Source: Gordonia sp. PDNC005 (GTDB lineage: Bacteria; Actinomycetota; Actinomycetes; Mycobacteriales; Mycobacteriaceae). From it: a stretch of DNA of 64,000 bases. Under the pieces are notes generated by a model. That model was given only the letters and a program-made list of their open reading frames with translations, did not search any database and was not told the origin of the DNA. The stretch lies in the NCBI RefSeq assembly GCF_016919385.1, contig NZ_CP070351.1, forward strand, positions 2,790,001-2,854,000, given 5' to 3'. A program made the position numbers and the translations under genes. Positions 1 to 64,000 of this stretch are shown here, one piece after another. Positions within the stretch are counted from its first letter, which is position 1. Every line of letters begins with the position of its first letter.

Positions 1-563
1 ACGAACCCGGCAAGCGTTGAGAACCACTTGTCCGGCCACACCGCCTGGCGGCCGAGCAGCACCCTGTCGGCACCGTCGTGGATCACCATGATGACGGCGG
101 GATCGGTGCGCGGGAACTCGTCGCCCGCATCGGTCCGCAGGATCCAGCCGCCGTTCGCGGTGGTCACCGGCTTCCCGTCCACTGGGGAGAAGCGGGCCGC
201 GCGATGCCAGTTGAGCATGCCGACCGCAGTCGCGAGCATGCCGGCCTCGTCGTGCGACAGCAGGTGAGCACCGGTCCGAGCATCAGCGGAGTCGCCCGTC
301 ACCTCCTCGACGCGGATCGCCCACCGATGACTGCCGACGACACCGACGAACACGGCGTCCGGCGGCGGCTCGGCTCCGGTGGCCGACGTCCACGCGAGGG
401 CGCTGTCGCCCGTCACGGGATAGCGACCCTTGTGGTCGATGTGTAGGACCTGCGCGTTCGCCCATCCGGAAACGAGCGCCTCGGGATTCTTGCGGATCTC
501 GTCGCCTCGATCGAACTCACCGCGGGAGAGCATCGGCGGTTCGATGAACTCGAACGAGGCCAT
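1..563 (-). CDS. nudC: NADH pyrophosphatase NudC, 3' part outside window
   Basis: Nudix hydrolase that cleaves NADH/NAD(H) and can remove NAD caps from RNA. I translated about 187 residues from the ATG at 563; the gene runs off the left edge before the Nudix box. The NudC signature FPRTDPAVI follows the WHRAARF segment, where bacterial zinc-type NudC has four cysteines; here all four are absent (FSPVDG and TDAG replace them), as I recall for mycobacterial NudC. The start overlaps the stop of the upstream channel gene in a TGATG, so translation is probably coupled. This gene is last in the adnA-adnB-channel-nudC run, the M. tuberculosis order. Confidence 0.88.
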   Translation of the reverse strand, partial: MASFEFIEPPMLSRGEFDRGDEIRKNPEALVSGWANAQVLHIDHKGRYPVTGDSALAWTSATGAEPPPDAVFVGVVGSHRWAIRVEEVTGDSADARTGAHLLSHDEAGMLATAVGMLNWHRAARFSPVDGKPVTTANGGWILRTDAGDEFPRTDPAVIMVIHDGADRVLLGRQAVWPDKWFSTLAGF

Positions 564-1624
564 CAGGCCGGTCCACCCTGGCGGACGTACAGCAGGCGGT
601 CGCCCGCTTCGATCTCCTCCACCTCGGGCTCACCGACCCGGTACAGCTTGCCTTCCCGCACCACGCCGAGCACCAGGTCCTTCGTGTGCGCAGGCGAGCC
701 TCCGGTCTCCGACGGCTCCACTTCACGCTCGGCGATCGCGTATCCCTCCTCCGGGCTGAGGAGGTCTTCGACCACTTCCACGACCGACGGGGTGATCGTC
801 GCGATGCCCAGGAGCCGGCCCGCGGTCTCCGACGACACGACGACGGAATTCGCGCCGGACTGCCGCATCAGGTGTGTGTTCTCCGCTTCGCGAATGGACG
901 CGACGATCTTGGCGCGAGGATTGATCTCACGCGCGGTGAGCGTCGCGAGGACGGCGGTGTCGTCACGGTTGGCGGCGATGACGATCGCCGACGCGTACTG
1001 GACTCCGGCGAGGCGTAGGACGTCGGACTTCGTGGCGTCACCGCGGACGGTGACCAGACCGTGCGCGCCGGCGGCTTCGAGGGCGGCGGGATCGTTGTCG
1101 ACGACCACGATGTCGGCGGGCTTGCCGCCGTCGGCGATGACCGCGTCGACGGCCGTACGGCCCTTGGTGCCGTAGCCGACGACGATGGTGTGGTTACGCA
1201 CGCGGTTTCTCCAGTTCTGGATCTTGATGGCCTGCCGCGACCGCTCGGTCAGCACCTCGAGGGTGGTACCGATCAGGACGATCAGGAAGAGCACGCGCAG
1301 CGGCGTGATGAAGACGACGTTGATCAGTCGTGCCGACTCGGTGACCGGCGTGACGTCGCCGTATCCCGTGGTCGACAGGGTGACGGCCGAATAGTAGAGG
1401 GCGTCGAGATAACTGAGCGGCGACTCCTTGACGTCGCGGTAGCCGTCTCGGTCCAGGTAGACGACGATCGAGCAGACGAACAGCGCGATCAGCGCCCAGA
1501 GGACTCGCCGCCCGATCGCACGCGCCGGGCTCTTCTCGATCTCGGGGATCCGGACGACGCCGACGAGCGCGTAGTCGGGCTCGTCCACGAGGCCGCCTTT
1601 CCGGCGGCGCAGTCGTTTACGCAC
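563..1624 (-). CDS. Potassium channel with RCK/TrkA-N domain
   Basis: 353-residue two-helix K+ channel subunit in the cytoplasmic membrane. After a basic N-terminus comes TM1 (about residues 41-57), a pore helix with selectivity filter TTGYGD at 85-90, and TM2 (about 101-122). Then comes a cytoplasmic RCK domain with the Rossmann motif GYGTKG at 150-155 and a C-terminal TrkA-C-like part ending at RQGGPA. It begins with GTG 13 bases after adnB and its stop overlaps the nudC start. It probably gates K+ flow in response to nucleotide or ion binding. The family call is firm; the physiological ligand is unknown. Confidence 0.9.
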   Translation of the reverse strand: MRKRLRRRKGGLVDEPDYALVGVVRIPEIEKSPARAIGRRVLWALIALFVCSIVVYLDRDGYRDVKESPLSYLDALYYSAVTLSTTGYGDVTPVTESARLINVVFITPLRVLFLIVLIGTTLEVLTERSRQAIKIQNWRNRVRNHTIVVGYGTKGRTAVDAVIADGGKPADIVVVDNDPAALEAAGAHGLVTVRGDATKSDVLRLAGVQYASAIVIAANRDDTAVLATLTAREINPRAKIVASIREAENTHLMRQSGANSVVVSSETAGRLLGIATITPSVVEVVEDLLSPEEGYAIAEREVEPSETGGSPAHTKDLVLGVVREGKLYRVGEPEVEEIEAGDRLLYVRQGGPA

Positions 1625-1637
1625 AGGCGTCAGGCTA

Positions 1638-4600
1638 CTACTGACTGGTCCCCGGCGTGCGCAGCATGTCCGCGAGTCCCTCGGCGTCCGGGAGGTCGTC
1701 CGGTTCGAGAGTCACATCGTGACGCACGTAGTGGAACGCCGCGCGTACGCGGTCGATCTCCACATCCATGAGCTGCGCCCACGCGACTCGATAGGCGGCG
1801 AGCTGAACGAACAGCGATCCACGTTTGGCGGGTTCGGGGACCGACCCGGTCTTCCAGTCGACCACCAGCCAGTCGTCACCCTCGCGGAACACCGCGTCCA
1901 TCCGCCCGCGGACGACAGTCTCACCGATGACGGTCTCGAAGCCCACCTCGACCTCGACTGGGGTGCGGTCGGCCCACGAGGACGCGAGGAAGGCGGCGCG
2001 CAGGACGGCGAGTTCGTCGTCGGTCACATCGCCGGTCGCCGCGTCCGAGGCGCCGGGCAGTTCGTCCATGTCGAGCAGACGGGTGGCACCGAAGCGCCGT
2101 TCCACCCACGCGTGGAATGCGGTGCCGCGGCGTGCGAGCGGATTGGGCCGGAACGGCACGGGACGCCGGAGCCTGGCGGCGAACGCCTGTTCATCGGTGT
2201 CGAGTTCCACGAGTTGGCTCACCGACAGGTGACCCGGCAGTTCGATGTCGACGACCGGGTCGCGATCCCGTGAGTGCTCGTCGAGAAGGACGTCCACCTC
2301 GGCGCGCCACGCGAGGACGTCGGGGTCATCTGTGTCGGTGTCGTCGACGGTGAACAATCCCTGTGCTGCGCGGGCCGCGGCGACCAGGTCGGCCGCCGCG
2401 GCCATCGGCGCACGCCGTTCCCCGAGGCGGTCGACCGGCCAGCTCACCGAGACCTGCTGCGCGGTCAGCGGATTCTTGACGTCGGGGTCGGGTGCGGGTG
2501 CGTCGACGTCGATGCTGAACGCGGCAGCGTCCACTCCCTCGACCTCGCCCGCTGCGGCTCTGGCGACGAGTTCTGCGAGTTCAACGAAGAACGGCGATCC
2601 GCCGCGCGGTTTGTCTCCGGTCTCCGACCAGTGATGCGCCGACACAAGCAACGTGTGTTTCGCCCTGGTCAACGCGACATAAAGCAGTCGACGGTCCTCG
2701 TCGAGCCTGCGGTCGGCGACGGCTTCCTTGTGTTCGTCGATGGCCGCTTCGAGTTCTTTCCGGTCGGCCAGACCTGCGAGGTCGATCGGCGGGTAGCCCT
2801 CCCCTCCGATCCGGTCGGCGAGGTCGCCCCGCAACTGGGCGGGGAGCTCACGGGCCGAACCGAGCCAGGTGGTCTCGGCTTTTCCGCTCGGCCAGATCCG
2901 ATCGGCGACGTGCGGCATCGCCACGACGTCCCACTCCAGCCCTTTCGCCGCGTGCACCGTGAGGATCTGAACGCGTTCCTCGGCCACCTCGACCCGGCCG
3001 GCTTCCAGACCCTTCTCGACGACCTCCGCCGTGTCGAGGAACGCGAGCAGCCCGGGAAGAGTCGCGCCGGAACGCTCGGAGTAGTGCGTGACGTAGTCGG
3101 CGAACGCGTCGAGATGTTCGCGACCCGTCACACGTCCACGCATACGTCGCGCCCGGATCTGGGCTTCGACGGCCACCCCGGTTGTCTGTTCGACGTCGGC
3201 GACGAGTTCGGGCAACGGTTGTCCTATGCGGCGGCGGAGGCCTTCGAGCATCTTGCCGAATGTGGCGATCCGCTCGTAGCCCGCCGCGCTGTAACGCCCT
3301 TCGGGCCCGGGATCGGCGAGCGCGTCACACAGGCCCGCCGAATCGACGTTCTCACCCGGAAGCGCCGCATCGAGGGCGTCCCCCAGCGCGTCCGCGGACG
3401 TCACGGCGCCTGTCGTCGGTGCTCCCGTGCCTGCGGCGAGTTCCCTGGCGCGTCGCCACAGTGCGGCGAGGTCCGCCGCTCCGAGCTGCCAGCGGGCACC
3501 GGTCAGCAGCCGCATGGCCGCGGTGCCCGCCATCGGATCGGCCATCAAGCGGAGTGTCGCGACGATGTCGGTGATCTCCGGGACGTGCAGCAGCCCACCG
3601 ATGCCGACCACTTCGGCCGGGATCCCACGGCGTTCGAGTTCTGCGGCCAACGGCGCCGAGTCCTCATTCCGTCGGACCAGGATCGCGGTGGTCGGCGGCG
3701 CCACCTCGTCCCGTTCCGCAGACCGGTAGTAGTCCTCGACACGATCGGCGATCCACACGCGTTCGTCGACGACGGTGTCGGTGAGTGCGAGTCGGACCGT
3801 CCCCCCGGGTGCGTCCGGACGGGCACGCAGGGTGCTCACCGGAACACCCCTGCGCCGGAGTTCGTCTGACGTTCTGTTCGCCAAGTACAGCGCGGCGTCG
3901 CAGTTGCGCCAGCTGGTCAGCAGTTCCCGACGGTGCGCTCCCGTGCCGTCGTTGCGGGGGAAATCGAGTGCGAACCGCGGCAGGTTGGCCGCCGACGCAC
4001 CGCGCCACCCGTAGATCGATTGAATAGGGTCGCCGACGGCGGTCACGGCGATCGACGGTGTTCCCGTCGGCTGCACGCCGCCGAACAATTTGGACAGCAG
4101 AATCCGCTGTGAGTGGCCGGTGTCCTGGTACTCGTCGAGCAGCACGGCGCGGATGCCCGAGCGCTCCGCAGCGACGACCTCGGGATGAGTCGCCACGAGC
4201 CGAGCGGCGAGCGACATCTGACTGCCGAAGTCCAGTGCCCCCTGCGCCGTCATCGACTCGCGCAACGCGATCACCAACGGGATCAGTTCCCGCCGTTCAT
4301 CGATGACCGCCTGGTAGCCGCGCAGCTTTTGACTCGGCTCGGCCCGTTGACCGGGCCCTTTGGGGAGAGTGTCGATCAGGTCGTACAGGTGTTGTCCCGA
4401 CACTTGCAGATCGGTGATGTCTACGAGGTGTTCGGCGATCTCCGAGTACAGCCGCAGGACTGCCTCGGTCACCGATGACGGCACCTTCGACGTGGTCAGC
4501 TCGCCCGGCCACGACGCGACGACCGAGAAGGCCAGCTGCCACAGTTCGGTCTCACTGAGCAGCGTCGACGTCGGTTCGACTGGGAGCAGGAGTCCATAAT

Positions 4601-4991
4601 CGGCGATCAGCCTGCCCGCGTATGCGTGATAGGTGCTGACCTCGGTGTCAGCACTGCGCAGGCGCGCGGCGAGCACACCGCTGGGATCCCACTCGAGAAG
4701 CGCCGGACTGCCGGCGAGCATCGACAGCCTGCGGCGGATGCGGGCAGCCAGCTCGCTCGCCGCTTTGCGTGTGAACGTGAGGCCGAGAATCTCATCCGGC
4801 CCGACGAGCTGGTTCGCGACGAGCCACACCACGCGTGACGCCATCGTCTCGGTCTTGCCCGCGCCCGCGCCCGCGACGACCAGCATCGGCTCCATCGGAG
4901 CCTCGATCACCTCCACCTGTTCATCGGTGGGCGGTGGCAGACCGAGCGCCGCGGCGAGCGACCGCGCCCCGATCGTCCTCGAGTCAGTCAT
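1638..4991 (-). CDS. adnB: AdnB, helicase-nuclease subunit of AdnAB
   Basis: 1117-residue UvrD-like motor with a C-terminal RecB-type nuclease. Together with AdnA it unwinds and resects DNA ends in mycobacteria. Visible motifs: Walker A AGAGAGKT (about 40-47), DEYQD, GDPIQSIYGWRG, TVHAAKGLEWD, and YVALTRAKHT. The nuclease domain has GTAFHAWVE, GRMDAVF and VVDWKTG, then QLAAYR. It has no iron-sulfur cysteine set, unlike AdnA. The start overlaps the end of adnA by 8 bases (ATGACTGA), showing translational coupling. In the known complex this subunit is the leading motor. Length fits the family. Confidence 0.95.
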   Translation of the reverse strand: MTDSRTIGARSLAAALGLPPPTDEQVEVIEAPMEPMLVVAGAGAGKTETMASRVVWLVANQLVGPDEILGLTFTRKAASELAARIRRRLSMLAGSPALLEWDPSGVLAARLRSADTEVSTYHAYAGRLIADYGLLLPVEPTSTLLSETELWQLAFSVVASWPGELTTSKVPSSVTEAVLRLYSEIAEHLVDITDLQVSGQHLYDLIDTLPKGPGQRAEPSQKLRGYQAVIDERRELIPLVIALRESMTAQGALDFGSQMSLAARLVATHPEVVAAERSGIRAVLLDEYQDTGHSQRILLSKLFGGVQPTGTPSIAVTAVGDPIQSIYGWRGASAANLPRFALDFPRNDGTGAHRRELLTSWRNCDAALYLANRTSDELRRRGVPVSTLRARPDAPGGTVRLALTDTVVDERVWIADRVEDYYRSAERDEVAPPTTAILVRRNEDSAPLAAELERRGIPAEVVGIGGLLHVPEITDIVATLRLMADPMAGTAAMRLLTGARWQLGAADLAALWRRARELAAGTGAPTTGAVTSADALGDALDAALPGENVDSAGLCDALADPGPEGRYSAAGYERIATFGKMLEGLRRRIGQPLPELVADVEQTTGVAVEAQIRARRMRGRVTGREHLDAFADYVTHYSERSGATLPGLLAFLDTAEVVEKGLEAGRVEVAEERVQILTVHAAKGLEWDVVAMPHVADRIWPSGKAETTWLGSARELPAQLRGDLADRIGGEGYPPIDLAGLADRKELEAAIDEHKEAVADRRLDEDRRLLYVALTRAKHTLLVSAHHWSETGDKPRGGSPFFVELAELVARAAAGEVEGVDAAAFSIDVDAPAPDPDVKNPLTAQQVSVSWPVDRLGERRAPMAAAADLVAAARAAQGLFTVDDTDTDDPDVLAWRAEVDVLLDEHSRDRDPVVDIELPGHLSVSQLVELDTDEQAFAARLRRPVPFRPNPLARRGTAFHAWVERRFGATRLLDMDELPGASDAATGDVTDDELAVLRAAFLASSWADRTPVEVEVGFETVIGETVVRGRMDAVFREGDDWLVVDWKTGSVPEPAKRGSLFVQLAAYRVAWAQLMDVEIDRVRAAFHYVRHDVTLEPDDLPDAEGLADMLRTPGTSQ

Positions 4992-7900
4992 CGATCACCG
5001 CCTTCCCACGGAGTTTCGCCGGGCAGGCCGCCGTCAGTGAGCAGTGCCCGCACCCGGGGTTCGGAGTCGCCGTGAAAACCGGGCCGACGCTTGATGTAGC
5101 GGCGTCACGGACCACGTCGAGCCATTCGGTCACCTGCTCCGGTGTCAGCGGCTCCTGCAGTCGTTCCGCTGCACCCGTCTTCTTATTCGCAGAGTTCACG
5201 TAAACCAGTCGCCCGCCGCCCGGCTGCGTCGCGGGCACACCGTCGACACCGCCCAACAGCAGCGCCAACTGGTACGCGGCGAGCTGCGGATGCTGACCCG
5301 CGTCGGCCACACTGATCACCGTCTTGCCTGTCTTCACGTCGACGATCACCGGACGTCCCGCGTCGTCGGTTTCAAGACGGTCGATGCGGCCGACGAGTCG
5401 GACCGGCATCGCGTCCGGCGAGTCCTGCGGCAAGTCGGCGCTCAACTCCACTTCCACGCCCGCCTCAGTGAGTTCACCGCGTGAGATCCGGAGCCAGTCC
5501 CGGAAATGCGTCAGCATCGCCTCGGCGCGTTCGAGCTCCCGTGCGGAGTACCACTCGGCAGGTGAACTGACACGACCCCACACGTCGTGAAGCGCCGCGG
5601 TCACCTCGGCTGGGTCCATCCGGCCCGCAACAGCCTGGACCAGGGTGTGGACGAGGGTTCCGGTGACGGCCTGTTCGGCGTCGCCGTCACGACCTCCGTG
5701 GCGCTCCATCATCCAGCGGAGTGAGCACCTGCTGAGCGCTTCCACGTTCGACGGCGACAGCGATCGCGCGCCGCGGTCCGGGGTCCACAGCGGCTCATCG
5801 GTACTCGGCCCGACAAGTCCGAACCATTCGGCCGGGTCGGCGCCCGGCACTCCGGCTTGGGCCAGTCGGGCGATCAGTGTCGCTGCCGCAGACGTCCGCT
5901 CATCGGGTCCGTCGGCGACGCCTGCGAGCACCTGCTCGGCTCCCGCGACGACGGCCGCGCGCAAGTCGGCCACCAGGGACGGAAGCGACAGGACGCGAGA
6001 GACGCCTGGATCGAGCGGCACCTCGTCCGGCGCGCCCTCGTCGGTCGACTCCTCCCCGTATCCGCCGAGGGCGTCGGCGATCTCCGGGACGAACCGGGAG
6101 GGCGACGCGTCGCCTGTTCCGTCTTCGACGGCCGTCACCAGCAGTCGGGTCCGGGCACGCGAACATGCGACAAGCAGGAGTCTGCGTTCGTCGGCGAGCA
6201 TCACCGAACCGCGTGAGATGGAGTCGAGGGCCTCCGCGTCCACACCGTCGAGCAGATCGAGCAGCGCAGGCGTGTGCAGAATGCTGCCGCGACTGCGCAG
6301 GGACGGCCACAGACCGTCGAGGACGCCGGGGACTGCGACGACTTCCCACTCACGACCGGACGCCGCGTGCGCTGACAGCACCGCGACCGTGTCGGATGCC
6401 GCCACCGCGACCCGCGATTCCCGCGGGATCTGCAGTTGAGCGAGATAGTCGACGAACTCGGTGAGCGATGCCGACGGCAGGTTGTCGGTGAACGCGCCTG
6501 CCGCCTCGAACATCGACAGCATGGCGTCGAGATCGCGGTCGGCCTGATCACCGGTGCGCCCGCCGCGCAGAGACCGTGCCCTCCACCGCCGTTCGAGCCC
6601 ACTGGCCTGCCATGCGCGCCACAGGGTCTCTTCGACTCCGACGCCCGCCGCAACTGCCCGCCGGGCGGCGCCCACCACCTTGATGACCTGCTTCAACGCC
6701 ATGGACTCGAAATCTGACATGCCGTCGAGGTAGTCGTCGGCCGCGCCGTCGACGCCCAGAGCGAACGCGAGAGACGTCAACGAGTCTCGATCGATCCCGG
6801 CCTTGTCGTCGACCCGGCGGACTCCGCGCCGCAGTCGACGCAGTTGGGCCGGGTCGGCCGATCCGACCGGCCCGGTCAGCAGCGCGATCACTTCATCGGG
6901 CTCGATCGTCCCTCCGGACGCCAAGCGGAGCGCAAGAGTGAACGCTTCGACGGCCCGCTGCCGGTGGATCGGCACGTCGCTCGTCGGCGTCGCCATCGGG
7001 ACACCCGCCGACGAGAAGGCACGGCGCAATGCGGGCAGCGCACGAGGCACGGATCGGACGATGACCGCCATGTCGGACCACGCCACTCCGTCGAACAGAT
7101 GCGCTCGGCGCAGCGCATCGGCGACCGCTGTCGCCTCTTTCGCGGTGGACGAGAAAACCCGTACGCTCGCATGCCCCGAACCTCGAGCTGCTTCTGGTGC
7201 TGGGAACGGATGCGGACGCGCTCCGGGCAGCCTGGACGCCAGCGCGCGGCTGACGGCGTTGACCTGCGGACTGCTCCGGTGGTTGACGTCGAGCATCACG
7301 TCGCGGACACCGTCGCCTGCGAGGTCGTCCGCGAATCGTGGGCTGGCGCCACGGAACCCGAACACCGACTGGTCCGTGTCGGCGGCCACGACTGTCGAGT
7401 CAGAACCCGTGCCGACCGCCTCGACGAGCCGTGCCGCCTGCGGATCGAGGTGTTGGGCGTCGTCGACGAGGAGGTGGCGGATCCGCTGCCGTTGTGCAGC
7501 GAGCAACCCGTCGTCCGTCGCGAACGCCGACAGCGCCGAACCGATGAGCTCGGCGGCGTCGACGGCAGTCGCACTAGCGAGGGGCGCGTCGAGCCCGACT
7601 GCACCGCGTAGCAGCATCCCCTCCTCGTACTGGCGATACGCGTAGCCCGCGGCGACCCACTCCGGACGGTTGTACCGATGTCCTAGCTCAGCGAGATCTT
7701 CAGGTCCGAGGCCACGTTCAGCCGCGCGCATCAGCAGGTCACGCAGCGCCTGCGCAAATCCGTCCGTCGTCAGTGCAGGACGCAACGGTGCAGGCCAGTA
7801 GTGCGCGCCGTCCTCGACATCGCCCGCAAGCAGCTCGCGCAGCACCACGTCCTGCTCCGAACCGGTCACCAGCCGAGGCGGCGGATTTCCGTGGGCCTGC

Positions 7901-8292
7901 GCCTGCAGACGCAGCACTGCGAAGGCGTATGAGTGCACGGTGCGTACCAGCGGCTCCCGCAGTGCACCGCCGAGCCGTCCGCCGGCCGACAGGACCCGCC
8001 TGGTGATCTCGTCCCGGAGTGCGGTGGCCGCACGCCGATTCGCCGCCAGCACCAACACCGACTCCGGGTCGATAGAACGGTCCATCAACCGAGCCACCGC
8101 GGCGTCGACGATGAGCGCCGTCTTTCCGGTACCCGGCCCCCCGTGGACGCGGTAGGGGTGCCACGGCCTCGCCGGGTCGGCGACGTGCGGCCCGTGCAGC
8201 ACCGGCGCCGCATGCTCAGGCCAGGTTCGTGACTCCACGTTCGTCGACGCGGGTGCGACGATCAGTCGAGTCTCGGAGCGGGCCATGCACAC
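4984..8292 (-). CDS. adnA: AdnA, helicase-nuclease subunit of AdnAB
   Basis: 1102-residue partner of AdnB. The N-terminal motor has Walker A GGPGTGKT at 51-58, a Walker B reading LLVDDAQ (DDAQ rather than DExQ), DTDQSVFGFRG, and a SGREWEVVAVPG helicase motif. The C-terminal nuclease shows GRIDRLETD and VDVKTGK. Cysteines in LSRCSL and CGHCSLTAAC (C-x2-C-x5-C) fit the iron-sulfur nuclease type of AddB/Cas4. ATG at 8292 is used; ATG 8286 is equally possible. First gene of a four-gene minus-strand operon, divergent from the hydrolase at 8351. Confidence 0.95.
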   Translation of the reverse strand: MCMARSETRLIVAPASTNVESRTWPEHAAPVLHGPHVADPARPWHPYRVHGGPGTGKTALIVDAAVARLMDRSIDPESVLVLAANRRAATALRDEITRRVLSAGGRLGGALREPLVRTVHSYAFAVLRLQAQAHGNPPPRLVTGSEQDVVLRELLAGDVEDGAHYWPAPLRPALTTDGFAQALRDLLMRAAERGLGPEDLAELGHRYNRPEWVAAGYAYRQYEEGMLLRGAVGLDAPLASATAVDAAELIGSALSAFATDDGLLAAQRQRIRHLLVDDAQHLDPQAARLVEAVGTGSDSTVVAADTDQSVFGFRGASPRFADDLAGDGVRDVMLDVNHRSSPQVNAVSRALASRLPGARPHPFPAPEAARGSGHASVRVFSSTAKEATAVADALRRAHLFDGVAWSDMAVIVRSVPRALPALRRAFSSAGVPMATPTSDVPIHRQRAVEAFTLALRLASGGTIEPDEVIALLTGPVGSADPAQLRRLRRGVRRVDDKAGIDRDSLTSLAFALGVDGAADDYLDGMSDFESMALKQVIKVVGAARRAVAAGVGVEETLWRAWQASGLERRWRARSLRGGRTGDQADRDLDAMLSMFEAAGAFTDNLPSASLTEFVDYLAQLQIPRESRVAVAASDTVAVLSAHAASGREWEVVAVPGVLDGLWPSLRSRGSILHTPALLDLLDGVDAEALDSISRGSVMLADERRLLLVACSRARTRLLVTAVEDGTGDASPSRFVPEIADALGGYGEESTDEGAPDEVPLDPGVSRVLSLPSLVADLRAAVVAGAEQVLAGVADGPDERTSAAATLIARLAQAGVPGADPAEWFGLVGPSTDEPLWTPDRGARSLSPSNVEALSRCSLRWMMERHGGRDGDAEQAVTGTLVHTLVQAVAGRMDPAEVTAALHDVWGRVSSPAEWYSARELERAEAMLTHFRDWLRISRGELTEAGVEVELSADLPQDSPDAMPVRLVGRIDRLETDDAGRPVIVDVKTGKTVISVADAGQHPQLAAYQLALLLGGVDGVPATQPGGGRLVYVNSANKKTGAAERLQEPLTPEQVTEWLDVVRDAATSSVGPVFTATPNPGCGHCSLTAACPAKLRGKAVIDD

Positions 8293-8350
8293 ATGGAACC
8301 ACGGCCCTCTGACAGTTCTGCGCGGGGTTCACGTCCGTAGAGTAGCTCCC

Positions 8351-9166
8351 ATGGTCGACGCTTCCGCCGGACATCACACGATGCACACCCACCTGATCGG
8401 TTCGGACGAACCGGACGCGCCGATCGTCGTCGCACTGCATGGACTCACCGGGCACGGGAAGCGCTGGGAGTTCCTCGCGAACGACGATCTGCACGGCGTT
8501 CGGATGATCGCTCCCGACCTGATCGGGCACGGTTTCAGCTCGTGGGAACCGCCGTGGGCGATCTCCGACCAGGTGGCGGCGTTGTCGGCAATGCTCGATG
8601 AGCATGTCCCCGCAGGTCGGCGTGCTGTTGTCGTGGCGCACTCGTACGGCGGTGCGGTGGCGATCCGGCTCGCCCACGCCCGTCCGGATGTGGTGGCCGG
8701 CCTGGTACTTCTCGATCCCGCTCAGGGGCTTGATCCCGGAACGGCCCGCGAGTACGCCGAGTCGTCCCTCGCACACTGGGGCTATCCCGACGCCGAAGCG
8801 GCCGCCGCGGCGAAACGGATGGAGGGATGGGAGAACGTCCCGCCGCACATCCTGGACGCCGAGATCGCCGAGCACCTCGTGCCGACCGCGTCCGGGATGG
8901 TCTGGCGCGTGTCCGCGCCCGGTGCCGCGGTCGCGTGGAGCGAGATGGCGCGGCCGTACATGCTTCCCCCGGCCGGTCTGCCCACTCATGTGGTCGTCGC
9001 CGATCGCGTTCAGCCCGCGTTCGTGCGATCGGACTTCTTAGCGGCGTGTGCATCGGAAAGGGGCGATTCGGTGACGGTCCACCACGTCGACACCGAGCAC
9101 ATGGTCCCGTTCCTCGCGCCCGACCTGGCCGCTCGACTCGTCCGTGATCTGATCGTGCGAATCTGA
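8351..9166 (+). CDS. Alpha/beta hydrolase (LipV-like)
   Basis: 271-residue single-domain hydrolase or esterase. The nucleophile elbow is AHSYGG and the catalytic histidine is in TEHMVP near the C-terminus; LHGLTG supplies the oxyanion region. The frame is open upstream to 8285, but that would overlap the adnA start, so ATG 8351 is chosen. It occupies the place of lipV (Rv3203) beside adnA in M. tuberculosis. Substrate is unknown. The next gene begins 2 bases after its stop. Confidence 0.85.
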   Translation: MVDASAGHHTMHTHLIGSDEPDAPIVVALHGLTGHGKRWEFLANDDLHGVRMIAPDLIGHGFSSWEPPWAISDQVAALSAMLDEHVPAGRRAVVVAHSYGGAVAIRLAHARPDVVAGLVLLDPAQGLDPGTAREYAESSLAHWGYPDAEAAAAAKRMEGWENVPPHILDAEIAEHLVPTASGMVWRVSAPGAAVAWSEMARPYMLPPAGLPTHVVVADRVQPAFVRSDFLAACASERGDSVTVHHVDTEHMVPFLAPDLAARLVRDLIVRI

Positions 9167-9168
9167 CT

Positions 9169-9459
9169 ATGGCCCCAGTCACCGAGGATCAAGTCGAGGC
9201 GGTTCGAGCCCTGGTCGCCGCCATCCCGCCCGGCCGCGTCCGGACATATGGCGACCTGTCGTCGGAGGTCGGACTGGCCAGCCCGCGGATCGTCGGTTGG
9301 ATCATGCGGACCGATTCAGCGGACCTGCCGTGGCATCGGGTGGTCCCCGCATCCGGCCGTCCCGCCGCCGGCCTCCGGGCCCGCCAACTCGAGAGACTCC
9401 GCGCCGAAGGCGTCCCGATCGTCGACGATCGGATCGTGATGAAGTCGGCCCGCCTGTAG
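9169..9459 (+). CDS. Alkyltransferase-like (ATL) DNA lesion-binding protein
   Basis: 96-residue protein with the fold of the C-terminal domain of O6-alkylguanine-DNA alkyltransferase: PPGRVRTYGDLS, then a helix-turn-helix region around PRIVGWIMR. The active-site motif PCHRV reads PWHRV, so the acceptor cysteine is tryptophan. This defines ATL proteins, which cannot repair the base themselves but flag O6-alkylguanine for nucleotide excision repair. It is 2 bases downstream of the hydrolase gene, in one transcript. Confidence 0.9.
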   Translation: MAPVTEDQVEAVRALVAAIPPGRVRTYGDLSSEVGLASPRIVGWIMRTDSADLPWHRVVPASGRPAAGLRARQLERLRAEGVPIVDDRIVMKSARL

Positions 9460-9479
9460 CCGACTGCGGGAACGCGGAA

Positions 9480-10328
9480 CTAGACCATCATCCGCACGAG
9501 GTCGACAACGCGCAGCAGCCCGGGCAGAGCGCCGGAGGTCGATCGCGGGTGCATCGCGTGGACGGCGAGGCGGAACATCGTGGCCCTCAGCATCATCTGC
9601 GACCACTCGCGGTTGTCCGACCAACGCTCGACGAGTTCGTCCTCCGCTCCGCCCCAGGCGAGTGCGTCGACGACGATCACCGCAGACGCCCAGGACGCCG
9701 GACGCCAGTACGGGACTATGTCGGTGATGGCGGGCGCCGCTGCTCCCGCGAACAGAACTGTGCCGAACAAGTCGCCGTGCACCAACTGGGAGGGCAGGTC
9801 GACGGGGCGACGGAAGCCCGCAAGCGTCTTCAGTTCGGACAGGCTTCGACGACCGTCCTCCGACTCCGGCTCCGGCATCCCCGCGGCTCTCGCCGAACGC
9901 AGCGGAGTGTCCTCCCACGCGGCGCGGTCGGCGGCGGTGAACACATCGACGTCGGTGAACGGCGGCGCGGGCGGCTGCAGCAGGAAACGCGGCCGTTCGA
10001 GCTTGGCGGTCGCTGCATGAAGGCGATCTGCGACGGCCAGCACTTCGTCGTGTCTCGGCTCCGGAGAACCCGCGACGTACGTGTCCGCACGCCACCCCGA
10101 CACCACGTATCGGCCGTCGGACGCACGCATCGGACGAGCGATGCGCATGCCCTCCACGTACAGATTCTCGCGGGCCGTCGCGGACCAGGCCGCACGCGCG
10201 CGGTCGGGAACCAACGTCAAGACCACTTCGCCGACCCGCCAGCCGACACCTTCCATCGCGATCGGCGGGTGCGCGGTCAGTCCGAACGTGGTCAGAACCT
10301 GCGCGGGCGGTTCGACGATGGTGGTCAC
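9480..10328 (-). CDS. TIGR02569-type protein with kinase/APH-like fold
   Basis: 282-residue actinobacterial protein equivalent in position to Rv3205c. LVHGDLFGTVLF and ITDIVPYWRP resemble the catalytic and metal loops of aminoglycoside/choline phosphotransferases, although the usual HxDxxxxN is only partly kept. No substrate is known. It converges on the ATL gene with a 20-base gap and no clear terminator. Confidence 0.7.
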   Translation of the reverse strand: MTTIVEPPAQVLTTFGLTAHPPIAMEGVGWRVGEVVLTLVPDRARAAWSATARENLYVEGMRIARPMRASDGRYVVSGWRADTYVAGSPEPRHDEVLAVADRLHAATAKLERPRFLLQPPAPPFTDVDVFTAADRAAWEDTPLRSARAAGMPEPESEDGRRSLSELKTLAGFRRPVDLPSQLVHGDLFGTVLFAGAAAPAITDIVPYWRPASWASAVIVVDALAWGGAEDELVERWSDNREWSQMMLRATMFRLAVHAMHPRSTSGALPGLLRVVDLVRMMV

Positions 10329-10390
10329 GTCGCCAGACTACCCACGCGAGGAGTGGTTATCGTGCAGCGACACCGTGAAACGCGTCGACG

Positions 10391-10669
10391 TCAGCTCGCT
10401 TGTGTCGCATACCTCTTGGCGGCGCGCTCGCGAGCCTTGGCCGCCTCGACGTCACGGTCTTTCGGCGGCGCGGCCGTCGTCAGCTCGTCCATGAGTCGTT
10501 GCGTGATCTCGGCGATCTCGTCGACGGCCCGCTCGAACGCCTCCGCGTTGGCCTGACTCGGAGCGTTGTAGCCAGACACCTTGCGTACGAATTGCAGGCT
10601 CGCGGCCCGCACCTCGTCGTCGGTGACGGTCGGCTCGAAGTTGAACAGCGGCTTGATGTTGCGGCACAT
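10391..10669 (-). CDS. DUF2277 family protein
   Basis: 92-residue cytoplasmic protein that begins MCRNIKPLFNFEP and contains VRKVSGYNAPSQAN, the family hallmark, followed by a charged helical C-terminus. Function is unknown. It lies between moeZ and the kinase-fold gene, on the same strand. Confidence 0.8.
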   Translation of the reverse strand: MCRNIKPLFNFEPTVTDDEVRAASLQFVRKVSGYNAPSQANAEAFERAVDEIAEITQRLMDELTTAAPPKDRDVEAAKARERAAKRYATQAS

Positions 10670-10742
10670 GATCGAATCCCTTCGTCTACCTCCATCGTGC
10701 CCCGCGCACCGCCTCGCGGCCAGTGCTTCGAGGCGGGGCAGA

Positions 10743-11911
10743 TCAGTAGACGGCCATGCTCGGGTCGACGGTGGCCGCCCACGACGCTATTCCGCCACCG
10801 AGGTGGACTGCGTCGGCGAAGCCCTCACGATGAAGTGCGGCGAGCGCTTGCGCCGACCGGACGCCGGTTTTGCAGTACAGGACGATTCGGCGGTCATGTG
10901 GGAGATCGCCCAGTGCTCGGCCGGACAGAACGTCGTCCAGCGGGATCAGCGTCGCGCCGTCGATCCTGTTGATCTCGAACTCGACGGGCTCACGGACGTC
11001 GATGACGGCGGGCGCCGTCGGCCCGTCCAGGGCTTCGCGCAGTTCACGAGCCGTACAGGTGGCGCCGACTGCAGCGGCGGCAGCATCGTCCGACAGCACA
11101 CCGCAGAAGTCGTCGTAGTCGATGAGCTCGGTGATCTGCGCACCGGCCGGGTCGCGCTCCAGCCGGACCGTCCGGTACGTCATCGCCAGGGCGTCGTAGA
11201 CCATGAGCCTGCCGAGCAGGCTGTCGCCGAGTCCGCAGATCAACTTGACCGTCTCGGTCGCCATGATCGAACCGATCGACGCGCACAGGACACCGAGCAC
11301 TCCGCCTTCGGCGCACGACGGGACCGAGCCCGGTGGCGGCGCCTGCGGATACAGATCCCGCAGATTGAGGCCACGCCCGTCGGGCGCGTTCTGCCAGAAG
11401 ACCGACGCCTGCCCGTCGAATCGGAAGATCGATCCCCACACGACCGGTTTCCCAGCCAGGACTGCGGCGTCATTGCACAGATACCGGGTGGCGAAGTTGT
11501 CGGCGCCGTCGACGATCACGTCGTAGCCCGCGAACAACTCCACCGCTCCTGCTGCTTCCAGACGCTGATCGTGGACGACGACGTCGACGAGCGGGTTCAC
11601 CACCGCGATCGAATCGCGCGCACTGTGAGTCTTGGACCGCCCGAGGTCGGCGACCCCGTGAATCACCTGACGCTGCAGATTCGACTCGTCGACGGTGTCG
11701 AAATCGATGATCCCGATCGTTCCGACCCCGGCGGCGGCGAGGTAGAGCAACGTCGGCGAGCCGAGGCCGCCTGCGCCGAGCACAAGGACGCGAGCATTCT
11801 TCAGTCGACGCTGCCCGGTGACGCCGACATCGGGGATGATCAGGTGCCTGCTGTAGCGGGCGACCTCGTCGCGGGAGAGTTCAGCGCCCGGCTCGACGAG
11901 CGGAGGAAGAC

Positions 11912-11915
<4 letters not shown>
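10743..11915 (-). CDS. moeZ: Adenylyltransferase/sulfurtransferase MoeZ (MoeB-rhodanese)
   Basis: 390-residue fusion of a ThiF/MoeB adenylating domain and a C-terminal rhodanese domain. It activates sulfur-carrier proteins (MoaD, CysO type) by C-terminal adenylation and then thiocarboxylation. GAGGLGSP is the nucleotide-binding glycine loop, NLQRQV and DGADNF are family motifs, PSCAEGG holds the adenylation-domain cysteine, and YCKTGVRS is the rhodanese loop with its persulfide cysteine. The frame opens 8 codons earlier, but ATG 11915 overlaps the DUF3152 stop as ATGA and is preferred. Confidence 0.93.
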
Positions 11916-13650
<1,735 letters not shown>

Positions 13651-13656
13651 CTCCGG

Positions 13657-13887
13657 TCAGGCGCCGAAGCCGACCCGGCGCGTCTCGGCGCTGCCGATCT
13701 CGACGTAGGCGATCTTCGACGAAGGAATCAGGACCTGCGAGCCCTTCTCGTCGACGAGTTCCAGAACTGCGTCTGTGCCGTCGAGTGCCGCGGCAACCTT
13801 GGCCTGCACGTCGTCGATGGCCGCGGTGGCGTTCACAGCCAGCTCACGGGGGTTGTTTTCGATGCCGATCTTCACCTCAACGCTCAT
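13657..13887 (-). CDS. DUF3107 family protein (TB9.4-like)
   Basis: 76-residue soluble protein, MSVEVKIGI to RRVGFGA, matching the small conserved DUF3107 family found beside this TetR gene in mycobacteria. The start at 13887 is set by that N-terminus; a longer frame to 14034 enters the next gene. Function is unknown. It follows the ferritin-like gene by 11 bases and is probably cotranscribed. Confidence 0.85.
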   Translation of the reverse strand: MSVEVKIGIENNPRELAVNATAAIDDVQAKVAAALDGTDAVLELVDEKGSQVLIPSSKIAYVEIGSAETRRVGFGA

Positions 13888-13898
13888 GGCGACCGACT

Positions 13899-14543
13899 CT
13901 ACGCGAGATTCAGATCGGCCATCCGCTGCCCGTGCCGTTCGGCGATCGCATCGAAGAACGTGGCCGCGGTAGCGAGGGTGGCGTCGCTGGCGAAGAGAAG
14001 ATCCATCATCTCGTCTTCTTCGGCGAGGACCCATTGCATGTGAGTGATCGCCTCACCGAGCAGACGCCGTGCCCACAGGGTCAACGGCGACCGCAGAGCG
14101 GGATCGGCGGCGATCGCCGCACGCACCTGAGCGACCGCGAACGCCGACGAACCGGTGCTCTCCATCACGGCCTTCATCACGGTCTGCGTCTCGGCGGGCA
14201 TCGCGTGAGCGAGCTCGGCGTAGAAGTCCGCAGCGAGACCGTCGCCGATGTACACCTTGACCAAGGCTTCCAGCCACGAGCTCGGCATGGTGACTCGGTG
14301 GTATTCGTCGAAGACCTTGGCGTGTCGTGACACCGCGTCGTCGGGATCGCCGCCCGCTTTGACCAGCTCGGCCGACAGCTCCTCGAAGTGACCCATCTCG
14401 GCCGCGATCATTCGTGCGATCGCGACTCGGTCGGAGGTCGTCGGTGCCATCGCCGACTCGTCGATCAGCCGGTAACACGCGGCGAACTCGCCCGCGAGGA
14501 GAACTTCGTAGAGCTTGACGATGGCGTTCGACGTGTTCGACAT
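13899..14543 (-). CDS. Ferritin-like (MiaE-type) diiron-fold protein
   Basis: 214-residue helical protein with spaced carboxylate/histidine signatures LAGEFAACYRLIDE, EMGHFEEL and EDEMMDLL, as in ferritin-like domains related to the tRNA hydroxylase MiaE. The position matches Rv3210c. Metal binding is suggested by the ExxH pattern (EMGHFEEL); the substrate is unknown. ATG 14543 is the natural start; the extension to 14618 lies in the divergent rhlE leader. Confidence 0.75.
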   Translation of the reverse strand: MSNTSNAIVKLYEVLLAGEFAACYRLIDESAMAPTTSDRVAIARMIAAEMGHFEELSAELVKAGGDPDDAVSRHAKVFDEYHRVTMPSSWLEALVKVYIGDGLAADFYAELAHAMPAETQTVMKAVMESTGSSAFAVAQVRAAIAADPALRSPLTLWARRLLGEAITHMQWVLAEEDEMMDLLFASDATLATAATFFDAIAERHGQRMADLNLA

Positions 14544-14751
14544 GGGAGCAACAGTATGCAAGGCGGTACACTCGGGCCAGACGTGGGGAGAATCCCGCCG
14601 CTTTGGCGCCGAGTTCAATAGGCGCCGCCGGGCCAGACGACCGCGTCACACCTTGAGCGCGCACCGCAGATGCCACGCCGAGGGCCTGCCCCGCAGGACC
14701 CCGCGAAGCCGATGTGTGCGTGCACAGCACACGAGAGGCATACAACCGCAC
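14544..14751 (+). other. rhlE leader / divergent promoter region
   Basis: 208 bases between the divergent ferritin-like gene and rhlE. Two short inverted repeats are visible: GGCGCC at 14605-14610 with 14621-14626, and GTGTGC/GCACAC at 14714-14719 and 14727-14732, the latter close to the rhlE start. They could be leader hairpins, but I see no convincing -35/-10 pair. Confidence 0.3.
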
Positions 14752-16320
14752 ATGACAACCGACACCACCGTGGACGAATCGATCCAGACGACGATCGTCG
14801 ACGAGGATCACCAGGCCCCGACTTTCACTGAACTGGGTGTGGACGACGCGATCGTCGCCGCACTCGCCGCAGACGGCAAGGAACGAACCTTCGCCATCCA
14901 GGAGCTCACGCTCCCCCTCGCCATCGCAGGCTCCGACCTCATCGGCCAGGCCCGCACCGGCATGGGAAAGACCTTCGGATTCGGCGTCCCCCTTCTGCAT
15001 CGCCTGGTGACCGCGGAGGCGTCCGGACTGCGAGCGCTCGACACCACCCCGCGCGCGCTGATCATCGTCCCGACCCGCGAACTGTGCGTTCAGGTGACCG
15101 AGGACCTCGTCACGGCCTCCAAGGGCGTCGACGTGACCCTCGCCGACGGCACGGTTCGCCCGTTGAAGATCACGTCCATCTACGGCGGCCGCCCGTACGA
15201 GCAGCAGATCGCTGAACTTCAGGGCGGCGTCGACGTCGTCGTCGGCACCCCGGGCCGTCTCCTCGACCTCGCGCAGCAGGGCCACCTGGTCCTCGGCAAG
15301 GTCGCGATCCTGGTGCTCGACGAAGCCGACGAGATGCTCGACCTCGGCTTCCTTCCGGACATCGAACGCATCATGGGCGCGCTGCCCGACGATCGGCAGA
15401 CGATGCTGTTCTCGGCCACCATGCCGGGCCCGATCGTCACCTTGGCTCGCACGTTCCTGAACCGCCCGACGCACATCCGCGCCGAGCAGGCCAACGACTC
15501 CGCCGTCCACGAGCGCACCACCCAGTACGTGTACCGCGCCCACGCTCTCGACAAGGCCGAGTTGGTCGCCCGGATCCTGCAGGCCGACGGCCGCGGGGCC
15601 ACGATGATCTTCACCCGTACCAAGCGGACCGCGCAGAAGGTCGCCGACGATCTCGCCGAACGCGGCTTCAAGGTCGGCGCCGTGCACGGCGACCTCGGTC
15701 AGGTGGCCCGTGAGAAGTCGCTGGGCAAGTTCCGCGACGGAACCGTCGACGTGCTCGTCGCCACGGACGTCGCCGCCCGCGGCATCGACATCGACGACGT
15801 GACCCACGTGATCAACTACCAGTGCCCAGAGGACGACAAGACGTACGTGCACCGCATCGGACGCACCGGTCGCGCCGGTCGGACCGGCATCGCGGTGACC
15901 CTCGTCGACTGGGACGAGATCCACCGCTGGGAGCTGATCAACAAGGCCCTCGGACTCGGCATGCCCGAACCCGTCGAGACGTACTCGACGTCCGATCACC
16001 TTCGCGAAGAGATGTCGATCCCGGAAAACGCCGACGGCCGCGTGGAAGGCGCGCGTCAGACGTCCGAGGAGCGCCGCGAGGCACGCGCAGACCGACCGAA
16101 GCGCGAGCGCACCCGCACCCGTCGACGCACCCGTGGCGGCGAGTCCGCAGGCTCGTCGGAGTCGACGACCGATACGCAGGCACCCGACGAGTCCGGCGAC
16201 GCCGCACCGGCGCAGGAGTCCGCCACCGACGACAAGCCGCGCCGCCCGCGCCGCCGTCGTCGCCGCTCGGGCGGCAAGCCTGCAGGCGACGCCGCAGCGT
16301 CCGACAGCGCGTCGGACTGA
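14752..16320 (+). CDS. rhlE: DEAD-box RNA helicase RhlE
   Basis: 522-residue ATP-dependent RNA helicase involved in RNA remodelling. In order: Q-motif region FTELGVDD...FAIQELTLP, Walker A ARTGMGKT, PTRELCVQ, VLDEADEML (DEAD), SATMP, and HRIGRTGRAGRTG (motif VI). The Arg/Ser-rich tail ends SDSASD and probably binds RNA. ATG 14752 is selected because the conserved region starts soon after; the frame opens further upstream in the leader. The beta-propeller gene follows after 22 bases. Confidence 0.94.
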   Translation: MTTDTTVDESIQTTIVDEDHQAPTFTELGVDDAIVAALAADGKERTFAIQELTLPLAIAGSDLIGQARTGMGKTFGFGVPLLHRLVTAEASGLRALDTTPRALIIVPTRELCVQVTEDLVTASKGVDVTLADGTVRPLKITSIYGGRPYEQQIAELQGGVDVVVGTPGRLLDLAQQGHLVLGKVAILVLDEADEMLDLGFLPDIERIMGALPDDRQTMLFSATMPGPIVTLARTFLNRPTHIRAEQANDSAVHERTTQYVYRAHALDKAELVARILQADGRGATMIFTRTKRTAQKVADDLAERGFKVGAVHGDLGQVAREKSLGKFRDGTVDVLVATDVAARGIDIDDVTHVINYQCPEDDKTYVHRIGRTGRAGRTGIAVTLVDWDEIHRWELINKALGLGMPEPVETYSTSDHLREEMSIPENADGRVEGARQTSEERREARADRPKRERTRTRRRTRGGESAGSSESTTDTQAPDESGDAAPAQESATDDKPRRPRRRRRRSGGKPAGDAAASDSASD

Positions 16321-16342
16321 GGCGTTCCGTACTGTCTCCAGC

Positions 16343-17614
16343 ATGGGGAACTCGATCGCACCGGAGCGCCGCACACGCGTAGATCTGATCGTGACGGCAG
16401 TGATCGTCATCCTCGTCGTCGTGGGCGCCCTGGTGGTGTGGGCGATGAGCGACGCCCGCCAGACCGACCTGCAGACCGCCGAGTCGGCACCGCCCACTCC
16501 GGCCGCAGCCGAGGAGAGTCCCCGCGCCCTGACGCCCGCATGGACGGCGCCGTCTGCCGCGACGAGGATTCCTCAGTTGACGGCTGCGTCCGTGATCACC
16601 GCTGACGGTGGGACGGTCACCGCGCACGATCCCGCCACCGGCGCATCGCGCTGGGCGTACAGCCGTGCCGACGATCTGTGCGCGGCCCTCGCGGCGTGGC
16701 CGGGCGGCGCGGACAAGGTCCTCGCCGTCTATCGGAACAGTCGCGGATGCAGCGAGGTCACCGGACTGCGCGGTGACACCGGTCTTCGGTCCGGCAGCCG
16801 CACCAGCGACGCGGACGACGCCGTCGCGCTCTCCTACGACGGCGACTACGTCGTCGCGGCGGGCGGCACCCGTCTCGAGACGTGGGGGACCAATCTTGTC
16901 CGCGGCATAGAGTACGGCCGGTCGGCGCTCGTGAACCCGGGCAAGACGCCCGGCCGGACCAACTGCCACATCTACTCTGCGGTGCCCGGCGGCAGTCGTG
17001 TCGGCATCGTCGAACGCTGCGACGGCGACCTCGGCTACCGATTGACCGTCATCGGCACCGATCAGGACTCCGACGAGCGGATCATCCAGTGGGGCACCAC
17101 GATGCTGACGTCCACGGCGCACGGTCCGGCGCCCGCGATCATCGGCGGCAGCAATCAGGCCTTCGCCGTGTACGACGGCGGCGTCGACGACACCGGGGAG
17201 CCCGCACGCGCGACCGGTCCCCGAATCCGGGTCTACTCACCGCAGGCCGAACCGGTGTCGGCGCACTCCGTCGCAGGCGACGTCGCATTGCCCACGACGA
17301 CGGCGCCTGTCGTGGACTCCGGAGTGATCACCGTCTGGACGGGAACCGGAACCGTCGTCCTCGACGGCACGTCGACGGTCCCGATGTACCAGATCCCAGG
17401 CACGGTCGGCCCGGGATCGGTGATGGCGGGCGAACTGCTGCTCCCCATGCCCGGACGGATCAGCGTCCGTCAACTGTCGGACGGCCGCGAAGTGCGGACG
17501 ATCAGGGTCGACCGCGGCGGCTACGACTCCGACGGCAGGCATCCCGTCGCGCTCCGAGTGCTCGGACGCTGGGTCATCGAGCAACGCGGACCGGTCATCG
17601 CCGCACTGAAGTAG
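16343..17614 (+). CDS. Membrane-anchored beta-propeller protein (Rv3212-like)
   Basis: 423-residue protein with one N-terminal membrane helix (LIVTAVIVILVVVGALVVW, about residues 14-33) and an exported domain made of repeated Trp/Gly-rich blades such as DGGTVTAHDPATGASRWAY, as in PQQ-type propellers. The position next to rhlE matches Rv3212. No enzyme motif is seen; a scaffold or binding role is likely. Its stop lies in the first copy of a 17-base tandem duplication. Confidence 0.75.
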   Translation: MGNSIAPERRTRVDLIVTAVIVILVVVGALVVWAMSDARQTDLQTAESAPPTPAAAEESPRALTPAWTAPSAATRIPQLTAASVITADGGTVTAHDPATGASRWAYSRADDLCAALAAWPGGADKVLAVYRNSRGCSEVTGLRGDTGLRSGSRTSDADDAVALSYDGDYVVAAGGTRLETWGTNLVRGIEYGRSALVNPGKTPGRTNCHIYSAVPGGSRVGIVERCDGDLGYRLTVIGTDQDSDERIIQWGTTMLTSTAHGPAPAIIGGSNQAFAVYDGGVDDTGEPARATGPRIRVYSPQAEPVSAHSVAGDVALPTTTAPVVDSGVITVWTGTGTVVLDGTSTVPMYQIPGTVGPGSVMAGELLLPMPGRISVRQLSDGREVRTIRVDRGGYDSDGRHPVALRVLGRWVIEQRGPVIAALK

Positions 17615-17642
17615 CCGTCACTCGCCAGTAGCCGTCACTCGC
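17610..17642. repeat. 17-base tandem duplication over two convergent stop codons
   Basis: AGTAGCCGTCACTCGC occurs at 17610-17625 and again at 17627-17642, a period of 17. The first copy supplies the TAG of the propeller gene and the second supplies the TGA of the parA gene on the other strand. Confidence 0.9.
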
Positions 17643-18426
17643 TGATCTCGTACGTGGCGATCTCCGCGCCGTTCCAGTAGGCGCGCAGGTTGTCGGCGAG
17701 CTCACGGTATGCGGTGGCGCCCTTGTTCTTGCGTCCGCGCATCACCGATGCGCCGGAGGCCGAAGCCTCCGCGAAACGCACAGTGCGCGGAATCGGCGGG
17801 TTCAGCACCGGCATGTCGTAGCGGTCGGACACGTCGGCCAGGACGTCACGACTGTGGGTGGTGCGCGCGTCGAAGAGGGTCGCCACAGTCCCGAGCATCT
17901 TCAGATTCGGGTTGGTGATCTGCTGCACCTCGGTGACGGTGCGCAGGAGCTGTCCCACTCCGCGGTGCGCGAGGGTTTCGCACTGCAGGGGCACCACGAC
18001 CTCGTCGGCTGCGGTGAGGCCGTTCAGGGTCAAGACGCCGAGCGACGGCGGGCAGTCCACGAGGATCACGTCGTAGTCCTGCGCCACTTCGGCGAGTGCA
18101 CGCTTGAGCGCGTACTCACGACCCGGACGCATCAGTAGCAGCGCTTCCGCGCCTGCCAGGTCGATCGTCGCCGGCAACAGGGTGACACCGTCGTCGGTGT
18201 CGAGCAGGACGTCGGCGATGTCCTCGGCGCCGATCAGGACGTCGTGCACCGACTTCGTGATCTGATCCGGATCATGTCCGAGGGAGAAGGTGAGGCAGCC
18301 TTGGGGGTCGAGATCGACGACGAGGACCGAGACGTCCTGGTCGGCGAGCGCCGCCCCGACCGACGCTGTGGTCGTGGTCTTCGCCACGCCGCCCTTCTGA
18401 TTCGCGATGGCGAGAGTGCGCGTCAT
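17635..18426 (-). CDS. Orphan ParA/Soj family ATPase
   Basis: 263-residue deviant-Walker ATPase: KGGVAKTTT at the N-terminus, then DLDPQG and VDCPPSLGVLTLNG. It belongs to the ParA/MinD group that positions chromosomes, plasmids or protein complexes. No parB gene or parS site is beside it, so it is not the chromosomal partition gene; the equivalent in M. tuberculosis is Rv3213c. ATG 18426 (MTRTLAIANQ) is preferred over 18438. Confidence 0.88.
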   Translation of the reverse strand: MTRTLAIANQKGGVAKTTTTASVGAALADQDVSVLVVDLDPQGCLTFSLGHDPDQITKSVHDVLIGAEDIADVLLDTDDGVTLLPATIDLAGAEALLLMRPGREYALKRALAEVAQDYDVILVDCPPSLGVLTLNGLTAADEVVVPLQCETLAHRGVGQLLRTVTEVQQITNPNLKMLGTVATLFDARTTHSRDVLADVSDRYDMPVLNPPIPRTVRFAEASASGASVMRGRKNKGATAYRELADNLRAYWNGAEIATYEISE

Positions 18427-18491
18427 GGCCCCAACCATACGTTCACCCGGTTACACAAGGGGCATCGCGTGGCGCGGCCCACATTCGGGCG

Positions 18492-18923
18492 CTATTCTTC
18501 GGCGTCGGGGGGCAGCGATTCGGCGTTGAGCCACTGCAACGAGGGCGGCGAGAACAAGAGCCCGAGCACACCGAGCGCGACGATTCCGACAGGTGCCCCG
18601 ATCGACGGCAGATTACTGCTGGTCAGCAGGGCGTATGCGACGGGAAGCAGGAGGATCTGCGCCATCACGCCGATCGCCCGACCCCACCGCTTGCCGAGGC
18701 TCAAACCGATGCCGCCCGCCATCACGGCGCCGCCGATCACCGTGAACCACACCGCAGTGCCGTACCCGCTGATCGCCTCCTCGTGGTGGCCGGTGGCCTC
18801 GCGGACCACATAGACGACGGCGACGATCAGGCCGAGCAGTCCCTCCGCCGCGATGGCCCACCCGGCCCAGCGCAGCGTCGACGGGACGACGGCGGTCTCG
18901 GGCGTGGGATCGGTACTGCTCAC
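18492..18923 (-). CDS. Four-helix integral membrane protein (Rv3217c-like)
   Basis: 143-residue membrane protein with four predicted helices (AGWAIAAEGLLGLIVAVVYVV, the AVWFTVIGGAVMAGGIGL segment, AIGVMAQILLLPVAYALL, and VGIVALGVLGLLF) and an acidic C-terminus. GTG 18923 is preferred over GTG 18962, which would leave only 29 bases to the divergent kinase gene. Function is unknown. Confidence 0.7.
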   Translation of the reverse strand: MSSTDPTPETAVVPSTLRWAGWAIAAEGLLGLIVAVVYVVREATGHHEEAISGYGTAVWFTVIGGAVMAGGIGLSLGKRWGRAIGVMAQILLLPVAYALLTSSNLPSIGAPVGIVALGVLGLLFSPPSLQWLNAESLPPDAEE

Positions 18924-18991
18924 GTACTCAAGAGTAGGTCGGACTGTCGTCGATTGGGACACCGGCCCCGCACCCGATATCGTGTGGAGCC

Positions 18992-19939
18992 GTGCGTGTC
19001 ATGCTGATCACCAACCCGTATGCGACCTTCACCACCGCTGAGGGCCGCGATGCGCTGGCGAACACGCTCGACTCCCGATTCAGCGTCGACGTCGAACGCA
19101 CCACTCACCGCGGCCATGCGGGCGAACTCGGCGCGATGGCCGTCCGCGAGGGCTACGACGCAGTCGTAGTGCACGGTGGAGACGGTTCGGTCAACGAGGT
19201 CGCCAACGGCATTCTCGGAGCGCCGGACACAGACACTCCCGATTCCGGGTCGCTGCCCGCACTCGGCGTGGTCCCGGGCGGTAGCGCGAACGTCTTCGCG
19301 CGCGCCCTGGGCGTCAGTCGCGATCCGCTTGCTGCGACCGCACAGTTGATGACGCTCCTCGACTCCGGCGCCCGCCGCCCGATCAGTCTCGGACACACAC
19401 TGAATCGCTGGTTCCTGTTCAACGCGGGCATGGGGATGGACGCGATCGTCGTGCGCCGCATGGAGGAGCTGCGACACAAGGGGCGGCGCGCGACCGCAGG
19501 CAGGTACCTGCGGACTACTGTCGGGTCCTTCTTCCGTCCGTCGGTGACCCCGCCGTCGTTCACAGTCGAGGTCCCCGACCATGCACCCGTCGAAGGTGTG
19601 CGCTTCGGTTTTGTCAGCAACACCGGGCCGTGGACGTACCTCGGCACCCGCGCGATCCGGACCAACCCCGGCACCGACTTCGAACACGGTCTGGGCATCT
19701 TCGCAGCAACATCGGTGTCGGTCCCCCGCAACGTCGTCCTCGGCTCCAAACTGCTCCGCGGTGTGGAACCGACCGCCAAACACGTGTTCCGCGACGACGA
19801 CGTCGAGTGGGTCCGGTTCCGCAGCGAAAAGCCTGCCGATGTGCAGATGGACGGCGACTACCTGGGCGAATACACCTCGCTCGACTTCGGTCACCGTCGA
19901 CATGTGCTCGATGTGGTGGCCCCGCCACTGGGGTCGTAA
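18992..19939 (+). CDS. Diacylglycerol/lipid kinase family protein
   Basis: 315-residue protein with the DAGK catalytic fold: nucleotide-binding GGDGSVNEVANGIL and PGGSANVFARALGV. The C-terminal beta domain ends in GEYTSLDFGHRRHVLDV. It probably phosphorylates a lipid at the membrane. Start is GTG 18992 (MRVMLITNPYAT). The position before whiB1 matches Rv3218. Confidence 0.85.
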   Translation: MRVMLITNPYATFTTAEGRDALANTLDSRFSVDVERTTHRGHAGELGAMAVREGYDAVVVHGGDGSVNEVANGILGAPDTDTPDSGSLPALGVVPGGSANVFARALGVSRDPLAATAQLMTLLDSGARRPISLGHTLNRWFLFNAGMGMDAIVVRRMEELRHKGRRATAGRYLRTTVGSFFRPSVTPPSFTVEVPDHAPVEGVRFGFVSNTGPWTYLGTRAIRTNPGTDFEHGLGIFAATSVSVPRNVVLGSKLLRGVEPTAKHVFRDDDVEWVRFRSEKPADVQMDGDYLGEYTSLDFGHRRHVLDVVAPPLGS

Positions 19940-20198
19940 CCCCCTAGTTACCCGCCGGTAGACATACGTTGGCCACGATGCCAACCCGTTGTGACGTATC
20001 CGGCATTCGCTGGCGACCTATAGCCAAACGTCGGTGCACAGTAGTACAACAGATAGTGACCGCAACGACCGGCCCCCAGTTCTGCGCGCCGCCCCGCTCA
20101 GACATCGAGGAGGATCCCTCGTTGCAGCCCACACAATACGAACTGACGTGATTTCGTGTGCCCTGCGCACTGCGATGCATTTTTGAAGGAGTTTTGTC
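19940..20198 (+). promoter_or_regulatory. whiB1 upstream region with ribosome binding site
   Basis: 259 bases between the lipid kinase gene and whiB1. A ribosome binding site AAGGAG stands at 20186-20191, 7 bases before the ATG. I searched by eye for the Crp-type site TGTGA-N6-TCACA known upstream of mycobacterial whiB1 and did not find a convincing one; only a TGTGA half-site occurs near 19990. Promoter elements are not clear. Confidence 0.4.
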
Positions 20199-20453
20199 AT
20201 GGATTGGCGCCATAAGGCCATCTGTCGCGATGAGGATCCCGAGCTGTTCTTCCCGGTCGGCACCAGCGGACCGGCGATCGCTCAGGTTGCGGACGCGAAG
20301 CTCGTCTGCCAGCGCTGCCCGGTGACCGCCGACTGCCTCTCCTGGGCACTCGAGACCGGCCAGGACGCAGGCGTCTGGGGCGGCATGAGCGAAGACGAGC
20401 GTCGCGCGCTCAAGCGTCGCAACGCGCGCACCCGCGCCCGCAGCGTCGTCTGA
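20199..20453 (+). CDS. whiB1: WhiB1 iron-sulfur transcription factor
   Basis: 84-residue WhiB-family protein. The four cluster cysteines C9, C37, C40 and C46 (CQRCPVTADC) and the GVWGG turn are in place, followed by a basic C-terminus for DNA binding. WhiB1 is an essential, nitric-oxide-sensitive [4Fe-4S] protein that partners sigma A in mycobacteria. Spacing of cysteines equals the M. tuberculosis protein. A strong terminator follows. Confidence 0.97.
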   Translation: MDWRHKAICRDEDPELFFPVGTSGPAIAQVADAKLVCQRCPVTADCLSWALETGQDAGVWGGMSEDERRALKRRNARTRARSVV

Positions 20454-20469
20454 CCTGCAGCACATCGAC

Positions 20470-20503
20470 AAGACCCCGACCGGATTCCGGTCGGGGTCTT
20501 TTT
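20470..20503 (+). terminator. Intrinsic terminator of whiB1
   Basis: Perfect 14-base stem: AAGACCCCGACCGG (20470-20483), loop ATT, CCGGTCGGGGTCTT (20487-20500), then a T run. It lies between convergent whiB1 and pdtaS and can work in both directions. Confidence 0.95.
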
Positions 20504-20517
20504 CGGCCACAGGTCGT

Positions 20518-22035
20518 TCAGTGCAGGGGGATGTTCAGGTCGACACGTGTGCCCGAGCCGTCCGGCGACGGGCCGATTCGGATCCGTCCGCCGAGGTCGT
20601 TCGAGACAAGAGTCCGCACGATCTGGAGTCCCAACCGGTCCGACTTCTCGAGGTCGAATCCGTCCGGAAGCCCTTGACCGTTGTCGGTGATGTGCACGGC
20701 CAACGACCGGACGTCGCGCTCCGCATCGATCACGATCCGCGCGCCCGTCTGTCCCGTGGCGAAGCCGTGTTCGATCGAGTTCTGCAGCACCTCGGTGAGT
20801 ACCATGACCAGCGGCATCGCCAGATCTGCAGGCAGCACGCCCAGTCGGCTCACTCGCGTCACCATGACGCGTGACCCGCCGCCGTCCGGGAGCGAGACGT
20901 CGACGATCGACGTGCCGACCCTGTCGACGATGGCGTCGACGTCCACCTCCTCGTCGACGCTGCCCGACAGCATCTCGTGCACCAGGGCGATCGAACCGAC
21001 CCGGCGAACGGCTTCCTCGAGAGCTTTGGACGTCTCCGGGTTGCTTGATCGACGTGCCTGCAGCCGCAACAGCGCCGACACCGACTGGAGGTTGTTCTTG
21101 ACACGATGATGGATCTCGCGGATCGTCGCGTCCTTGCTGATCAACGCCAGGTCACGGCGTTTCACCTCGGTGACGTCTCGGATCAGCAGCACCGCGCCCT
21201 GCGAACGGCCGCGTGATCGCAGCGGGACGGCCCGAACGAGGACCGTGGCTCGCCGTGCGTCGAACTCCATGCGGAGCCCACGAACAGGGACGTCGGAGTC
21301 GTCCGCAGCACCGGCAGCCATCGCGAGCATCGCCGCCGCGTCGGTCGACTCGAACGGATCGTTGAGAAGCCGTCGGAACAGATCCGCCAGGACAACTCCG
21401 GACAGGTCCGTCGTCCACCCCATTCGATGAACCGCCGACAGAGCGTTCGGGCTCGCGTACTCGACGACACCGGCCGGGCCGAGCCGTACGAAGCCGTCTC
21501 CGGCGCGTGGTGTGGACAGGCCCATGGTGTTGGCCTCGTCGAGCGGGAACGTTCCCTCCACCACCATCTCGCACAATGCCTGCGCAGCGTCGCGGTAGGC
21601 CGCCTCCAGGGGCGACGGCGGGCGCGTCTCCGATGCTTCGACCGCCCTGCCGAGGACCGCGATGACTCTGCCCTCGAATGTCACCGGGATCGCGACGCGG
21701 GTGACGAGAAGATTCCCGTACCGGGTGGCGAGGCCCTCCTGCATTATCCGTCCGGTCGCGAACGCCGGATGGATCAGCGGATTGGCGCCCTGCGGGCTCT
21801 CCGCCTCATCAACCCGATGCCCCACCTCGTCGTGCTGAAACACCGTCGAGGCCGTGTTGGGGCGCACCTGGGCTACGTATACGAACTCGCCTTCGTCACT
21901 GCGGACCGCCAGCAGGTAGTCGGCGAAGGAGAGGTCGGCGAGCAACTGCCACTCGGCGACCAGTCGCTGCAGATGTGCGGCAGCGTCGTCGGAGAGCGTC
22001 GTGTGCTCGGCGAGCAGTTCGGTGAGAGTCGCCAC
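20518..22035 (-). CDS. pdtaS: PdtaS sensor histidine kinase
   Basis: 505-residue cytosolic kinase: N-terminal GAF-like sensor (about 1-160), PAS domain (about 175-290), HisKA_2 dimerization with REIHHRVKNNLQ (phosphoacceptor His about 309) and an HWE/HATPase domain with EVLQNSIEHGF and ITDNGQGLP. In mycobacteria it phosphorylates PdtaR, an RNA-binding antiterminator; pdtaR is not in this window. GTG 22035 is used. The biotinyl-protein gene ends 9 bases upstream. Confidence 0.93.
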   Translation of the reverse strand: MATLTELLAEHTTLSDDAAAHLQRLVAEWQLLADLSFADYLLAVRSDEGEFVYVAQVRPNTASTVFQHDEVGHRVDEAESPQGANPLIHPAFATGRIMQEGLATRYGNLLVTRVAIPVTFEGRVIAVLGRAVEASETRPPSPLEAAYRDAAQALCEMVVEGTFPLDEANTMGLSTPRAGDGFVRLGPAGVVEYASPNALSAVHRMGWTTDLSGVVLADLFRRLLNDPFESTDAAAMLAMAAGAADDSDVPVRGLRMEFDARRATVLVRAVPLRSRGRSQGAVLLIRDVTEVKRRDLALISKDATIREIHHRVKNNLQSVSALLRLQARRSSNPETSKALEEAVRRVGSIALVHEMLSGSVDEEVDVDAIVDRVGTSIVDVSLPDGGGSRVMVTRVSRLGVLPADLAMPLVMVLTEVLQNSIEHGFATGQTGARIVIDAERDVRSLAVHITDNGQGLPDGFDLEKSDRLGLQIVRTLVSNDLGGRIRIGPSPDGSGTRVDLNIPLH

Positions 22036-22044
22036 GGGGACGGA

Positions 22045-22263
22045 TCAGTCGCGGTACGACGCGATGACGTCGCCGGCCTGGATCACGTCACCGACCTTGA
22101 CCTGCACCGAGTCGATGGTCCCCGGGTCCTCGGCGACAACCGGGATCTCCATCTTCATCGATTCGAGAAGCACCAGGGTGTCGCCGGTTGCGACTTCGGT
22201 TCCCGCGTCCACGGAGACCTCGAGCACGGTGGCGACGATTTCAGCGACGACGTCTTCAGGCAT
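22045..22263 (-). CDS. Small biotinyl/lipoyl attachment protein (TB7.3-like)
   Basis: 72-residue single biotinyl domain with the attachment lysine in ESMKMEIP at about residue 37 and a mirrored DPGTIDSVQVKVGD hairpin. It carries biotin, probably for an acyl-CoA carboxylase, but its partner is not known. Equivalent to Rv3221c. It is upstream of pdtaS in the same direction. Confidence 0.9.
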   Translation of the reverse strand: MPEDVVAEIVATVLEVSVDAGTEVATGDTLVLLESMKMEIPVVAEDPGTIDSVQVKVGDVIQAGDVIASYRD

Positions 22264-22360
22264 GGTCCGATCCTACGTCGCGGGCGCGCACGATTAACAC
22301 ACCGGGCTGTGGACGTGAAACAATGGCCGACGCACGTGAATCAGGAGAAGGAGGTCCGTC

Positions 22361-22435
22361 ATGGGTAAGCGCGGACGTAAGAAGCGCAGCCGCAAGAAGA
22401 ACGCAGCCAACCACGGCAAGCGTCCCAACGCCTGA
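22361..22435 (+). CDS. 50S ribosomal protein bL37
   Basis: 24-residue, very basic protein starting MGKRGRKKRSRKKN and ending HGKRPNA. It agrees almost residue for residue with bL37, the tiny large-subunit protein first seen in mycobacterial ribosome structures. A strong ribosome binding site AAGGAGGT at 22348-22355 precedes the ATG by 5 bases. Such genes are commonly missed because of their size. It lies alone between the divergent biotinyl-protein gene and convergent rshA. Confidence 0.9.
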   Translation: MGKRGRKKRSRKKNAANHGKRPNA

Positions 22436-22465
22436 GCGATTTCAGCTCACGCGTCACCACGCGGA

Positions 22466-22498
22466 AACGGCCCGGGCCTCATCGAGGACCGGGCCGTT
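22466..22498. terminator. Hairpin between bL37 and rshA genes
   Basis: AACGGCCCGG (22466-22475) pairs with CCGGGCCGTT (22489-22498) around a 13-base loop that itself can pair. No T run follows, so termination would rest on the GC-rich stem. It probably serves both convergent transcripts. Confidence 0.65.
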
Positions 22499-22518
22499 CG
22501 CTGTCTGGACAGTGTTCG

Positions 22519-22806
22519 TCAGGGAGTTTGACGGATGGTCACCGACGTGCGGATCTCCATCCGGAGGCGTTCCCGGAGACCTTCGGGAGCGGAGTCACCG
22601 CCGCACTTTCGATTGACGAGCGCCTTCAGTTGACGCTGCACGCCGAAATGCTCGAAGCACGACGGGCACCCGTCCAGATGCCCCTGCAGTCGCTCCCGCG
22701 CGCCTGCGTCGCACTCGTTGTCCAACAGCAGCCAGATGTCTGCGACGACGGCGGAGCAATCGAGGTTCTCGAACTGCTCGTCACGGTCGGGAATGCCTGC
22801 GTTCAT
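22519..22806 (-). CDS. rshA: Redox-sensing anti-sigma factor RshA/RsrA
   Basis: 95-residue zinc-associated anti-sigma factor. The HLDGCPSC motif (HxxxCxxC) is the redox switch: thiol oxidation releases the bound sigma factor. An upstream DCSAV cysteine may also take part in metal binding or disulfide formation. Its ATG overlaps the sigH stop as ATGA, keeping stoichiometry. Confidence 0.93.
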
Positions 22807-23408
22807 CGGACTACCTCGTCGGTGCGGCCGATGCCACGCTCGTGCGCGACGTCGGCGAGGAGGTCGCGCAGTTGGCGACGGCCACGGTGGAGTCGGGACA
22901 TCACAGTTCCGATGGGAGTGTCCATGATCTCGGCGATCTCCTTGTAGGGCAGGCCCTCCACGTCCGCGTAGTACACGGCCATCCGGAAGTCCTCGGGCAG
23001 TTGAGCCAGGGCGTCTTTGATCTCCTGGTCCGGGAGGGCGTCGAGCGCCTCGATCTCCGCGGAGCGAAGTCCCGTCGACGTGTGCTCGGCCGTGGCGGCG
23101 AGCTGCCAGTCGGTGATCTCATCGGTCGGATACTGGGCGGGCTGCCGCTGCTTCTTCCGATACGAGTTGATGTACGTGTTGGTGAGGATGCGGTACATCC
23201 ACGCCTTCAAGTTCGTGCCCTCGCGGAACGACGAGAATGCGGAGAACGCCTTCACGAATGTCTCCTGCACAAGATCTTCGGCATCGGCGGGGTTGCGGGT
23301 CATCCGCAGGGCGCCGCCGTACAACTGATCGAGCAGCGGAAGCGCGTCACGTTCGAACCGCTCGGTGAGCTCGGCCTGCGTCTCCTCACGTTCGCTCTCT
23401 TCAGCCAC
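22803..23408 (-). CDS. sigH: ECF sigma factor SigH (SigR type)
   Basis: 201-residue ECF sigma factor for thiol-oxidative and heat stress. Region 2 shows [20 protein letters not shown] and [19 protein letters not shown]; region 4 shows [21 protein letters not shown] and [13 protein letters not shown] 23408, preceded by AAGGGAA, gives the core protein. In-frame ATG 23465 and GTG 23501 (with AGGAGG/GAGGG upstream) would add 19 and 31 residues, so a longer isoform is possible. A SigH-type promoter lies at 23558-23583. Confidence 0.93.
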
Positions 23409-23557
23409 GGGGTTCCCTTCACTCGACGCTTGTTCGGACGAGTCTACCGGCCACGTGATCAACATCTTCGGTTCCAGGGCTGTCGCGGTCGCTGTCGTCA
23501 CCGGGTCCCTCACCTCCTGGTCTTCTCCGTCGTGGTTTCGACGGCTGCGGGATGTGC

Positions 23558-23583
23558 AACGCCTCGCGACCGCTGCTTGTTCC
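23558..23583 (-). promoter_or_regulatory. SigH-dependent autoregulatory promoter of sigH
   Basis: On the minus strand: -35 GGAACA (23583-23578), 16 bases, -10 CGTT (23561-23558). This equals the mycobacterial SigH consensus and the Streptomyces SigR form GGAAY-N18-GTT. Transcription should start near 23550, upstream of all three candidate sigH starts. Confidence 0.8.
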
Positions 23584-23600
23584 GTGCCAGCATGGACGAC

Positions 23601-24365
23601 ATGTGCGGACGCTATGCGGTGACCACCGATCCGGCGAAGTTGGCGGCGGAACTCGACGCGCGGAACGAGGTGGTCCCTGAATCCTTCTCCCCCGAGTCCT
23701 TCTCCCCCGTCAACTACAACGTCGCACCGACGACCACGGTGATGACCGTCGTCGACCGTCACGACCACGGATGTCCCGACGACGATCCGGCTCGGCGCGT
23801 CCGGGCGATGCGGTGGGGCCTGGTGCCGTCGTGGACGAAGGAGTTGGGCAAGGGTCCACTGTTGTTCAACGCGCGCGCCGAGTCGCTCTCGCAGAAGCCC
23901 GCGTTCCGCAACTCGCTCAAAGGGAAACGCTGCCTTGTGCCGATGGACGGCTGGTACGAGTGGAAGCCGGGGCCGACCGGCGCCAACGGTAAGCCGACGA
24001 AGATCCCTTACTTCATGTCGCCAGACGACAACACACGGCTGTTCATGGGTGGCTTGTGGGCGGCGTGGCGGCCCGCCGAGGCGAGGGCCGCCGGAGACGA
24101 CTCCGCGTGGGTCTCCAGTACCACGATCATCACGACGGACGCCGTGGGCCCGTTGACCGAGGTGCACCATCGGATGCCGCTGATCATGCCGTTCGAGTAT
24201 TGGGACGCGTGGCTCGACCCCGACTCCCCGGCCGACCCGGGACTGCTGGCGCCGCCCGCGCTGGAGCTCGTTGAGCGGATCGCGATACGGCAGGTGTCAC
24301 CGCTGGTCAACCGGGTGTCGAACAACGGTCCCGAGTTGTTGGACGACGTTCGCGACATGGGATGA
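23601..24365 (+). CDS. SRAP domain protein (YedK/HMCES family)
   Basis: 254-residue protein that forms a covalent crosslink with abasic sites in single-stranded DNA. The essential cysteine must be residue 2 after removal of Met, so ATG 23601 (MCGRYAV) is chosen over ATG 23592. Other family residues: NYNVAPT (Asn), WGLVPSW, NARAES, and HHRMPLI (His). FSPESFSP comes from a 15-base tandem duplication near residue 30. Its start is close to the divergent sigH promoter; no ribosome binding site is seen. Equivalent to Rv3226c. Confidence 0.93.
23679..23708. repeat. 15-base tandem duplication inside the SRAP gene
   Basis: GAATCCTTCTCCCCC (23679-23693) is followed directly by GAGTCCTTCTCCCCC (23694-23708), one mismatch. 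It adds five residues (ESFSP twice) in frame before the conserved VNYNVAP. Confidence 0.9.
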
Positions 24366-24372
24366 TTCCCCT

Positions 24373-24747
24373 ATGAGCGCGACGCATCCGGGACTGCTGC
24401 AGAAGATCGGTTACCTGCTGGGACGCCCGCTGCCCGCCTCGATGCGCGAATGGGTGCGCAACGATCTCACCGGACCCGGTCACGTGCGCCGGTACATCGT
24501 CCGCGGGTTGATCCCCCTGGTTCCACTGCTCGTCGGATTCTGGTTCATCCCCGGTCCGCTCCTGCTTCGCGGCGGAATGATGCTCTTGATCCTGATCCCT
24601 TTCGTGTACTTCCAGATCGCGCTGATCCGGGTATACCGCCGTCATCTTCTCATCAACAACGGATTGGACGCCGCGCTTGTCGACGCGGTCCAGATCCAGC
24701 GCGCGGATGCCGTCGCTGACGACTATCGCCAGCGATTCGGTCGCTGA
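24373..24747 (+). CDS. DUF5313 family membrane protein
   Basis: 124-residue protein with two adjacent hydrophobic segments (about residues 43-62 and 66-88) and the family-like N-terminus GLLQKIGYLLGRPLP and REWVRNDL. Function is unknown. It starts 7 bases after the SRAP gene and ends 6 bases before a convergent gene. Confidence 0.75.
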   Translation: MSATHPGLLQKIGYLLGRPLPASMREWVRNDLTGPGHVRRYIVRGLIPLVPLLVGFWFIPGPLLLRGGMMLLILIPFVYFQIALIRVYRRHLLINNGLDAALVDAVQIQRADAVADDYRQRFGR

Positions 24748-24753
24748 ACCCAG

Positions 24754-26241
24754 TCAGGCGTACGTGTAGTCGTCGAGTGGGAAGTTCTCCATCTCACGCA
24801 GGGTCGACAATGTCGCCTGGGGGCGGAGCAGGGTCGCTTCACCGTGCTGATTGAAGTAGTAGCTCCGCGACGATGCACAGTCCCCGGCGTAGAACACCGA
24901 GTCGCCGAGCCTCTCGGTCGACTTGTCGAGGTAGTCGGAGTTGGCCTGCTCAGTGACCTCGAAACGATCGGCGCCGCGCCTCCGCAGCTCGCCGAACAGC
25001 CGGGCGATGTGTCGCATCTGCCCCTCGATGGTCGTGAAGTACGACAGGCCGCTGTAGGAGTACGGACTGTTCAGGGTGAGGAAGTTCGGGAACTTCGGGA
25101 CGGCGACACCCTCGTACGCCTGGAACCGGCCGTCGCGCCACCACTTCCCCAGGTCCCGACCTTCGCGCCCGATCACCTGGAAGGCGGGGAAGTTGACATC
25201 CCACAGGTTGAAGCCCGTCGCCAGCACCAGGGTGTCCACCGGGATCTTCTTCTCCCCCTCCACGACGATCCCGTCGGCCTCCACTCGGACGATCGACGAC
25301 GTCTCGAGGTCGACGTCCGGCTGATTGAACACCGGAAAGTAGGTGTTGCTGAACGTCGGGCGTTTGCAGCCGAAGTCGTACGTCGGGGTGAGCTGGCGAC
25401 GAGTGTTCGGGTCGCGCACCTGCGCGCGCATGTGCGCCTTGGCGAGCAGCGCGGCGAGTCGATTTCCGGGCTTGGCCTGGCGGTAGTGGAGCACACCGAC
25501 GACCATCAGCATCTCGAGCATGGACGTGTTGATCGCTCGGGCGATCTTCTGAGTCGCCGGCACTGCGCCGAAGAGTCGACGGACCGGAGCCGGTATCGGG
25601 AAGTCGACTTTCGGCACCACCCAGATCGGGGTTCGCTGGAACACCGTCAGGTGGCGAGCGGATTTCGCGATCTCTGGGATCAACTGGACCGCGGTGGCGC
25701 CGGTCCCGATTACCGCGGCGCGTCTGCCTGCGAAGTCGTAGCCGTCCTGCCACGCAGTGGTGTGGATTATGTCGCCGGCGAAGGTCTTGATGCCGGGGAA
25801 GTCGGGCGTGTACGGCTGCGACAGGAATCCGGTGGCCGTCACGAGGAACTGTGCTGTTCGGCTGGTGCCGTCGGTCGTGTGAACGGTCCAGAACCCGGAG
25901 TCGTCCCATTCGGCGCGTTCGACGGTGACGCCGAACTCCATGTGCCTGCGGAGGTCGTAGACGTCGGCGACGTGCTCGGCGTACTTCTTCAGTTCGGCGC
26001 CGGGCGCGAAGAGCCGCGACCAGTTCGGATTCGGTTCGAACGAGTACGAGTAGGTGACAGATGCGATGTCGACGGCCAGTCCCGGATAGTGATTCACGTG
26101 CCAGGTTCCACCGAGCTCGTCTTCGCGCTCGAGGATCGCCAGATCGGTGATCCCCTGCCGCTTCAGCTCGATCCCGGCCCCGATACCGCCGAATCCGGCG
26201 CCGACGATGATCGCTTGGTGATCGAGTGCCAGGTCGTTCAT
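24754..26241 (-). CDS. Flavin-containing (Baeyer-Villiger type) monooxygenase
   Basis: 495-residue NAD(P)H- and FAD-dependent monooxygenase. The FAD Rossmann motif GAGFGG is at 14-19, the Baeyer-Villiger fingerprint is FAGDIIHTTAWQD (FxGxxxHTxxW), and a second nucleotide site is VIGTGATAVQ. Such enzymes insert oxygen into ketones or hydroxylate substrates; the substrate is not evident. It is the last gene of a minus-strand redox cluster with the FAD oxidase and the quinone reductase. Confidence 0.9.
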   Translation of the reverse strand: MNDLALDHQAIIVGAGFGGIGAGIELKRQGITDLAILEREDELGGTWHVNHYPGLAVDIASVTYSYSFEPNPNWSRLFAPGAELKKYAEHVADVYDLRRHMEFGVTVERAEWDDSGFWTVHTTDGTSRTAQFLVTATGFLSQPYTPDFPGIKTFAGDIIHTTAWQDGYDFAGRRAAVIGTGATAVQLIPEIAKSARHLTVFQRTPIWVVPKVDFPIPAPVRRLFGAVPATQKIARAINTSMLEMLMVVGVLHYRQAKPGNRLAALLAKAHMRAQVRDPNTRRQLTPTYDFGCKRPTFSNTYFPVFNQPDVDLETSSIVRVEADGIVVEGEKKIPVDTLVLATGFNLWDVNFPAFQVIGREGRDLGKWWRDGRFQAYEGVAVPKFPNFLTLNSPYSYSGLSYFTTIEGQMRHIARLFGELRRRGADRFEVTEQANSDYLDKSTERLGDSVFYAGDCASSRSYYFNQHGEATLLRPQATLSTLREMENFPLDDYTYA

Positions 26242-26279
26242 GACTGTCTCCCCAGTTGTCCGTAACCCGTCGTCACAGG

Positions 26280-27656
26280 TTACCTGGATTCATCGAAGAT
26301 CACACCGGGGTTCATCAGTTGTCCCGGATCGAGTGCACTCTTGATCGCGCGCATGGCCGCGACGTCGACGGCGTCACGGCCGAGACTGATCGAGGCCGCT
26401 TTGGCACGACCGATTCCGTGTTCGGCACTGATGCTGCCACCGAGCGCAACGACGATCCCGAGTACGCCGTCGGCGGCGGTCTGACGTTTCTCAGCGGGGA
26501 CGTCGAGCAGATTGACGTGGATGTTGCCGTCACCGATGTGCCCGAACTGGACCGCCCGGACTCCCGAGCGGCCCGCGAACTCCTCGACTCTGGTGATGAG
26601 CTGATGCACATCCCCCATCGGCACCGAGACGTCGAGCTTCACCGGAGGCGTGGTCGACGAACGCGCGATGGTCTCGGTGTGCGATTCGCGCACTCGCCAC
26701 AGTTCGCGTGCCGGTCCGGCGTCGACGACGGCGTCGAGCACGTCGTCGCCCGCCCGTGCGAGCGATTCGGACAGTTCCTCGACCCCACCGACGATCTCGA
26801 CCAGCAGCGTCGCGCCGGCGTCGATCTGCGTCCGGACGCCGGTTTGAGCTACGAGATCGACTCCGGTTCTGGTCATGATCTCGGCGGCTTCGATCGTGTG
26901 ACCGGACCGTTGCACGGCGAACAGCACTCGCCGCGCCGCGTCGACGTCCGCCGCGCCGACAAGCGCGACCCCAGTCCGGTACGTGCGCTGGACCAGTCTC
27001 AGGAGCACACGGGTGACCACGGCGAGAGTGCCCTCACTGCCTGTGATCAGGCCGGGCAGGTGATAACCGACGTTGTCTTTGCGCAGGGGCCGCCACCGTG
27101 AGAAGACCTCGCCGGACGGCAGCACCGCCTCGAGACCGAGAACCTGGGAGCGCATGTCGCCGTACCGGATCATTCGGATGCCGCCCGCGTTCGTGGCGAC
27201 CATGCCGCCGATCGTCGCCGAATCGCGCGCCGCGAGGTCGACCCCGAACATCAGGCCGAGTTCGGGGACCGCGGTGGCGGCGGTGTGCACCTTCGTCAAG
27301 GTCGCACCCGCACCTGCCCGAATGCACATCCCGCTTCCGTCGGGCAGCCCGACGGTGTCGAGCCTGCGCAGCGACAGCAGCACCCACGGTCGTGAGTCGT
27401 TCGGCGGTGGTGTGGACCCGCCGACGAGCCCGGTGTTGCCTCCCTGGGGCGTCACTTTGACCTCATGCGCGGTGCACAGTCGGAGCACAGCCGCCACTTC
27501 CGCGGTGTCGCCGGGACGGACCACCGCCGCGTCGCCGTGCCACTCGCCTGTCCAGTCGGTCAGATACGGAGCTGCGACGTCGGACTCGGTGACGACGTGG
27601 GTGTCGCCGACGATCGCGCGCAGCGCACGCACGACCTGGGCGTTCGGAACGGCCAC
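26280..27656 (-). CDS. FAD-linked 2-hydroxyacid dehydrogenase/oxidase
   Basis: 458-residue member of the vanillyl-alcohol-oxidase fold: FAD-binding PQGGNTGLVGGS, ATIGGMVATNAGG and GSEGTLAVVT, and the FAD-oxidase C domain with FGHIGDGNIHVN and SAEHGIGRAK. This is the pattern of D-lactate and D-2-hydroxyglutarate dehydrogenases. It starts with GTG 3 bases after the upstream quinone reductase stop, so the two are cotranscribed. Confidence 0.9.
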   Translation of the reverse strand: MAVPNAQVVRALRAIVGDTHVVTESDVAAPYLTDWTGEWHGDAAVVRPGDTAEVAAVLRLCTAHEVKVTPQGGNTGLVGGSTPPPNDSRPWVLLSLRRLDTVGLPDGSGMCIRAGAGATLTKVHTAATAVPELGLMFGVDLAARDSATIGGMVATNAGGIRMIRYGDMRSQVLGLEAVLPSGEVFSRWRPLRKDNVGYHLPGLITGSEGTLAVVTRVLLRLVQRTYRTGVALVGAADVDAARRVLFAVQRSGHTIEAAEIMTRTGVDLVAQTGVRTQIDAGATLLVEIVGGVEELSESLARAGDDVLDAVVDAGPARELWRVRESHTETIARSSTTPPVKLDVSVPMGDVHQLITRVEEFAGRSGVRAVQFGHIGDGNIHVNLLDVPAEKRQTAADGVLGIVVALGGSISAEHGIGRAKAASISLGRDAVDVAAMRAIKSALDPGQLMNPGVIFDESR

Positions 27657-27659
27657 GGA

Positions 27660-28583
27660 CTACGGGTGCAGAATGTACTTGCCGCGGGGATGCCTGCCGG
27701 CGAGCGCGTCGAAGGAGTCGGCCGCGTCGTCGAGTGTGGACGTCCCCGCGATCTCGAGCACGATCCGACCGTCGGCGGCAGCGGCGAGCAACGGTTGGAC
27801 TGCGTCGCGGCGATGTCGCTTGCTCGCGTCGGTGGAGCCGTTGAGGATCGTGATGCCGTCACCGGAACGGCCCCAGGCGGCGATGCTCGCGACCCTCGCC
27901 GGTTCGACGAGTTCCAGCGAGGCGTTGATCGCGTCGTCGACTCCCACCGTGTCGATCACTGCGGTGACAGGGGACGCCGCGGCTGATCGGACGGCGTCGA
28001 GCAGCGCGGAGTGATGGTCGACAGGCGTCGCTCCGAGCGCACGGACCGCTTCGTGATTGGCCGGGGACGCCGTCGCGATGACGGTGGCCCCGCGGCCCAC
28101 TGCGAGTACAACGGCGATCGACCCGACCGCGCCGGCGCCGCCGTGCACAAGAACCGTGTCCTTCTCGGAGATGCCGAGGGTCTCGACCAGGTCGTAGGCC
28201 GTCACCCCCGCGAGGAGCAACCCTGCAGCCTGGTCGAAGTCGAGGGTGTCGGGCAGTTTGTGCACCGACGCCGTTGGGGCGACGACGGTCTCGGCGAACG
28301 CTCCCGACGCCGGGTAGACGACCACTCGATCGCCGGACGCGAGTCCGCTGCCGGCCGGAGCTTCGCGGACCACCCCGGAGCATTCGTTCCCGATCTGCAA
28401 CGGCAGTTTCGACGGGTCTTCCCCCATGACGCCCTGGACGCTCTTCACGTCGAACGGGTTGAGTCCGGCGGCGCGGACGTCGACTGTCACCGTGTCGCCA
28501 GACGCGGTCGGCAGTTCAACGTCTACGACGGTCAAGACTTCACGGGGCGCGCCGAATGCTGTCGCAACGAGTTTCCGAGTCAT
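27660..28583 (-). CDS. Zinc-type alcohol dehydrogenase/quinone oxidoreductase
   Basis: 307-residue MDR-superfamily reductase of the zinc-free QOR type. The GroES-like half has ECSGVV, and the NADP-binding half has VHGGAGAVGSIAVVLA followed by RGATVIATAS. It probably reduces quinones or enones. ATG 28583 (MTRKLVATAFG) and ATG 28592 are both possible; neither has a strong ribosome binding site. Confidence 0.87.
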   Translation of the reverse strand: MTRKLVATAFGAPREVLTVVDVELPTASGDTVTVDVRAAGLNPFDVKSVQGVMGEDPSKLPLQIGNECSGVVREAPAGSGLASGDRVVVYPASGAFAETVVAPTASVHKLPDTLDFDQAAGLLLAGVTAYDLVETLGISEKDTVLVHGGAGAVGSIAVVLAVGRGATVIATASPANHEAVRALGATPVDHHSALLDAVRSAAASPVTAVIDTVGVDDAINASLELVEPARVASIAAWGRSGDGITILNGSTDASKRHRRDAVQPLLAAAADGRIVLEIAGTSTLDDAADSFDALAGRHPRGKYILHP

Positions 28584-28605
28584 GCGGCCCATCGTAGGCC
28601 GCGAG

Positions 28606-28788
28606 TCAGCCCTTCGACTTGAACAACGAGTAGGCGCCGACGGCCGCGAGCGCGAACAGTCCGATCCAGAACGCCGCGTGAAGAATCGGCCCGATCAGGG
28701 ACACTGCGACGATGATCGCGATGACGATGGCGACGATCTTCCAGATCGATACGCCGGTGGACGCTGTGTTCTCAGTGAATGTGCTCAT
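28606..28788 (-). CDS. Small two-helix membrane protein
   Basis: 60-residue hydrophobic protein: a Ser/Thr-rich N-terminus, two helices (about 17-34 and 38-53) and a basic end FKSKG. No family recognised. It is 22 bases upstream of the quinone reductase in the same direction and divergent from the aldo-keto reductase. Confidence 0.6.
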   Translation of the reverse strand: MSTFTENTASTGVSIWKIVAIVIAIIVAVSLIGPILHAAFWIGLFALAAVGAYSLFKSKG

Positions 28789-28907
28789 GACTTCACGGTG
28801 CCACCGCGTACGACGGAAAGCATCAGTCCCGAGCGGAACCCAGGGAGAAGATCCGGGTGTTCCCCCATCCGGGAATACTCGGACGCCGGGACCGCATTGA
28901 ACATGTC

Positions 28908-29750
28908 ATGGCAGACAACACCATTCCGTCCATCACACTCAACAACGGCGTCGACATCCCTCAGCTCGGATTCGGCACCTATCAGATTCCGCCGCGCGAG
29001 ACGAAGGACGCGGTCCTGACTGCCCTGGAAGCGGGCTACCGCCATATCGACACGGCGCAGATGTACGGCAACGAGCGTGAGGTCGGAGAGGCGGTCCGCG
29101 AGTCGGGTCTGTCGCGCTCGGATGTGTTTGTGACCAGCAAGCTGAACAACAACGCCCACGACCCCGCGGTCGCTGTGGACGCTGTCGCCCGCTCTACCGA
29201 CGAACTCGGACTCGGCCCGATCGACCTGTACCTCGTCCACTGGCCACTTCCCGAGGTCGGCGACTTCGTCGACACATGGCGCGCCCTCGAAGGCCAATAC
29301 CGGTCCGGGGCGCTGCGCACGATCGGTGTCTCGAACTTTCAGCGAGGTCACCTCGAGCGCCTGCTCGCAAACACCGAGGTGGTCCCCGCGGTGAACCAGA
29401 TCGAGGTGCATCCGTACTTCCAGCAGGCCCCGCTGCGCGCGTTCAACCGCGAGCACGGCATCGTCACCGAAGCGTGGGCGCCGATCGGACAGGGTGCGGT
29501 CCTCGACGATCCGGTCCTCGCCGAGATCGCGGCGCAGGTGGAGCGCACCGTCGCACAGGTAACGCTGCGGTGGCACATCCAGCGTGGCGACGTGATCTTC
29601 CCGAAGTCGTCGTCGCCTGCCCGGGCCGCTGAGAACAGTGCGCTGTTCGATTTTGAGCTGTCGGACGAGCAGGCTGCCCGAATCGACGCGCTCGACGCGG
29701 ACCGCAGGCTCGGTCCGGATCCCGACACCTTCAACTGGGTTCCGGCTTGA
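28908..29750 (+). CDS. Aldo/keto reductase
   Basis: 280-residue NADPH-dependent (beta/alpha)8 reductase. The tetrad is visible: Asp and Tyr in HIDTAQMYGNE, Lys in VTSKL and His in LVHWP; GVSNF and FPKSSSPARAAEN bind the cofactor. Close to 2,5-diketo-gluconate reductase-type enzymes. ATG 28908 (MADNTIPS) is used. The aminotransferase gene follows after 36 bases. Confidence 0.92.
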   Translation: MADNTIPSITLNNGVDIPQLGFGTYQIPPRETKDAVLTALEAGYRHIDTAQMYGNEREVGEAVRESGLSRSDVFVTSKLNNNAHDPAVAVDAVARSTDELGLGPIDLYLVHWPLPEVGDFVDTWRALEGQYRSGALRTIGVSNFQRGHLERLLANTEVVPAVNQIEVHPYFQQAPLRAFNREHGIVTEAWAPIGQGAVLDDPVLAEIAAQVERTVAQVTLRWHIQRGDVIFPKSSSPARAAENSALFDFELSDEQAARIDALDADRRLGPDPDTFNWVPA

Positions 29751-29786
29751 TCGTCGCTCCCCGTATGCGGTGCATACGATGACCGC

Positions 29787-30956
29787 ATGCGCTTCTCCCG
29801 CCGAGCCGAGGCAGTCACGCCGTTCTACGCCATGGAGTTCGGCAAGCATGCCGCCGAGTTGGAGGCCACCGGCGTCCACGTCGTGAAGCTGAACATCGGC
29901 GAGCCGGACTTCGGTGCGCCACCAGCGTTCTTGGAAGCGGTTCGTGGCCTCACCGACGGCCGTCCGCTTGCCTACACCGGTGCGCTCGGCCTTCCGGAAC
30001 TGCGTGAACGCATCGCGCAGTTCAGTGGGTCGCAGTTCGGCGCTCCGATCGACGCCCGTCGTGTAGTCGTCACGACGGGCGCGTCGGCGGCGCTGCTGCT
30101 GTCGTGCGCGGCGCTCATCGACCCTGGCGACGAAGTCCTGGTCGGCGACCCGTCGTATCCGTGTAACCGGCGTTTCGCGGAGAGCTTCGGCGCTGACGTG
30201 CGCTTGCTCGAGACCGGCCCCGAGGGCCGTTTCCAGCTCACGCCGGGCGACGTCGCAGCAGCGTGGTCGGAACGCACACGCGGCGTGATGGTCGCATCGC
30301 CGTCCAACCCGACGGGCACATCGCTCGCGTACGAGGATCTGCTCGACCTGTGCCGCGTGACCGAGGGTCGGGGCGGATGGCGGATCGTCGACGAGATCTA
30401 CCTCGGTCTCGCCGACGGCGACCGCCGCAGCATCGCCGCCGACGACCCCGGCGCGATCGTCATCAACAGCTTCTCGAAGTACTTCGGGATGACGGGCTGG
30501 CGGCTCGGCTGGGCGGTGGTCCCCGAGGAGATGATCCCGGTCGCCGAACGGCTCGCGCAGAACTACTACATCTGTCCTCCGACACCGTCACAGATCGCCG
30601 CGTTGACCTGCTTCGATCCGGAGACCGTCGCCGTGGCGGAGGCACGCCGCGACACCTTGCACGACCGACGGAACCTGGTCCTCGACGGCCTGCAGCGCAT
30701 CGGCTTGGACGTTCCGGTTCCTCCGGACGGCGCGTTCTACGTGTACGTCGACGTCAGTCGGACGGGTTTGACGGCTTCGGATTTCTGCGAGCGGGCGCTC
30801 GCCTCGGCTCACGTCGCGCTGACGCCCGGCAAAGACTTCGGCGACATCGGTGCGGAACAGTACGTTCGCCTCTCCTATGCGACCGCCGAATCGGATCTCC
30901 GGATCGGCCTCGATCGTCTCGGGGAGTTCGTGACTGGGCTCCCCGGGACCGAGTGA
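29787..30956 (+). CDS. Class I/II pyridoxal-phosphate aminotransferase
   Basis: 389-residue fold-type I aminotransferase. NIGEPDFGAP, YTGALGLPELRE, SPSNPTG and the PLP lysine in NSFSKYFGMTGWRLGW are diagnostic of the AspC/AlaT group; the C-terminus carries YVRLSYA with the substrate carboxylate arginine. The exact amino acid is not predictable. Confidence 0.9.
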   Translation: MRFSRRAEAVTPFYAMEFGKHAAELEATGVHVVKLNIGEPDFGAPPAFLEAVRGLTDGRPLAYTGALGLPELRERIAQFSGSQFGAPIDARRVVVTTGASAALLLSCAALIDPGDEVLVGDPSYPCNRRFAESFGADVRLLETGPEGRFQLTPGDVAAAWSERTRGVMVASPSNPTGTSLAYEDLLDLCRVTEGRGGWRIVDEIYLGLADGDRRSIAADDPGAIVINSFSKYFGMTGWRLGWAVVPEEMIPVAERLAQNYYICPPTPSQIAALTCFDPETVAVAEARRDTLHDRRNLVLDGLQRIGLDVPVPPDGAFYVYVDVSRTGLTASDFCERALASAHVALTPGKDFGDIGAEQYVRLSYATAESDLRIGLDRLGEFVTGLPGTE

Positions 30957-31060
30957 CCCGGCGGAAGTCGCGTGGAAACGCCGCGCCCCTCGCTGGACAC
31001 CAACGGCGACCCCAGACTCATCCAGGGGCCGAAATAGCCGAATCGCCCCAGGAGTGCGGC

Positions 31061-31420
31061 ATGCCCGGATACGAATGGGATATGAGGCTGTCGACGCGAA
31101 TCGGATCCATCGGCCTCGTAGCGGTCCTGATCGGAACCAGCGCATGCTCCGCTTCACCACCCGACCTGCCCGTGCTGCCACCGACCGCGATCGGCGACCG
31201 TCTGTTCTGGCTCGACTCGATGCACAAGGCCTGGTCGGTCCCGATGCTTCCGTGGCTGCCGAGCGTCATCGAAGACGATGTCCGGGTTCTCGGCGCAAAC
31301 CGCGATCCCGAGACCTGCCAAGCCGTGACGCCACGCCAGCAGTCTGGCCTGAAGACTTCGAATATCAGCCTCGACGATTCTCGATCAGCCTGTCGACGAA
31401 CTCCGATTGTGCGGCGTTGA
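31061..31420 (+). CDS. Possible small lipoprotein, hypothetical
   Basis: 119-residue reading frame with a good ribosome binding site (AGGAG at 31050-31054, 6 bases before the ATG) and an N-terminal signal-like segment, RIGSIGLVAVLIGTSACSAS, whose cysteine could be lipidated, although TSAC is an imperfect lipobox. The rest is short, without a recognised domain. Its 3' end overlaps the convergent Nudix gene by 56 bases, so the end may be degenerate. It could be a truncated gene. Confidence 0.4.
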   Translation: MPGYEWDMRLSTRIGSIGLVAVLIGTSACSASPPDLPVLPPTAIGDRLFWLDSMHKAWSVPMLPWLPSVIEDDVRVLGANRDPETCQAVTPRQQSGLKTSNISLDDSRSACRRTPIVRR

Positions 31421-31829
31421 GCTTCACGCGCGCCTCCGCCGCCGAGAACCATCCCGCCCGATCCACCTCCGGAAACATCTGTGTGCGGCCCGATTTCGGC
31501 GGCCATGCCATCTCGAAGACGTTGCTCACGATCGTGTCCGCGTCCAGGTCGCCTTCGACCGCAAAACCGTGAACGCGCTTGCCGCTGCGAAGCCGGACGA
31601 CGCCGAGTTCGATGGCATCCCCTCCGGGCACGAGATGACCGGTCTCCTCGAAGAACTCGCGACGAGCGGTGCCGAGCAAGTCCTCACCGGACTCCACCAG
31701 GCCCTTCGGTATCGACCACGCACCGTCGTCCTTGCGAGCGAAGAACGGCCCGCCGGGGTGCACAAGCAACACCTCCACCTCGTCCTCACCAGCGCGAAAC
31801 AACAGGATTCCGGCACTCACCTCAGGCAT
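31365..31829 (-). CDS. Nudix hydrolase
   Basis: 154-residue hydrolase with a complete Nudix box: GLVESGEDLLGTARREFFEETG (G-x5-E-x7-REFFEETG). N-terminal SAGILLFRAGEDEVEVLLVHPGG resembles the diadenosine-polyphosphate/dinucleoside hydrolase group. ATG 31829 overlaps the PadR stop by 8 bases (ATGCCTGA), so it is the second gene of the PadR transcript. Confidence 0.88.
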   Translation of the reverse strand: MPEVSAGILLFRAGEDEVEVLLVHPGGPFFARKDDGAWSIPKGLVESGEDLLGTARREFFEETGHLVPGGDAIELGVVRLRSGKRVHGFAVEGDLDADTIVSNVFEMAWPPKSGRTQMFPEVDRAGWFSAAEARVKLNAAQSEFVDRLIENRRG

Positions 31830-32385
31830 CGTCGCTCTCCCTCTCCAGCACCCGAAGCACGGTCTCGCTCCAGGTGATGTTCTCCTGCTCGAACGACAGT
31901 CCACGCAGCAACGTCAGGTACGGCCCCGCGACGTGCTCGTCCGCATACAGTTCGGCATCGGCACGTCCAGCCCGATACTTCGCTTCGAGGCGTTCATAAT
32001 GCGCCAGCTTTCGCCGGGACGCGTTCATCCGATCACGAACGGCGCGGCATACGGCGGATCTGTCGCCCGCAGCGACGCTCTGCACCATCACCATCATCTC
32101 GTCACGGATTGCGACCGGCTTGGCGACGTCGCGGGAGTTGGACTCCAGTTCAGCGAGGCCGGAGCCGGTGATCGTGAGCATCCGCTTGTCGGGCCTGCGC
32201 TCCTGGACGACAACACGCGCCGAGACCAGCCCAGCCGCCTCCATCCCATCGAGCTCTCGGTAGATCTGCTGCGGCGAAGCCACCCAGAATGTCGCGCGCT
32301 CTGGAGTGAATTCCTTCGCGAGGTCGTAGCCCGACGACTCCCCCACTGTCAGAAGAGTCGCGAGCAGCGCGTGCCGAAGTGCCAT
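31822..32385 (-). CDS. PadR family transcriptional regulator
   Basis: 187-residue regulator: winged helix at the N-terminus (RHALLATLLTVGESSGYDLAKEF, then PQQIYRELDGMEAAGLVSA) and a helical Vir_act_alpha_C-type dimerization domain. It is divergent from a SnoaL-like gene, and similar dyads lie next to each of the two genes, so it probably represses itself and its neighbour. The inducer is unknown. Confidence 0.9.
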   Translation of the reverse strand: MALRHALLATLLTVGESSGYDLAKEFTPERATFWVASPQQIYRELDGMEAAGLVSARVVVQERRPDKRMLTITGSGLAELESNSRDVAKPVAIRDEMMVMVQSVAAGDRSAVCRAVRDRMNASRRKLAHYERLEAKYRAGRADAELYADEHVAGPYLTLLRGLSFEQENITWSETVLRVLERESDDA

Positions 32386-32396
32386 GCAGTCAGATT

Positions 32397-32412
32397 AGTC
32401 AACAAATTGACT
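32397..32412. promoter_or_regulatory. Dyad next to padR (candidate PadR operator)
   Basis: AGTCAA (32397-32402), CAAA, TTGACT (32407-32412): a perfect 6-base inverted repeat 11 bases upstream of the padR start. Its longer form TTAGTCAA-NAAA-TTGA is repeated near the divergent gene. Confidence 0.65.
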
Positions 32413-32464
32413 GCCGAACCCTGGACAGGCCGACAGGTGCAGGCAATACTCGAACGAGCACGGT

Positions 32465-32480
32465 AATCAATTTTTTGACT
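32465..32480. promoter_or_regulatory. Second dyad, next to the SnoaL-like gene
   Basis: AATCAA, TTTT, TTGACT (32465-32480). Read on the minus strand it gives TTAGTCAA-AAAA-TTGATT, matching the first dyad in 14 of 16 core bases. It ends beside the AAGGAG ribosome binding site of the SnoaL-like gene, so a bound protein would block transcription. Confidence 0.6.
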
Positions 32481-32491
32481 AAGGAGCGCAC

Positions 32492-32923
32492 ATGCGCGAG
32501 TTCCGCGACGCCGTCGATGCCCGCGACCACGAGACGATCGACCGACTCCTCGCCGACGACGTGGTCTTCACCAGCCCGGTCGCCTTCAAGCCGTACCAAG
32601 GGCGACACATCACCGCCGCCATCCTGCGCGGCGTGATCCGGGTGATGGGCGACGGCTTCCATTACGTCCGCGAGTACCGCAGTGCGGACGGCCGCGATCA
32701 CGCCCTGATGTTCGAGACGACGATCGACGGCAAGGCCCTGACCGGCACCGACTTCATACACGTGAACGACGACGGCAAGATCGACGACTTCATGGTCATG
32801 GTGCGTCCCCTCTCCGCCGCGCAGGCCCTGTCCGAGGCGATGGGCGACCAGTTCGAACGCATCGGCCAGGAAGCGGCCGAGGCGGCTTCTCGCGCGTCTA
32901 CCGTGGACACATGGAGGTCTTGA
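32492..32923 (+). CDS. SnoaL-like/NTF2-fold protein
   Basis: 143-residue small cone-fold protein: FRDAVDARDHETIDRLLADDVVFTSP at the start and FIHVNDDGKIDDFMVMVRP. Such proteins act as isomerases, cyclases or binding proteins; nothing here fixes the substrate. A strong AAGGAG (32481-32486) stands 5 bases before the ATG. The next gene overlaps it by 13 bases. Probably controlled by the divergent PadR protein. Confidence 0.8.
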   Translation: MREFRDAVDARDHETIDRLLADDVVFTSPVAFKPYQGRHITAAILRGVIRVMGDGFHYVREYRSADGRDHALMFETTIDGKALTGTDFIHVNDDGKIDDFMVMVRPLSAAQALSEAMGDQFERIGQEAAEAASRASTVDTWRS

Positions 32924-33300
32924 CGAGCCGCATTCTGCTGACTTCACCGGATCCTGCAGTCCTCACTGCCTTCTACCGCGACCGACTCGGACTCGCAATC
33001 GCCCGCGAATACCCTGGCGGCGTCGTGTTCCACGCCGGCACGAGCCACATCGAGATCCCCGCGCACATGCCGGCCGAGCGGCCCGGCGGCGACACTTTGT
33101 GGCTGCAGGTCCGCGACATCCGGTCCGAGCGCGACCGCCTCTCGGCCGACGGCGTGCCGATCGCCTCCGAGCCGGAGACCAAACCCTGGGGGCTGGTGGA
33201 GATGTCAGTCTCCGACCCGGATGGGCGGACGATCATCATCGTCCAGATCCCCGCCGATCATCCGTTGCGCCGCGACCAGAGGCCTCCCGCGAAGACGTGA
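32911..33300 (+). CDS. VOC (glyoxalase/bleomycin-resistance fold) protein
   Basis: 129-residue vicinal-oxygen-chelate fold protein: [46 protein letters not shown]. Candidate metal ligands include His in SHIEIP and Glu in LVEMS. The role may be dioxygenase, glyoxalase or resistance; not predictable. It overlaps the SnoaL-like gene and lies 13 bases before aroA. Confidence 0.82.
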
Positions 33301-33313
33301 AAGACTGGACCTC

Positions 33314-34588
33314 ATGAGCAACTGGCTGTCGCCTTATGTCACAGGATCGGTCGACGCGGTCGTCGACCTGCCCGGATCGAAGTCGATCACCAACCGCGCT
33401 CTGATCCTGGCGGCACTCGCCGACGGCCCGTCGCGCGTCACGGGCACGCTTCGCAGCCGCGACACCGACCTGATGCTCGCCGGCCTGGCGGCCCTCGGCA
33501 CCGTGATCACTGCCGCCCCTGCGGACCCGACCAGCATCGAGGTGACACCCGCACCGCTGCACGGAGGCTCGGTCGACTGCGGCCTCGCAGGGACAGTGAT
33601 GCGATTCCTGCCTGTCGCGGCAGCTCTCGCCACCGGCGACGCCGCGTTCGACGGCGACGAGCAGGCGCGGACCCGCCCCCTGCACACGGTTCTCGACGCC
33701 CTTCGCGACCTGGGAGTGTCGATAGACGGAGACTCGCTGCCGTTCACCGTCCACGGGACGGGTGCGGTGGCAGGCGGTCCGGTCACGATCGATGCGTCGG
33801 CGTCGTCGCAGTTCGTGTCGGCCCTGCTGCTGTCCGCCGCACGCTTCACCCATGGAGTGCAGATCACGCACTCTGGCGCACCGGTGCCGTCCATGCCGCA
33901 CATCGACATGACAGTCGACATGCTGCGCACTGCGGGCGTCCAGGTCGACGCCGCCACCGACAACACGTCGTGGACGGTCCGCCCCGGACCGATCTCCGCC
34001 GTCGACTGGACGATCGAACCCGACCTCTCCAACGCCGCCGCATTCCTCGCCGCCGCGGCGGCCACCGGTGGCCGTGTGAGCGTGCCGCGCTGGCCCGCCG
34101 CCACCACCCAGCCGGGTGCGGAGATCGTCGACATCCTCGAGCGAATGGGCGCCGTCGCCTCGCGCAGCGACGACGGTCTGCTCACTGTGACCGGCCCCGA
34201 CGTCCTGTCGCCGATCGACGCGGACCTGCGCGATGTCGGCGAGCTGACACCGACGATCGCGGCACTCACCGCACTGGCGCACGGCACGTCGACGCTCCGC
34301 GGCATCGCGCATCTGCGCGGACACGAGACCGACCGACTCGCAGCCCTCACCACCGAGATCAACCGGCTCGGAGGCGACTGCCGGGAGACCGACGACGGTC
34401 TCGTGATCACGGGCGTCCCACTCCACGAGGGTGTGTGGCAGACCTACGCGGACCACCGGATGGCGACGGCGGGATCGTTGCTTGGACTGCGGGTTCGGGG
34501 AGTCGAGGTCAACAACGTCGGCACCACCGCAAAAACCCTTCCCGACTTCGTGTCGATGTGGGAGACGATGGCCGGGTCGGCCTCTTGA
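33314..34588 (+). CDS. aroA: 3-phosphoshikimate 1-carboxyvinyltransferase (EPSP synthase)
   Basis: 424-residue shikimate-pathway enzyme transferring enolpyruvate from PEP to shikimate-3-phosphate. [13 protein letters not shown] is the PEP-binding signature; [25 protein letters not shown], and YADHRMAT also fit. ATG 33314 (MSNWLSPYV) is used. Its TGA overlaps the TTG start of rsgA, the aroA-rsgA order of mycobacteria. Confidence 0.95.
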
Positions 34589-35625
34589 GCCGCGGGGCAA
34601 AGAACAAAAGCGCCCAGGCGTACGACGAGTCGGATGTCCGCATCCGGCCCGGTAAAGGCACTCGTCCACGCACCAAGACCCGCCCCGCACACGCCGATGC
34701 CCAGACCGCGATGGTCGTGTCTGTCGACCGTGGACGGTGGGGTTGTGTGCTCGACGACGATCCGGACCGCCGGATAGTCACCATGCGCGCCAGGGAACTC
34801 GGCCGGACGCCGATCGTCGTCGGCGACCGGGTCGGCGTGGTCGGCGACCTGTCCGGCAGGCCCGACACTCTCGCCCGGATCGTCCGCGTCGAAGACCGGC
34901 GAACGGTCCTTCGGCGCACCGCGGACGACACCGACCCGTACGAACGAATCGTCGTCGGCAACGCCGACCAGCTGCTGATCGTCACGGCGCTCGCCGATCC
35001 GCCCCCGCGGACCGGCTTCGTCGAACGCGCACTGGCCGCAGCGTACGCAGGCGGACTCTCGCCGGTCCTGTGCCTGACGAAGTCCGACCTCGCCACGCCG
35101 ACCGAGTTCGCGGCACATTTCGCCGACCTCGACCTTCCCGTCATCGTCGCAGGACGCGACGACCCGCTCGACGAGCTGTGGGCGACGCTCGACCACAAGC
35201 TGACCGCCCTGATCGGGCATTCGGGCGTCGGCAAGTCGACACTGGTCAACCGCCTCGTGCCGGATGCCGACCGTGCGACCGGCGTCGTCTCCGGAGTCGG
35301 AAAGGGCCGGCACACGTCGACTCAGTCGGTGGCGCTCGCGCTTCCCGACGGTCGTGGATGGGTGGTCGACACCCCCGGGATCCGCTCTTTCGGCCTCGCG
35401 CACGTCACGCCGGATCAGATCGTCGAGGCCTTCGACGATCTCCGCGATGCGACGGACGACTGTCCCCGAGGATGCACACATCTCGGCCCGCCCGCCGACC
35501 CGGAGTGTGCGCTGGACGCCCTTGAAGGCGCGTCGCATCGCCGTGCCATGGCGGTACGCGAACTCCTCGCCTCGGTCAGCGCGACAGGCCCGGCCGACGA
35601 GCCACCAGTCGACGCGGCTCCCTGA
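34585..35625 (+). CDS. rsgA: Ribosome small-subunit GTPase RsgA
   Basis: 346-residue circularly permuted GTPase that helps 30S maturation. After an OB-fold domain come the permuted G motifs: TKSD (G4) before GHSGVGKST (G1) and DTPGIRSF (G3), and a zinc-binding knuckle [19 protein letters not shown] 34585 gives the expected N-terminus [20 protein letters not shown] and overlaps the aroA stop. Confidence 0.93.
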
Positions 35626-35693
35626 TCAATCGGTCGACCGTCGCCGACCTCGGTCGACGACCATGGCTCACGCGGGACCCCGCTGCCCAATCC

Positions 35694-36899
35694 TCAGGCC
35701 TTAGCGGCGCGACGACGTTCCTTGAGCGTGGCGATCGCGGTACGCAGGCCACGAGCCCGCGGCTGAATCGAGTCGAAGCGACGCTCGGACGCCGTCTCGG
35801 GCGCATCGTCCGTTGTCGCCGTGAGCATCCAGTCCGGAAGCGCGAGCTTGTTGATGGTCCGCAGTGTGCGCAGGTACTGCATTGCGAACGATCCGGTGTT
35901 GTACGGCAAGTCGTACTTGTCGCAGAGTTCACGAATCCGTACGGAGATCTCCGCGTACCGATTACTGGGCAGATCCGGGTAGACGTGGTGCTCGATCTGG
36001 TAGCAGAGGTTGCCACTGAGGAAAGCCAGCGTCGGTCCGGCGTCGAAGTTCGCGGTACCGAGCATCTGCCGCAGGTACCACTGGCCCTGAGTCTCGTCCT
36101 CGAGCGTCGCCGTCGTGAACTTCTCGGCACCGTCGGGGAAGTGACCGCAGAAGATCACCACGTACGCCCAGAGGTTGCGGATGAAGTTCGCAGTCAGGTT
36201 CGCAGTGAGCGTGTGCCTGAAGTTCGGCCCGGACAGCATCGGGAACAGGACGTAGTCCTTGCCCATCTGCCTGGCCGCCTTGTAGACGAACCGCTGGATC
36301 TCCGGACGCGCCTCCTCGATCGGGCGACGACCGGCGACCACTTCCTTCAGGTCGAGGTCATGAAGGGCGATGCCCCACTCGAACGTGGCAGCGAGAAACA
36401 GGTTGGAGAACGGCTGGAGCAGCCGCCTCGGTTCCCACGGATCGTCTCTGGTCACACGTAGGAGCTTGTAGCCCACGTCGTGATCCATGCCGAGAACGTT
36501 CGTGTACTTGTGGTGAATGTAGTTGTGCGAGTGCTTCCAATGGGGTGCCGCGCACACCATGTCCCACTCCCACGTCGTGGAGTGGACCTCGGGATCGTTC
36601 ATCCAGTCCCACTGGCCGTGCATCACGTTGTGGCCGAGTTCCATGTTCTCGATGATCTTGGCCGCAGACAACGCACCGGTGCCGAGCCACCACAGCGACC
36701 GGCGATGGCTGCCGAGAAGCGCCACCCGCCCGAGGAACTCCAGCCCCCGCTGCGCCTGAATGGTTCGCCGAAGGTAGCGGGCGTCCCGTTCGCCGAGACT
36801 CGACTCCACCTCCCGGCGCAGAGCGTCCAGTTCGGCACCGAGCGCTTCGACATCCGCGTCGGTCAGGTGTGCATACTCATTGATATCCGAGATCGCCAT
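35694..36899 (-). CDS. Fatty-acid/acyl-CoA desaturase (DesA3-type), copy 1
   Basis: 401-residue membrane desaturase with the three histidine boxes HNVMH, HNYIHH and QIEHH that bind the diiron centre. The N-terminal SDINEYAHLTDADVEAL is shared with copy 2. It lies 9 bases downstream of copy 2 and probably shares its promoter. With the adjacent reductase it should insert the delta-9 double bond in stearoyl-CoA or a similar substrate. Confidence 0.92.
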   Translation of the reverse strand: MAISDINEYAHLTDADVEALGAELDALRREVESSLGERDARYLRRTIQAQRGLEFLGRVALLGSHRRSLWWLGTGALSAAKIIENMELGHNVMHGQWDWMNDPEVHSTTWEWDMVCAAPHWKHSHNYIHHKYTNVLGMDHDVGYKLLRVTRDDPWEPRRLLQPFSNLFLAATFEWGIALHDLDLKEVVAGRRPIEEARPEIQRFVYKAARQMGKDYVLFPMLSGPNFRHTLTANLTANFIRNLWAYVVIFCGHFPDGAEKFTTATLEDETQGQWYLRQMLGTANFDAGPTLAFLSGNLCYQIEHHVYPDLPSNRYAEISVRIRELCDKYDLPYNTGSFAMQYLRTLRTINKLALPDWMLTATTDDAPETASERRFDSIQPRARGLRTAIATLKERRRAAKA

Positions 36900-36908
36900 T
36901 AGGTCCCA

Positions 36909-38171
36909 TTATGCGCTTGCGCGCTGCTTCCGTCGCGTCCGGTTGTCCACGATCGCAGTCTTGAGTCCACGCCGTCGGCCGGTCGTCTCATCGATAGACG
37001 ATTTGAGGCGTGGCTGACCGTCTGCACGGAACCGTCGCTCCGACGCAGTCTCCGGCGCATCGTCACTGGTCGCGCTCAAATACTTGTTCGGGAGCGACAG
37101 TTTGGCGATGGTCCGCCACGACTTCGCGTACTGCACCAGGAAGGACCCCGTCGTGTACGGGAGGTCGTAGTCCGCGCAGATCTTCTGCACACGAACCGAG
37201 ATCTCTGCGAGCCGATTGCTCGGCAGATCCGGGAACAGGTGATGCTCGATCTGGTACGACAGGTTTCCGCTCATGAACGCCAGAACCGGGCCGGACCGGA
37301 AGTTCGCACTGCCGAGCATCTGCCGCAGGTACCACTGGCCCTGCGTCTCGTTGTCCATGTCGGCCTTGGTGAACTTCTCCGCACCGTCCGGGAAGTGACC
37401 GCAGAAGATGACCGCGTTGGTCCAGACATTGCGAATGACGTTGGCCAGCAGGTTCGCCGTCGCGGTCTTGCGGGCGGCCTCGGGTGAGCGCGTCACGGCG
37501 CCGACGAGTGCCGGGAACAGCAGGTAGTCCTTGCCCGCCTGCCGCCCGATCTTGCGTCCAACATCGCGCAGGTCCCGCTGGAGTTCCGCCTTCGCCTCCG
37601 GCGTCTTGCGCTTCTTGCCTAGCTCGAGGTGCTGGGCCGCCACACCGTATTCGAAGAGCAGCGCCAATGCAGTGTTGTAGACGAGATTACCCAGGTAGAA
37701 CGGACGCCACCGCTGATCGCGGGTCACGCGGAGCAGACCGTAGCCCACGTCGTCGTCCATGCCGAGAACGTTCGTGTACTTGTGGTGCACGTAGTTGTGG
37801 GTGTGCTTCCAGTGTGCGCTCGGGCCGGTGTTGTCCCACTCCCACGATGTCGAGTGGACTTCCGGATCGTTCATCCAGTCCCACTGGCCGTGCATCACGT
37901 TGTGGCCGAGTTCCATGTTCTCGACGATCTTTGCGACGCCGAGCGTCGCGGCGCCCGCCCACCACAGTGGACGCTTGCGTGCACCGACGGTGAGGAGACG
38001 TCCGGTGAACTCGAGGCCGCGCTGAAAGCGAATCGTGTTGCGCAAGTACCGCGCATCACGTTCGCCGCGGTCGGCTTCGATGTCGGCGCGAATGGCGTCT
38101 AGTTCGACCCGCAGCGCCTCCACGTCGGCGTCGGTCAGGTGCGCGTACTCGGGTACGTCGGCGATGGCCAC
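36909..38171 (-). CDS. Fatty-acid/acyl-CoA desaturase (DesA3-type), copy 2
   Basis: 420-residue paralogue of copy 1 with the same histidine boxes (HNVMH, HNYVHH, QIEHH) and a longer insertion around residues 235-260 (ELGKKRKTPEAKAELQRD). GTG 38171 aligns with the copy 1 start and has AGGAGAGGA 7-15 bases upstream; GTG 38177 is the alternative. It follows the reductase by 73 bases, which contain an operator, so it can also be transcribed alone. Confidence 0.92.
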   Translation of the reverse strand: MAIADVPEYAHLTDADVEALRVELDAIRADIEADRGERDARYLRNTIRFQRGLEFTGRLLTVGARKRPLWWAGAATLGVAKIVENMELGHNVMHGQWDWMNDPEVHSTSWEWDNTGPSAHWKHTHNYVHHKYTNVLGMDDDVGYGLLRVTRDQRWRPFYLGNLVYNTALALLFEYGVAAQHLELGKKRKTPEAKAELQRDLRDVGRKIGRQAGKDYLLFPALVGAVTRSPEAARKTATANLLANVIRNVWTNAVIFCGHFPDGAEKFTKADMDNETQGQWYLRQMLGSANFRSGPVLAFMSGNLSYQIEHHLFPDLPSNRLAEISVRVQKICADYDLPYTTGSFLVQYAKSWRTIAKLSLPNKYLSATSDDAPETASERRFRADGQPRLKSSIDETTGRRRGLKTAIVDNRTRRKQRASA

Positions 38172-38194
38172 GGCCACTCCTCTCCTGGAAAGAA

Positions 38195-38228
38195 CTAACT
38201 TACGCAATCGTAGGTTACGCGTCCGTAA
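38195..38228. promoter_or_regulatory. Operator upstream of the desaturase pair
   Basis: TAACTTACG (38196-38204), CAAT, CGTAGGTTA (38209-38217), arms matching at 8 of 9 positions. A second overlapping dyad follows: TTACG (38215-38219), CGTC, CGTAA (38224-38228). Paired overlapping half-sites are typical for two TetR dimers. The same arms recur at 39395-39418. Confidence 0.75.
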
Positions 38229-38244
38229 GTTGTCTAGTGACGTG

Positions 38245-39357
38245 TCACACGTCGAGCGTGCAGTCACCCGCCGCGGCGCTGACGCAGGTCTGAATCCGCT
38301 CACCCTCAACGTGTTCGACTCCAGTCCGGAGGTCACGCACACAGCCCTTGTCGAGCATCACGACACAGCTCTGACAGATGCCCATTCGGCAGCCGAACGG
38401 CATAAGCACACCGGCCTGCTCACCCGCCTCGAGCAGAGTCGCGGCGCCGTCGACCTCGGCCTGCTTGCCGCCGCGACCGAACGTGACCGTGCCCCCCTGC
38501 GCACCCGCGGCACCGCGTTCCAACGCGAAGCGTTCAACATGCAGCCGATCCTCACGACCGCCGGCGCGGAAGAGCCCGGTCAGCATGTCGACAAAACCGC
38601 CCGGTCCGCACGCCCAGGCCTGCCGCTCGGCCCAGTCCGGCACCAGATCGTCGAACGTGGTGGCGCTCACTCGCCCGTCCCTCCGGGTCAGTCGAAGCTT
38701 CAGGTCGATGAGTCCGGCGTCTGCGTAACCGCGGAGTTCGTCACCGAACAAGACGTCCGACTCCTCCGGCGCCGAATGCACAAGCACCGCGTCCACCCGC
38801 TGGCCGCGGCGAGCCATGGTTCGCAGCATCGAGATGATCGGCGTGATGCCGCTGCCGGCCGTCGCGAAGAGCAGCTTCTCCGGGAGCGGGTCGGGCAGAA
38901 CGAACTCTCCGGCCGGAGCGGCCAGTCGGACGACCGTACCCGGCGTCAGGCCGCTCACCAGGTGCGAGGACAGGAATCCTTCGGGCATGGCCTTGACGGT
39001 GATCGCGACCGTGCGCTCGGCCACCGAACTGTCCGGCTCCGAGGTGAGCGAGTACGACCGCCACACCCAGCGGCCACCCTGCTGCACACCGATCCCGATG
39101 TACTGCCCCGGGTGATAGTCGAAGGAGAATCCCCAACCGGGCGCGATCACGATCGTCGCGCTGTCCGAGGTCACCGGCGTCACCGAGATCACGCGGCCGC
39201 GCAGCTCACGGGCCGACCACAGGGGATTCACCAGGTGGAGATAGTCGTCCGGTAGCAACGGCGTGGTCACGCGCGCAACAGCAGCACGTACCCAGTTCCC
39301 GCCTTGTCCGCCCGCGACTCCTGCGACCGGTGCCTCGAAACGTTCCCGCCAGCCCAT
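38245..39357 (-). CDS. Desaturase NADPH oxidoreductase (Rv3230c-like)
   Basis: 370-residue flavin reductase fused to a plant-type ferredoxin. FAD binding [13 protein letters not shown] binding [14 protein letters not shown], then a C-terminal 2Fe-2S domain with CRMGICQSC and a later cysteine (QTCVS). It passes electrons from NADPH to the desaturases downstream. First gene of the desaturation transcript; its promoter region carries the same operator. Confidence 0.93.
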
Positions 39358-39394
39358 GTTCGTCTCCTCTGCCGGTTCCGGTCCCCCGGAACTA

Positions 39395-39418
39395 CTAACT
39401 TACGCTTCCGTAGGTTAG
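39395..39418. promoter_or_regulatory. Operator upstream of the desaturase reductase
   Basis: CTAACTTACG (39395-39404), CTTC, CGTAGGTTAG (39409-39418). Both 9-base inner arms are identical to those of the site at 38196-38217, with the same 4-base spacer. It lies 38-61 bases upstream of the ATG. Confidence 0.78.
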
Positions 39419-39449
39419 CGGTTCGAAGCCGCCAGGGCGAACGGGGACG

Positions 39450-40043
39450 TCACGACAGCAACGTTCCGGGCGCCGCGTGGAAAGGTGCGAAGAAGTCGTT
39501 CGCCGGAGCGCCGGCCAGAGACAGCACCAGACCCGGCACCGCCTGGCCGTCGATCTGCTCGCGGATGATGTCCGCGTGACCGGCGTGGCGTGCGTACTCC
39601 TCGACCTGGTGAGCCAAGTAGTACCGCACCTTGATCGGACGAGCGTCGAAGACTCCGTCCCACGGCGCAGGCGGCTCGACCGAGTCGGCGTCGGGGTCGA
39701 CACTGCGGACCACGTCGAGGAACTCGACTCGAGTCGCGTCGAAGCGGGCGATCACATCGGATGCCGACTCACCGCCCGTCGCGGCGAAGCTCCCCAGGTA
39801 GGCGGCGAATCCAGCCTCGTCGAGGGCGTAGTCGCTCGGACCGGAGGTGAGTCGGTTCACCCCGCCTCGCATGCCGTACTCGGCGTGCTTGATGATGCCC
39901 GCAACCGAGAGAGCGCTCCGGCACGGCGTGGCCCAGGCCTGCTCTTCGGTGAGACCGAACGCCGCGGCGCGGATGGCGTCGAGCTGCTGATCGATGTAAC
40001 TGGCCAGGCCGGTGATCTCGTTGTCCTGTGCGGGTGTGTACAC
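39450..40043 (-). CDS. DinB-like/DUF664 metal-dependent protein
   Basis: 197-residue four-helix protein of the DinB/MDMPI superfamily. Possible metal ligands are His in IIKHAEYG and HQVEEYARHAGH. In this order such enzymes often use mycothiol. GTG 40043 is preferred over GTG 40085 because AGGAGG lies just upstream. Substrate is unknown. Confidence 0.78.
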   Translation of the reverse strand: MYTPAQDNEITGLASYIDQQLDAIRAAAFGLTEEQAWATPCRSALSVAGIIKHAEYGMRGGVNRLTSGPSDYALDEAGFAAYLGSFAATGGESASDVIARFDATRVEFLDVVRSVDPDADSVEPPAPWDGVFDARPIKVRYYLAHQVEEYARHAGHADIIREQIDGQAVPGLVLSLAGAPANDFFAPFHAAPGTLLS

Positions 40044-40127
40044 GTCGTCCTCCTGAGTTGCGATGACCCCGGTTGAGGTTCTCACTGAAGTGTGACGGCC
40101 TATGCGGTCAGTTTTTGTCCGCTTCTA

Positions 40128-40631
40128 TCAGAGGAGTTCGAGGAGGAAGGGAAGCTCCTGCGTCGCATACCAACCGAGATCTTGGTCCTCGACGTCGCCG
40201 ATCGTGAGTTCGGCATCCTCGTCGCCCAGATCGGCTGCGTCGACAGCGGCCACCGCTGCGATCACCGCGGGCTCCGCCGCAGCGCCGTCGATGTGCACCG
40301 CGACGATGTCGCCCACTGCGACAGGCGCCGACAGCCGGACAACCGCGTCGTCGAGGTCTGGCCGTACGGTCGCCTCCGCATCGGCCACGACCACAACACG
40401 ACGTGACGGCAACGACGCGTCACCACCTTCCTCCGCCGACAAAAGTCGCAACGACGCGCGAGCGGCTTCACGGAGCGCCACCTCGCCGAGTTCTTCGTCG
40501 TCACCCGACGTGTAGGCCTCCCGCAGCGTCGGCGTCACCGCGAATCCAGTGCCACCTACCGGTGTGAACCCATCGTCACCCGCAGTCAGGTCCGCGATCA
40601 TGGCCAGCGTCGCCGGCAGATACACCCGCAT
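40128..40631 (-). CDS. DUF6912 family protein (Rv3231c-like)
   Basis: 167-residue soluble acidic protein starting MRVYLPATLAMIADL. Conserved near the tgs/desaturase region of mycobacteria; no function known. It starts 9 bases after the acyltransferase stop. Confidence 0.72.
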   Translation of the reverse strand: MRVYLPATLAMIADLTAGDDGFTPVGGTGFAVTPTLREAYTSGDDEELGEVALREAARASLRLLSAEEGGDASLPSRRVVVVADAEATVRPDLDDAVVRLSAPVAVGDIVAVHIDGAAAEPAVIAAVAAVDAADLGDEDAELTIGDVEDQDLGWYATQELPFLLELL

Positions 40632-40640
40632 CGGTACTCC

Positions 40641-42068
40641 TCATCGATCCTGGGGAAGGCCGCTGGTCAGCAGCTCGTCGAGCGATTCGGCGATGTACCC
40701 GGCCATCGCCGGAAGATCGGACACCACCGCGCGGTCGGCGACGAAGCCGAACTGCACGGCCCCACCGTACTCATTGACACTGATCGCCATCGCACGCTGC
40801 GCCGCGAGCGTCGGGATCGTGTAGATCTCTTCCACCGCGTGGCCGGCGAGGTAACGCTGAGACACCGAATCGCTCATGGAGATCGGCACGTTGTAGGTCC
40901 GCTGGAACAGCTGCGAGAACGCGCGCGTCGAGAAGTCGGCGAACGGCACCATCCCCAATTCGGGGAGCAGAGGCTTCATCTCCGGTGCGAGTCGGCGCGT
41001 CGAACCGGAGTAGCGGTCGGCGAGGCCGGCCACCTGCATGAGCCGGACCGCCGGAGAATCCTCGCCGATCGGCAGATCGGTGACGAACTCCGGCTCGTAC
41101 TCGGGGACCCAGTGCCCCGGGCCGGAGACGGCGGCATCCGCTTCTCGGGCGCGGAGCGGAACGATCACGCGGATCGTCTCGCCGTGGGTGACTGTGTCTT
41201 TCGTTGACAGCGTCCACCTGCGCAGGACGCCGGCGAGCACCGCCAGCACGACGTCGTTGAAGGTGCAGTCGAAGCGGGTCGCGATCTTCATGCAGTCTCG
41301 GCGTGAGACCTGCGCACAGGCGAACAGCCGCGACGACGTCGTCACCGAGTTCAACGGACTGTCGGGTGCGGTGTTGACGACCTGTTGAACGGTGGACGCC
41401 ACGAATCGAGCAGATTTGTCGGCCACCGACCAGATGTCGGCGACGGGACCGTTTCCGCGAAGAAGGGAGTCGACGAGCTCTCCTGGGCGTGCCATCGCGT
41501 CGGTGAGGGCGCCGACTGTCATGGACGCCTGACCGGGCGGCGAGCCGGGCATCCAGAGATCTTCGGCCAGTTCCGGCGGCACGACACCCGTGTCGCACAC
41601 AACCTCGCCGATCTCCCGATTCGTTTCCCCGGCGACCAGACAGCGATGCGACTTCGTGAGCACCGCGACGCGCCCCCCGGACAATCCCTCGATCAGGTAC
41701 ATCTCCCACAACGGCCGTTCCCGGCCGAGCGGACGCGACATGATTCGGGCGATGAGCTCCTGAAGCTGCCCCATCGAACCCGGATGCGGCAGCGCGGAGA
41801 GTCGGACGTGAAAGTTCACGTCGAAGTCCGGGTCGTCCACCCACAGCGGACGCCCCAGCCCGAGCGTGACCTCTTTGACGACCTGGCGGTAACGCGGCAT
41901 CAGCTGGAGTCTGCGCTCCACAAGCGAGACCAGGGAGTGGTAATCGAGCCGCGACCCATCGCCTGCCGCCGACGGGTCGATCACCAGCAGCGAGCCCATG
42001 TGCGCGCTGGTCCCAGACCCGTCGAGGAAGTAGTACATCGCGTCTTCCGCCGACAGTCGTTTCACCAT
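40641..42068 (-). CDS. Wax ester/triacylglycerol synthase family, degenerate active site
   Basis: 475-residue member of the bifunctional WS/DGAT family: KRLSAEDAMYYFLDGSGT start, RPLWEMYLIEGL and NDVVLAVLAGVLRRW. The catalytic HHxxxDG, expected in the KSHRCLVAG segment, reads HRCLVAG: the second His is Arg and the Asp is Ala. Acyl transfer is therefore doubtful. The position matches tgs3 (Rv3234c/Rv3233c). ATG 42068 is chosen by homology of the N-terminus. Confidence 0.85.
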   Translation of the reverse strand: MVKRLSAEDAMYYFLDGSGTSAHMGSLLVIDPSAAGDGSRLDYHSLVSLVERRLQLMPRYRQVVKEVTLGLGRPLWVDDPDFDVNFHVRLSALPHPGSMGQLQELIARIMSRPLGRERPLWEMYLIEGLSGGRVAVLTKSHRCLVAGETNREIGEVVCDTGVVPPELAEDLWMPGSPPGQASMTVGALTDAMARPGELVDSLLRGNGPVADIWSVADKSARFVASTVQQVVNTAPDSPLNSVTTSSRLFACAQVSRRDCMKIATRFDCTFNDVVLAVLAGVLRRWTLSTKDTVTHGETIRVIVPLRAREADAAVSGPGHWVPEYEPEFVTDLPIGEDSPAVRLMQVAGLADRYSGSTRRLAPEMKPLLPELGMVPFADFSTRAFSQLFQRTYNVPISMSDSVSQRYLAGHAVEEIYTIPTLAAQRAMAISVNEYGGAVQFGFVADRAVVSDLPAMAGYIAESLDELLTSGLPQDR

Positions 42069-42109
42069 GATGCGATTGAGTGTAGCTAGGGTGTGCACAC
42101 GGCCTGGTC

Positions 42110-42547
42110 TCAGATCAGACCGAACTCGGTCAGCACCCAATGTACTTCGGGGCTACGCATCCGTCCTGGCAGCAGCAGTGGCCGCAGCTCGACTCGTCCG
42201 GCGACGGCGTGCATCCGACCGGCGCGTTCCACTGTCCCGAAGAACTCGGCGGCCCGTGCGGACCGCATCTGCAGGTGCACTCGCCGGAGCCGAACGGCCA
42301 CGCCGCGGACTGGGGCCCGCGCGGTGGACGCCTCCCGCTTCTTGAGCGCGACCGCGACCTGCCCGAACACCTCCGCGGAAACGGTTGCGGAGACGTGCTC
42401 ACACGGCCGTCGGCCGTCCAGCACCTCGAGTATGCGCTGGACTGCGCCGATCACTGCCGTGCGGGCGGACTGTGCGACCTGGGAGGGCGTCGCCGCGGCA
42501 CACGGCCCCGACGACTCCGGTGCCGGCCGCAACTCGATGGTGTTCAT
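42110..42547 (-). CDS. DUF6459 / Rv3235 family protein
   Basis: 145-residue protein with helical N-terminal part (VIGAVQRILEVLDGRRP) and AEFFGTVERAGRMHAVAGRVELR near the end, features of the Rv3235 family. Function is unknown. ATG 42547 lies 2 bases after the ACCTT of an ECF-type promoter motif that is shared with the ESX operon; a TSS that close would make the message nearly leaderless. Confidence 0.75.
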   Translation of the reverse strand: MNTIELRPAPESSGPCAAATPSQVAQSARTAVIGAVQRILEVLDGRRPCEHVSATVSAEVFGQVAVALKKREASTARAPVRGVAVRLRRVHLQMRSARAAEFFGTVERAGRMHAVAGRVELRPLLLPGRMRSPEVHWVLTEFGLI

Positions 42548-42556
42548 ACAAGGTTG

Positions 42557-42583
42557 GACGCACGACACACCGTGGTCGGTTCC
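42557..42583 (-). promoter_or_regulatory. ECF (SigM-type) promoter before the DUF6459 gene
   Basis: Minus strand: GGAACC (42583-42578), 17 bases, CGTC (42560-42557). The 16-mer CGTGCGTCCAACCTTG (42564-42549) is identical to one in the ESX operon at 60817-60802. It lies in the gap after DUF808. Confidence 0.65.
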
Positions 42584-42605
42584 GGGACGCGCCGTGGAAT
42601 GCCGG

Positions 42606-43547
42606 TCAGTGGGCGGTGCGGCGCCACGGCCACGGGATGCCGTGCACAACGGCGACCACCAGGCCGCCCCAGACGACGCCGAAGATCGCCGACGATGCGG
42701 TGTTCGCGATCCACCCGATCACACTCCCGATCGCCGGAATCAGGTCGTGGAACCAGACTTCGATGTGGTGAACGATGCCGTACGGCGAGGTCCAGCCGAG
42801 TTCATCGGCGCCGACCAGGACGATGTGCCCACCGACCCAGCACATGGCGACGATGCCGACCGCACTCAACGTCGACAGCACAACGGGCATCGCGCGCACG
42901 AGGCCGCGTCCGGTGGCGGCGACTGCCGTGGTCTCGCGCTTGGCGAGAGCCAGGCCGACGTCGTCCATCTTCACGATGACACCGACGACGCCGTAGACGA
43001 GCAGCGTGATCAGGACTGCGACAACCGCGAGAACCACCGTGCGCATCACGAACGGCTCATCGGACACCTCGTTGAGGGCGATGACCATGATCTCCGCCGA
43101 CAGGATGAAGTCGGTGCGGATGGCGCCACTGACGACGGTCTTCTCCTGATCGGCTCCGACTTCGTCGGTGGTCGACTCGGCCTTGCCGTGGCCGGAGACG
43201 AGTTCCCAGATCTTCTCGGCGCCCTCGTAGCAGAGATAGGTTCCGCCCAGCATCAGGATCGGGGTGAGCAGCCACGGCACGAACTGGCTGAGAATCAGCG
43301 CGACGGGCAGGATGATCAGCAGTTTGTTGCGGAGCGATCCCTTGGCGATCTTGCCGATGATCGGCAGTTCTCGCGACGGCCGGACCCCGTGCACGTATCG
43401 CGGTGTGACCGCCGTGTCGTCGACGACGACACCGACTGCCTTTGCGCTCGCCTTGCCGGTGGCCGCCGCGACATCGTCCACCGACGCTGCCGCCATCTTC
43501 GCCAACACTGCGATGTCGTCCAGCAGTGCCGCCAGTCCTCCACTCAT
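42606..43547 (-). CDS. DUF808 family membrane protein
   Basis: 313-residue protein with about seven membrane helices; N-terminus SGGLAALLDDIAVLAKMAAASVDDVA is diagnostic of DUF808 (YedI). Function is unknown. It sits between secA and the DUF6459 gene, on the same strand. Confidence 0.88.
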   Translation of the reverse strand: MSGGLAALLDDIAVLAKMAAASVDDVAAATGKASAKAVGVVVDDTAVTPRYVHGVRPSRELPIIGKIAKGSLRNKLLIILPVALILSQFVPWLLTPILMLGGTYLCYEGAEKIWELVSGHGKAESTTDEVGADQEKTVVSGAIRTDFILSAEIMVIALNEVSDEPFVMRTVVLAVVAVLITLLVYGVVGVIVKMDDVGLALAKRETTAVAATGRGLVRAMPVVLSTLSAVGIVAMCWVGGHIVLVGADELGWTSPYGIVHHIEVWFHDLIPAIGSVIGWIANTASSAIFGVVWGGLVVAVVHGIPWPWRRTAH

Positions 43548-43560
43548 GCACTAGACAGTA

Positions 43561-43594
43561 ATGCCCGGCAACGGATAGTTCCGCTACCGGGCAT
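43561..43594 (-). terminator. secA terminator
   Basis: Read on the minus strand, ATGCCCGG-TAGCGGA and TCCGTTG-CCGGGCAT form a 15-base stem (with G-U pairs) around a 4-base loop. It begins 13 bases after the secA stop; a T run is not evident. Confidence 0.7.
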
Positions 43595-43607
43595 CAACCG
43601 ACATTCG

Positions 43608-46358
43608 CTACTTGCGGCGACGACCGCGTCGCTCAGCCTCACGACGCTCGCGTCGGCTGCCCGCGGCGGGGGCCGCCGGGGCCGCCGGGGCCGGAGCGGC
43701 GCCCGCGAGTTCCTGCGCCTGCGACAGGATCTCGGCGGCACCGTCTTCGCCCGGACCGCTGAAAGTGCGAGCCTCCTCGTCGTCGGCGTCGTCTCCTCCT
43801 CCGAATCCGGACAGCATGTCGCTGACCGACGTGCCGAGGGCCGGAGCGGGCGCCTGCAGTTCCACACGCGCGTTGAAGAGGATCGAGACGGTCTCCTCCT
43901 TCATCGCATCGAGCATCGCGGTGAACATGTCGTAGCCTTCGCGCTGGTACTCGACCACCGGGTCGCGCTGTGCCATCGAACGCAAGTGGATGCCCTCGCG
44001 GAGGTAGTCCATCTCGTAGAGGTGATCGCGCCACTTGCGGTCGAGAACCGACAGCAGCACCGAACGCTCGAGATCGGCCATGCCGGAGTCGCCTGCGACG
44101 GCCACGATCTCCTCGACGCGCTTGTCGTATGCGGCGAGCGCGTCGCCGACGAGCTTCTCGCGCAGTTCGTCGCGCGAGATGTCGTCGCGGTCGCCTTCAT
44201 CGGTCTCGCCGACGACGTCCTTGTAATCGAGCGTGATCGGGTACAGCTCTTTGAGCGCCGTCCACAGGGTCTCGAGATCCCAGTCCTCGGCGTACCCTTC
44301 GGCAGTCGCGCCGTCGGCGTACGCGCCGACGACGTCGCCGACCATCGCGCGGATCTGTTCGCGGTGCTCCTCGCCCTCGAGGATCTCGCGGCGCTCACCG
44401 TAGATCACCTTGCGCTGCGAGTTCATGACCTCGTCGTACTTGAGGACGTTCTTGCGGATCTCGAAGTTCTGCTCCTCGACCTGCGTCTGCGCGCTGCGGA
44501 TGGCGCGGGTGACCATCTTCGCCTCGATCGGCACGTCTTCGGGCAGGTTGACGCGGTTCATGATCGTCTCGAGCGCGGCTCCGTTGAAGCGGCGCATGAG
44601 CTCGTCGCCGAGCGACAGGTAGAAACGTGATTCGCCCGGGTCGCCCTGGCGACCGGAACGGCCGCGCAGCTGGTTGTCGATTCGGCGCGACTCGTGGCGC
44701 TCGGTGCCGAGCACGTACAGGCCACCGGCCTCACGCACCTCGTCGGCCTCCGACGCCGCGGCCTTGCGGGCGATGTCGATCGCCTCGTCCCACGCCGCCT
44801 CGTACTCCTCGGGGGTGTTGACCGGATCGAGTCCGGCCTTGCGCAGGCGCGTGTCGGCGATGACGTCCGGGTTGCCGCCGAGCACGACGTCAGTGCCTCG
44901 ACCCGCCATGTTCGTGGCGACCGTGACTGCGTTCAGGCGGCCCGCCTCGGCGACGATCTGCGCTTCCTGCTCGTGGAACTTGGCGTTGAGGACCGAATGG
45001 TCGACACCTGCTTCGGCGAGTTTGCGCGACAGGTACTCGGACCGCTCGACGCTCGTCGTGCCGATCAGCACGGGCTGGCCCTCGCGGTGGCGTTCGACGA
45101 CGTCGTCGACGACGGCGTCGAACTTGGCCTCCTCGGTCTTGTAGATGAGGTCGGCGCGGTCCTTACGGGCCATCGGTCGGTTCGTCGGGATCGTCACGAC
45201 TCCCAGCTTGTAGATCTGCTGGAACTCGGCGGCCTCGGTCTCGGCGGTACCGGTCATGCCGGACAGGGTGTCGTACAGGCGGAAGTAGTTCTGCAGGGTG
45301 ATCGTGGCGAGGGTCTGGTTCTCGGCTTTGATCTCCACGCCCTCCTTCGCCTCGATCGCCTGGTGGAGACCCTCGTTGAAGCGGCGCCCGTCGAGGACAC
45401 GCCCGGTGAACTCGTCGACGATCATCACGTCGCCGTTGCGGACGATGTAGTCCTTGTCGCGGTGGAAGAGTTCCTTCACCTTGATCGCGTTGTTCAGGTA
45501 GCCGACGAGTTGCGAGTTCTCGGGTTCATAGAGGTTGTCGATGCCGAGGCGGTCTTCGACGAACGCGACACCCGCCTCGTGGACGCCGACGGTCTTCTTC
45601 TTGATGTCCACCTCGTAGTGGACGTCCTTCTCCAGCAGGGGTGCGATGCGTGCGAACTCGCCGTACCACTTGCTCGACGAGTCGGCTGGGCCGGAGATGA
45701 TGAGCGGCGTACGGGCCTCGTCGACGAGGATCGAGTCGACCTCGTCGACGACGGCGAAACTGTGCCCGCGTTGCACGAGGTCGTCGAGCGAGTGCGCCAT
45801 GTTGTCACGCAGGTAGTCGAAGCCGAATTCGTTGTTCGTGCCGTAAGTGATGTCGGCGGCGTAGGCGACACGACGCTGATCGGGTGACATCCCGGTCAGG
45901 ATGACGGCCGTCTCGAGACCGAGGAAACGGTGCACGCGGCCCATCCACTCGGCGTCGCGCTTGGCGAGGTAGTCGTTGACGGTGACCACGTGGACGCCCT
46001 TGCCTGACAGTGCGTTCAGGTAGGCCGGCAGCACACAGGTGAGGGTCTTGCCCTCACCCGTCTTCATCTCGGCGATGTTGCCGAAGTGCAGCGCCGCACC
46101 GCCCATGATCTGTACGTGGAAGTGCTTCTGGTCCAGGACCCGCCAGGCCGCCTCGCGGGCCACTGCGAACGCTTCGAGGAGAAGATCGTCAAGCGTCTCA
46201 CCCTTCTCGAGCCGTCCGCGGAACTCCTCGGTCTTGCCGCGCAGTTCCTCATCGCTGAGGGCTTCCATCTCGTCGGAGAGCGCTTCCACGCTCGTCGCGT
46301 ACGAATCCAGTCGCTTGACCAGACGGCCTTCGCCGAGTCGGAGCAGCTTGTTGAGCAA
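43608..46358 (-). CDS. secA: Preprotein translocase ATPase SecA
   Basis: 916-residue motor of the Sec pathway that drives unfolded proteins through SecYEG. Walker [39 protein letters not shown], and [10 protein letters not shown] are visible. The tail is Ala/Pro-rich and ends [14 protein letters not shown], without the cysteine zinc motif. TTG 46358, with GAGGA 7 bases upstream, gives [12 protein letters not shown]; the frame extends further but out of family range. This is the housekeeping secA1-type gene. Confidence 0.95.
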
Positions 46359-46486
46359 CGGTAATCCTCTTGATAGGCGGTCGAGTTCTCCGTCGGTCCC
46401 ACCCGCCGTCAGACGGTGGACCGGACAGACCTGGTCCCATGATACGCAGCGGACACCCGAAGGCATGGCACACGTCACCGGAACAG

Positions 46487-46526
46487 CACTCTGCCGCCCC
46501 CACCGATCGGCGGGGGCGGCAGAGTG
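46487..46526 (-). terminator. hpf terminator
   Basis: Perfect 15-base stem: CACTCTGCCGCCCCC (46487-46501) and GGGGGCGGCAGAGTG (46512-46526), loop of 10. It lies just after the hpf stop (46537), before secA. Confidence 0.85.
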
Positions 46527-46536
46527 GGCGCGCGGT

Positions 46537-47271
46537 TTACGCGAGTCGGATGAGGCCGTAGTCGAAGGCGTGACGACGGTAGACGACTGACGCCTTGTCG
46601 GTCTCGGAATCGTGGAACAGGAAGAAATCGTGTCCGACGAGTTCCATCTCGTACAACGCGTCGTCCACACTCATGGGGACGGCCGGGTGGTCCTTGACGC
46701 GAACCACCTGTCCCGGCTGGTGACCGTCGAGTCCGTCGTCCCACGGATCGACGCCGTTCACCTTCGTCACCTCGGGCAACGGCGGCAATGCGTCTGCGGT
46801 GGCCTCGGCGACCGAGGTGGCGCGACGCTGTCCGTCCTTGCGGACCTGCTTGCGCCGCTTGGAGCGGCGCAGTCGCTTGTGGAGCTTGTCGAAGGCCAGT
46901 TCGGTCGCGGCGTAGAAGTTCTCGCCACTGCCCTGCGCGCGGACGATCGGTCCGCGTCCGATGCCTGTGACTTCCACGACCTGACTCTGCTTGGCCTGGC
47001 GCCGGTTCGGTTCGTGGAAGAGGACGACGTCGAACCGGTAGATCGAGTCGTCGAAATGTTCGAGGCGGGAGAGTTTGTCGCCGAGGTAACTGCGGAAGTG
47101 ATCCGGAATCTCCACGTTCCTTCCGTTCCAAGAGACGTCGGCTCGAGGCTCGGCGAGTTCGCCTGCGTCGGTGGAGTTCGCCGGCGGCGTGAACGCGGCC
47201 GCCAGTTCTTCTCGACTCTGAGGTTCCGGGCCCTTGGGCTCGCGCTGACCTTTGCGGTGAACAACCGTCAT
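46537..47271 (-). CDS. hpf: Long-form ribosome hibernation promoting factor
   Basis: 244-residue two-domain protein: S30AE-like N-terminal domain (about 45-155; [21 protein letters not shown]) ending in a basic [14 protein letters not shown] segment, then a C-terminal dimerization domain (about 185-244; [18 protein letters not shown]). Long HPF joins two 70S ribosomes into inactive dimers. The position matches Rv3241c. Confidence 0.93.
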
Positions 47272-47492
47272 ATCGTGTTCCTCCTCAGATAGCTCCCATC
47301 GGACCAGCGCCCGAGATGGGATACCAATTCGCTTGGCGCACTGCAGGATTCGCTGTGTGAAACCCGTGCGCGCGGCAGTGTCGCTGTTACGTCAGCGAGT
47401 GTTCACCTCCCGGCATCTCACGTTCATCACTGCCACTTCCGAAGGTATCCGCAAACTCCCCGCCCGGCCACGTTTTAGCGGAACGTCGACTC
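47272..47492 (-). other. hpf upstream region
   Basis: 221 bases between comF and hpf. This should hold the hpf promoter, but no clear sigma consensus was recognised by eye. The region has lower GC than the genes. Confidence 0.3.
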
Positions 47493-48185
47493 TTATGCAT
47501 TCGCCAAGACGACAACAGCCGCCACCTCGACTCCCGCACCCCGCAGCACTCTGACCGAGGCAGCGGCCGTCGCTCCGGTCGTGAGGACGTCGTCGACGAG
47601 CACGGTGACCGCTCTGGAATCCCGCATGGCCCGCGCCGGTCGGCCCGCCAGGGTCACCGCACCGGCGAGGTTGGACGACCGCGCGCCCGCACTCAGCCCC
47701 GCGGAGTCTCGCGTGAAGTGGCCGCTGGCAAGTAGCGGAGCCACGTGTACCCGCTCACCCAACCGACCCGCTGCACTCGCGGCGGTGAGGGTCACCGGGT
47801 CACCGCCGCGCCGCCGGGCCGACGCGGCGCGAGTCGGCGCCGGCACCAGCACGAGCGCGCCACTTCCCGGAACCTCACCCCAGTCGGCGAGCACAACCAA
47901 CGCCGACGCGAGGGCATCACCCAGGATCGGCACGAGATCACGCCGACCGTGTTCTTTGAGCGCCAGGATCGCGGCGCGGAGCGGACCGTCGTACCGGCCG
48001 ACCGACCAGGCCGGGACGCCGAGCTCAAGACGTGGACGCACCGCCCGCGGCGCGTCGACGAGGGCGGCCGCGCATCGTGGACACCATCCGGTGTCGGGCC
48101 TGCCGCAGCCACCGCAGATCAGCGGCACGGCGAGATCGCCGACCGCCGCCGCGATCTGCCTCATCCGGCTCGCAGACCAACCCAT
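47493..48185 (-). CDS. ComF family phosphoribosyltransferase-like protein
   Basis: 230-residue protein with an N-terminal zinc knuckle (CGGCG...WCPRC), a GRYDG...LKEHGRRDL region and the PRPP loop VLVDDVLTTGATAAAS. Family members take part in DNA uptake or purine-related metabolism; its activity here is unknown. ATG 48185 is chosen; GTG 48233, only 6 bases after the lpqB stop, is an alternative. Confidence 0.85.
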   Translation of the reverse strand: MGWSASRMRQIAAAVGDLAVPLICGGCGRPDTGWCPRCAAALVDAPRAVRPRLELGVPAWSVGRYDGPLRAAILALKEHGRRDLVPILGDALASALVVLADWGEVPGSGALVLVPAPTRAASARRRGGDPVTLTAASAAGRLGERVHVAPLLASGHFTRDSAGLSAGARSSNLAGAVTLAGRPARAMRDSRAVTVLVDDVLTTGATAAASVRVLRGAGVEVAAVVVLANA

Positions 48186-48239
48186 CACCGCATCATGACC
48201 GACCGGACCTGAAGTGTCAGGCCCACTGTCCACAGGAGG

Positions 48240-49967
48240 TCAGCCGGCCGGGACCACCGGGACGGTGCCCGCCGGGATCGACGTGCCGACGCTCGTCCAG
48301 TACTGGTCCGGTCGCGACGAGTCGGTGCCGAGTTGCAGCACACCTCGCGAGTCCGTGACGAAGACGCTGCGCGACGACGCTGCGATCGCGCTCAGCGGCG
48401 GCTTCAGGTTGCCGCCGACGAGACCGGACGACGCGCCGCCCGCGATCGAGATCCGCATCACCGGAGTGTCGTCGCCGCTGCGGATCACGTACAACACACT
48501 CGACGTGGCCCAGGTGATGTCCAGGACGGCAGTGTCGATGTCGATGGCCGCAGGCCGGACACCGGTCAACGACGGCACGCCTCGTTCGTTGGTGGACACC
48601 ACGGCCAGCAGCGGTCTCCCACCGACGACAAGAGCCACGCGCACACCGTCGGGGGCCACGTTCATCGACGTGATCTCCCCCGGCGCGGCGTCCGAGACCG
48701 CACTGACATCGATGACACCCGACCTGGCGACACCGCCGGCGTCGCGAGACCATTGGACGGGGCGGCCGTCGACGATCGCATAGCCGGTGGCGCCGCCCGC
48801 ACCGAACGACGGCGACGTGATCGTCCGGCCCGACGTCACATCTGCGGGCACCGCCCCGTATGGGCCTTCCACCAGAAACTGCCGGTCACCGCGCTGTACA
48901 ACCGCTGTCGTTCTGCTCAGATCACCGGTGATCGCGGCGAGACGAACGTCGCGCGTGGCGCCGAGCGGCCCCGGGACGGGGACGTACCGCTGGCCCGTCG
49001 ACCGCACCAGGGCGCCGTTTCGGATGAGATGCAGCACCGGTTGAGTCGTCTGTTCGGCGTCGGGTTCGAAGGACCGGACGTCGGCTGTCCGCCAGCCGCC
49101 GTCCTGATCGGCCACCAGAGGCGCACCGTCGGCGTTGATGTTGTACGTGCCGCTGACCCCGGCCGCGTCGAGGGTCCAGACGATCTGTGCGGCGAGGACC
49201 GTCCGGTTCCCGGTATCCGTGTCCGTGACGTTGCCGAGGTCGACGGTCACCGACTCCGAGTCGGTGGCGACCGGCGCGGCCAGCGTCGCCCCCTTGTCCG
49301 CGCCGGTCCCGACGGCTCCGGTCAGATCGGGCGACGGGCCGCGCATCAACAGCGTCACCAGGTCGCTCGCCTGAGGCGTCGGCCCGAAGGTCCAGCGGGG
49401 ATCGGTGACGAGCCGCTTCATCGTGCGGTCGGGGAAGTAGAGGTCTGCCCGGCGGTACGCGGTGAGGAACTGGGCGTTGTCGGTGATGACCCCTCGCGGG
49501 AGGTCGCCGTCGATCCGCCAACCCGACGCCGTCCTGGACATCGACAGCGGGATCACCATGGTCCCCGACGCCGGCAGGAGCTGACCCGAGGGACTGAGGG
49601 TTCCTACTTGATCTGCGGTGATGCGGAGCCTGACGGCGCTCTCCGTGCGTTCGTCGACCACCACGCTGATGTTGTCGACGATCGTCATGTCGCCCTGGTC
49701 GTCCCACTTCGCCGAGGCGGCGGCGGTCAGGTACTTTCGCGCGGCCTTGTGCCCTGCGGTCGGATCGGCCATCGCGCGCACGAAATTGCGGGCCAACGTC
49801 TCTGGATCGTCCGATCGACGTGGCGCGGGCGCCGCGTTCAGCGGATCCTTGCGGCTGAACGCCTCGATGGGTTGGGGCGCGGAATCGTCGGGGATGGCCA
49901 CGCAGCCCGTCAGCAGCGTCGTCAAGACGAGCAGCAGCGCGAGGATCCTCCGGTGGCCGGCGGTCAT
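48240..49967 (-). CDS. lpqB: Lipoprotein LpqB
   Basis: 575-residue exported lipoprotein partner of MtrB. Signal peptide [15 protein letters not shown] with lipobox LTGC (Cys about 22), a GerMN-like domain and a C-terminal beta-propeller-like part. It modulates MtrAB signalling. ATG 49967 overlaps the mtrB stop as ATGA. Third gene of the mtrA-mtrB-lpqB operon. Confidence 0.93.
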
Positions 49968-51574
49968 CGCTGCACCTCCGAGGATGGTTTCAGCGGCAGC
50001 GGACTGCCGAGCAGTTTGTGCCCACGCACGAGGGGAAGGGTCAGCCGGAAGCACGAGCCGACCCCCGGCTCGCCCCACGCTTCGAGTCTGCCCGCGTGGA
50101 GCCTGGCGTCTTCGATGCTGATCGCCAATCCCAGGCCGGTGCCACCGGATCGGCGGACCCGCGACGGATCGGATCGCCAGAACCGGTTGAACACGAGTTT
50201 CTCCTCACCGGGCCGCAGACCGATGCCCTGATCGCGGACGGTGACGGCGACCGCGTCGCCGTCGGACCGCATCGTGAGAGTGATCGGCTTATGTTCGCCG
50301 TGGTCGATGGCGTTGGCCAGCAGGTTGCGCAGGACTCGTTCCACGCGGCGCGGGTCGATCTCGGCGAACACCGGTTCGGACGGCAGGTTGATGACGAGCT
50401 CGGTGCCCGACTCCTTCGCGAGGTGCGTGACGGTGGAGACTGCGCCGTCGATCGGGATCGCCATGTCCATCCGTTCGGCTGCGAGATCGGCCATGCCCGC
50501 GTCGTGCCGAGAGATCTCGAGGAGTTCGGTGAGGAGCATCTCGAAACGTTCGAGCTCTTTCGACATCAGCTCGACGGAACGCCGCTGCATCGGTTCGAAG
50601 TCGTCCCGGCTTTCGTAGAGGATGTCGGCGGCCATCTGCACGGTGGTCAGCGGTGTGCGCAGCTCGTGGCTGACATCGCTGGTGAACTGCCGCTGCAGCC
50701 CGCCGAACTCCTCGAGGTGAGTGATCTGCTTCGACAGGCTCTCGGCCATGTCGTTGAAGCTGACCGCGAGTCGCGCGAACTCGTCATCGCCGTGCACCGG
50801 CATGCGTTCGGTGAGACGTCCGTCCGCGAACCGCACGGCGATCCGCGACGCCGCGCGCAGCGGCGCGATGACCTGCCTCGACACCAGCCAGGCGATCGCG
50901 GCGAGCAGGCCGAGGAGGACGACTCCACCCGCGAAGAGCGTGCCGCGGACGAGGTTGACGGTGTTCTGCTCGCCGGACAGTGGAAAGACTAGATACAACT
51001 CGAGTCCCTGCATCGGAGTCTCGACGGGTGTGCCGACGACCAACGCTGGAACGGTGTCGCCGTTCCGTTCGACGGAGGTGTACTGATACGCGACCTGCCC
51101 GCCGCCGACCATCGACTGCAGCCCCTTCGGCACTTCGCGGACCGGGCCGACCGACAGTTCGTCGCTCGCCGCCCCTTTCTTGCTGACGGTGAGCACACTG
51201 TCGAATGTGCCGATCCCCGAGGCGCCGGATCCCGACTCGGCATCGCTGTCGGAGAGCAGCGACCGCGCCCTGGCCATAGCGTTCTGCTGGGACGAGTTGG
51301 TGTCGCTCGACGACAGGACCCGCTCGACGATGCCACGCGCCCGGTCGACCTCTTCGGTCGCCGCGGCCTGCTTCGCGTCGAGGAGGCGGCCGGTGATCTG
51401 GCTGATCAGCAGGAAGCCGAGGATCAACAGCACCACAAACGACAACGCGAGCGTCGACACGACGACCCTCAGTTGGAGCGAACGGGACCAGAGGGAACCG
51501 AACGCGCGGCCGATCGAGCCGGCCGCGCGTTGGGTGCTGATAACAAGCCGGTTCAACCGGCGACGACCGCTCAT
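49964..51574 (-). CDS. mtrB: MtrB sensor histidine kinase
   Basis: 536-residue membrane kinase: TM1 about 38-60, extracytoplasmic loop, TM2 about 211-232, HAMP (about 233-285), HisKA with [10 protein letters not shown] (His 303) and HATPase with [21 protein letters not shown]. It controls MtrA in cell division and cell-wall metabolism. The start overlaps the mtrA stop as ATGA. Confidence 0.96.
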
Positions 51575-52257
51575 GGCGGGCCGGCCTTGTAGCCGACTCC
51601 TCTCACCGTGAGCACGATCTCAGGCTTCTCGGGGTCGATCTCCACCTTCGCGCGGAGACGCTGCACGTGAACGTTCACGAGCCGGGTGTCGGCCGGATGC
51701 CGGTAGCCCCACACCTGTTCGAGCAGCACGTCGCGGGTGAACACCTGGCGCGGCTTGCGGGCCAGAGCGACGAGAAGGTCGAACTCGAGCGGTGTCAGAG
51801 AGATCAACGTGCCGTCGCGGGTCACCTTGTGCGCAGGGACGTCGATCTCGACGGGGCCGATCGAGAGGAGTTCGGCGGGCTCATCCTCGGTGCGCCGGAG
51901 CCGAGCCCTGATGCGAGCGACGAGTTCCTTCGGCTTGAACGGCTTCACCATGTAGTCGTCGGCACCGGACTCGAGGCCGAGGACGACGTCGACGGTGTCC
52001 GACTTCGCGGTCAGCATGACGATGGGGACGCCGGAATCGGCACGGAGGACCCGGCAGACGTCGATTCCGTTCATGCCGGGCAGCATGAGGTCGAGCAGGA
52101 CCAGATCGGGGCGTACTTCGCGCACCGCGGTCAGCGCCTGCGTGCCGTCGCCCACCACAAACGGTTCGAACCCCTCGTTGCGAAGCACGATGGTCAGCAT
52201 CTCGGCGAGGGCGGCGTCGTCGTCGACGACCAGGACGCGTGGCTTCATGAGGATCAA
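51571..52257 (-). CDS. mtrA: MtrA response regulator
   Basis: 228-residue OmpR/PhoB regulator: receiver domain with VVDDD and phosphoacceptor Asp56 (LLDLMLP), winged-helix DNA-binding domain ending [15 protein letters not shown] 52257 is chosen over ATG 52248: GGAGG lies 8 bases upstream, MILMKPRV aligns with the M. tuberculosis MDTMRQRI start, and the length and Asp56 then agree exactly. It regulates division, cell-wall and replication genes. Confidence 0.95.
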
Positions 52258-52359
52258 TGGTGTCACCTCCCGCCCCGCCGATGGTGTTCCGACACGCACC
52301 GGCCCACCCCGGTAGTCGCCTCCGCCACGGGCCGCCGATCGGGTCGTACACTGTGCCGC

Positions 52360-52995
52360 GTGGGCATTCTGGTGGCGATCGAAGGCTTGGACGGAGCGGG
52401 CAAGCAGACGATTGTCGGGCGCATTCACGCAGCCGCACAGGAGCAGGGCGCGCGAACCACGACCTTCACCTTTCCTCGCTACGGTGAATCGATCACGGCC
52501 GATCTCGCGTCTGAGGCCCTGCACGGCGAGCACGGCGACCTCAGGGACAGCGTCTACGCGATGGCGTTGCTGTTCGCCCTCGACCGCGCGGCGGCCGGTG
52601 CCGCGTTGAAGGCCTCGTGCCGTGAGCACGACCTCGTCATCTGCGATCGGTACGTCGCGTCGAACGCCGCCTACAGTGCGGCCAGGCTCGGCGAAGAGGT
52701 CGAGTCGTCGGCCGTTGTCGGCTGGGTCTCCGACCTCGAGTTCGGTCGATTCCGCGTCCCCGTCCCCGACCATCAGCTGTTGCTCGGCGTCCCTCCCGAG
52801 GTCGCGATGGCACGCGCCTCCGGCCGGGCCGCATCCGACGCCGACCGCCCCGTCGACCATTACGAACGCGACGGCGACCTGCAGACCGCCGTGTACCGCG
52901 CCTACACCGGTCTCGCTCGGACGAACTGGATGTCGGACTGGTCGCATGCGGCCGACGACGACGCCGTCGCGGCCGTCATGTCGCTGCTCGACTAG
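52360..52995 (+). CDS. tmk: Thymidylate kinase
   Basis: 211-residue dTMP kinase. P-loop EGLDGAGKQT, DRY motif in ICDRYVASNAAYSA and a LID region after ARASGRAAS. GTG 52360 is the start. It is divergent from mtrA; in M. tuberculosis tmk has the same direction as mtrA, so the gene seems to be inverted locally. A bidirectional terminator separates it from sahH. Confidence 0.92.
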   Translation: MGILVAIEGLDGAGKQTIVGRIHAAAQEQGARTTTFTFPRYGESITADLASEALHGEHGDLRDSVYAMALLFALDRAAAGAALKASCREHDLVICDRYVASNAAYSAARLGEEVESSAVVGWVSDLEFGRFRVPVPDHQLLLGVPPEVAMARASGRAASDADRPVDHYERDGDLQTAVYRAYTGLARTNWMSDWSHAADDDAVAAVMSLLD

Positions 52996-53016
52996 GACGT
53001 GCCCGAGGCTCCAGAC

Positions 53017-53060
53017 GCAGAACGCCCCGCCCGGAAGCGAGTCCAGGCGGGGCGTTCTGC
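53017..53060. terminator. Bidirectional terminator between tmk and sahH
   Basis: GCAGAACGCCCCGCC (53017-53031) pairs perfectly with GGCGGGGCGTTCTGC (53046-53060) around a 14-base loop. It lies between convergent stops. Confidence 0.88.
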
Positions 53061-53068
53061 GCTGACTG

Positions 53069-54541
<1,473 letters not shown>

Positions 54542-54583
54542 CTGATCCCTCTCGATCGTGAAGTCTTTACGTCTCGAACGACG

Positions 54584-54614
54584 GTACCGGTCGCCCACCT
54601 CGGGCGACCGGTAC
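54584..54614 (-). terminator. Hairpin after the amino-acid permease gene
   Basis: GTACCGGTCGCCC (54584-54596) pairs with GGGCGACCGGTAC (54602-54614) around a 5-base loop. It separates the permease (stop near 54643) from sahH. No T run. Confidence 0.75.
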
Positions 54615-54642
54615 GGTCGTTGTTTCTCTCGACGAGGCTACG

Positions 54643-56247
54643 TCAGGAGTCGTCGCCTGACGACTTCGTCGGGTCCGGGCTCGGCGAATCCGCGGCGCCG
54701 GCTCCCGGAGCGCCAACCGGTGCGTATCCGGGCAGTTCCATCCGTTCGCGCATGCCGAGGACCGAGTGCCGTGCGCCGTAGGCCAGGTAGACGACCACGC
54801 CGATCACCATCCAGATCAGGAACCGGATCCAGGTGAAGGCACTCAGGTTGATCATCAGCCAGGCGCAGGCGAGGACCGCGAGGATGGGGACCACCGGGAC
54901 GAACGGGACACGGAACCCGCGCTTGAGGTCCGGACGAGTGCGTCGCAGGACGACCACACCGACGCAGACCAGCACGAAGGCGAAGAGGGTGCCGATGTTG
55001 ACCATCTCTTCGAGTTCGCCGATCGGCAGGAAGCCCGCGAGGAACGCCGAGACGCCTCCGACGATGAGGGTGATGCGGACCGGGGTGCCGCGACTGCCGG
55101 TCTTGGCGAGGCCACGCGGGAACAGTCCGTCGCGTGCCATCGCGAACCCGACGCGCGTCTGCCCCAGGAGCATGACCATCACAACGGTCGTGAGGCCGGA
55201 GAGCGCGCCGATGACGATCAGCCACTGCGCCCAGGTGATGCCGTGCTCGCCGAATGCCGTGGCGAGCGTGGCGTTCTCACCCGCCAGCTTGGTGTACTTG
55301 ACCATGCCGGTGAGGACGAGTGTGACGCCGACGTAGAGGACGGTGACGATCGCGAGCGATCCGAGGATGCCTCGAGGCAGCGAACGCTGCGGGTCCTTGG
55401 TCTCCTCCGCCGTGGTGGCGACGACGTCGAAGCCGATGAACGCGAAGAACACGAGCGACGCCGCAGCGAGCAGGCCGTACCAGCCGAAGTTGGAGCCTTC
55501 GCCGCCGGTCATCATGGAGAACAACGTCTGGTGGAGGCCGGATGCGCCGCCCTCGCCCTTGGGCTCTGACGGCGGAATGTACGGGGAGTAGTTGTCCTTG
55601 GAGATGTAGAACGAGCCGACGATGATCACCAGCAGCACCACGGACACCTTGATCGCGGTGAAGATGAGCGACACCACAGACGAGATCTTGGTGCCGAGCA
55701 CCAGCAGCGTGGTCAGGGCCGCGATCAGCACCACCGCACCCCAGTCGAAGCTCTCGAACGCGCCGGTGCCGTCACCGTTGCCGAACTTCAGGACGGTGAA
55801 CGAATACGTCATGGGGTCGCGGTCCGCGATCAGACAGAGGAATTCGTTCAGATAATGAGACCAGCCCTTCGCGACGACGGACGCCGCCAGCGCGAACTCG
55901 AGGATCAGGTCCCAGCCGATGATCCAGGCGATGAACTCGCCGAACGTGGCATAGGAGAAGGTGTACGCCGAACCTGCCACCGGAACTGTCGACGCGAACT
56001 CGGCATAACAAAGGGCGGCGAGGGCACACGCGATAGCGGCGAGGACAAACGCCAACGAGACGGCGGGTCCCGCGACGTTGCCCGCAGTGCGAGCGGTCAG
56101 CGTGAAGATGCCGGCGCCGACGACGACGGCGACGCCGAACACGGTGAGGTCCCAGGACGTCAGATCTTTCTTGAGCTTTGTGTCGGGCTCGTCGGTGTCG
56201 GCCATCGATTGCTCGACCGACTTCACCCGGAACATCGGGTTGCTCAC
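54643..56247 (-). CDS. APC superfamily amino-acid permease
   Basis: 534-residue transporter with about 12 helices; KKDLTSWDLTVFGVAVVVGAGIF is the TM1 signature of the cationic amino-acid transporter group. It probably takes up basic or branched amino acids. GTG 56247 is preceded by GAGGA at 7 bases. Equivalent in position to Rv3253c. Confidence 0.9.
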   Translation of the reverse strand: MSNPMFRVKSVEQSMADTDEPDTKLKKDLTSWDLTVFGVAVVVGAGIFTLTARTAGNVAGPAVSLAFVLAAIACALAALCYAEFASTVPVAGSAYTFSYATFGEFIAWIIGWDLILEFALAASVVAKGWSHYLNEFLCLIADRDPMTYSFTVLKFGNGDGTGAFESFDWGAVVLIAALTTLLVLGTKISSVVSLIFTAIKVSVVLLVIIVGSFYISKDNYSPYIPPSEPKGEGGASGLHQTLFSMMTGGEGSNFGWYGLLAAASLVFFAFIGFDVVATTAEETKDPQRSLPRGILGSLAIVTVLYVGVTLVLTGMVKYTKLAGENATLATAFGEHGITWAQWLIVIGALSGLTTVVMVMLLGQTRVGFAMARDGLFPRGLAKTGSRGTPVRITLIVGGVSAFLAGFLPIGELEEMVNIGTLFAFVLVCVGVVVLRRTRPDLKRGFRVPFVPVVPILAVLACAWLMINLSAFTWIRFLIWMVIGVVVYLAYGARHSVLGMRERMELPGYAPVGAPGAGAADSPSPDPTKSSGDDS

Positions 56248-56575
56248 TGTGTTTTCCTCGTTTCACTGGTACGGAAAGCTGTTGCAGACCGGACGTGAGA
56301 CGGGGCCGTCGAATCGACGGCGATGGTGCGTCGTCGTTCGGCAGTCGACGTCGATTTCGCCATGACTGTGACCCCTCTCATACTTCTCGGTGATGGAGAA
56401 CCTATCGCATCGACCCGCCACGGCAGGCCACATCGCGAACTCTGATGTCTGACAACAGTATTCGAGCGCAGACGCGGCGCAAGAGAAACCCTTCGGAATT
56501 AAACGGACCACGGTCCGGTTACCATGGTCGAGACCGGCGCGACAGGCGGCGGAACGTGAGAGAGCGAGAAGTCCC
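56248..56575. other. Divergent intergenic region, permease / luciferase-like gene
   Basis: 328 bases without a gene. It holds a SigH-type promoter with an inner palindrome (56495-56520) for the plus-strand operon and the GAGGA ribosome binding site of the permease near 56255. The rest shows no recognisable signal. Small frames here are shadows. Confidence 0.5.
56495..56520 (+). promoter_or_regulatory. SigH/SigR-type promoter with palindromic spacer
   Basis: GGAAT (56495-56499), 18 bases, GTT (56518-56520), the exact SigR/SigH spacing. The spacer and the GTT also form a palindrome: AAACGGACC, AC, GGTCCGGTT (56501-56520), 8 of 9 pairs, which may be a repressor operator. Confidence 0.65.
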
Positions 56576-57709
56576 ATGCAGTTCGGCATCTTCAGCGTCG
56601 GCGACGTGACCGCCGACCCCACAACCGGCGTCACGGTCAGCGAGCACGAGCGCATCAAGGCGATGACGGCGATCGCGCTGAAGGCCGAAGAGGTGGGCCT
56701 CGACGTGTTCGCGACCGGTGAGCACCACAACCCGCCGTTCGTCCCGAGTTCCCCGACGACGATGCTCGGCTGGATCGCCGCACGCACCGAGCGCCTCCAG
56801 CTCTCTACCGCGACGACCCTGATCACCACGAACGACCCGGTGAAGATCGCCGAGGACTTCGCGATGCTGCAGCATTTGGCCGACGGCCGCGTCGATCTGA
56901 CGCTGGGCCGCGGCAACACCGGCCCCGTGTACCCGTGGTTCGGCAAAGACATCCGCAAGGGCATCCCGCTCGCCATCGAGAACTACCACCTGCTCCGTCG
57001 CCTGTGGCGCGAGAAGGTCGTCGACTGGGAGGGTGAATTCCGCACTCCCCTGCAGGGCTACACGTCGACGCCCGCTCCATTGGACGGCACCCCGCCGTTC
57101 GTCTGGCACGGGTCGATCCGCTCACCGGAGATCGCCGAGCAGGCCGCGTTCTACGGTGACGGGTTCTTCCACAACAACATCTTCTGGAACAAGGAGCACA
57201 CCGAGCAGATGGTGAATCTGTACCGGCAGCGATTCGAGCACTACGGCCACGGATCGGCAGACCAGGCGATCGTCGGACTCGGCGGCCAGGTGTTCATGGC
57301 GGAGACCGAAGCCGAGGCCAAGCGACGGTTCCGCCCATACTTCGACAACGCTCCGGTCTACGGGCACGGCCCCTCGATGGAGGACTTCACGGATATGACG
57401 CCGTTGACCGTCGGCACTCCGGAGATGGTGATCGAGAAGACACTGAGTTTCGCCGACTACGCGGGTGACTACCAGCGACAGCTGTTCCTGCTCGATCATG
57501 CGGGTCTGCCGCTGGAGCAGGTCCTCGAGCAGATCGAGATGCTCGGGCGAGAGGTGGTCCCGACGCTGCGGGCCGAGTTCGAGAGTCGTCGTCCGGCCCA
57601 TGTGCCGTCCGATCCGCCGAGCCACGCCGCGCTCGTCGAGGCAGGCCCGGACAGCCCGTTCCACAAGGTGATCCCGTCGCAGAACCTCACCGCGGGAGCA
57701 CAGGCATGA
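56576..57709 (+). CDS. Luciferase-like FMN-dependent monooxygenase (CE1758 family)
   Basis: 377-residue TIM-barrel flavin monooxygenase: MQFGIFSVGDVT start, TGEHHNPPFVPSSPTT, DLTLGRGNTGPVYPWFGKD. It needs reduced FMN, supplied by the reductase of the next gene, whose ATG overlaps its stop. Substrate unknown. ATG 56576 has GAGAG upstream at 12 bases only. Confidence 0.9.
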   Translation: MQFGIFSVGDVTADPTTGVTVSEHERIKAMTAIALKAEEVGLDVFATGEHHNPPFVPSSPTTMLGWIAARTERLQLSTATTLITTNDPVKIAEDFAMLQHLADGRVDLTLGRGNTGPVYPWFGKDIRKGIPLAIENYHLLRRLWREKVVDWEGEFRTPLQGYTSTPAPLDGTPPFVWHGSIRSPEIAEQAAFYGDGFFHNNIFWNKEHTEQMVNLYRQRFEHYGHGSADQAIVGLGGQVFMAETEAEAKRRFRPYFDNAPVYGHGPSMEDFTDMTPLTVGTPEMVIEKTLSFADYAGDYQRQLFLLDHAGLPLEQVLEQIEMLGREVVPTLRAEFESRRPAHVPSDPPSHAALVEAGPDSPFHKVIPSQNLTAGAQA

Positions 57710-58362
57710 GTCGGCGGGTTGTCGTCGTCAACGCGGGTGTGTCCGCTGCGTCGTCGACGCGTCTGCTCGCCGAGCAGCTGGCAGGTGCGGTGACGGCCGC
57801 GGTGTCCGCACGCGGCGAGAACGTTGAGATCGACTACATCGACGTCGCGTCCCTCGCGGGCGATCTGGCGACCGCCGTCACCTCCGGCGTGATGACGCCC
57901 AAGGTGCGCGCGGCGCAAGACCTCATCGCCGAGGCCGACGGCCTCATCGTGGCGACCCCCGTGTTCGCGGCGTCGTACAGCGGCATCTTCAAGATGTTCT
58001 TCGACGTCCTTGATCCGGACGCCCTGACCGGCGTCCCGGTGTTGGCCGCAGCGACCGCGGGCACCGCGAGGCACTCACTCGTGATCGATCACGCCATCCG
58101 CCCGCTGCTCGCGTACCTGCGTGCCGACGTCCTGCCGACCGGCACTTTCGCCGCAACGGGAGATTTCGGGTCACCGGAGTTGGGCGGCCGGATCAGCCGC
58201 GCAGGAGCCGAACTCGCCGCGCGACTGGTCGCAAGCGGCTCCGTGGCAGGCTTCGGCGGGCCGACGGATGTCGGCGCTGCGCCGCGGCGCAGTGGAAGCA
58301 CAACCGACCTCGGACCAGTCACCGACTTCGCGACGCTCCTGCAGGGCCACACCGGCGACTGA
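57706..58362 (+). CDS. NAD(P)H:FMN reductase (CE1759 family)
   Basis: 218-residue flavodoxin-fold reductase: VVVVNAGVSAASSTRLLAEQL as phosphate loop, and ATPVFAASYSGIFKMFFD, the FMN contact region. It makes reduced FMN for the monooxygenase with which its start overlaps (ATGA). The family pair is conserved in Corynebacterium. Confidence 0.9.
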   Translation: MSRRVVVVNAGVSAASSTRLLAEQLAGAVTAAVSARGENVEIDYIDVASLAGDLATAVTSGVMTPKVRAAQDLIAEADGLIVATPVFAASYSGIFKMFFDVLDPDALTGVPVLAAATAGTARHSLVIDHAIRPLLAYLRADVLPTGTFAATGDFGSPELGGRISRAGAELAARLVASGSVAGFGGPTDVGAAPRRSGSTTDLGPVTDFATLLQGHTGD

Positions 58363-58390
58363 CCCCGTATCGCGATCGCCGATCATCCCC

Positions 58391-58437
58391 GACACGCTGC
58401 GGTGCACGTACCCCTCGTCCGCACACCGCAGCGTCTC
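58391..58437. terminator. Bidirectional terminator after FMN reductase and WXG100 genes
   Basis: ACGCTGCGGTG (58394-58404) pairs exactly with CACCGCAGCGT (58424-58434); the arms extend 3 more bases with one mismatch. Convergent gene ends flank it. Confidence 0.8.
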
Positions 58438-58439
58438 GG

Positions 58440-58739
58440 TCATGCGCTGAACGAACGACCTACGCGGACGTCGGTGTCACGCATGTGCGACGCCGCCTTC
58501 GACACTCCGACGCCGAGCCCGTCGAGCTGCGCCCTGGCGTCGGCGAACAGCCGGTCCCACTGGACCTGGGCCTGCTGGTACGACGCGGCTCCGCCTGAGT
58601 CCCAGTGGCTCGCCAACGCGGTCACCTGCCGCTTGAGCTGCCCCGACAGCTCTTCAAGACGCTGAAACTGCCCACGCAGATCCCCCGACAGCGTGTCCAG
58701 TCCGGCGAAGTCGTAGCGGATCACTCCCCCTGTGCTCAT
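58440..58739 (-). CDS. WXG100 family ESX protein, variant motif
   Basis: 99-residue helical hairpin protein of the type VII secretion system. The turn reads HWDSGGAASYQ: the tryptophan is kept but the glycine is one place later than in WxG. Coiled helices LRGQFQRLEELSGQLKRQV and WDRLFADARAQLDGL flank it. ATG 58739 (MSTGGVIRYDF) is chosen. It pairs with the upstream WXG100 gene 32 bases away and probably forms a heterodimer. Confidence 0.85.
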   Translation of the reverse strand: MSTGGVIRYDFAGLDTLSGDLRGQFQRLEELSGQLKRQVTALASHWDSGGAASYQQAQVQWDRLFADARAQLDGLGVGVSKAASHMRDTDVRVGRSFSA

Positions 58740-58771
58740 TCTTCTTCCTCCCCTTGTCGTGTTGGCTGTTG

Positions 58772-59089
58772 TCAGATGCTGATCGTGGAGCCGGTCGACC
58801 CGCCGACGAAGGCGGCCGCGGACGCGTCCTGATCGTCGTACCCGCGGAAGCCGCTCGTCAGTTTGGTCTCGATCTCGTCGAGCGCCTGCTGCAGTCTGGT
58901 TGCGGTCCCGTGCCAATCGGTGTGCGAGCCTTCGAAAGAGGTCGACGCTCGCCCGCTCCAGGTGCTTACGCCGTTACCCGCCGACGACTGAATCCGGCTG
59001 ATGATCCCCTGCATCTCGGCGACGATCCCCTTGATGGACGTCGCAGACGCCTGAGAGGCGCCGACGTCGACGTTGAGTCCGGTGGTCAT
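58772..59089 (-). CDS. WXG100 family ESX protein
   Basis: 105-residue ESAT-6/CFP-10 type protein: WSGRASTSFEGSHTDW after the first helix, and a C-terminal YDDQD that matches the YxxxD/E export signal recognised by EccC. Likely partner of the following WXG100 protein, which has no YxxxD/E. It starts 25 bases after the EspA-like gene ends. Confidence 0.9.
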   Translation of the reverse strand: MTTGLNVDVGASQASATSIKGIVAEMQGIISRIQSSAGNGVSTWSGRASTSFEGSHTDWHGTATRLQQALDEIETKLTSGFRGYDDQDASAAAFVGGSTGSTISI

Positions 59090-59114
59090 GTGTGTTCCTT
59101 TCCTGTGCGCCGGA

Positions 59115-60473
59115 TCAGACGGATTCGGCGAAGTCTGTGTCCCCGGCGACGAGCCGGAGGTCGACGTCGGCGCCGAACGGCTGCGCGAGAAGCGCGGCCA
59201 GATCGGCGTCAGACGTGGAGATGGGCGGTTCCGCGTTGATCGTGTGGACCTGCCGCATCGTCGGCGAGTCGACCGGGCGTGCCGTGCCCGCCGCGGTCAA
59301 CGGAGTCATCGGGACACCGCCGGTGTCAGTCGACGACACCGTGGACACCGTCGACTGCGGCACGGCAGGTTCGGTCGACATGGTCGCGTTGCTGGTCGTC
59401 GGACAGTCGGCGAGCCGTATCGGTTGGTCCGGCACGCTCACCGACGGCGTCGAGCCGGACGGGACGGCGGGGGCAGAGCCGAGCGATGCCGGTTTGACCG
59501 TCCCCGGCTGGGTCGTCGACGGCGTTGTTGTCGACTGCGGTGATAGCGGCTGCGGTGATGGCGGCTGTGTCCCCGTCGACGGCGTGCACGACGAGCAGCA
59601 CGCGGCCTTGGTCTCGGTGGCCGGCGGCCCAGTAGGGGCCGTTCCCGGCGTCCCGCCGAGCATCGAGCCGACGACCGACAGCCCCGCGGAGATGAGCGGT
59701 CCGGCTTTTCCGAGCAACCCGGAGAGTGCGTCCCCCGACGGCACACCTCCGGGTGTCGGGACCTTCCCCACCGGCACCGGTTTCCCGGTCGCGGCGAGCT
59801 TTGCGGTCGGCGCCGCCAGTTGCGCGCGGGTCGCTGCCACGATCGCGAGCCCTTGAGCGAGTCCGTCCGCGGCGATCCCCAATGCGGCCAGCTGACCGGG
59901 CGGCGTCGCCAAGGTCGGCGCGGTCGCGACGAGCAGGCCCACGGTCTTCGCGACCACTCCTTGCAGCGCGGTCATCCCCGCCCCGACGATCCCGGCTGCG
60001 ACGGTGACGTCGCCCGCCATCGACGTCCCCTGCGTCGCGATGAGACCCGACTCGGCGGCGGTGCTCGCGGCCTTTCCGATCGCCGCGGTCGCAGCCGTGC
60101 CCAACCAGTGGCCGTCCACCGCGGAGATCGCCTTCATCAGGGCCGCCGCACCGCCCTCCAGCATCCCGGAAAGGCTGGTCAGCGACTCGACTGGGTTTCC
60201 GGGCCCGGCGAGTCTGCCGGTTCCGAAGGTCGCGAGCAGGTCGATGATCGGTTTGACCAGTGCAGCGGGGTCGAGTCCCGGGATGATCGGCAATGCAGGC
60301 AGCTCGATCCCCGGCAAGTCGGGAAATCGAACCTGCAGCGGTGCCGGCGTCGGGTTCAGGCCGAGGTCGTCGAGCACGTCGGTCACCGGACGATCGAGAA
60401 GCGCGGTGATCCCTGACGGTGCGAGCACGTCCCCGACAGTGAACGCTCTGTCGGACTGCTCGTCGCAGATCAT
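59115..60473 (-). CDS. EspA-like Ala/Pro-rich ESX-associated protein
   Basis: 452-residue protein: N-terminal region with AFTVGDVLAPSGI, a helical Ala/Gly-rich part (about 90-220) containing HWLGTAATAAI (a WxG-like turn), then a Ser/Thr/Pro-rich tail with CCSSC at about 286-290. The composition and its overlap (ATGA) with the EspC-like gene suggest an ESX substrate of the EspA group. Exact family not certain. Confidence 0.6.
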   Translation of the reverse strand: MICDEQSDRAFTVGDVLAPSGITALLDRPVTDVLDDLGLNPTPAPLQVRFPDLPGIELPALPIIPGLDPAALVKPIIDLLATFGTGRLAGPGNPVESLTSLSGMLEGGAAALMKAISAVDGHWLGTAATAAIGKAASTAAESGLIATQGTSMAGDVTVAAGIVGAGMTALQGVVAKTVGLLVATAPTLATPPGQLAALGIAADGLAQGLAIVAATRAQLAAPTAKLAATGKPVPVGKVPTPGGVPSGDALSGLLGKAGPLISAGLSVVGSMLGGTPGTAPTGPPATETKAACCSSCTPSTGTQPPSPQPLSPQSTTTPSTTQPGTVKPASLGSAPAVPSGSTPSVSVPDQPIRLADCPTTSNATMSTEPAVPQSTVSTVSSTDTGGVPMTPLTAAGTARPVDSPTMRQVHTINAEPPISTSDADLAALLAQPFGADVDLRLVAGDTDFAESV

Positions 60474-60775
60474 CGGGGCGCCAATCCGGCACCGGCGGCG
60501 CCATCCGTCGCGGTGAAGTTCGCCAGGCCGGCCGCCGCAGCCGCTGCGGTCGCGGAGTGGACGGCAGCGACCTGGCCGACGGCCAGCAGGTGGTTCGCTT
60601 CGGCGACGGCGTACGCCGCGAGGAACTCCTGGCCGATCAGCCCGAACGCGGCTGTCATCGCGGCGGCCTGTGCTACCTCGGCGGCTGCCGCGCCCGCTGT
60701 CGTCGCGCCGAGCGCAGCCGAGGTCGATCCGAAAGCCTCGAGTGCCGCCGGCACCACGTGCACCTGTCCGTTCAT
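60470..60775 (-). CDS. EspC-like ESX secretion target
   Basis: 101-residue Ala-rich helical protein starting VHVVPAALEAFG, like the VxPxxL start of EspC family (excreted factor, PF10824-type) proteins. FLAAYAVAEANHLL forms the second helix. GGAGG stands 6-7 bases before ATG 60775. It overlaps the EspA-like gene; espA and espC are neighbours in M. tuberculosis as well. Confidence 0.65.
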   Translation of the reverse strand: MNGQVHVVPAALEAFGSTSAALGATTAGAAAAEVAQAAAMTAAFGLIGQEFLAAYAVAEANHLLAVGQVAAVHSATAAAAAAGLANFTATDGAAGAGLAPR

Positions 60776-61161
60776 GCTCGCTCCTCCGACTTGGGTTCTT
60801 GCAAGGTTGGACGCACGGAATCGCCGTCCGGTTCCATCGACACGCCCAGTGCGTCCGTCCCGGTGAGTTCGGCGAAGTCCGCGACGAAGTCGGTCATGAT
60901 GTCGGCTCGTTCGGTGAACACCTTGGTGGCCGCCCGTACGGCGGTGCGCACGATGAGATCGGCCAAGGCCGCCGGTTGGCTGTTCCCGGCCCCGGGAAGC
61001 AGCGTCAGACCGGTCATCGCGCCGGTCACGTCGACGTCGACCGTGACACGGCCGTCGTCGCTCGTCTCGGTGATGGTGAGCGCGTTCAGGCGAGCGTGCA
61101 CTCCTTCAAGTGCCTGAAGCTGTCTTTCGGCCCTCTGCTGGACCTCGTCCATCGTGATCAC
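60772..61161 (-). CDS. YbaB/EbfC-like protein (EspL-like)
   Basis: 129-residue protein: coil VQQRAERQLQALEGVHARLN, then GRVTVDVDVTGAMTGLTLLPGA, the YbaB/EbfC strand pattern. ESX-1 loci have a member of this fold, EspL, which stabilises secreted partners. GTG 61161 overlaps the upstream stop as GTGA. Its 3' end contains the promoter of the EspC-like gene. Confidence 0.75.
   Translation of the reverse strand: MITMDEVQQRAERQLQALEGVHARLNALTITETSDDGRVTVDVDVTGAMTGLTLLPGAGNSQPAALADLIVRTAVRAATKVFTERADIMTDFVADFAELTGTDALGVSMEPDGDSVRPTLQEPKSEERA
60810..60835 (-). promoter_or_regulatory. ECF (SigM-type) promoter before the EspC-like gene
   Basis: Minus strand: GGAACC (60835-60830), 16 bases, CGTC (60813-60810) within CGTGCGTCCAACCTTG. 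It is inside the 3' end of the YbaB-like gene, 35 bases from the EspC-like ATG, and can act as internal promoter. Confidence 0.65.
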
Positions 61162-61487
61162 CGTTGTGTTCCTCCGGCGTCGAGTCGTTCTTCGGATGCG
61201 ACGAGGTCGGCGCGCGAGGGCAGTCCGAGCAGCGCCAGCGTCTCGTCGGGGACACCTTGCTCAGTGAGCGCAGCGCGCCTGCGGACGCCCGCGGTGAGGC
61301 CCGCGAACCGGCACAAGGCGAGGATGTCGGCCGCCAATGCGTCCGGCTCTCGTCTGCACTGCGCGGGTTCGAGCTTGATCGCGACGGGCAGCCCGGTCGA
61401 GGTGCACGTGACGCCGATGCCGCCGCCGCGCGACCTGACCGTCGTCAAGCCGTCGGCACCCTCGCTGTTGTCGTTTCTGGTCCCCAT
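61158..61487 (-). CDS. EspD/EspH-like (DUF2694-type) protein
   Basis: 109-residue soluble protein: TTVRSRGGGIGVTCTSTGLPVAIKLEP, then DALAADILALCRFAGLTAGVRR, the strand-helix pattern of EspD/EspH. These are cytosolic helpers of EspA-type secretion. First gene of the minus-strand ESX operon; an ECF-type promoter lies upstream, its conserved ACCTT 2 bases before the ATG. The family assignment is by pattern only. Confidence 0.5.
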   Translation of the reverse strand: MGTRNDNSEGADGLTTVRSRGGGIGVTCTSTGLPVAIKLEPAQCRREPDALAADILALCRFAGLTAGVRRRAALTEQGVPDETLALLGLPSRADLVASEERLDAGGTQR

Positions 61488-61496
61488 GAAAGGTCA

Positions 61497-61522
61497 GACG
61501 CACGAAACGCGATTTCGGTTCC
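61497..61522 (-). promoter_or_regulatory. ECF (SigM-type) promoter before the ESX operon
   Basis: Minus strand: GGAACC (61522-61517), 16 bases, CGTC (61500-61497) within CGTGCGTCTGACCTT. The ATG is 10 bases from CGTC, so the message should be leaderless or nearly so. Confidence 0.7.
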
Positions 61523-61603
61523 ATTTCGTTTTCTACGGGCATGTCGTGTTTGCGCGGGTGTACCGTTCCGGCACTGCCCGCGTTCACGCACCCAGGGGGA
61601 TCG

Positions 61604-62476
61604 ATGACTACCGACCAGAGCCCGCCGACAGGCTACGACCCGCAGACCCCGCCCTGGCTCCAGCCTGCGACATCACATCCGACACGCACGGTCGACCACG
61701 GATTCGCGCCCGGCGAGATCGATCTGTCCGGGATCATTCCCCCACCGGCGACTCCGGTCCCGCTCGTCGCGCCGCCCATCCCGCCGCCGGTACGTCCCGT
61801 CCCCCGGCCCGTCTCGCCCTCGCCGGTGCAACGCGGCCCCATGGGGCCGACTCTCGACGAAGTCGGGCTGATTCGAAAGGCTCGTCGTGCACCCGGACAC
61901 GGCTGGCGGCGTGCGGTCCACACACTCACCGCAGGCGCAGTCAACCCCGGCGAGTCGCCTGCCGATCTCGAGTACCGCGACCTGCTGGAACGCGTCCGGC
62001 AACCCGTCCGCGGCGATTACCGCATCGCTGTCCTGTCACTCAAGGGCGGCGTCGGCAAGACCACCACGACGGTGGGACTGGGATCGACGTTCGCGTCACT
62101 TCGCGGTGACCGGGTGATCGCCGTCGACGCCAATCCCGATCTCGGAACGCTCGCGCAGCGCGTCCCGACGCAAACGGCGTCGACGGTCCGCGACCTGCTC
62201 GCCGATCCGGTGGTCGCCCGCTACTCGGACGTCCGAGCCCACACGTCTCAGGCGCCCAGCCGCCTCGAGGTACTCGCCTCCGAACGAGATCCCGCCGCCG
62301 CAGAGGCCTTCAACGACGTCGAGTACCCCGGTGTGATGGCGATCCTCCAGCGGTTCTACAACATCATTCTGACCGACTGCGGTACCGGAATGTTTCATCG
62401 TGAACAGTCATGTTCTCACGCAAGGCCACCTAGAACGGGCAGCCCGAACCGCCCGAAGGCGCCTGATCAGGTCTGA
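61604..62476 (+). pseudogene. Truncated EspI/MinD-like ESX ATPase
   Basis: 290-residue remnant. Pro-rich N-terminus (about 1-85), then VLSLKGGVGKTTTTVGLGSTFASLRGD as Walker A, VDANPDLGTLA and IILTDCGTG. Homology stops near residue 265 (GTGMFH) and is followed by an unrelated tail REQSCSHARPP to TGA 62476. EspI-type proteins go on for some 150 residues or more. AGGGGG lies before ATG 61604. The break coincides with the start of the oxygenase/TetR segment. Confidence 0.75.
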
Positions 62477-63353
62477 AGTCCGACAATCGTGTTGATTCCA
62501 ACACCTCCGTCAGTCGCCGAGCCCGGAAGCTGTGATAAGCGAGAGGGTGCATCGTGAGACGACGCGGAAGCCGATAAAGCAGGGGCAGGATGCGTCGAGC
62601 TCGCTGGAAGTCTCGTTCGTTAGCAGCCGACCAATCAACGGCCGACAAGTTGCGCACTCGACCATCGGTGACACCGAAGGAGCAAGCGACGACGACGCGG
62701 GAGATCAGCGGACGAGCAATCGTCCAACCGGGGCGGAGAACTCTGGGCAGTCCAGGAGGTGCAGGAGGAGCAATTAGCCGCCTCGATTCGCGCTCCAACG
62801 TGACGGTGGCAATCGCACGCGTAGCGAGGGTGTGCGCATAGTCGTCAGTGAACTCCTCGACGGTGCGCGGGAACCGGTCCCGCTGCGCCGGAAGCATGAG
62901 GTCGTCGACCTTGTAGAGCAAGTACTGGTACAGCTGTTCAGCGCGGTTCGCGGTGAGTGGATCACCAGTGATGACCGGGTAAGCGTGCAAATACAGGTGG
63001 AGCGCACTCTTGATGATCCAGTTCCACGCGTCCGGACGGAGGGCACTGAAGCGCACACCATCGTGGGTTCCGTGGACGTCTTCGTGCGCCCGGCGGAGCC
63101 ATTCTCCGGTCCGAGATCGAGCTTCCGCATCTCCGCCGAAGTACACAAGGTCCACAGCCCCTGTCCTCAGCGCTCGCCCATACGGGTCTAGGCGGAACCG
63201 CCCGCTCCACTCGACGCCTGCGCTCACATCGTCGAGTACAACCTGGTCAAGGAATGCCCCTCCAAACGGGGCTAGGAGCATCGTTCCAAGGTAACGCTCG
63301 AAGTCTTCGTCGATCGGCACTGTGCGTTTGCGATCGATAGTCGGGCCAGCCAT
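62430..63353 (-). CDS. MpaB/DUF2236 family oxygenase
   Basis: 307-residue protein of the oxygenase MpaB / rubber oxygenase (Lcp) superfamily: LLAPFGGAFLDQVV, EWLRRAHEDVHGTHDGVRF, ALRPDAWNWIIKSALHLY and LPRVLRPGWTIARPLI. Members bind b-type haem. AGGAGG lies 5 bases before ATG 63353. Base composition and codon use look less GC-rich than the core genes, which suggests transfer. Its 3' end overlaps the tail of the broken ATPase. Confidence 0.82.
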   Translation of the reverse strand: MAGPTIDRKRTVPIDEDFERYLGTMLLAPFGGAFLDQVVLDDVSAGVEWSGRFRLDPYGRALRTGAVDLVYFGGDAEARSRTGEWLRRAHEDVHGTHDGVRFSALRPDAWNWIIKSALHLYLHAYPVITGDPLTANRAEQLYQYLLYKVDDLMLPAQRDRFPRTVEEFTDDYAHTLATRAIATVTLERESRRLIAPPAPPGLPRVLRPGWTIARPLISRVVVACSFGVTDGRVRNLSAVDWSAANERDFQRARRILPLLYRLPRRLTMHPLAYHSFRARRLTEVLESTRLSDFRPDQAPSGGSGCPF

Positions 63354-63370
63354 AACGCCTCCTGTTATAA

Positions 63371-63405
63371 AGTTGCCCGAACCGTAACACGGTAACATCG
63401 GGTTA
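63371..63405. promoter_or_regulatory. Repeats between oxygenase and TetR genes
   Basis: In 52 bases between the divergent starts: CCCGA at 63377-63381 and TCGGG at 63399-63403 frame CGTAACA and GGTAACA, a direct repeat with period 8. A candidate TetR operator controlling both genes. Confidence 0.4.
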
Positions 63406-64000
63406 TGGAAGAAGTTTCGGCAGAGGCGACACGCTCGCACGTCATGGACGCGGCACTAGCGGCACTGATCGCGTTCGGCTCACGACACGCTTCAGTAGCA
63501 GCGATCGCGCGCCGGGCTGGGGTGTCGCACATGACCATCTACCGCCTGTGGCCGAAGAAGGACCAGCTAATTAGCTCCACTCTCGATCGCGAGGCACGGG
63601 CAGTATTCGACCGGGTCGACGCGACCGTCGCCAACATCGACGACGTGACCCACTGCCTACTTGAAGGGTTCACCGAGATCTTTTGGGCGTTCTACGCACA
63701 CCCGCTACTCATGGCCGAGTTCGACCGAAACCCGGACGTTGTGCTGCGCTCCCTGACAATCTCAGCGGAACCCACGTTTGAGCTCTCAGTCACCTACCTA
63801 GCCGGACACGTCGAACGACGAACTGAACTTGAGCCGGACGAAGCACGGACACTGGCCGACGCGATGGTACGAGTAACCCACTCCCTCCTCCTCACCAGCC
63901 TCAGCACACGGCCATTCGCCGAAAGAACCGACGTCCAAGATTGGGCGAACCGGGAATTGAGAATGATCCTGCGCGTCCTGGAGGGGTCCGAGCCAGGCCC
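63406..64000 (+). CDS. TetR family regulator, 3' end outside window
   Basis: At least 198 residues are read, with no stop before the right edge. N-terminal helix-turn-helix: ASVAAIARRAGVSHMTIYRLWPKKDQLI (about residues 31-58). Divergent from the oxygenase gene with 52 bases between, the usual layout of a local repressor and its target. It uses rarer codons (CTA, ATT, AGA) more than the core genes. Confidence 0.88.

Follow-up and report, generated by a model that had tools for sequence, protein, structure and literature searches.

Two promoter-like sites on the minus strand of an operon with ESX-type genes in Gordonia sp. PDNC005 raise the question of which sigma factor reads them and what set of genes it would serve. 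The window analyzed here is a stretch of 64,000 nucleotides from this genome, which consists of a single contig of 4.26 Mb. A preliminary description of the window had proposed that both sites, each composed of GGAACC, 16 bases, and CGTC, are promoters of the ECF sigma factor SigM, one at the start of a six-gene operon and one within it. From the comparisons described below, we consider it probable that the two sites are a pair of SigM-dependent promoters of a genus-wide motif, with site 1 heading the six-gene operon.

Both sites lie at the positions claimed, and no other strong match with this spacing occurs in the window (Table 1). Read along the minus strand, site 1 has the order GGAACC (61522-61517), 16 bases, CGTC (61500-61497), TGACCTTTC, and ATG (61487), with TGACCTTTCATG directly following CGTC. 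At site 2, CGTC is followed by CAACCTT, and 34 bases separate CGTC from the ATG of the EspC-like gene at 60775. The spacer of both sites is 16 bases if counted from GGAACC and 17 if counted from GGAAC, which fits a GGAAC/CGTC promoter with a spacer of 16-17.

Table 1. Promoter-like elements and associated open reading frames in the window.
Feature	Position	Strand	Remarks
Site 1, -35 element GGAACC	61517..61522	-	kept in 27/30 genus loci, 3 with spacer longer by one base
Site 1, -10 element CGTC	61497..61500	-	16 bases past GGAACC; extended CGTCTGACC
ATG of ORF 1	61485..61487	-	CGTC and A separated by 9 bases; leaderless start predicted
Site 2, -35 element GGAACC	60830..60835	-	within 3' end of YbaB-like ORF; kept in 20/30 genus loci
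Site 2, -10 element CGTC	60810..60813	-	16 bases past GGAACC; extended CGTCCAACC
ORF 1, 109 aa	61158..61487	-	no family match (Pfam, NCBIfam)
ORF 2, 129 aa	60772..61161	-	YbaB/EbfC family PF02575
ORF 3, 101 aa	60470..60775	-	EspC family PF10824; GGAGGAG ahead of ATG
ORF 4, 452 aa	59115..60473	-	no family match; 'EspA-like' is a label of the preliminary description
ORF 5, 105 aa	58772..59089	-	WXG100 (PF06013, TIGR03930)
ORF 6, 99 aa	58440..58739	-	WXG100 (PF06013, TIGR03930)
Third SigM-type site	42557..42583	-	GGAACC-N17-CGTCCAACCTTGTATG; same extended motif, spacer longer by one base; model search E 0.028
DUF6459 ORF	42110..42547	-	ATG 9 bases past CGTC of third site

The six ORFs (61487-58440) are arranged head to tail; neighbors either overlap by 4 bases or are separated by gaps of 25 and 32 bases, and no terminator-like site was found in 58200-61700; from gene order and gaps we infer that they form one transcript. 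The unit combines a WXG100 pair with an EspC-family protein (PF06013 twice, PF10824), and no match to the EccB, EccC, EccD or MycP families was obtained for any of the six ORFs with Pfam and NCBIfam. By Pfam, the six genes are cargo-type and include no ESX core component. The names EspC-like and WXG assigned earlier were borne out by these families, while 'EspD/EspH-like' for ORF 1 is unproven: no Pfam or NCBIfam model matched, and a homologue set of 17 that counts ORF 1 itself consists of proteins without a name or called 'hypothetical', the named ones all from Gordonia. Homologues of the YbaB-like protein were found in all 59 Gordonia genomes searched, with 91% identity to Gordonia malaquae and 83% to Gordonia spumicola. 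On the other side of site 1, a divergent ORF (61604-62476, plus strand) resembles an EspI-like ATPase (name given by eye; Pfam CbiA/AAA_31). Its similarity to relatives is lost past about residue 265 and it ends early; in six of seven relatives the frame continues to the end of the compared stretch, and the seventh has no clear match.

The motif might be a chance match in GC-rich DNA. The loose form GGAAC-N16/17-CGTCR indeed occurs in the window about as often as expected by chance (4 matches against 2.4) and was dropped, since it also misses both sites, which carry C or T after CGTC. The purine at this position belongs to the consensus (CGTCR) quoted for mycobacterial SigM in the preliminary description; here, a pyrimidine follows CGTC in 56 of 58 training sites, and the consensus has to be written CGTC-Y, not CGTC-R. 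The exact extended motif GGAACC-N16-CGTC-Y-R-A, on the other hand, is found twice in the window, compared with a mean of 0.03 over 200 dinucleotide-shuffled versions, of which none had two. When a matrix trained on other genomes only was applied, the two sites scored 39.9 and 36.5 and the rest of the 127,914 window positions 10 or less; the spacer of this matrix is fixed, and sites with one additional spacer base thus score low or are missed. A genome scan had been suggested earlier as a check for motifs at random positions. The pattern GGAACC-N16-CGTCYNA gave 21 matches in the window's genome against 0 for the reversed pattern, with a start codon 8-9 bases past CGTC at 13 of the 21, and 75 matches in four complete relatives (11, 20, 20 and 24) against 1 reversed. 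The random placement that would have spoken against the proposal was not observed. Two of the 21 (L180, L185) score at chance level inside genes and are probable chance hits. A version of the pattern with a length of 27 bases, used for off-spacing comparison, had 6 matches, among them the third site of the window. For the DUF6459 gene type that follows this third site, two of four relatives have a motif site as well (judged by similarity); the neighbors of the gene in the window resemble, by eye, secA and a WS/DGAT gene.

For comparison within the genus, 30 loci per gene were used, i.e. the best 30 matches among 59 Gordonia genomes. In the 30 ESX loci, GGAACC-N16-CGTC occurs 47 times on the operon strand and never on the opposite strand, and other spacers from 8 to 24 occur 0-3 times on the same and 0-1 times on the opposite strand. 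The spacer and reversed-pattern controls refute the chance explanation, to which we assign a negligible probability. Site 1 is present in 27 of the 30 loci (three of them with the longer spacer) and missing in three; site 2 is present in 20 and missing in 10. The layout proposed earlier, with one site at the operon start and one inside the operon, is kept in much of the genus.

The internal site could nevertheless have arisen incidentally from the last codons of the YbaB-like gene, with site 1 alone being functional. This would agree with the location of site 2 inside an ORF in the window, with its absence in 10 of 30 relatives, and with the EspC-like gene having its own ribosome site instead of being leaderless. 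However, the location of the site varies among species, from 67 bases ahead of the YbaB stop codon to 79 bases past it, at constant spacing, which is unlike coding constraint, and because of this shift it is not kept for the sake of the YbaB protein. Site 2 also ranked first and site 1 fourth in a model search of the genome in which 150 of 3,993 candidates were scored, though these top ranks are not independent, because two close relatives with similar sites were in the training set; ranks two and three went to the site of a DUF6802 gene and to recA. The model was built from 48 of 58 deduplicated training sites of relatives, with the window's genome excluded, while the matrix used all 58. Because the 10 sites left outside the model (9 anti-sigma, 1 ESX) all lack YRA after CGTC, the model favors YRA. 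Taken together, a non-functional site 2 appears unlikely to us, and we continue with two predicted promoters.

To which sigma factor the sites belong can be approached through the sigM locus. With 231.3 bits, the SigM protein of the window's genome exceeds the cut-off of 190 set for the NCBIfam equivalog model NF007225, and each of the 59 Gordonia genomes contains a SigM match. The gene order is sigM, then a short ORF encoding a putative anti-sigma factor, and trxB; in mycobacteria, sigM likewise adjoins an anti-sigma gene and trxB. Of 30 sigM loci, 22 carry the motif in the interval from sigM to the putative anti-sigma gene, no more than 260 nt past the sigM stop codon, and in two further genomes, in which these genes are apart, it stays ahead of the displaced anti-sigma/trxB block. 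Upstream of sigM itself, no motif was found within 1,000 nt in the 30 loci (one with only 173 nt of sequence there), and activation of its own gene by SigM was therefore dropped. The short ORF and its relatives in six other genomes are mutually homologous. Since four of these six relatives match the NCBI anti-sigma model only below cut-off (best 34.1 bits, cut-off 100), and the copy of the window's species matches none, the label 'anti-sigma' is putative. The gene becomes shorter within the genus: its product has about 250-290 aa, including a hydrophobic segment, in many species and about 92 aa, lacking such a segment, in others. The copy in the window's species has about 71 aa, with much of the conserved middle missing (L045 2066-2281). 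A second, partial sigM copy is located at 3809290-3809487 of the genome; it covers 66 N-terminal residues with 94% identity and ends with a stop codon.

Other ECF factors were considered as well, as SigE, SigH, SigK-type and further ECF factors are encoded in the genome and a GGAAC -35 element is common to several mycobacterial ECF factors, so that real promoters might be read by one of these or by several overlapping factors. Motif sites are indeed located about 3-4 kb from the SigK-type (921020) and SigE (1018130, 1018563) genes, though not beside them. When the 14 sigma-70 region 2 loci of the window's genome were scanned over about 1.5 kb on each side, a strong match was found only at sigM (31.0); the next-best locus scored 9.6, beside a ShbA-type factor. 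The -10 element of SigE and SigH is of the GTT type, unlike CGTC. With the site ahead of the putative anti-sigma gene beside sigM in 22 of 30 loci, a reading by other ECF factors is rather improbable. That SigM reads these sites, as proposed in the preliminary description, is well supported by comparison, namely by location, protein family and precedent.

Including the window's genome, five genomes were scanned, and the set comprises 11 to 24 sites per genome. We inspected 87 of the 96 pattern matches, leaving out 8 ESX-operon sites and 1 anti-sigma site; gene calls near the matches were made with a simple coding score, not from annotation, and the 87 sites are not independent, because many are counterparts in related species. 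AbiEi/DUF559-type genes (by similarity) are preceded by 23 sites, DUF6802-like genes by 6, recA by 5 (one in each genome), an EspC-like gene by 4 (three with an NlpC/P60 neighbor, the fourth being site 2), a proline-rich protein gene by 4, and DUF6459 genes by 2. The Tad pilin gene, a GmrSD/HNH nuclease and the anti-sigma/trxB block are preceded by 3 sites each, and 5 sites lie near DUF3558-type genes. The 29 ungrouped sites include site 1, an additional upstream site that one relative has in this ESX operon, a site at a secreted M23 peptidase gene, and probable chance hits such as L180 and L185; small proteins in this group look ESX-like by eye, and the three tested have no Pfam match. Wall hydrolases, thioredoxin genes and other ESX cargo are also covered by the set, and no ESX-4 core genes were seen among the sites inspected.

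Several single loci deserve mention. Some sites stand ahead of what appear, by eye, to be remnants of AbiEi/DUF559 genes, for example a 38-aa ORF (L181 1536-1652, L184), as if the genes decay and the promoter persists. In three genomes (L191, L241, L243), a DUF6802-like gene with its site is located directly 5' of the PEP carboxykinase gene, confirmed by Pfam for L191. At another locus (L228, G030), the site precedes a gene of the alkylated-DNA repair type followed by an RmuC-like gene, both recognized by eye.

The distance between motif and start codon is another common property of the set. At 54 of the 87 sites, an ATG or GTG is found 8 or 9 bases past CGTC, whereas each of the other offsets from 0 to 49 occurs at 0 to 8 sites. 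Transcription from ECF promoters is expected to start about 8-9 bases past the -10 element, and because the start codons coincide with this position, we predict that most of the transcripts lack a leader. The group with 8-9 bases includes site 1 but not site 2, and the EspC-like gene behind the latter has GGAGGAG ahead of its ATG.

Among the predicted targets, recA was analyzed across the genus and beyond. The motif was found in 29 of the 30 Gordonia recA loci, downstream of a LexA-type box and ahead of the RecA start; the opposite strand of the same region had a match in one of 30. With the fixed-spacer matrix, 22 of the 30 loci scored 15.8 to 40.1, one 11.2 and six 1.5-5.6, three of these six having one additional spacer base, and one locus was without a site. 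The core of the LexA-type box, GAAC-N4-GTTC, is present upstream of recA in all 30 loci, so that a loss of the LexA box was dropped from consideration. We infer that recA would have two promoters, one controlled by LexA and one read by SigM. For comparison with other genera, 20 genomes were taken, comprising all 12 of the same family drawn from other genera and 8 others of the order; in none of them did a same-strand score upstream of recA exceed 2.7. With the looser pattern that had been applied to the Gordonia loci, 2 of these 20 upstream regions gave a hit; both hits are over 500 nt away from recA and lack GGAACC as well as YRA. As no convincing match was present in these 20 genomes, SigM control of recA as a general feature was abandoned. 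In all seven recA loci nearest to the window's genome (L141-L147), an ATG stands nine bases past CGTC, open and in the RecA frame, and therefore a longer RecA is predicted from the SigM transcript. The N-terminal extensions comprise 47 to 84 residues and contain TKLSE in all seven; outside the window's clade, the extension frame is mostly not conserved.

A second target beyond ESX cargo is the DUF4244 pilin gene of the Tad type, which is present in 59 of 59 Gordonia genomes. Among the 30 best pilin loci, 10 carry the motif with exact -35 and -10 elements, 11 carry it with one -35 mismatch, and 9 do not have it. One of the ten exact sites has a longer spacer, and that of the window's genome lacks YRA; in this genome, the site comes after the cluster's T2SSE- and T2SSF-type genes and ahead of the pilin gene.

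According to the mechanism we propose, SigM released from its anti-sigma factor would direct RNA polymerase to all motif sites. Site 1 would start the six-gene cargo operon, leaderless at the ATG at 61487, and site 2 would add a transcript for the EspC-like, ORF 4 and WXG100 genes. The site at the anti-sigma gene would provide negative feedback, and at recA the SigM promoter would act beside the LexA-controlled one.

For the function of such a programme, two readings come close to each other. Mycobacterial SigM has been linked with ESX secretion and with contact-dependent DNA transfer, and cell contact is reported to activate SigM in M. smegmatis recipients (PMC10906988, PMC9514802). By analogy, the Gordonia programme may serve contact-dependent secretion with DNA exchange, the reading we adopt, though with somewhat less than an even chance. 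The regulon could also be directed at envelope stress or at defense against phage and rivals, not at DNA exchange; this comes near to an even chance and is about as likely as DNA exchange. AbiEi/DUF559-type genes stand behind 23 of the 87 sites, and four such proteins tested match AbiEi models of a defense library, to which five proteins had been given; wall hydrolases, thioredoxin genes and secreted ESX cargo would fit stress or competition equally well. Against it speak the presence of recA and the Tad pilin gene in the set and the M. smegmatis precedent, which is reported as contact-dependent DNA transfer (PMC10906988, PMC9514802). A more far-reaching version of DNA exchange, which we offer as speculative and rather doubtful, is a SigM-driven, largely leaderless mating programme, in which contact leads to expression of ESX cargo, Tad pilus, wall hydrolases, nucleases and RecA, together with a clade-specific RecA isoform carrying the N-terminal extension. 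Natural transformation was not adopted as a reading; it is weakened because neither comEA nor comEC was seen among the target genes inspected. If DNA exchange is the purpose, the genus-wide set with recA and the Tad pilin gene would provide a short testable parts list for this process outside Mycobacterium.

Compared with known systems, the link between SigM and ESX as such is already known from mycobacteria, where SigM is reported to raise the expression of esx-4 and esxE/esxF in M. tuberculosis (PMC8593097, PMC8092274, PMC10117145) and to have ESX-4, wall hydrolase and nuclease targets in M. smegmatis (PMC9514802, PMC10906988). The Gordonia set resembles this regulon in having an ECF SigM with putative anti-sigma and trxB neighbors and ESX cargo (PMC8593097) as well as wall hydrolase and nuclease targets (PMC9514802), but it adds recA, the Tad pilin gene and many AbiEi/DUF559 genes. 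In the titles and abstract openings of the open-access literature, we found no report of recA or a Tad pilin gene as SigM targets or of SigM in Gordonia. With distributive conjugal transfer of M. smegmatis, the set shares SigM, ESX genes, and hydrolase and nuclease targets, whereas ESX-4 core genes were not seen among the Gordonia sites inspected. Natural transformation of M. luteus is reported to depend on a Tad/Flp pilus (PMC4322843), and DNA uptake in an actinobacterium would likewise be consistent with a Tad pilin gene alongside recombination functions, but no com genes were seen among the Gordonia targets inspected. Finally, in comparison with the LexA-controlled recA of the actinobacterial SOS response, Gordonia keeps the core of the LexA-type box in 30 of 30 loci but carries a second, predicted SigM-type promoter just downstream of it in 29 of 30, which would place the central recombinase under damage control by LexA and, putatively, under contact control by SigM.
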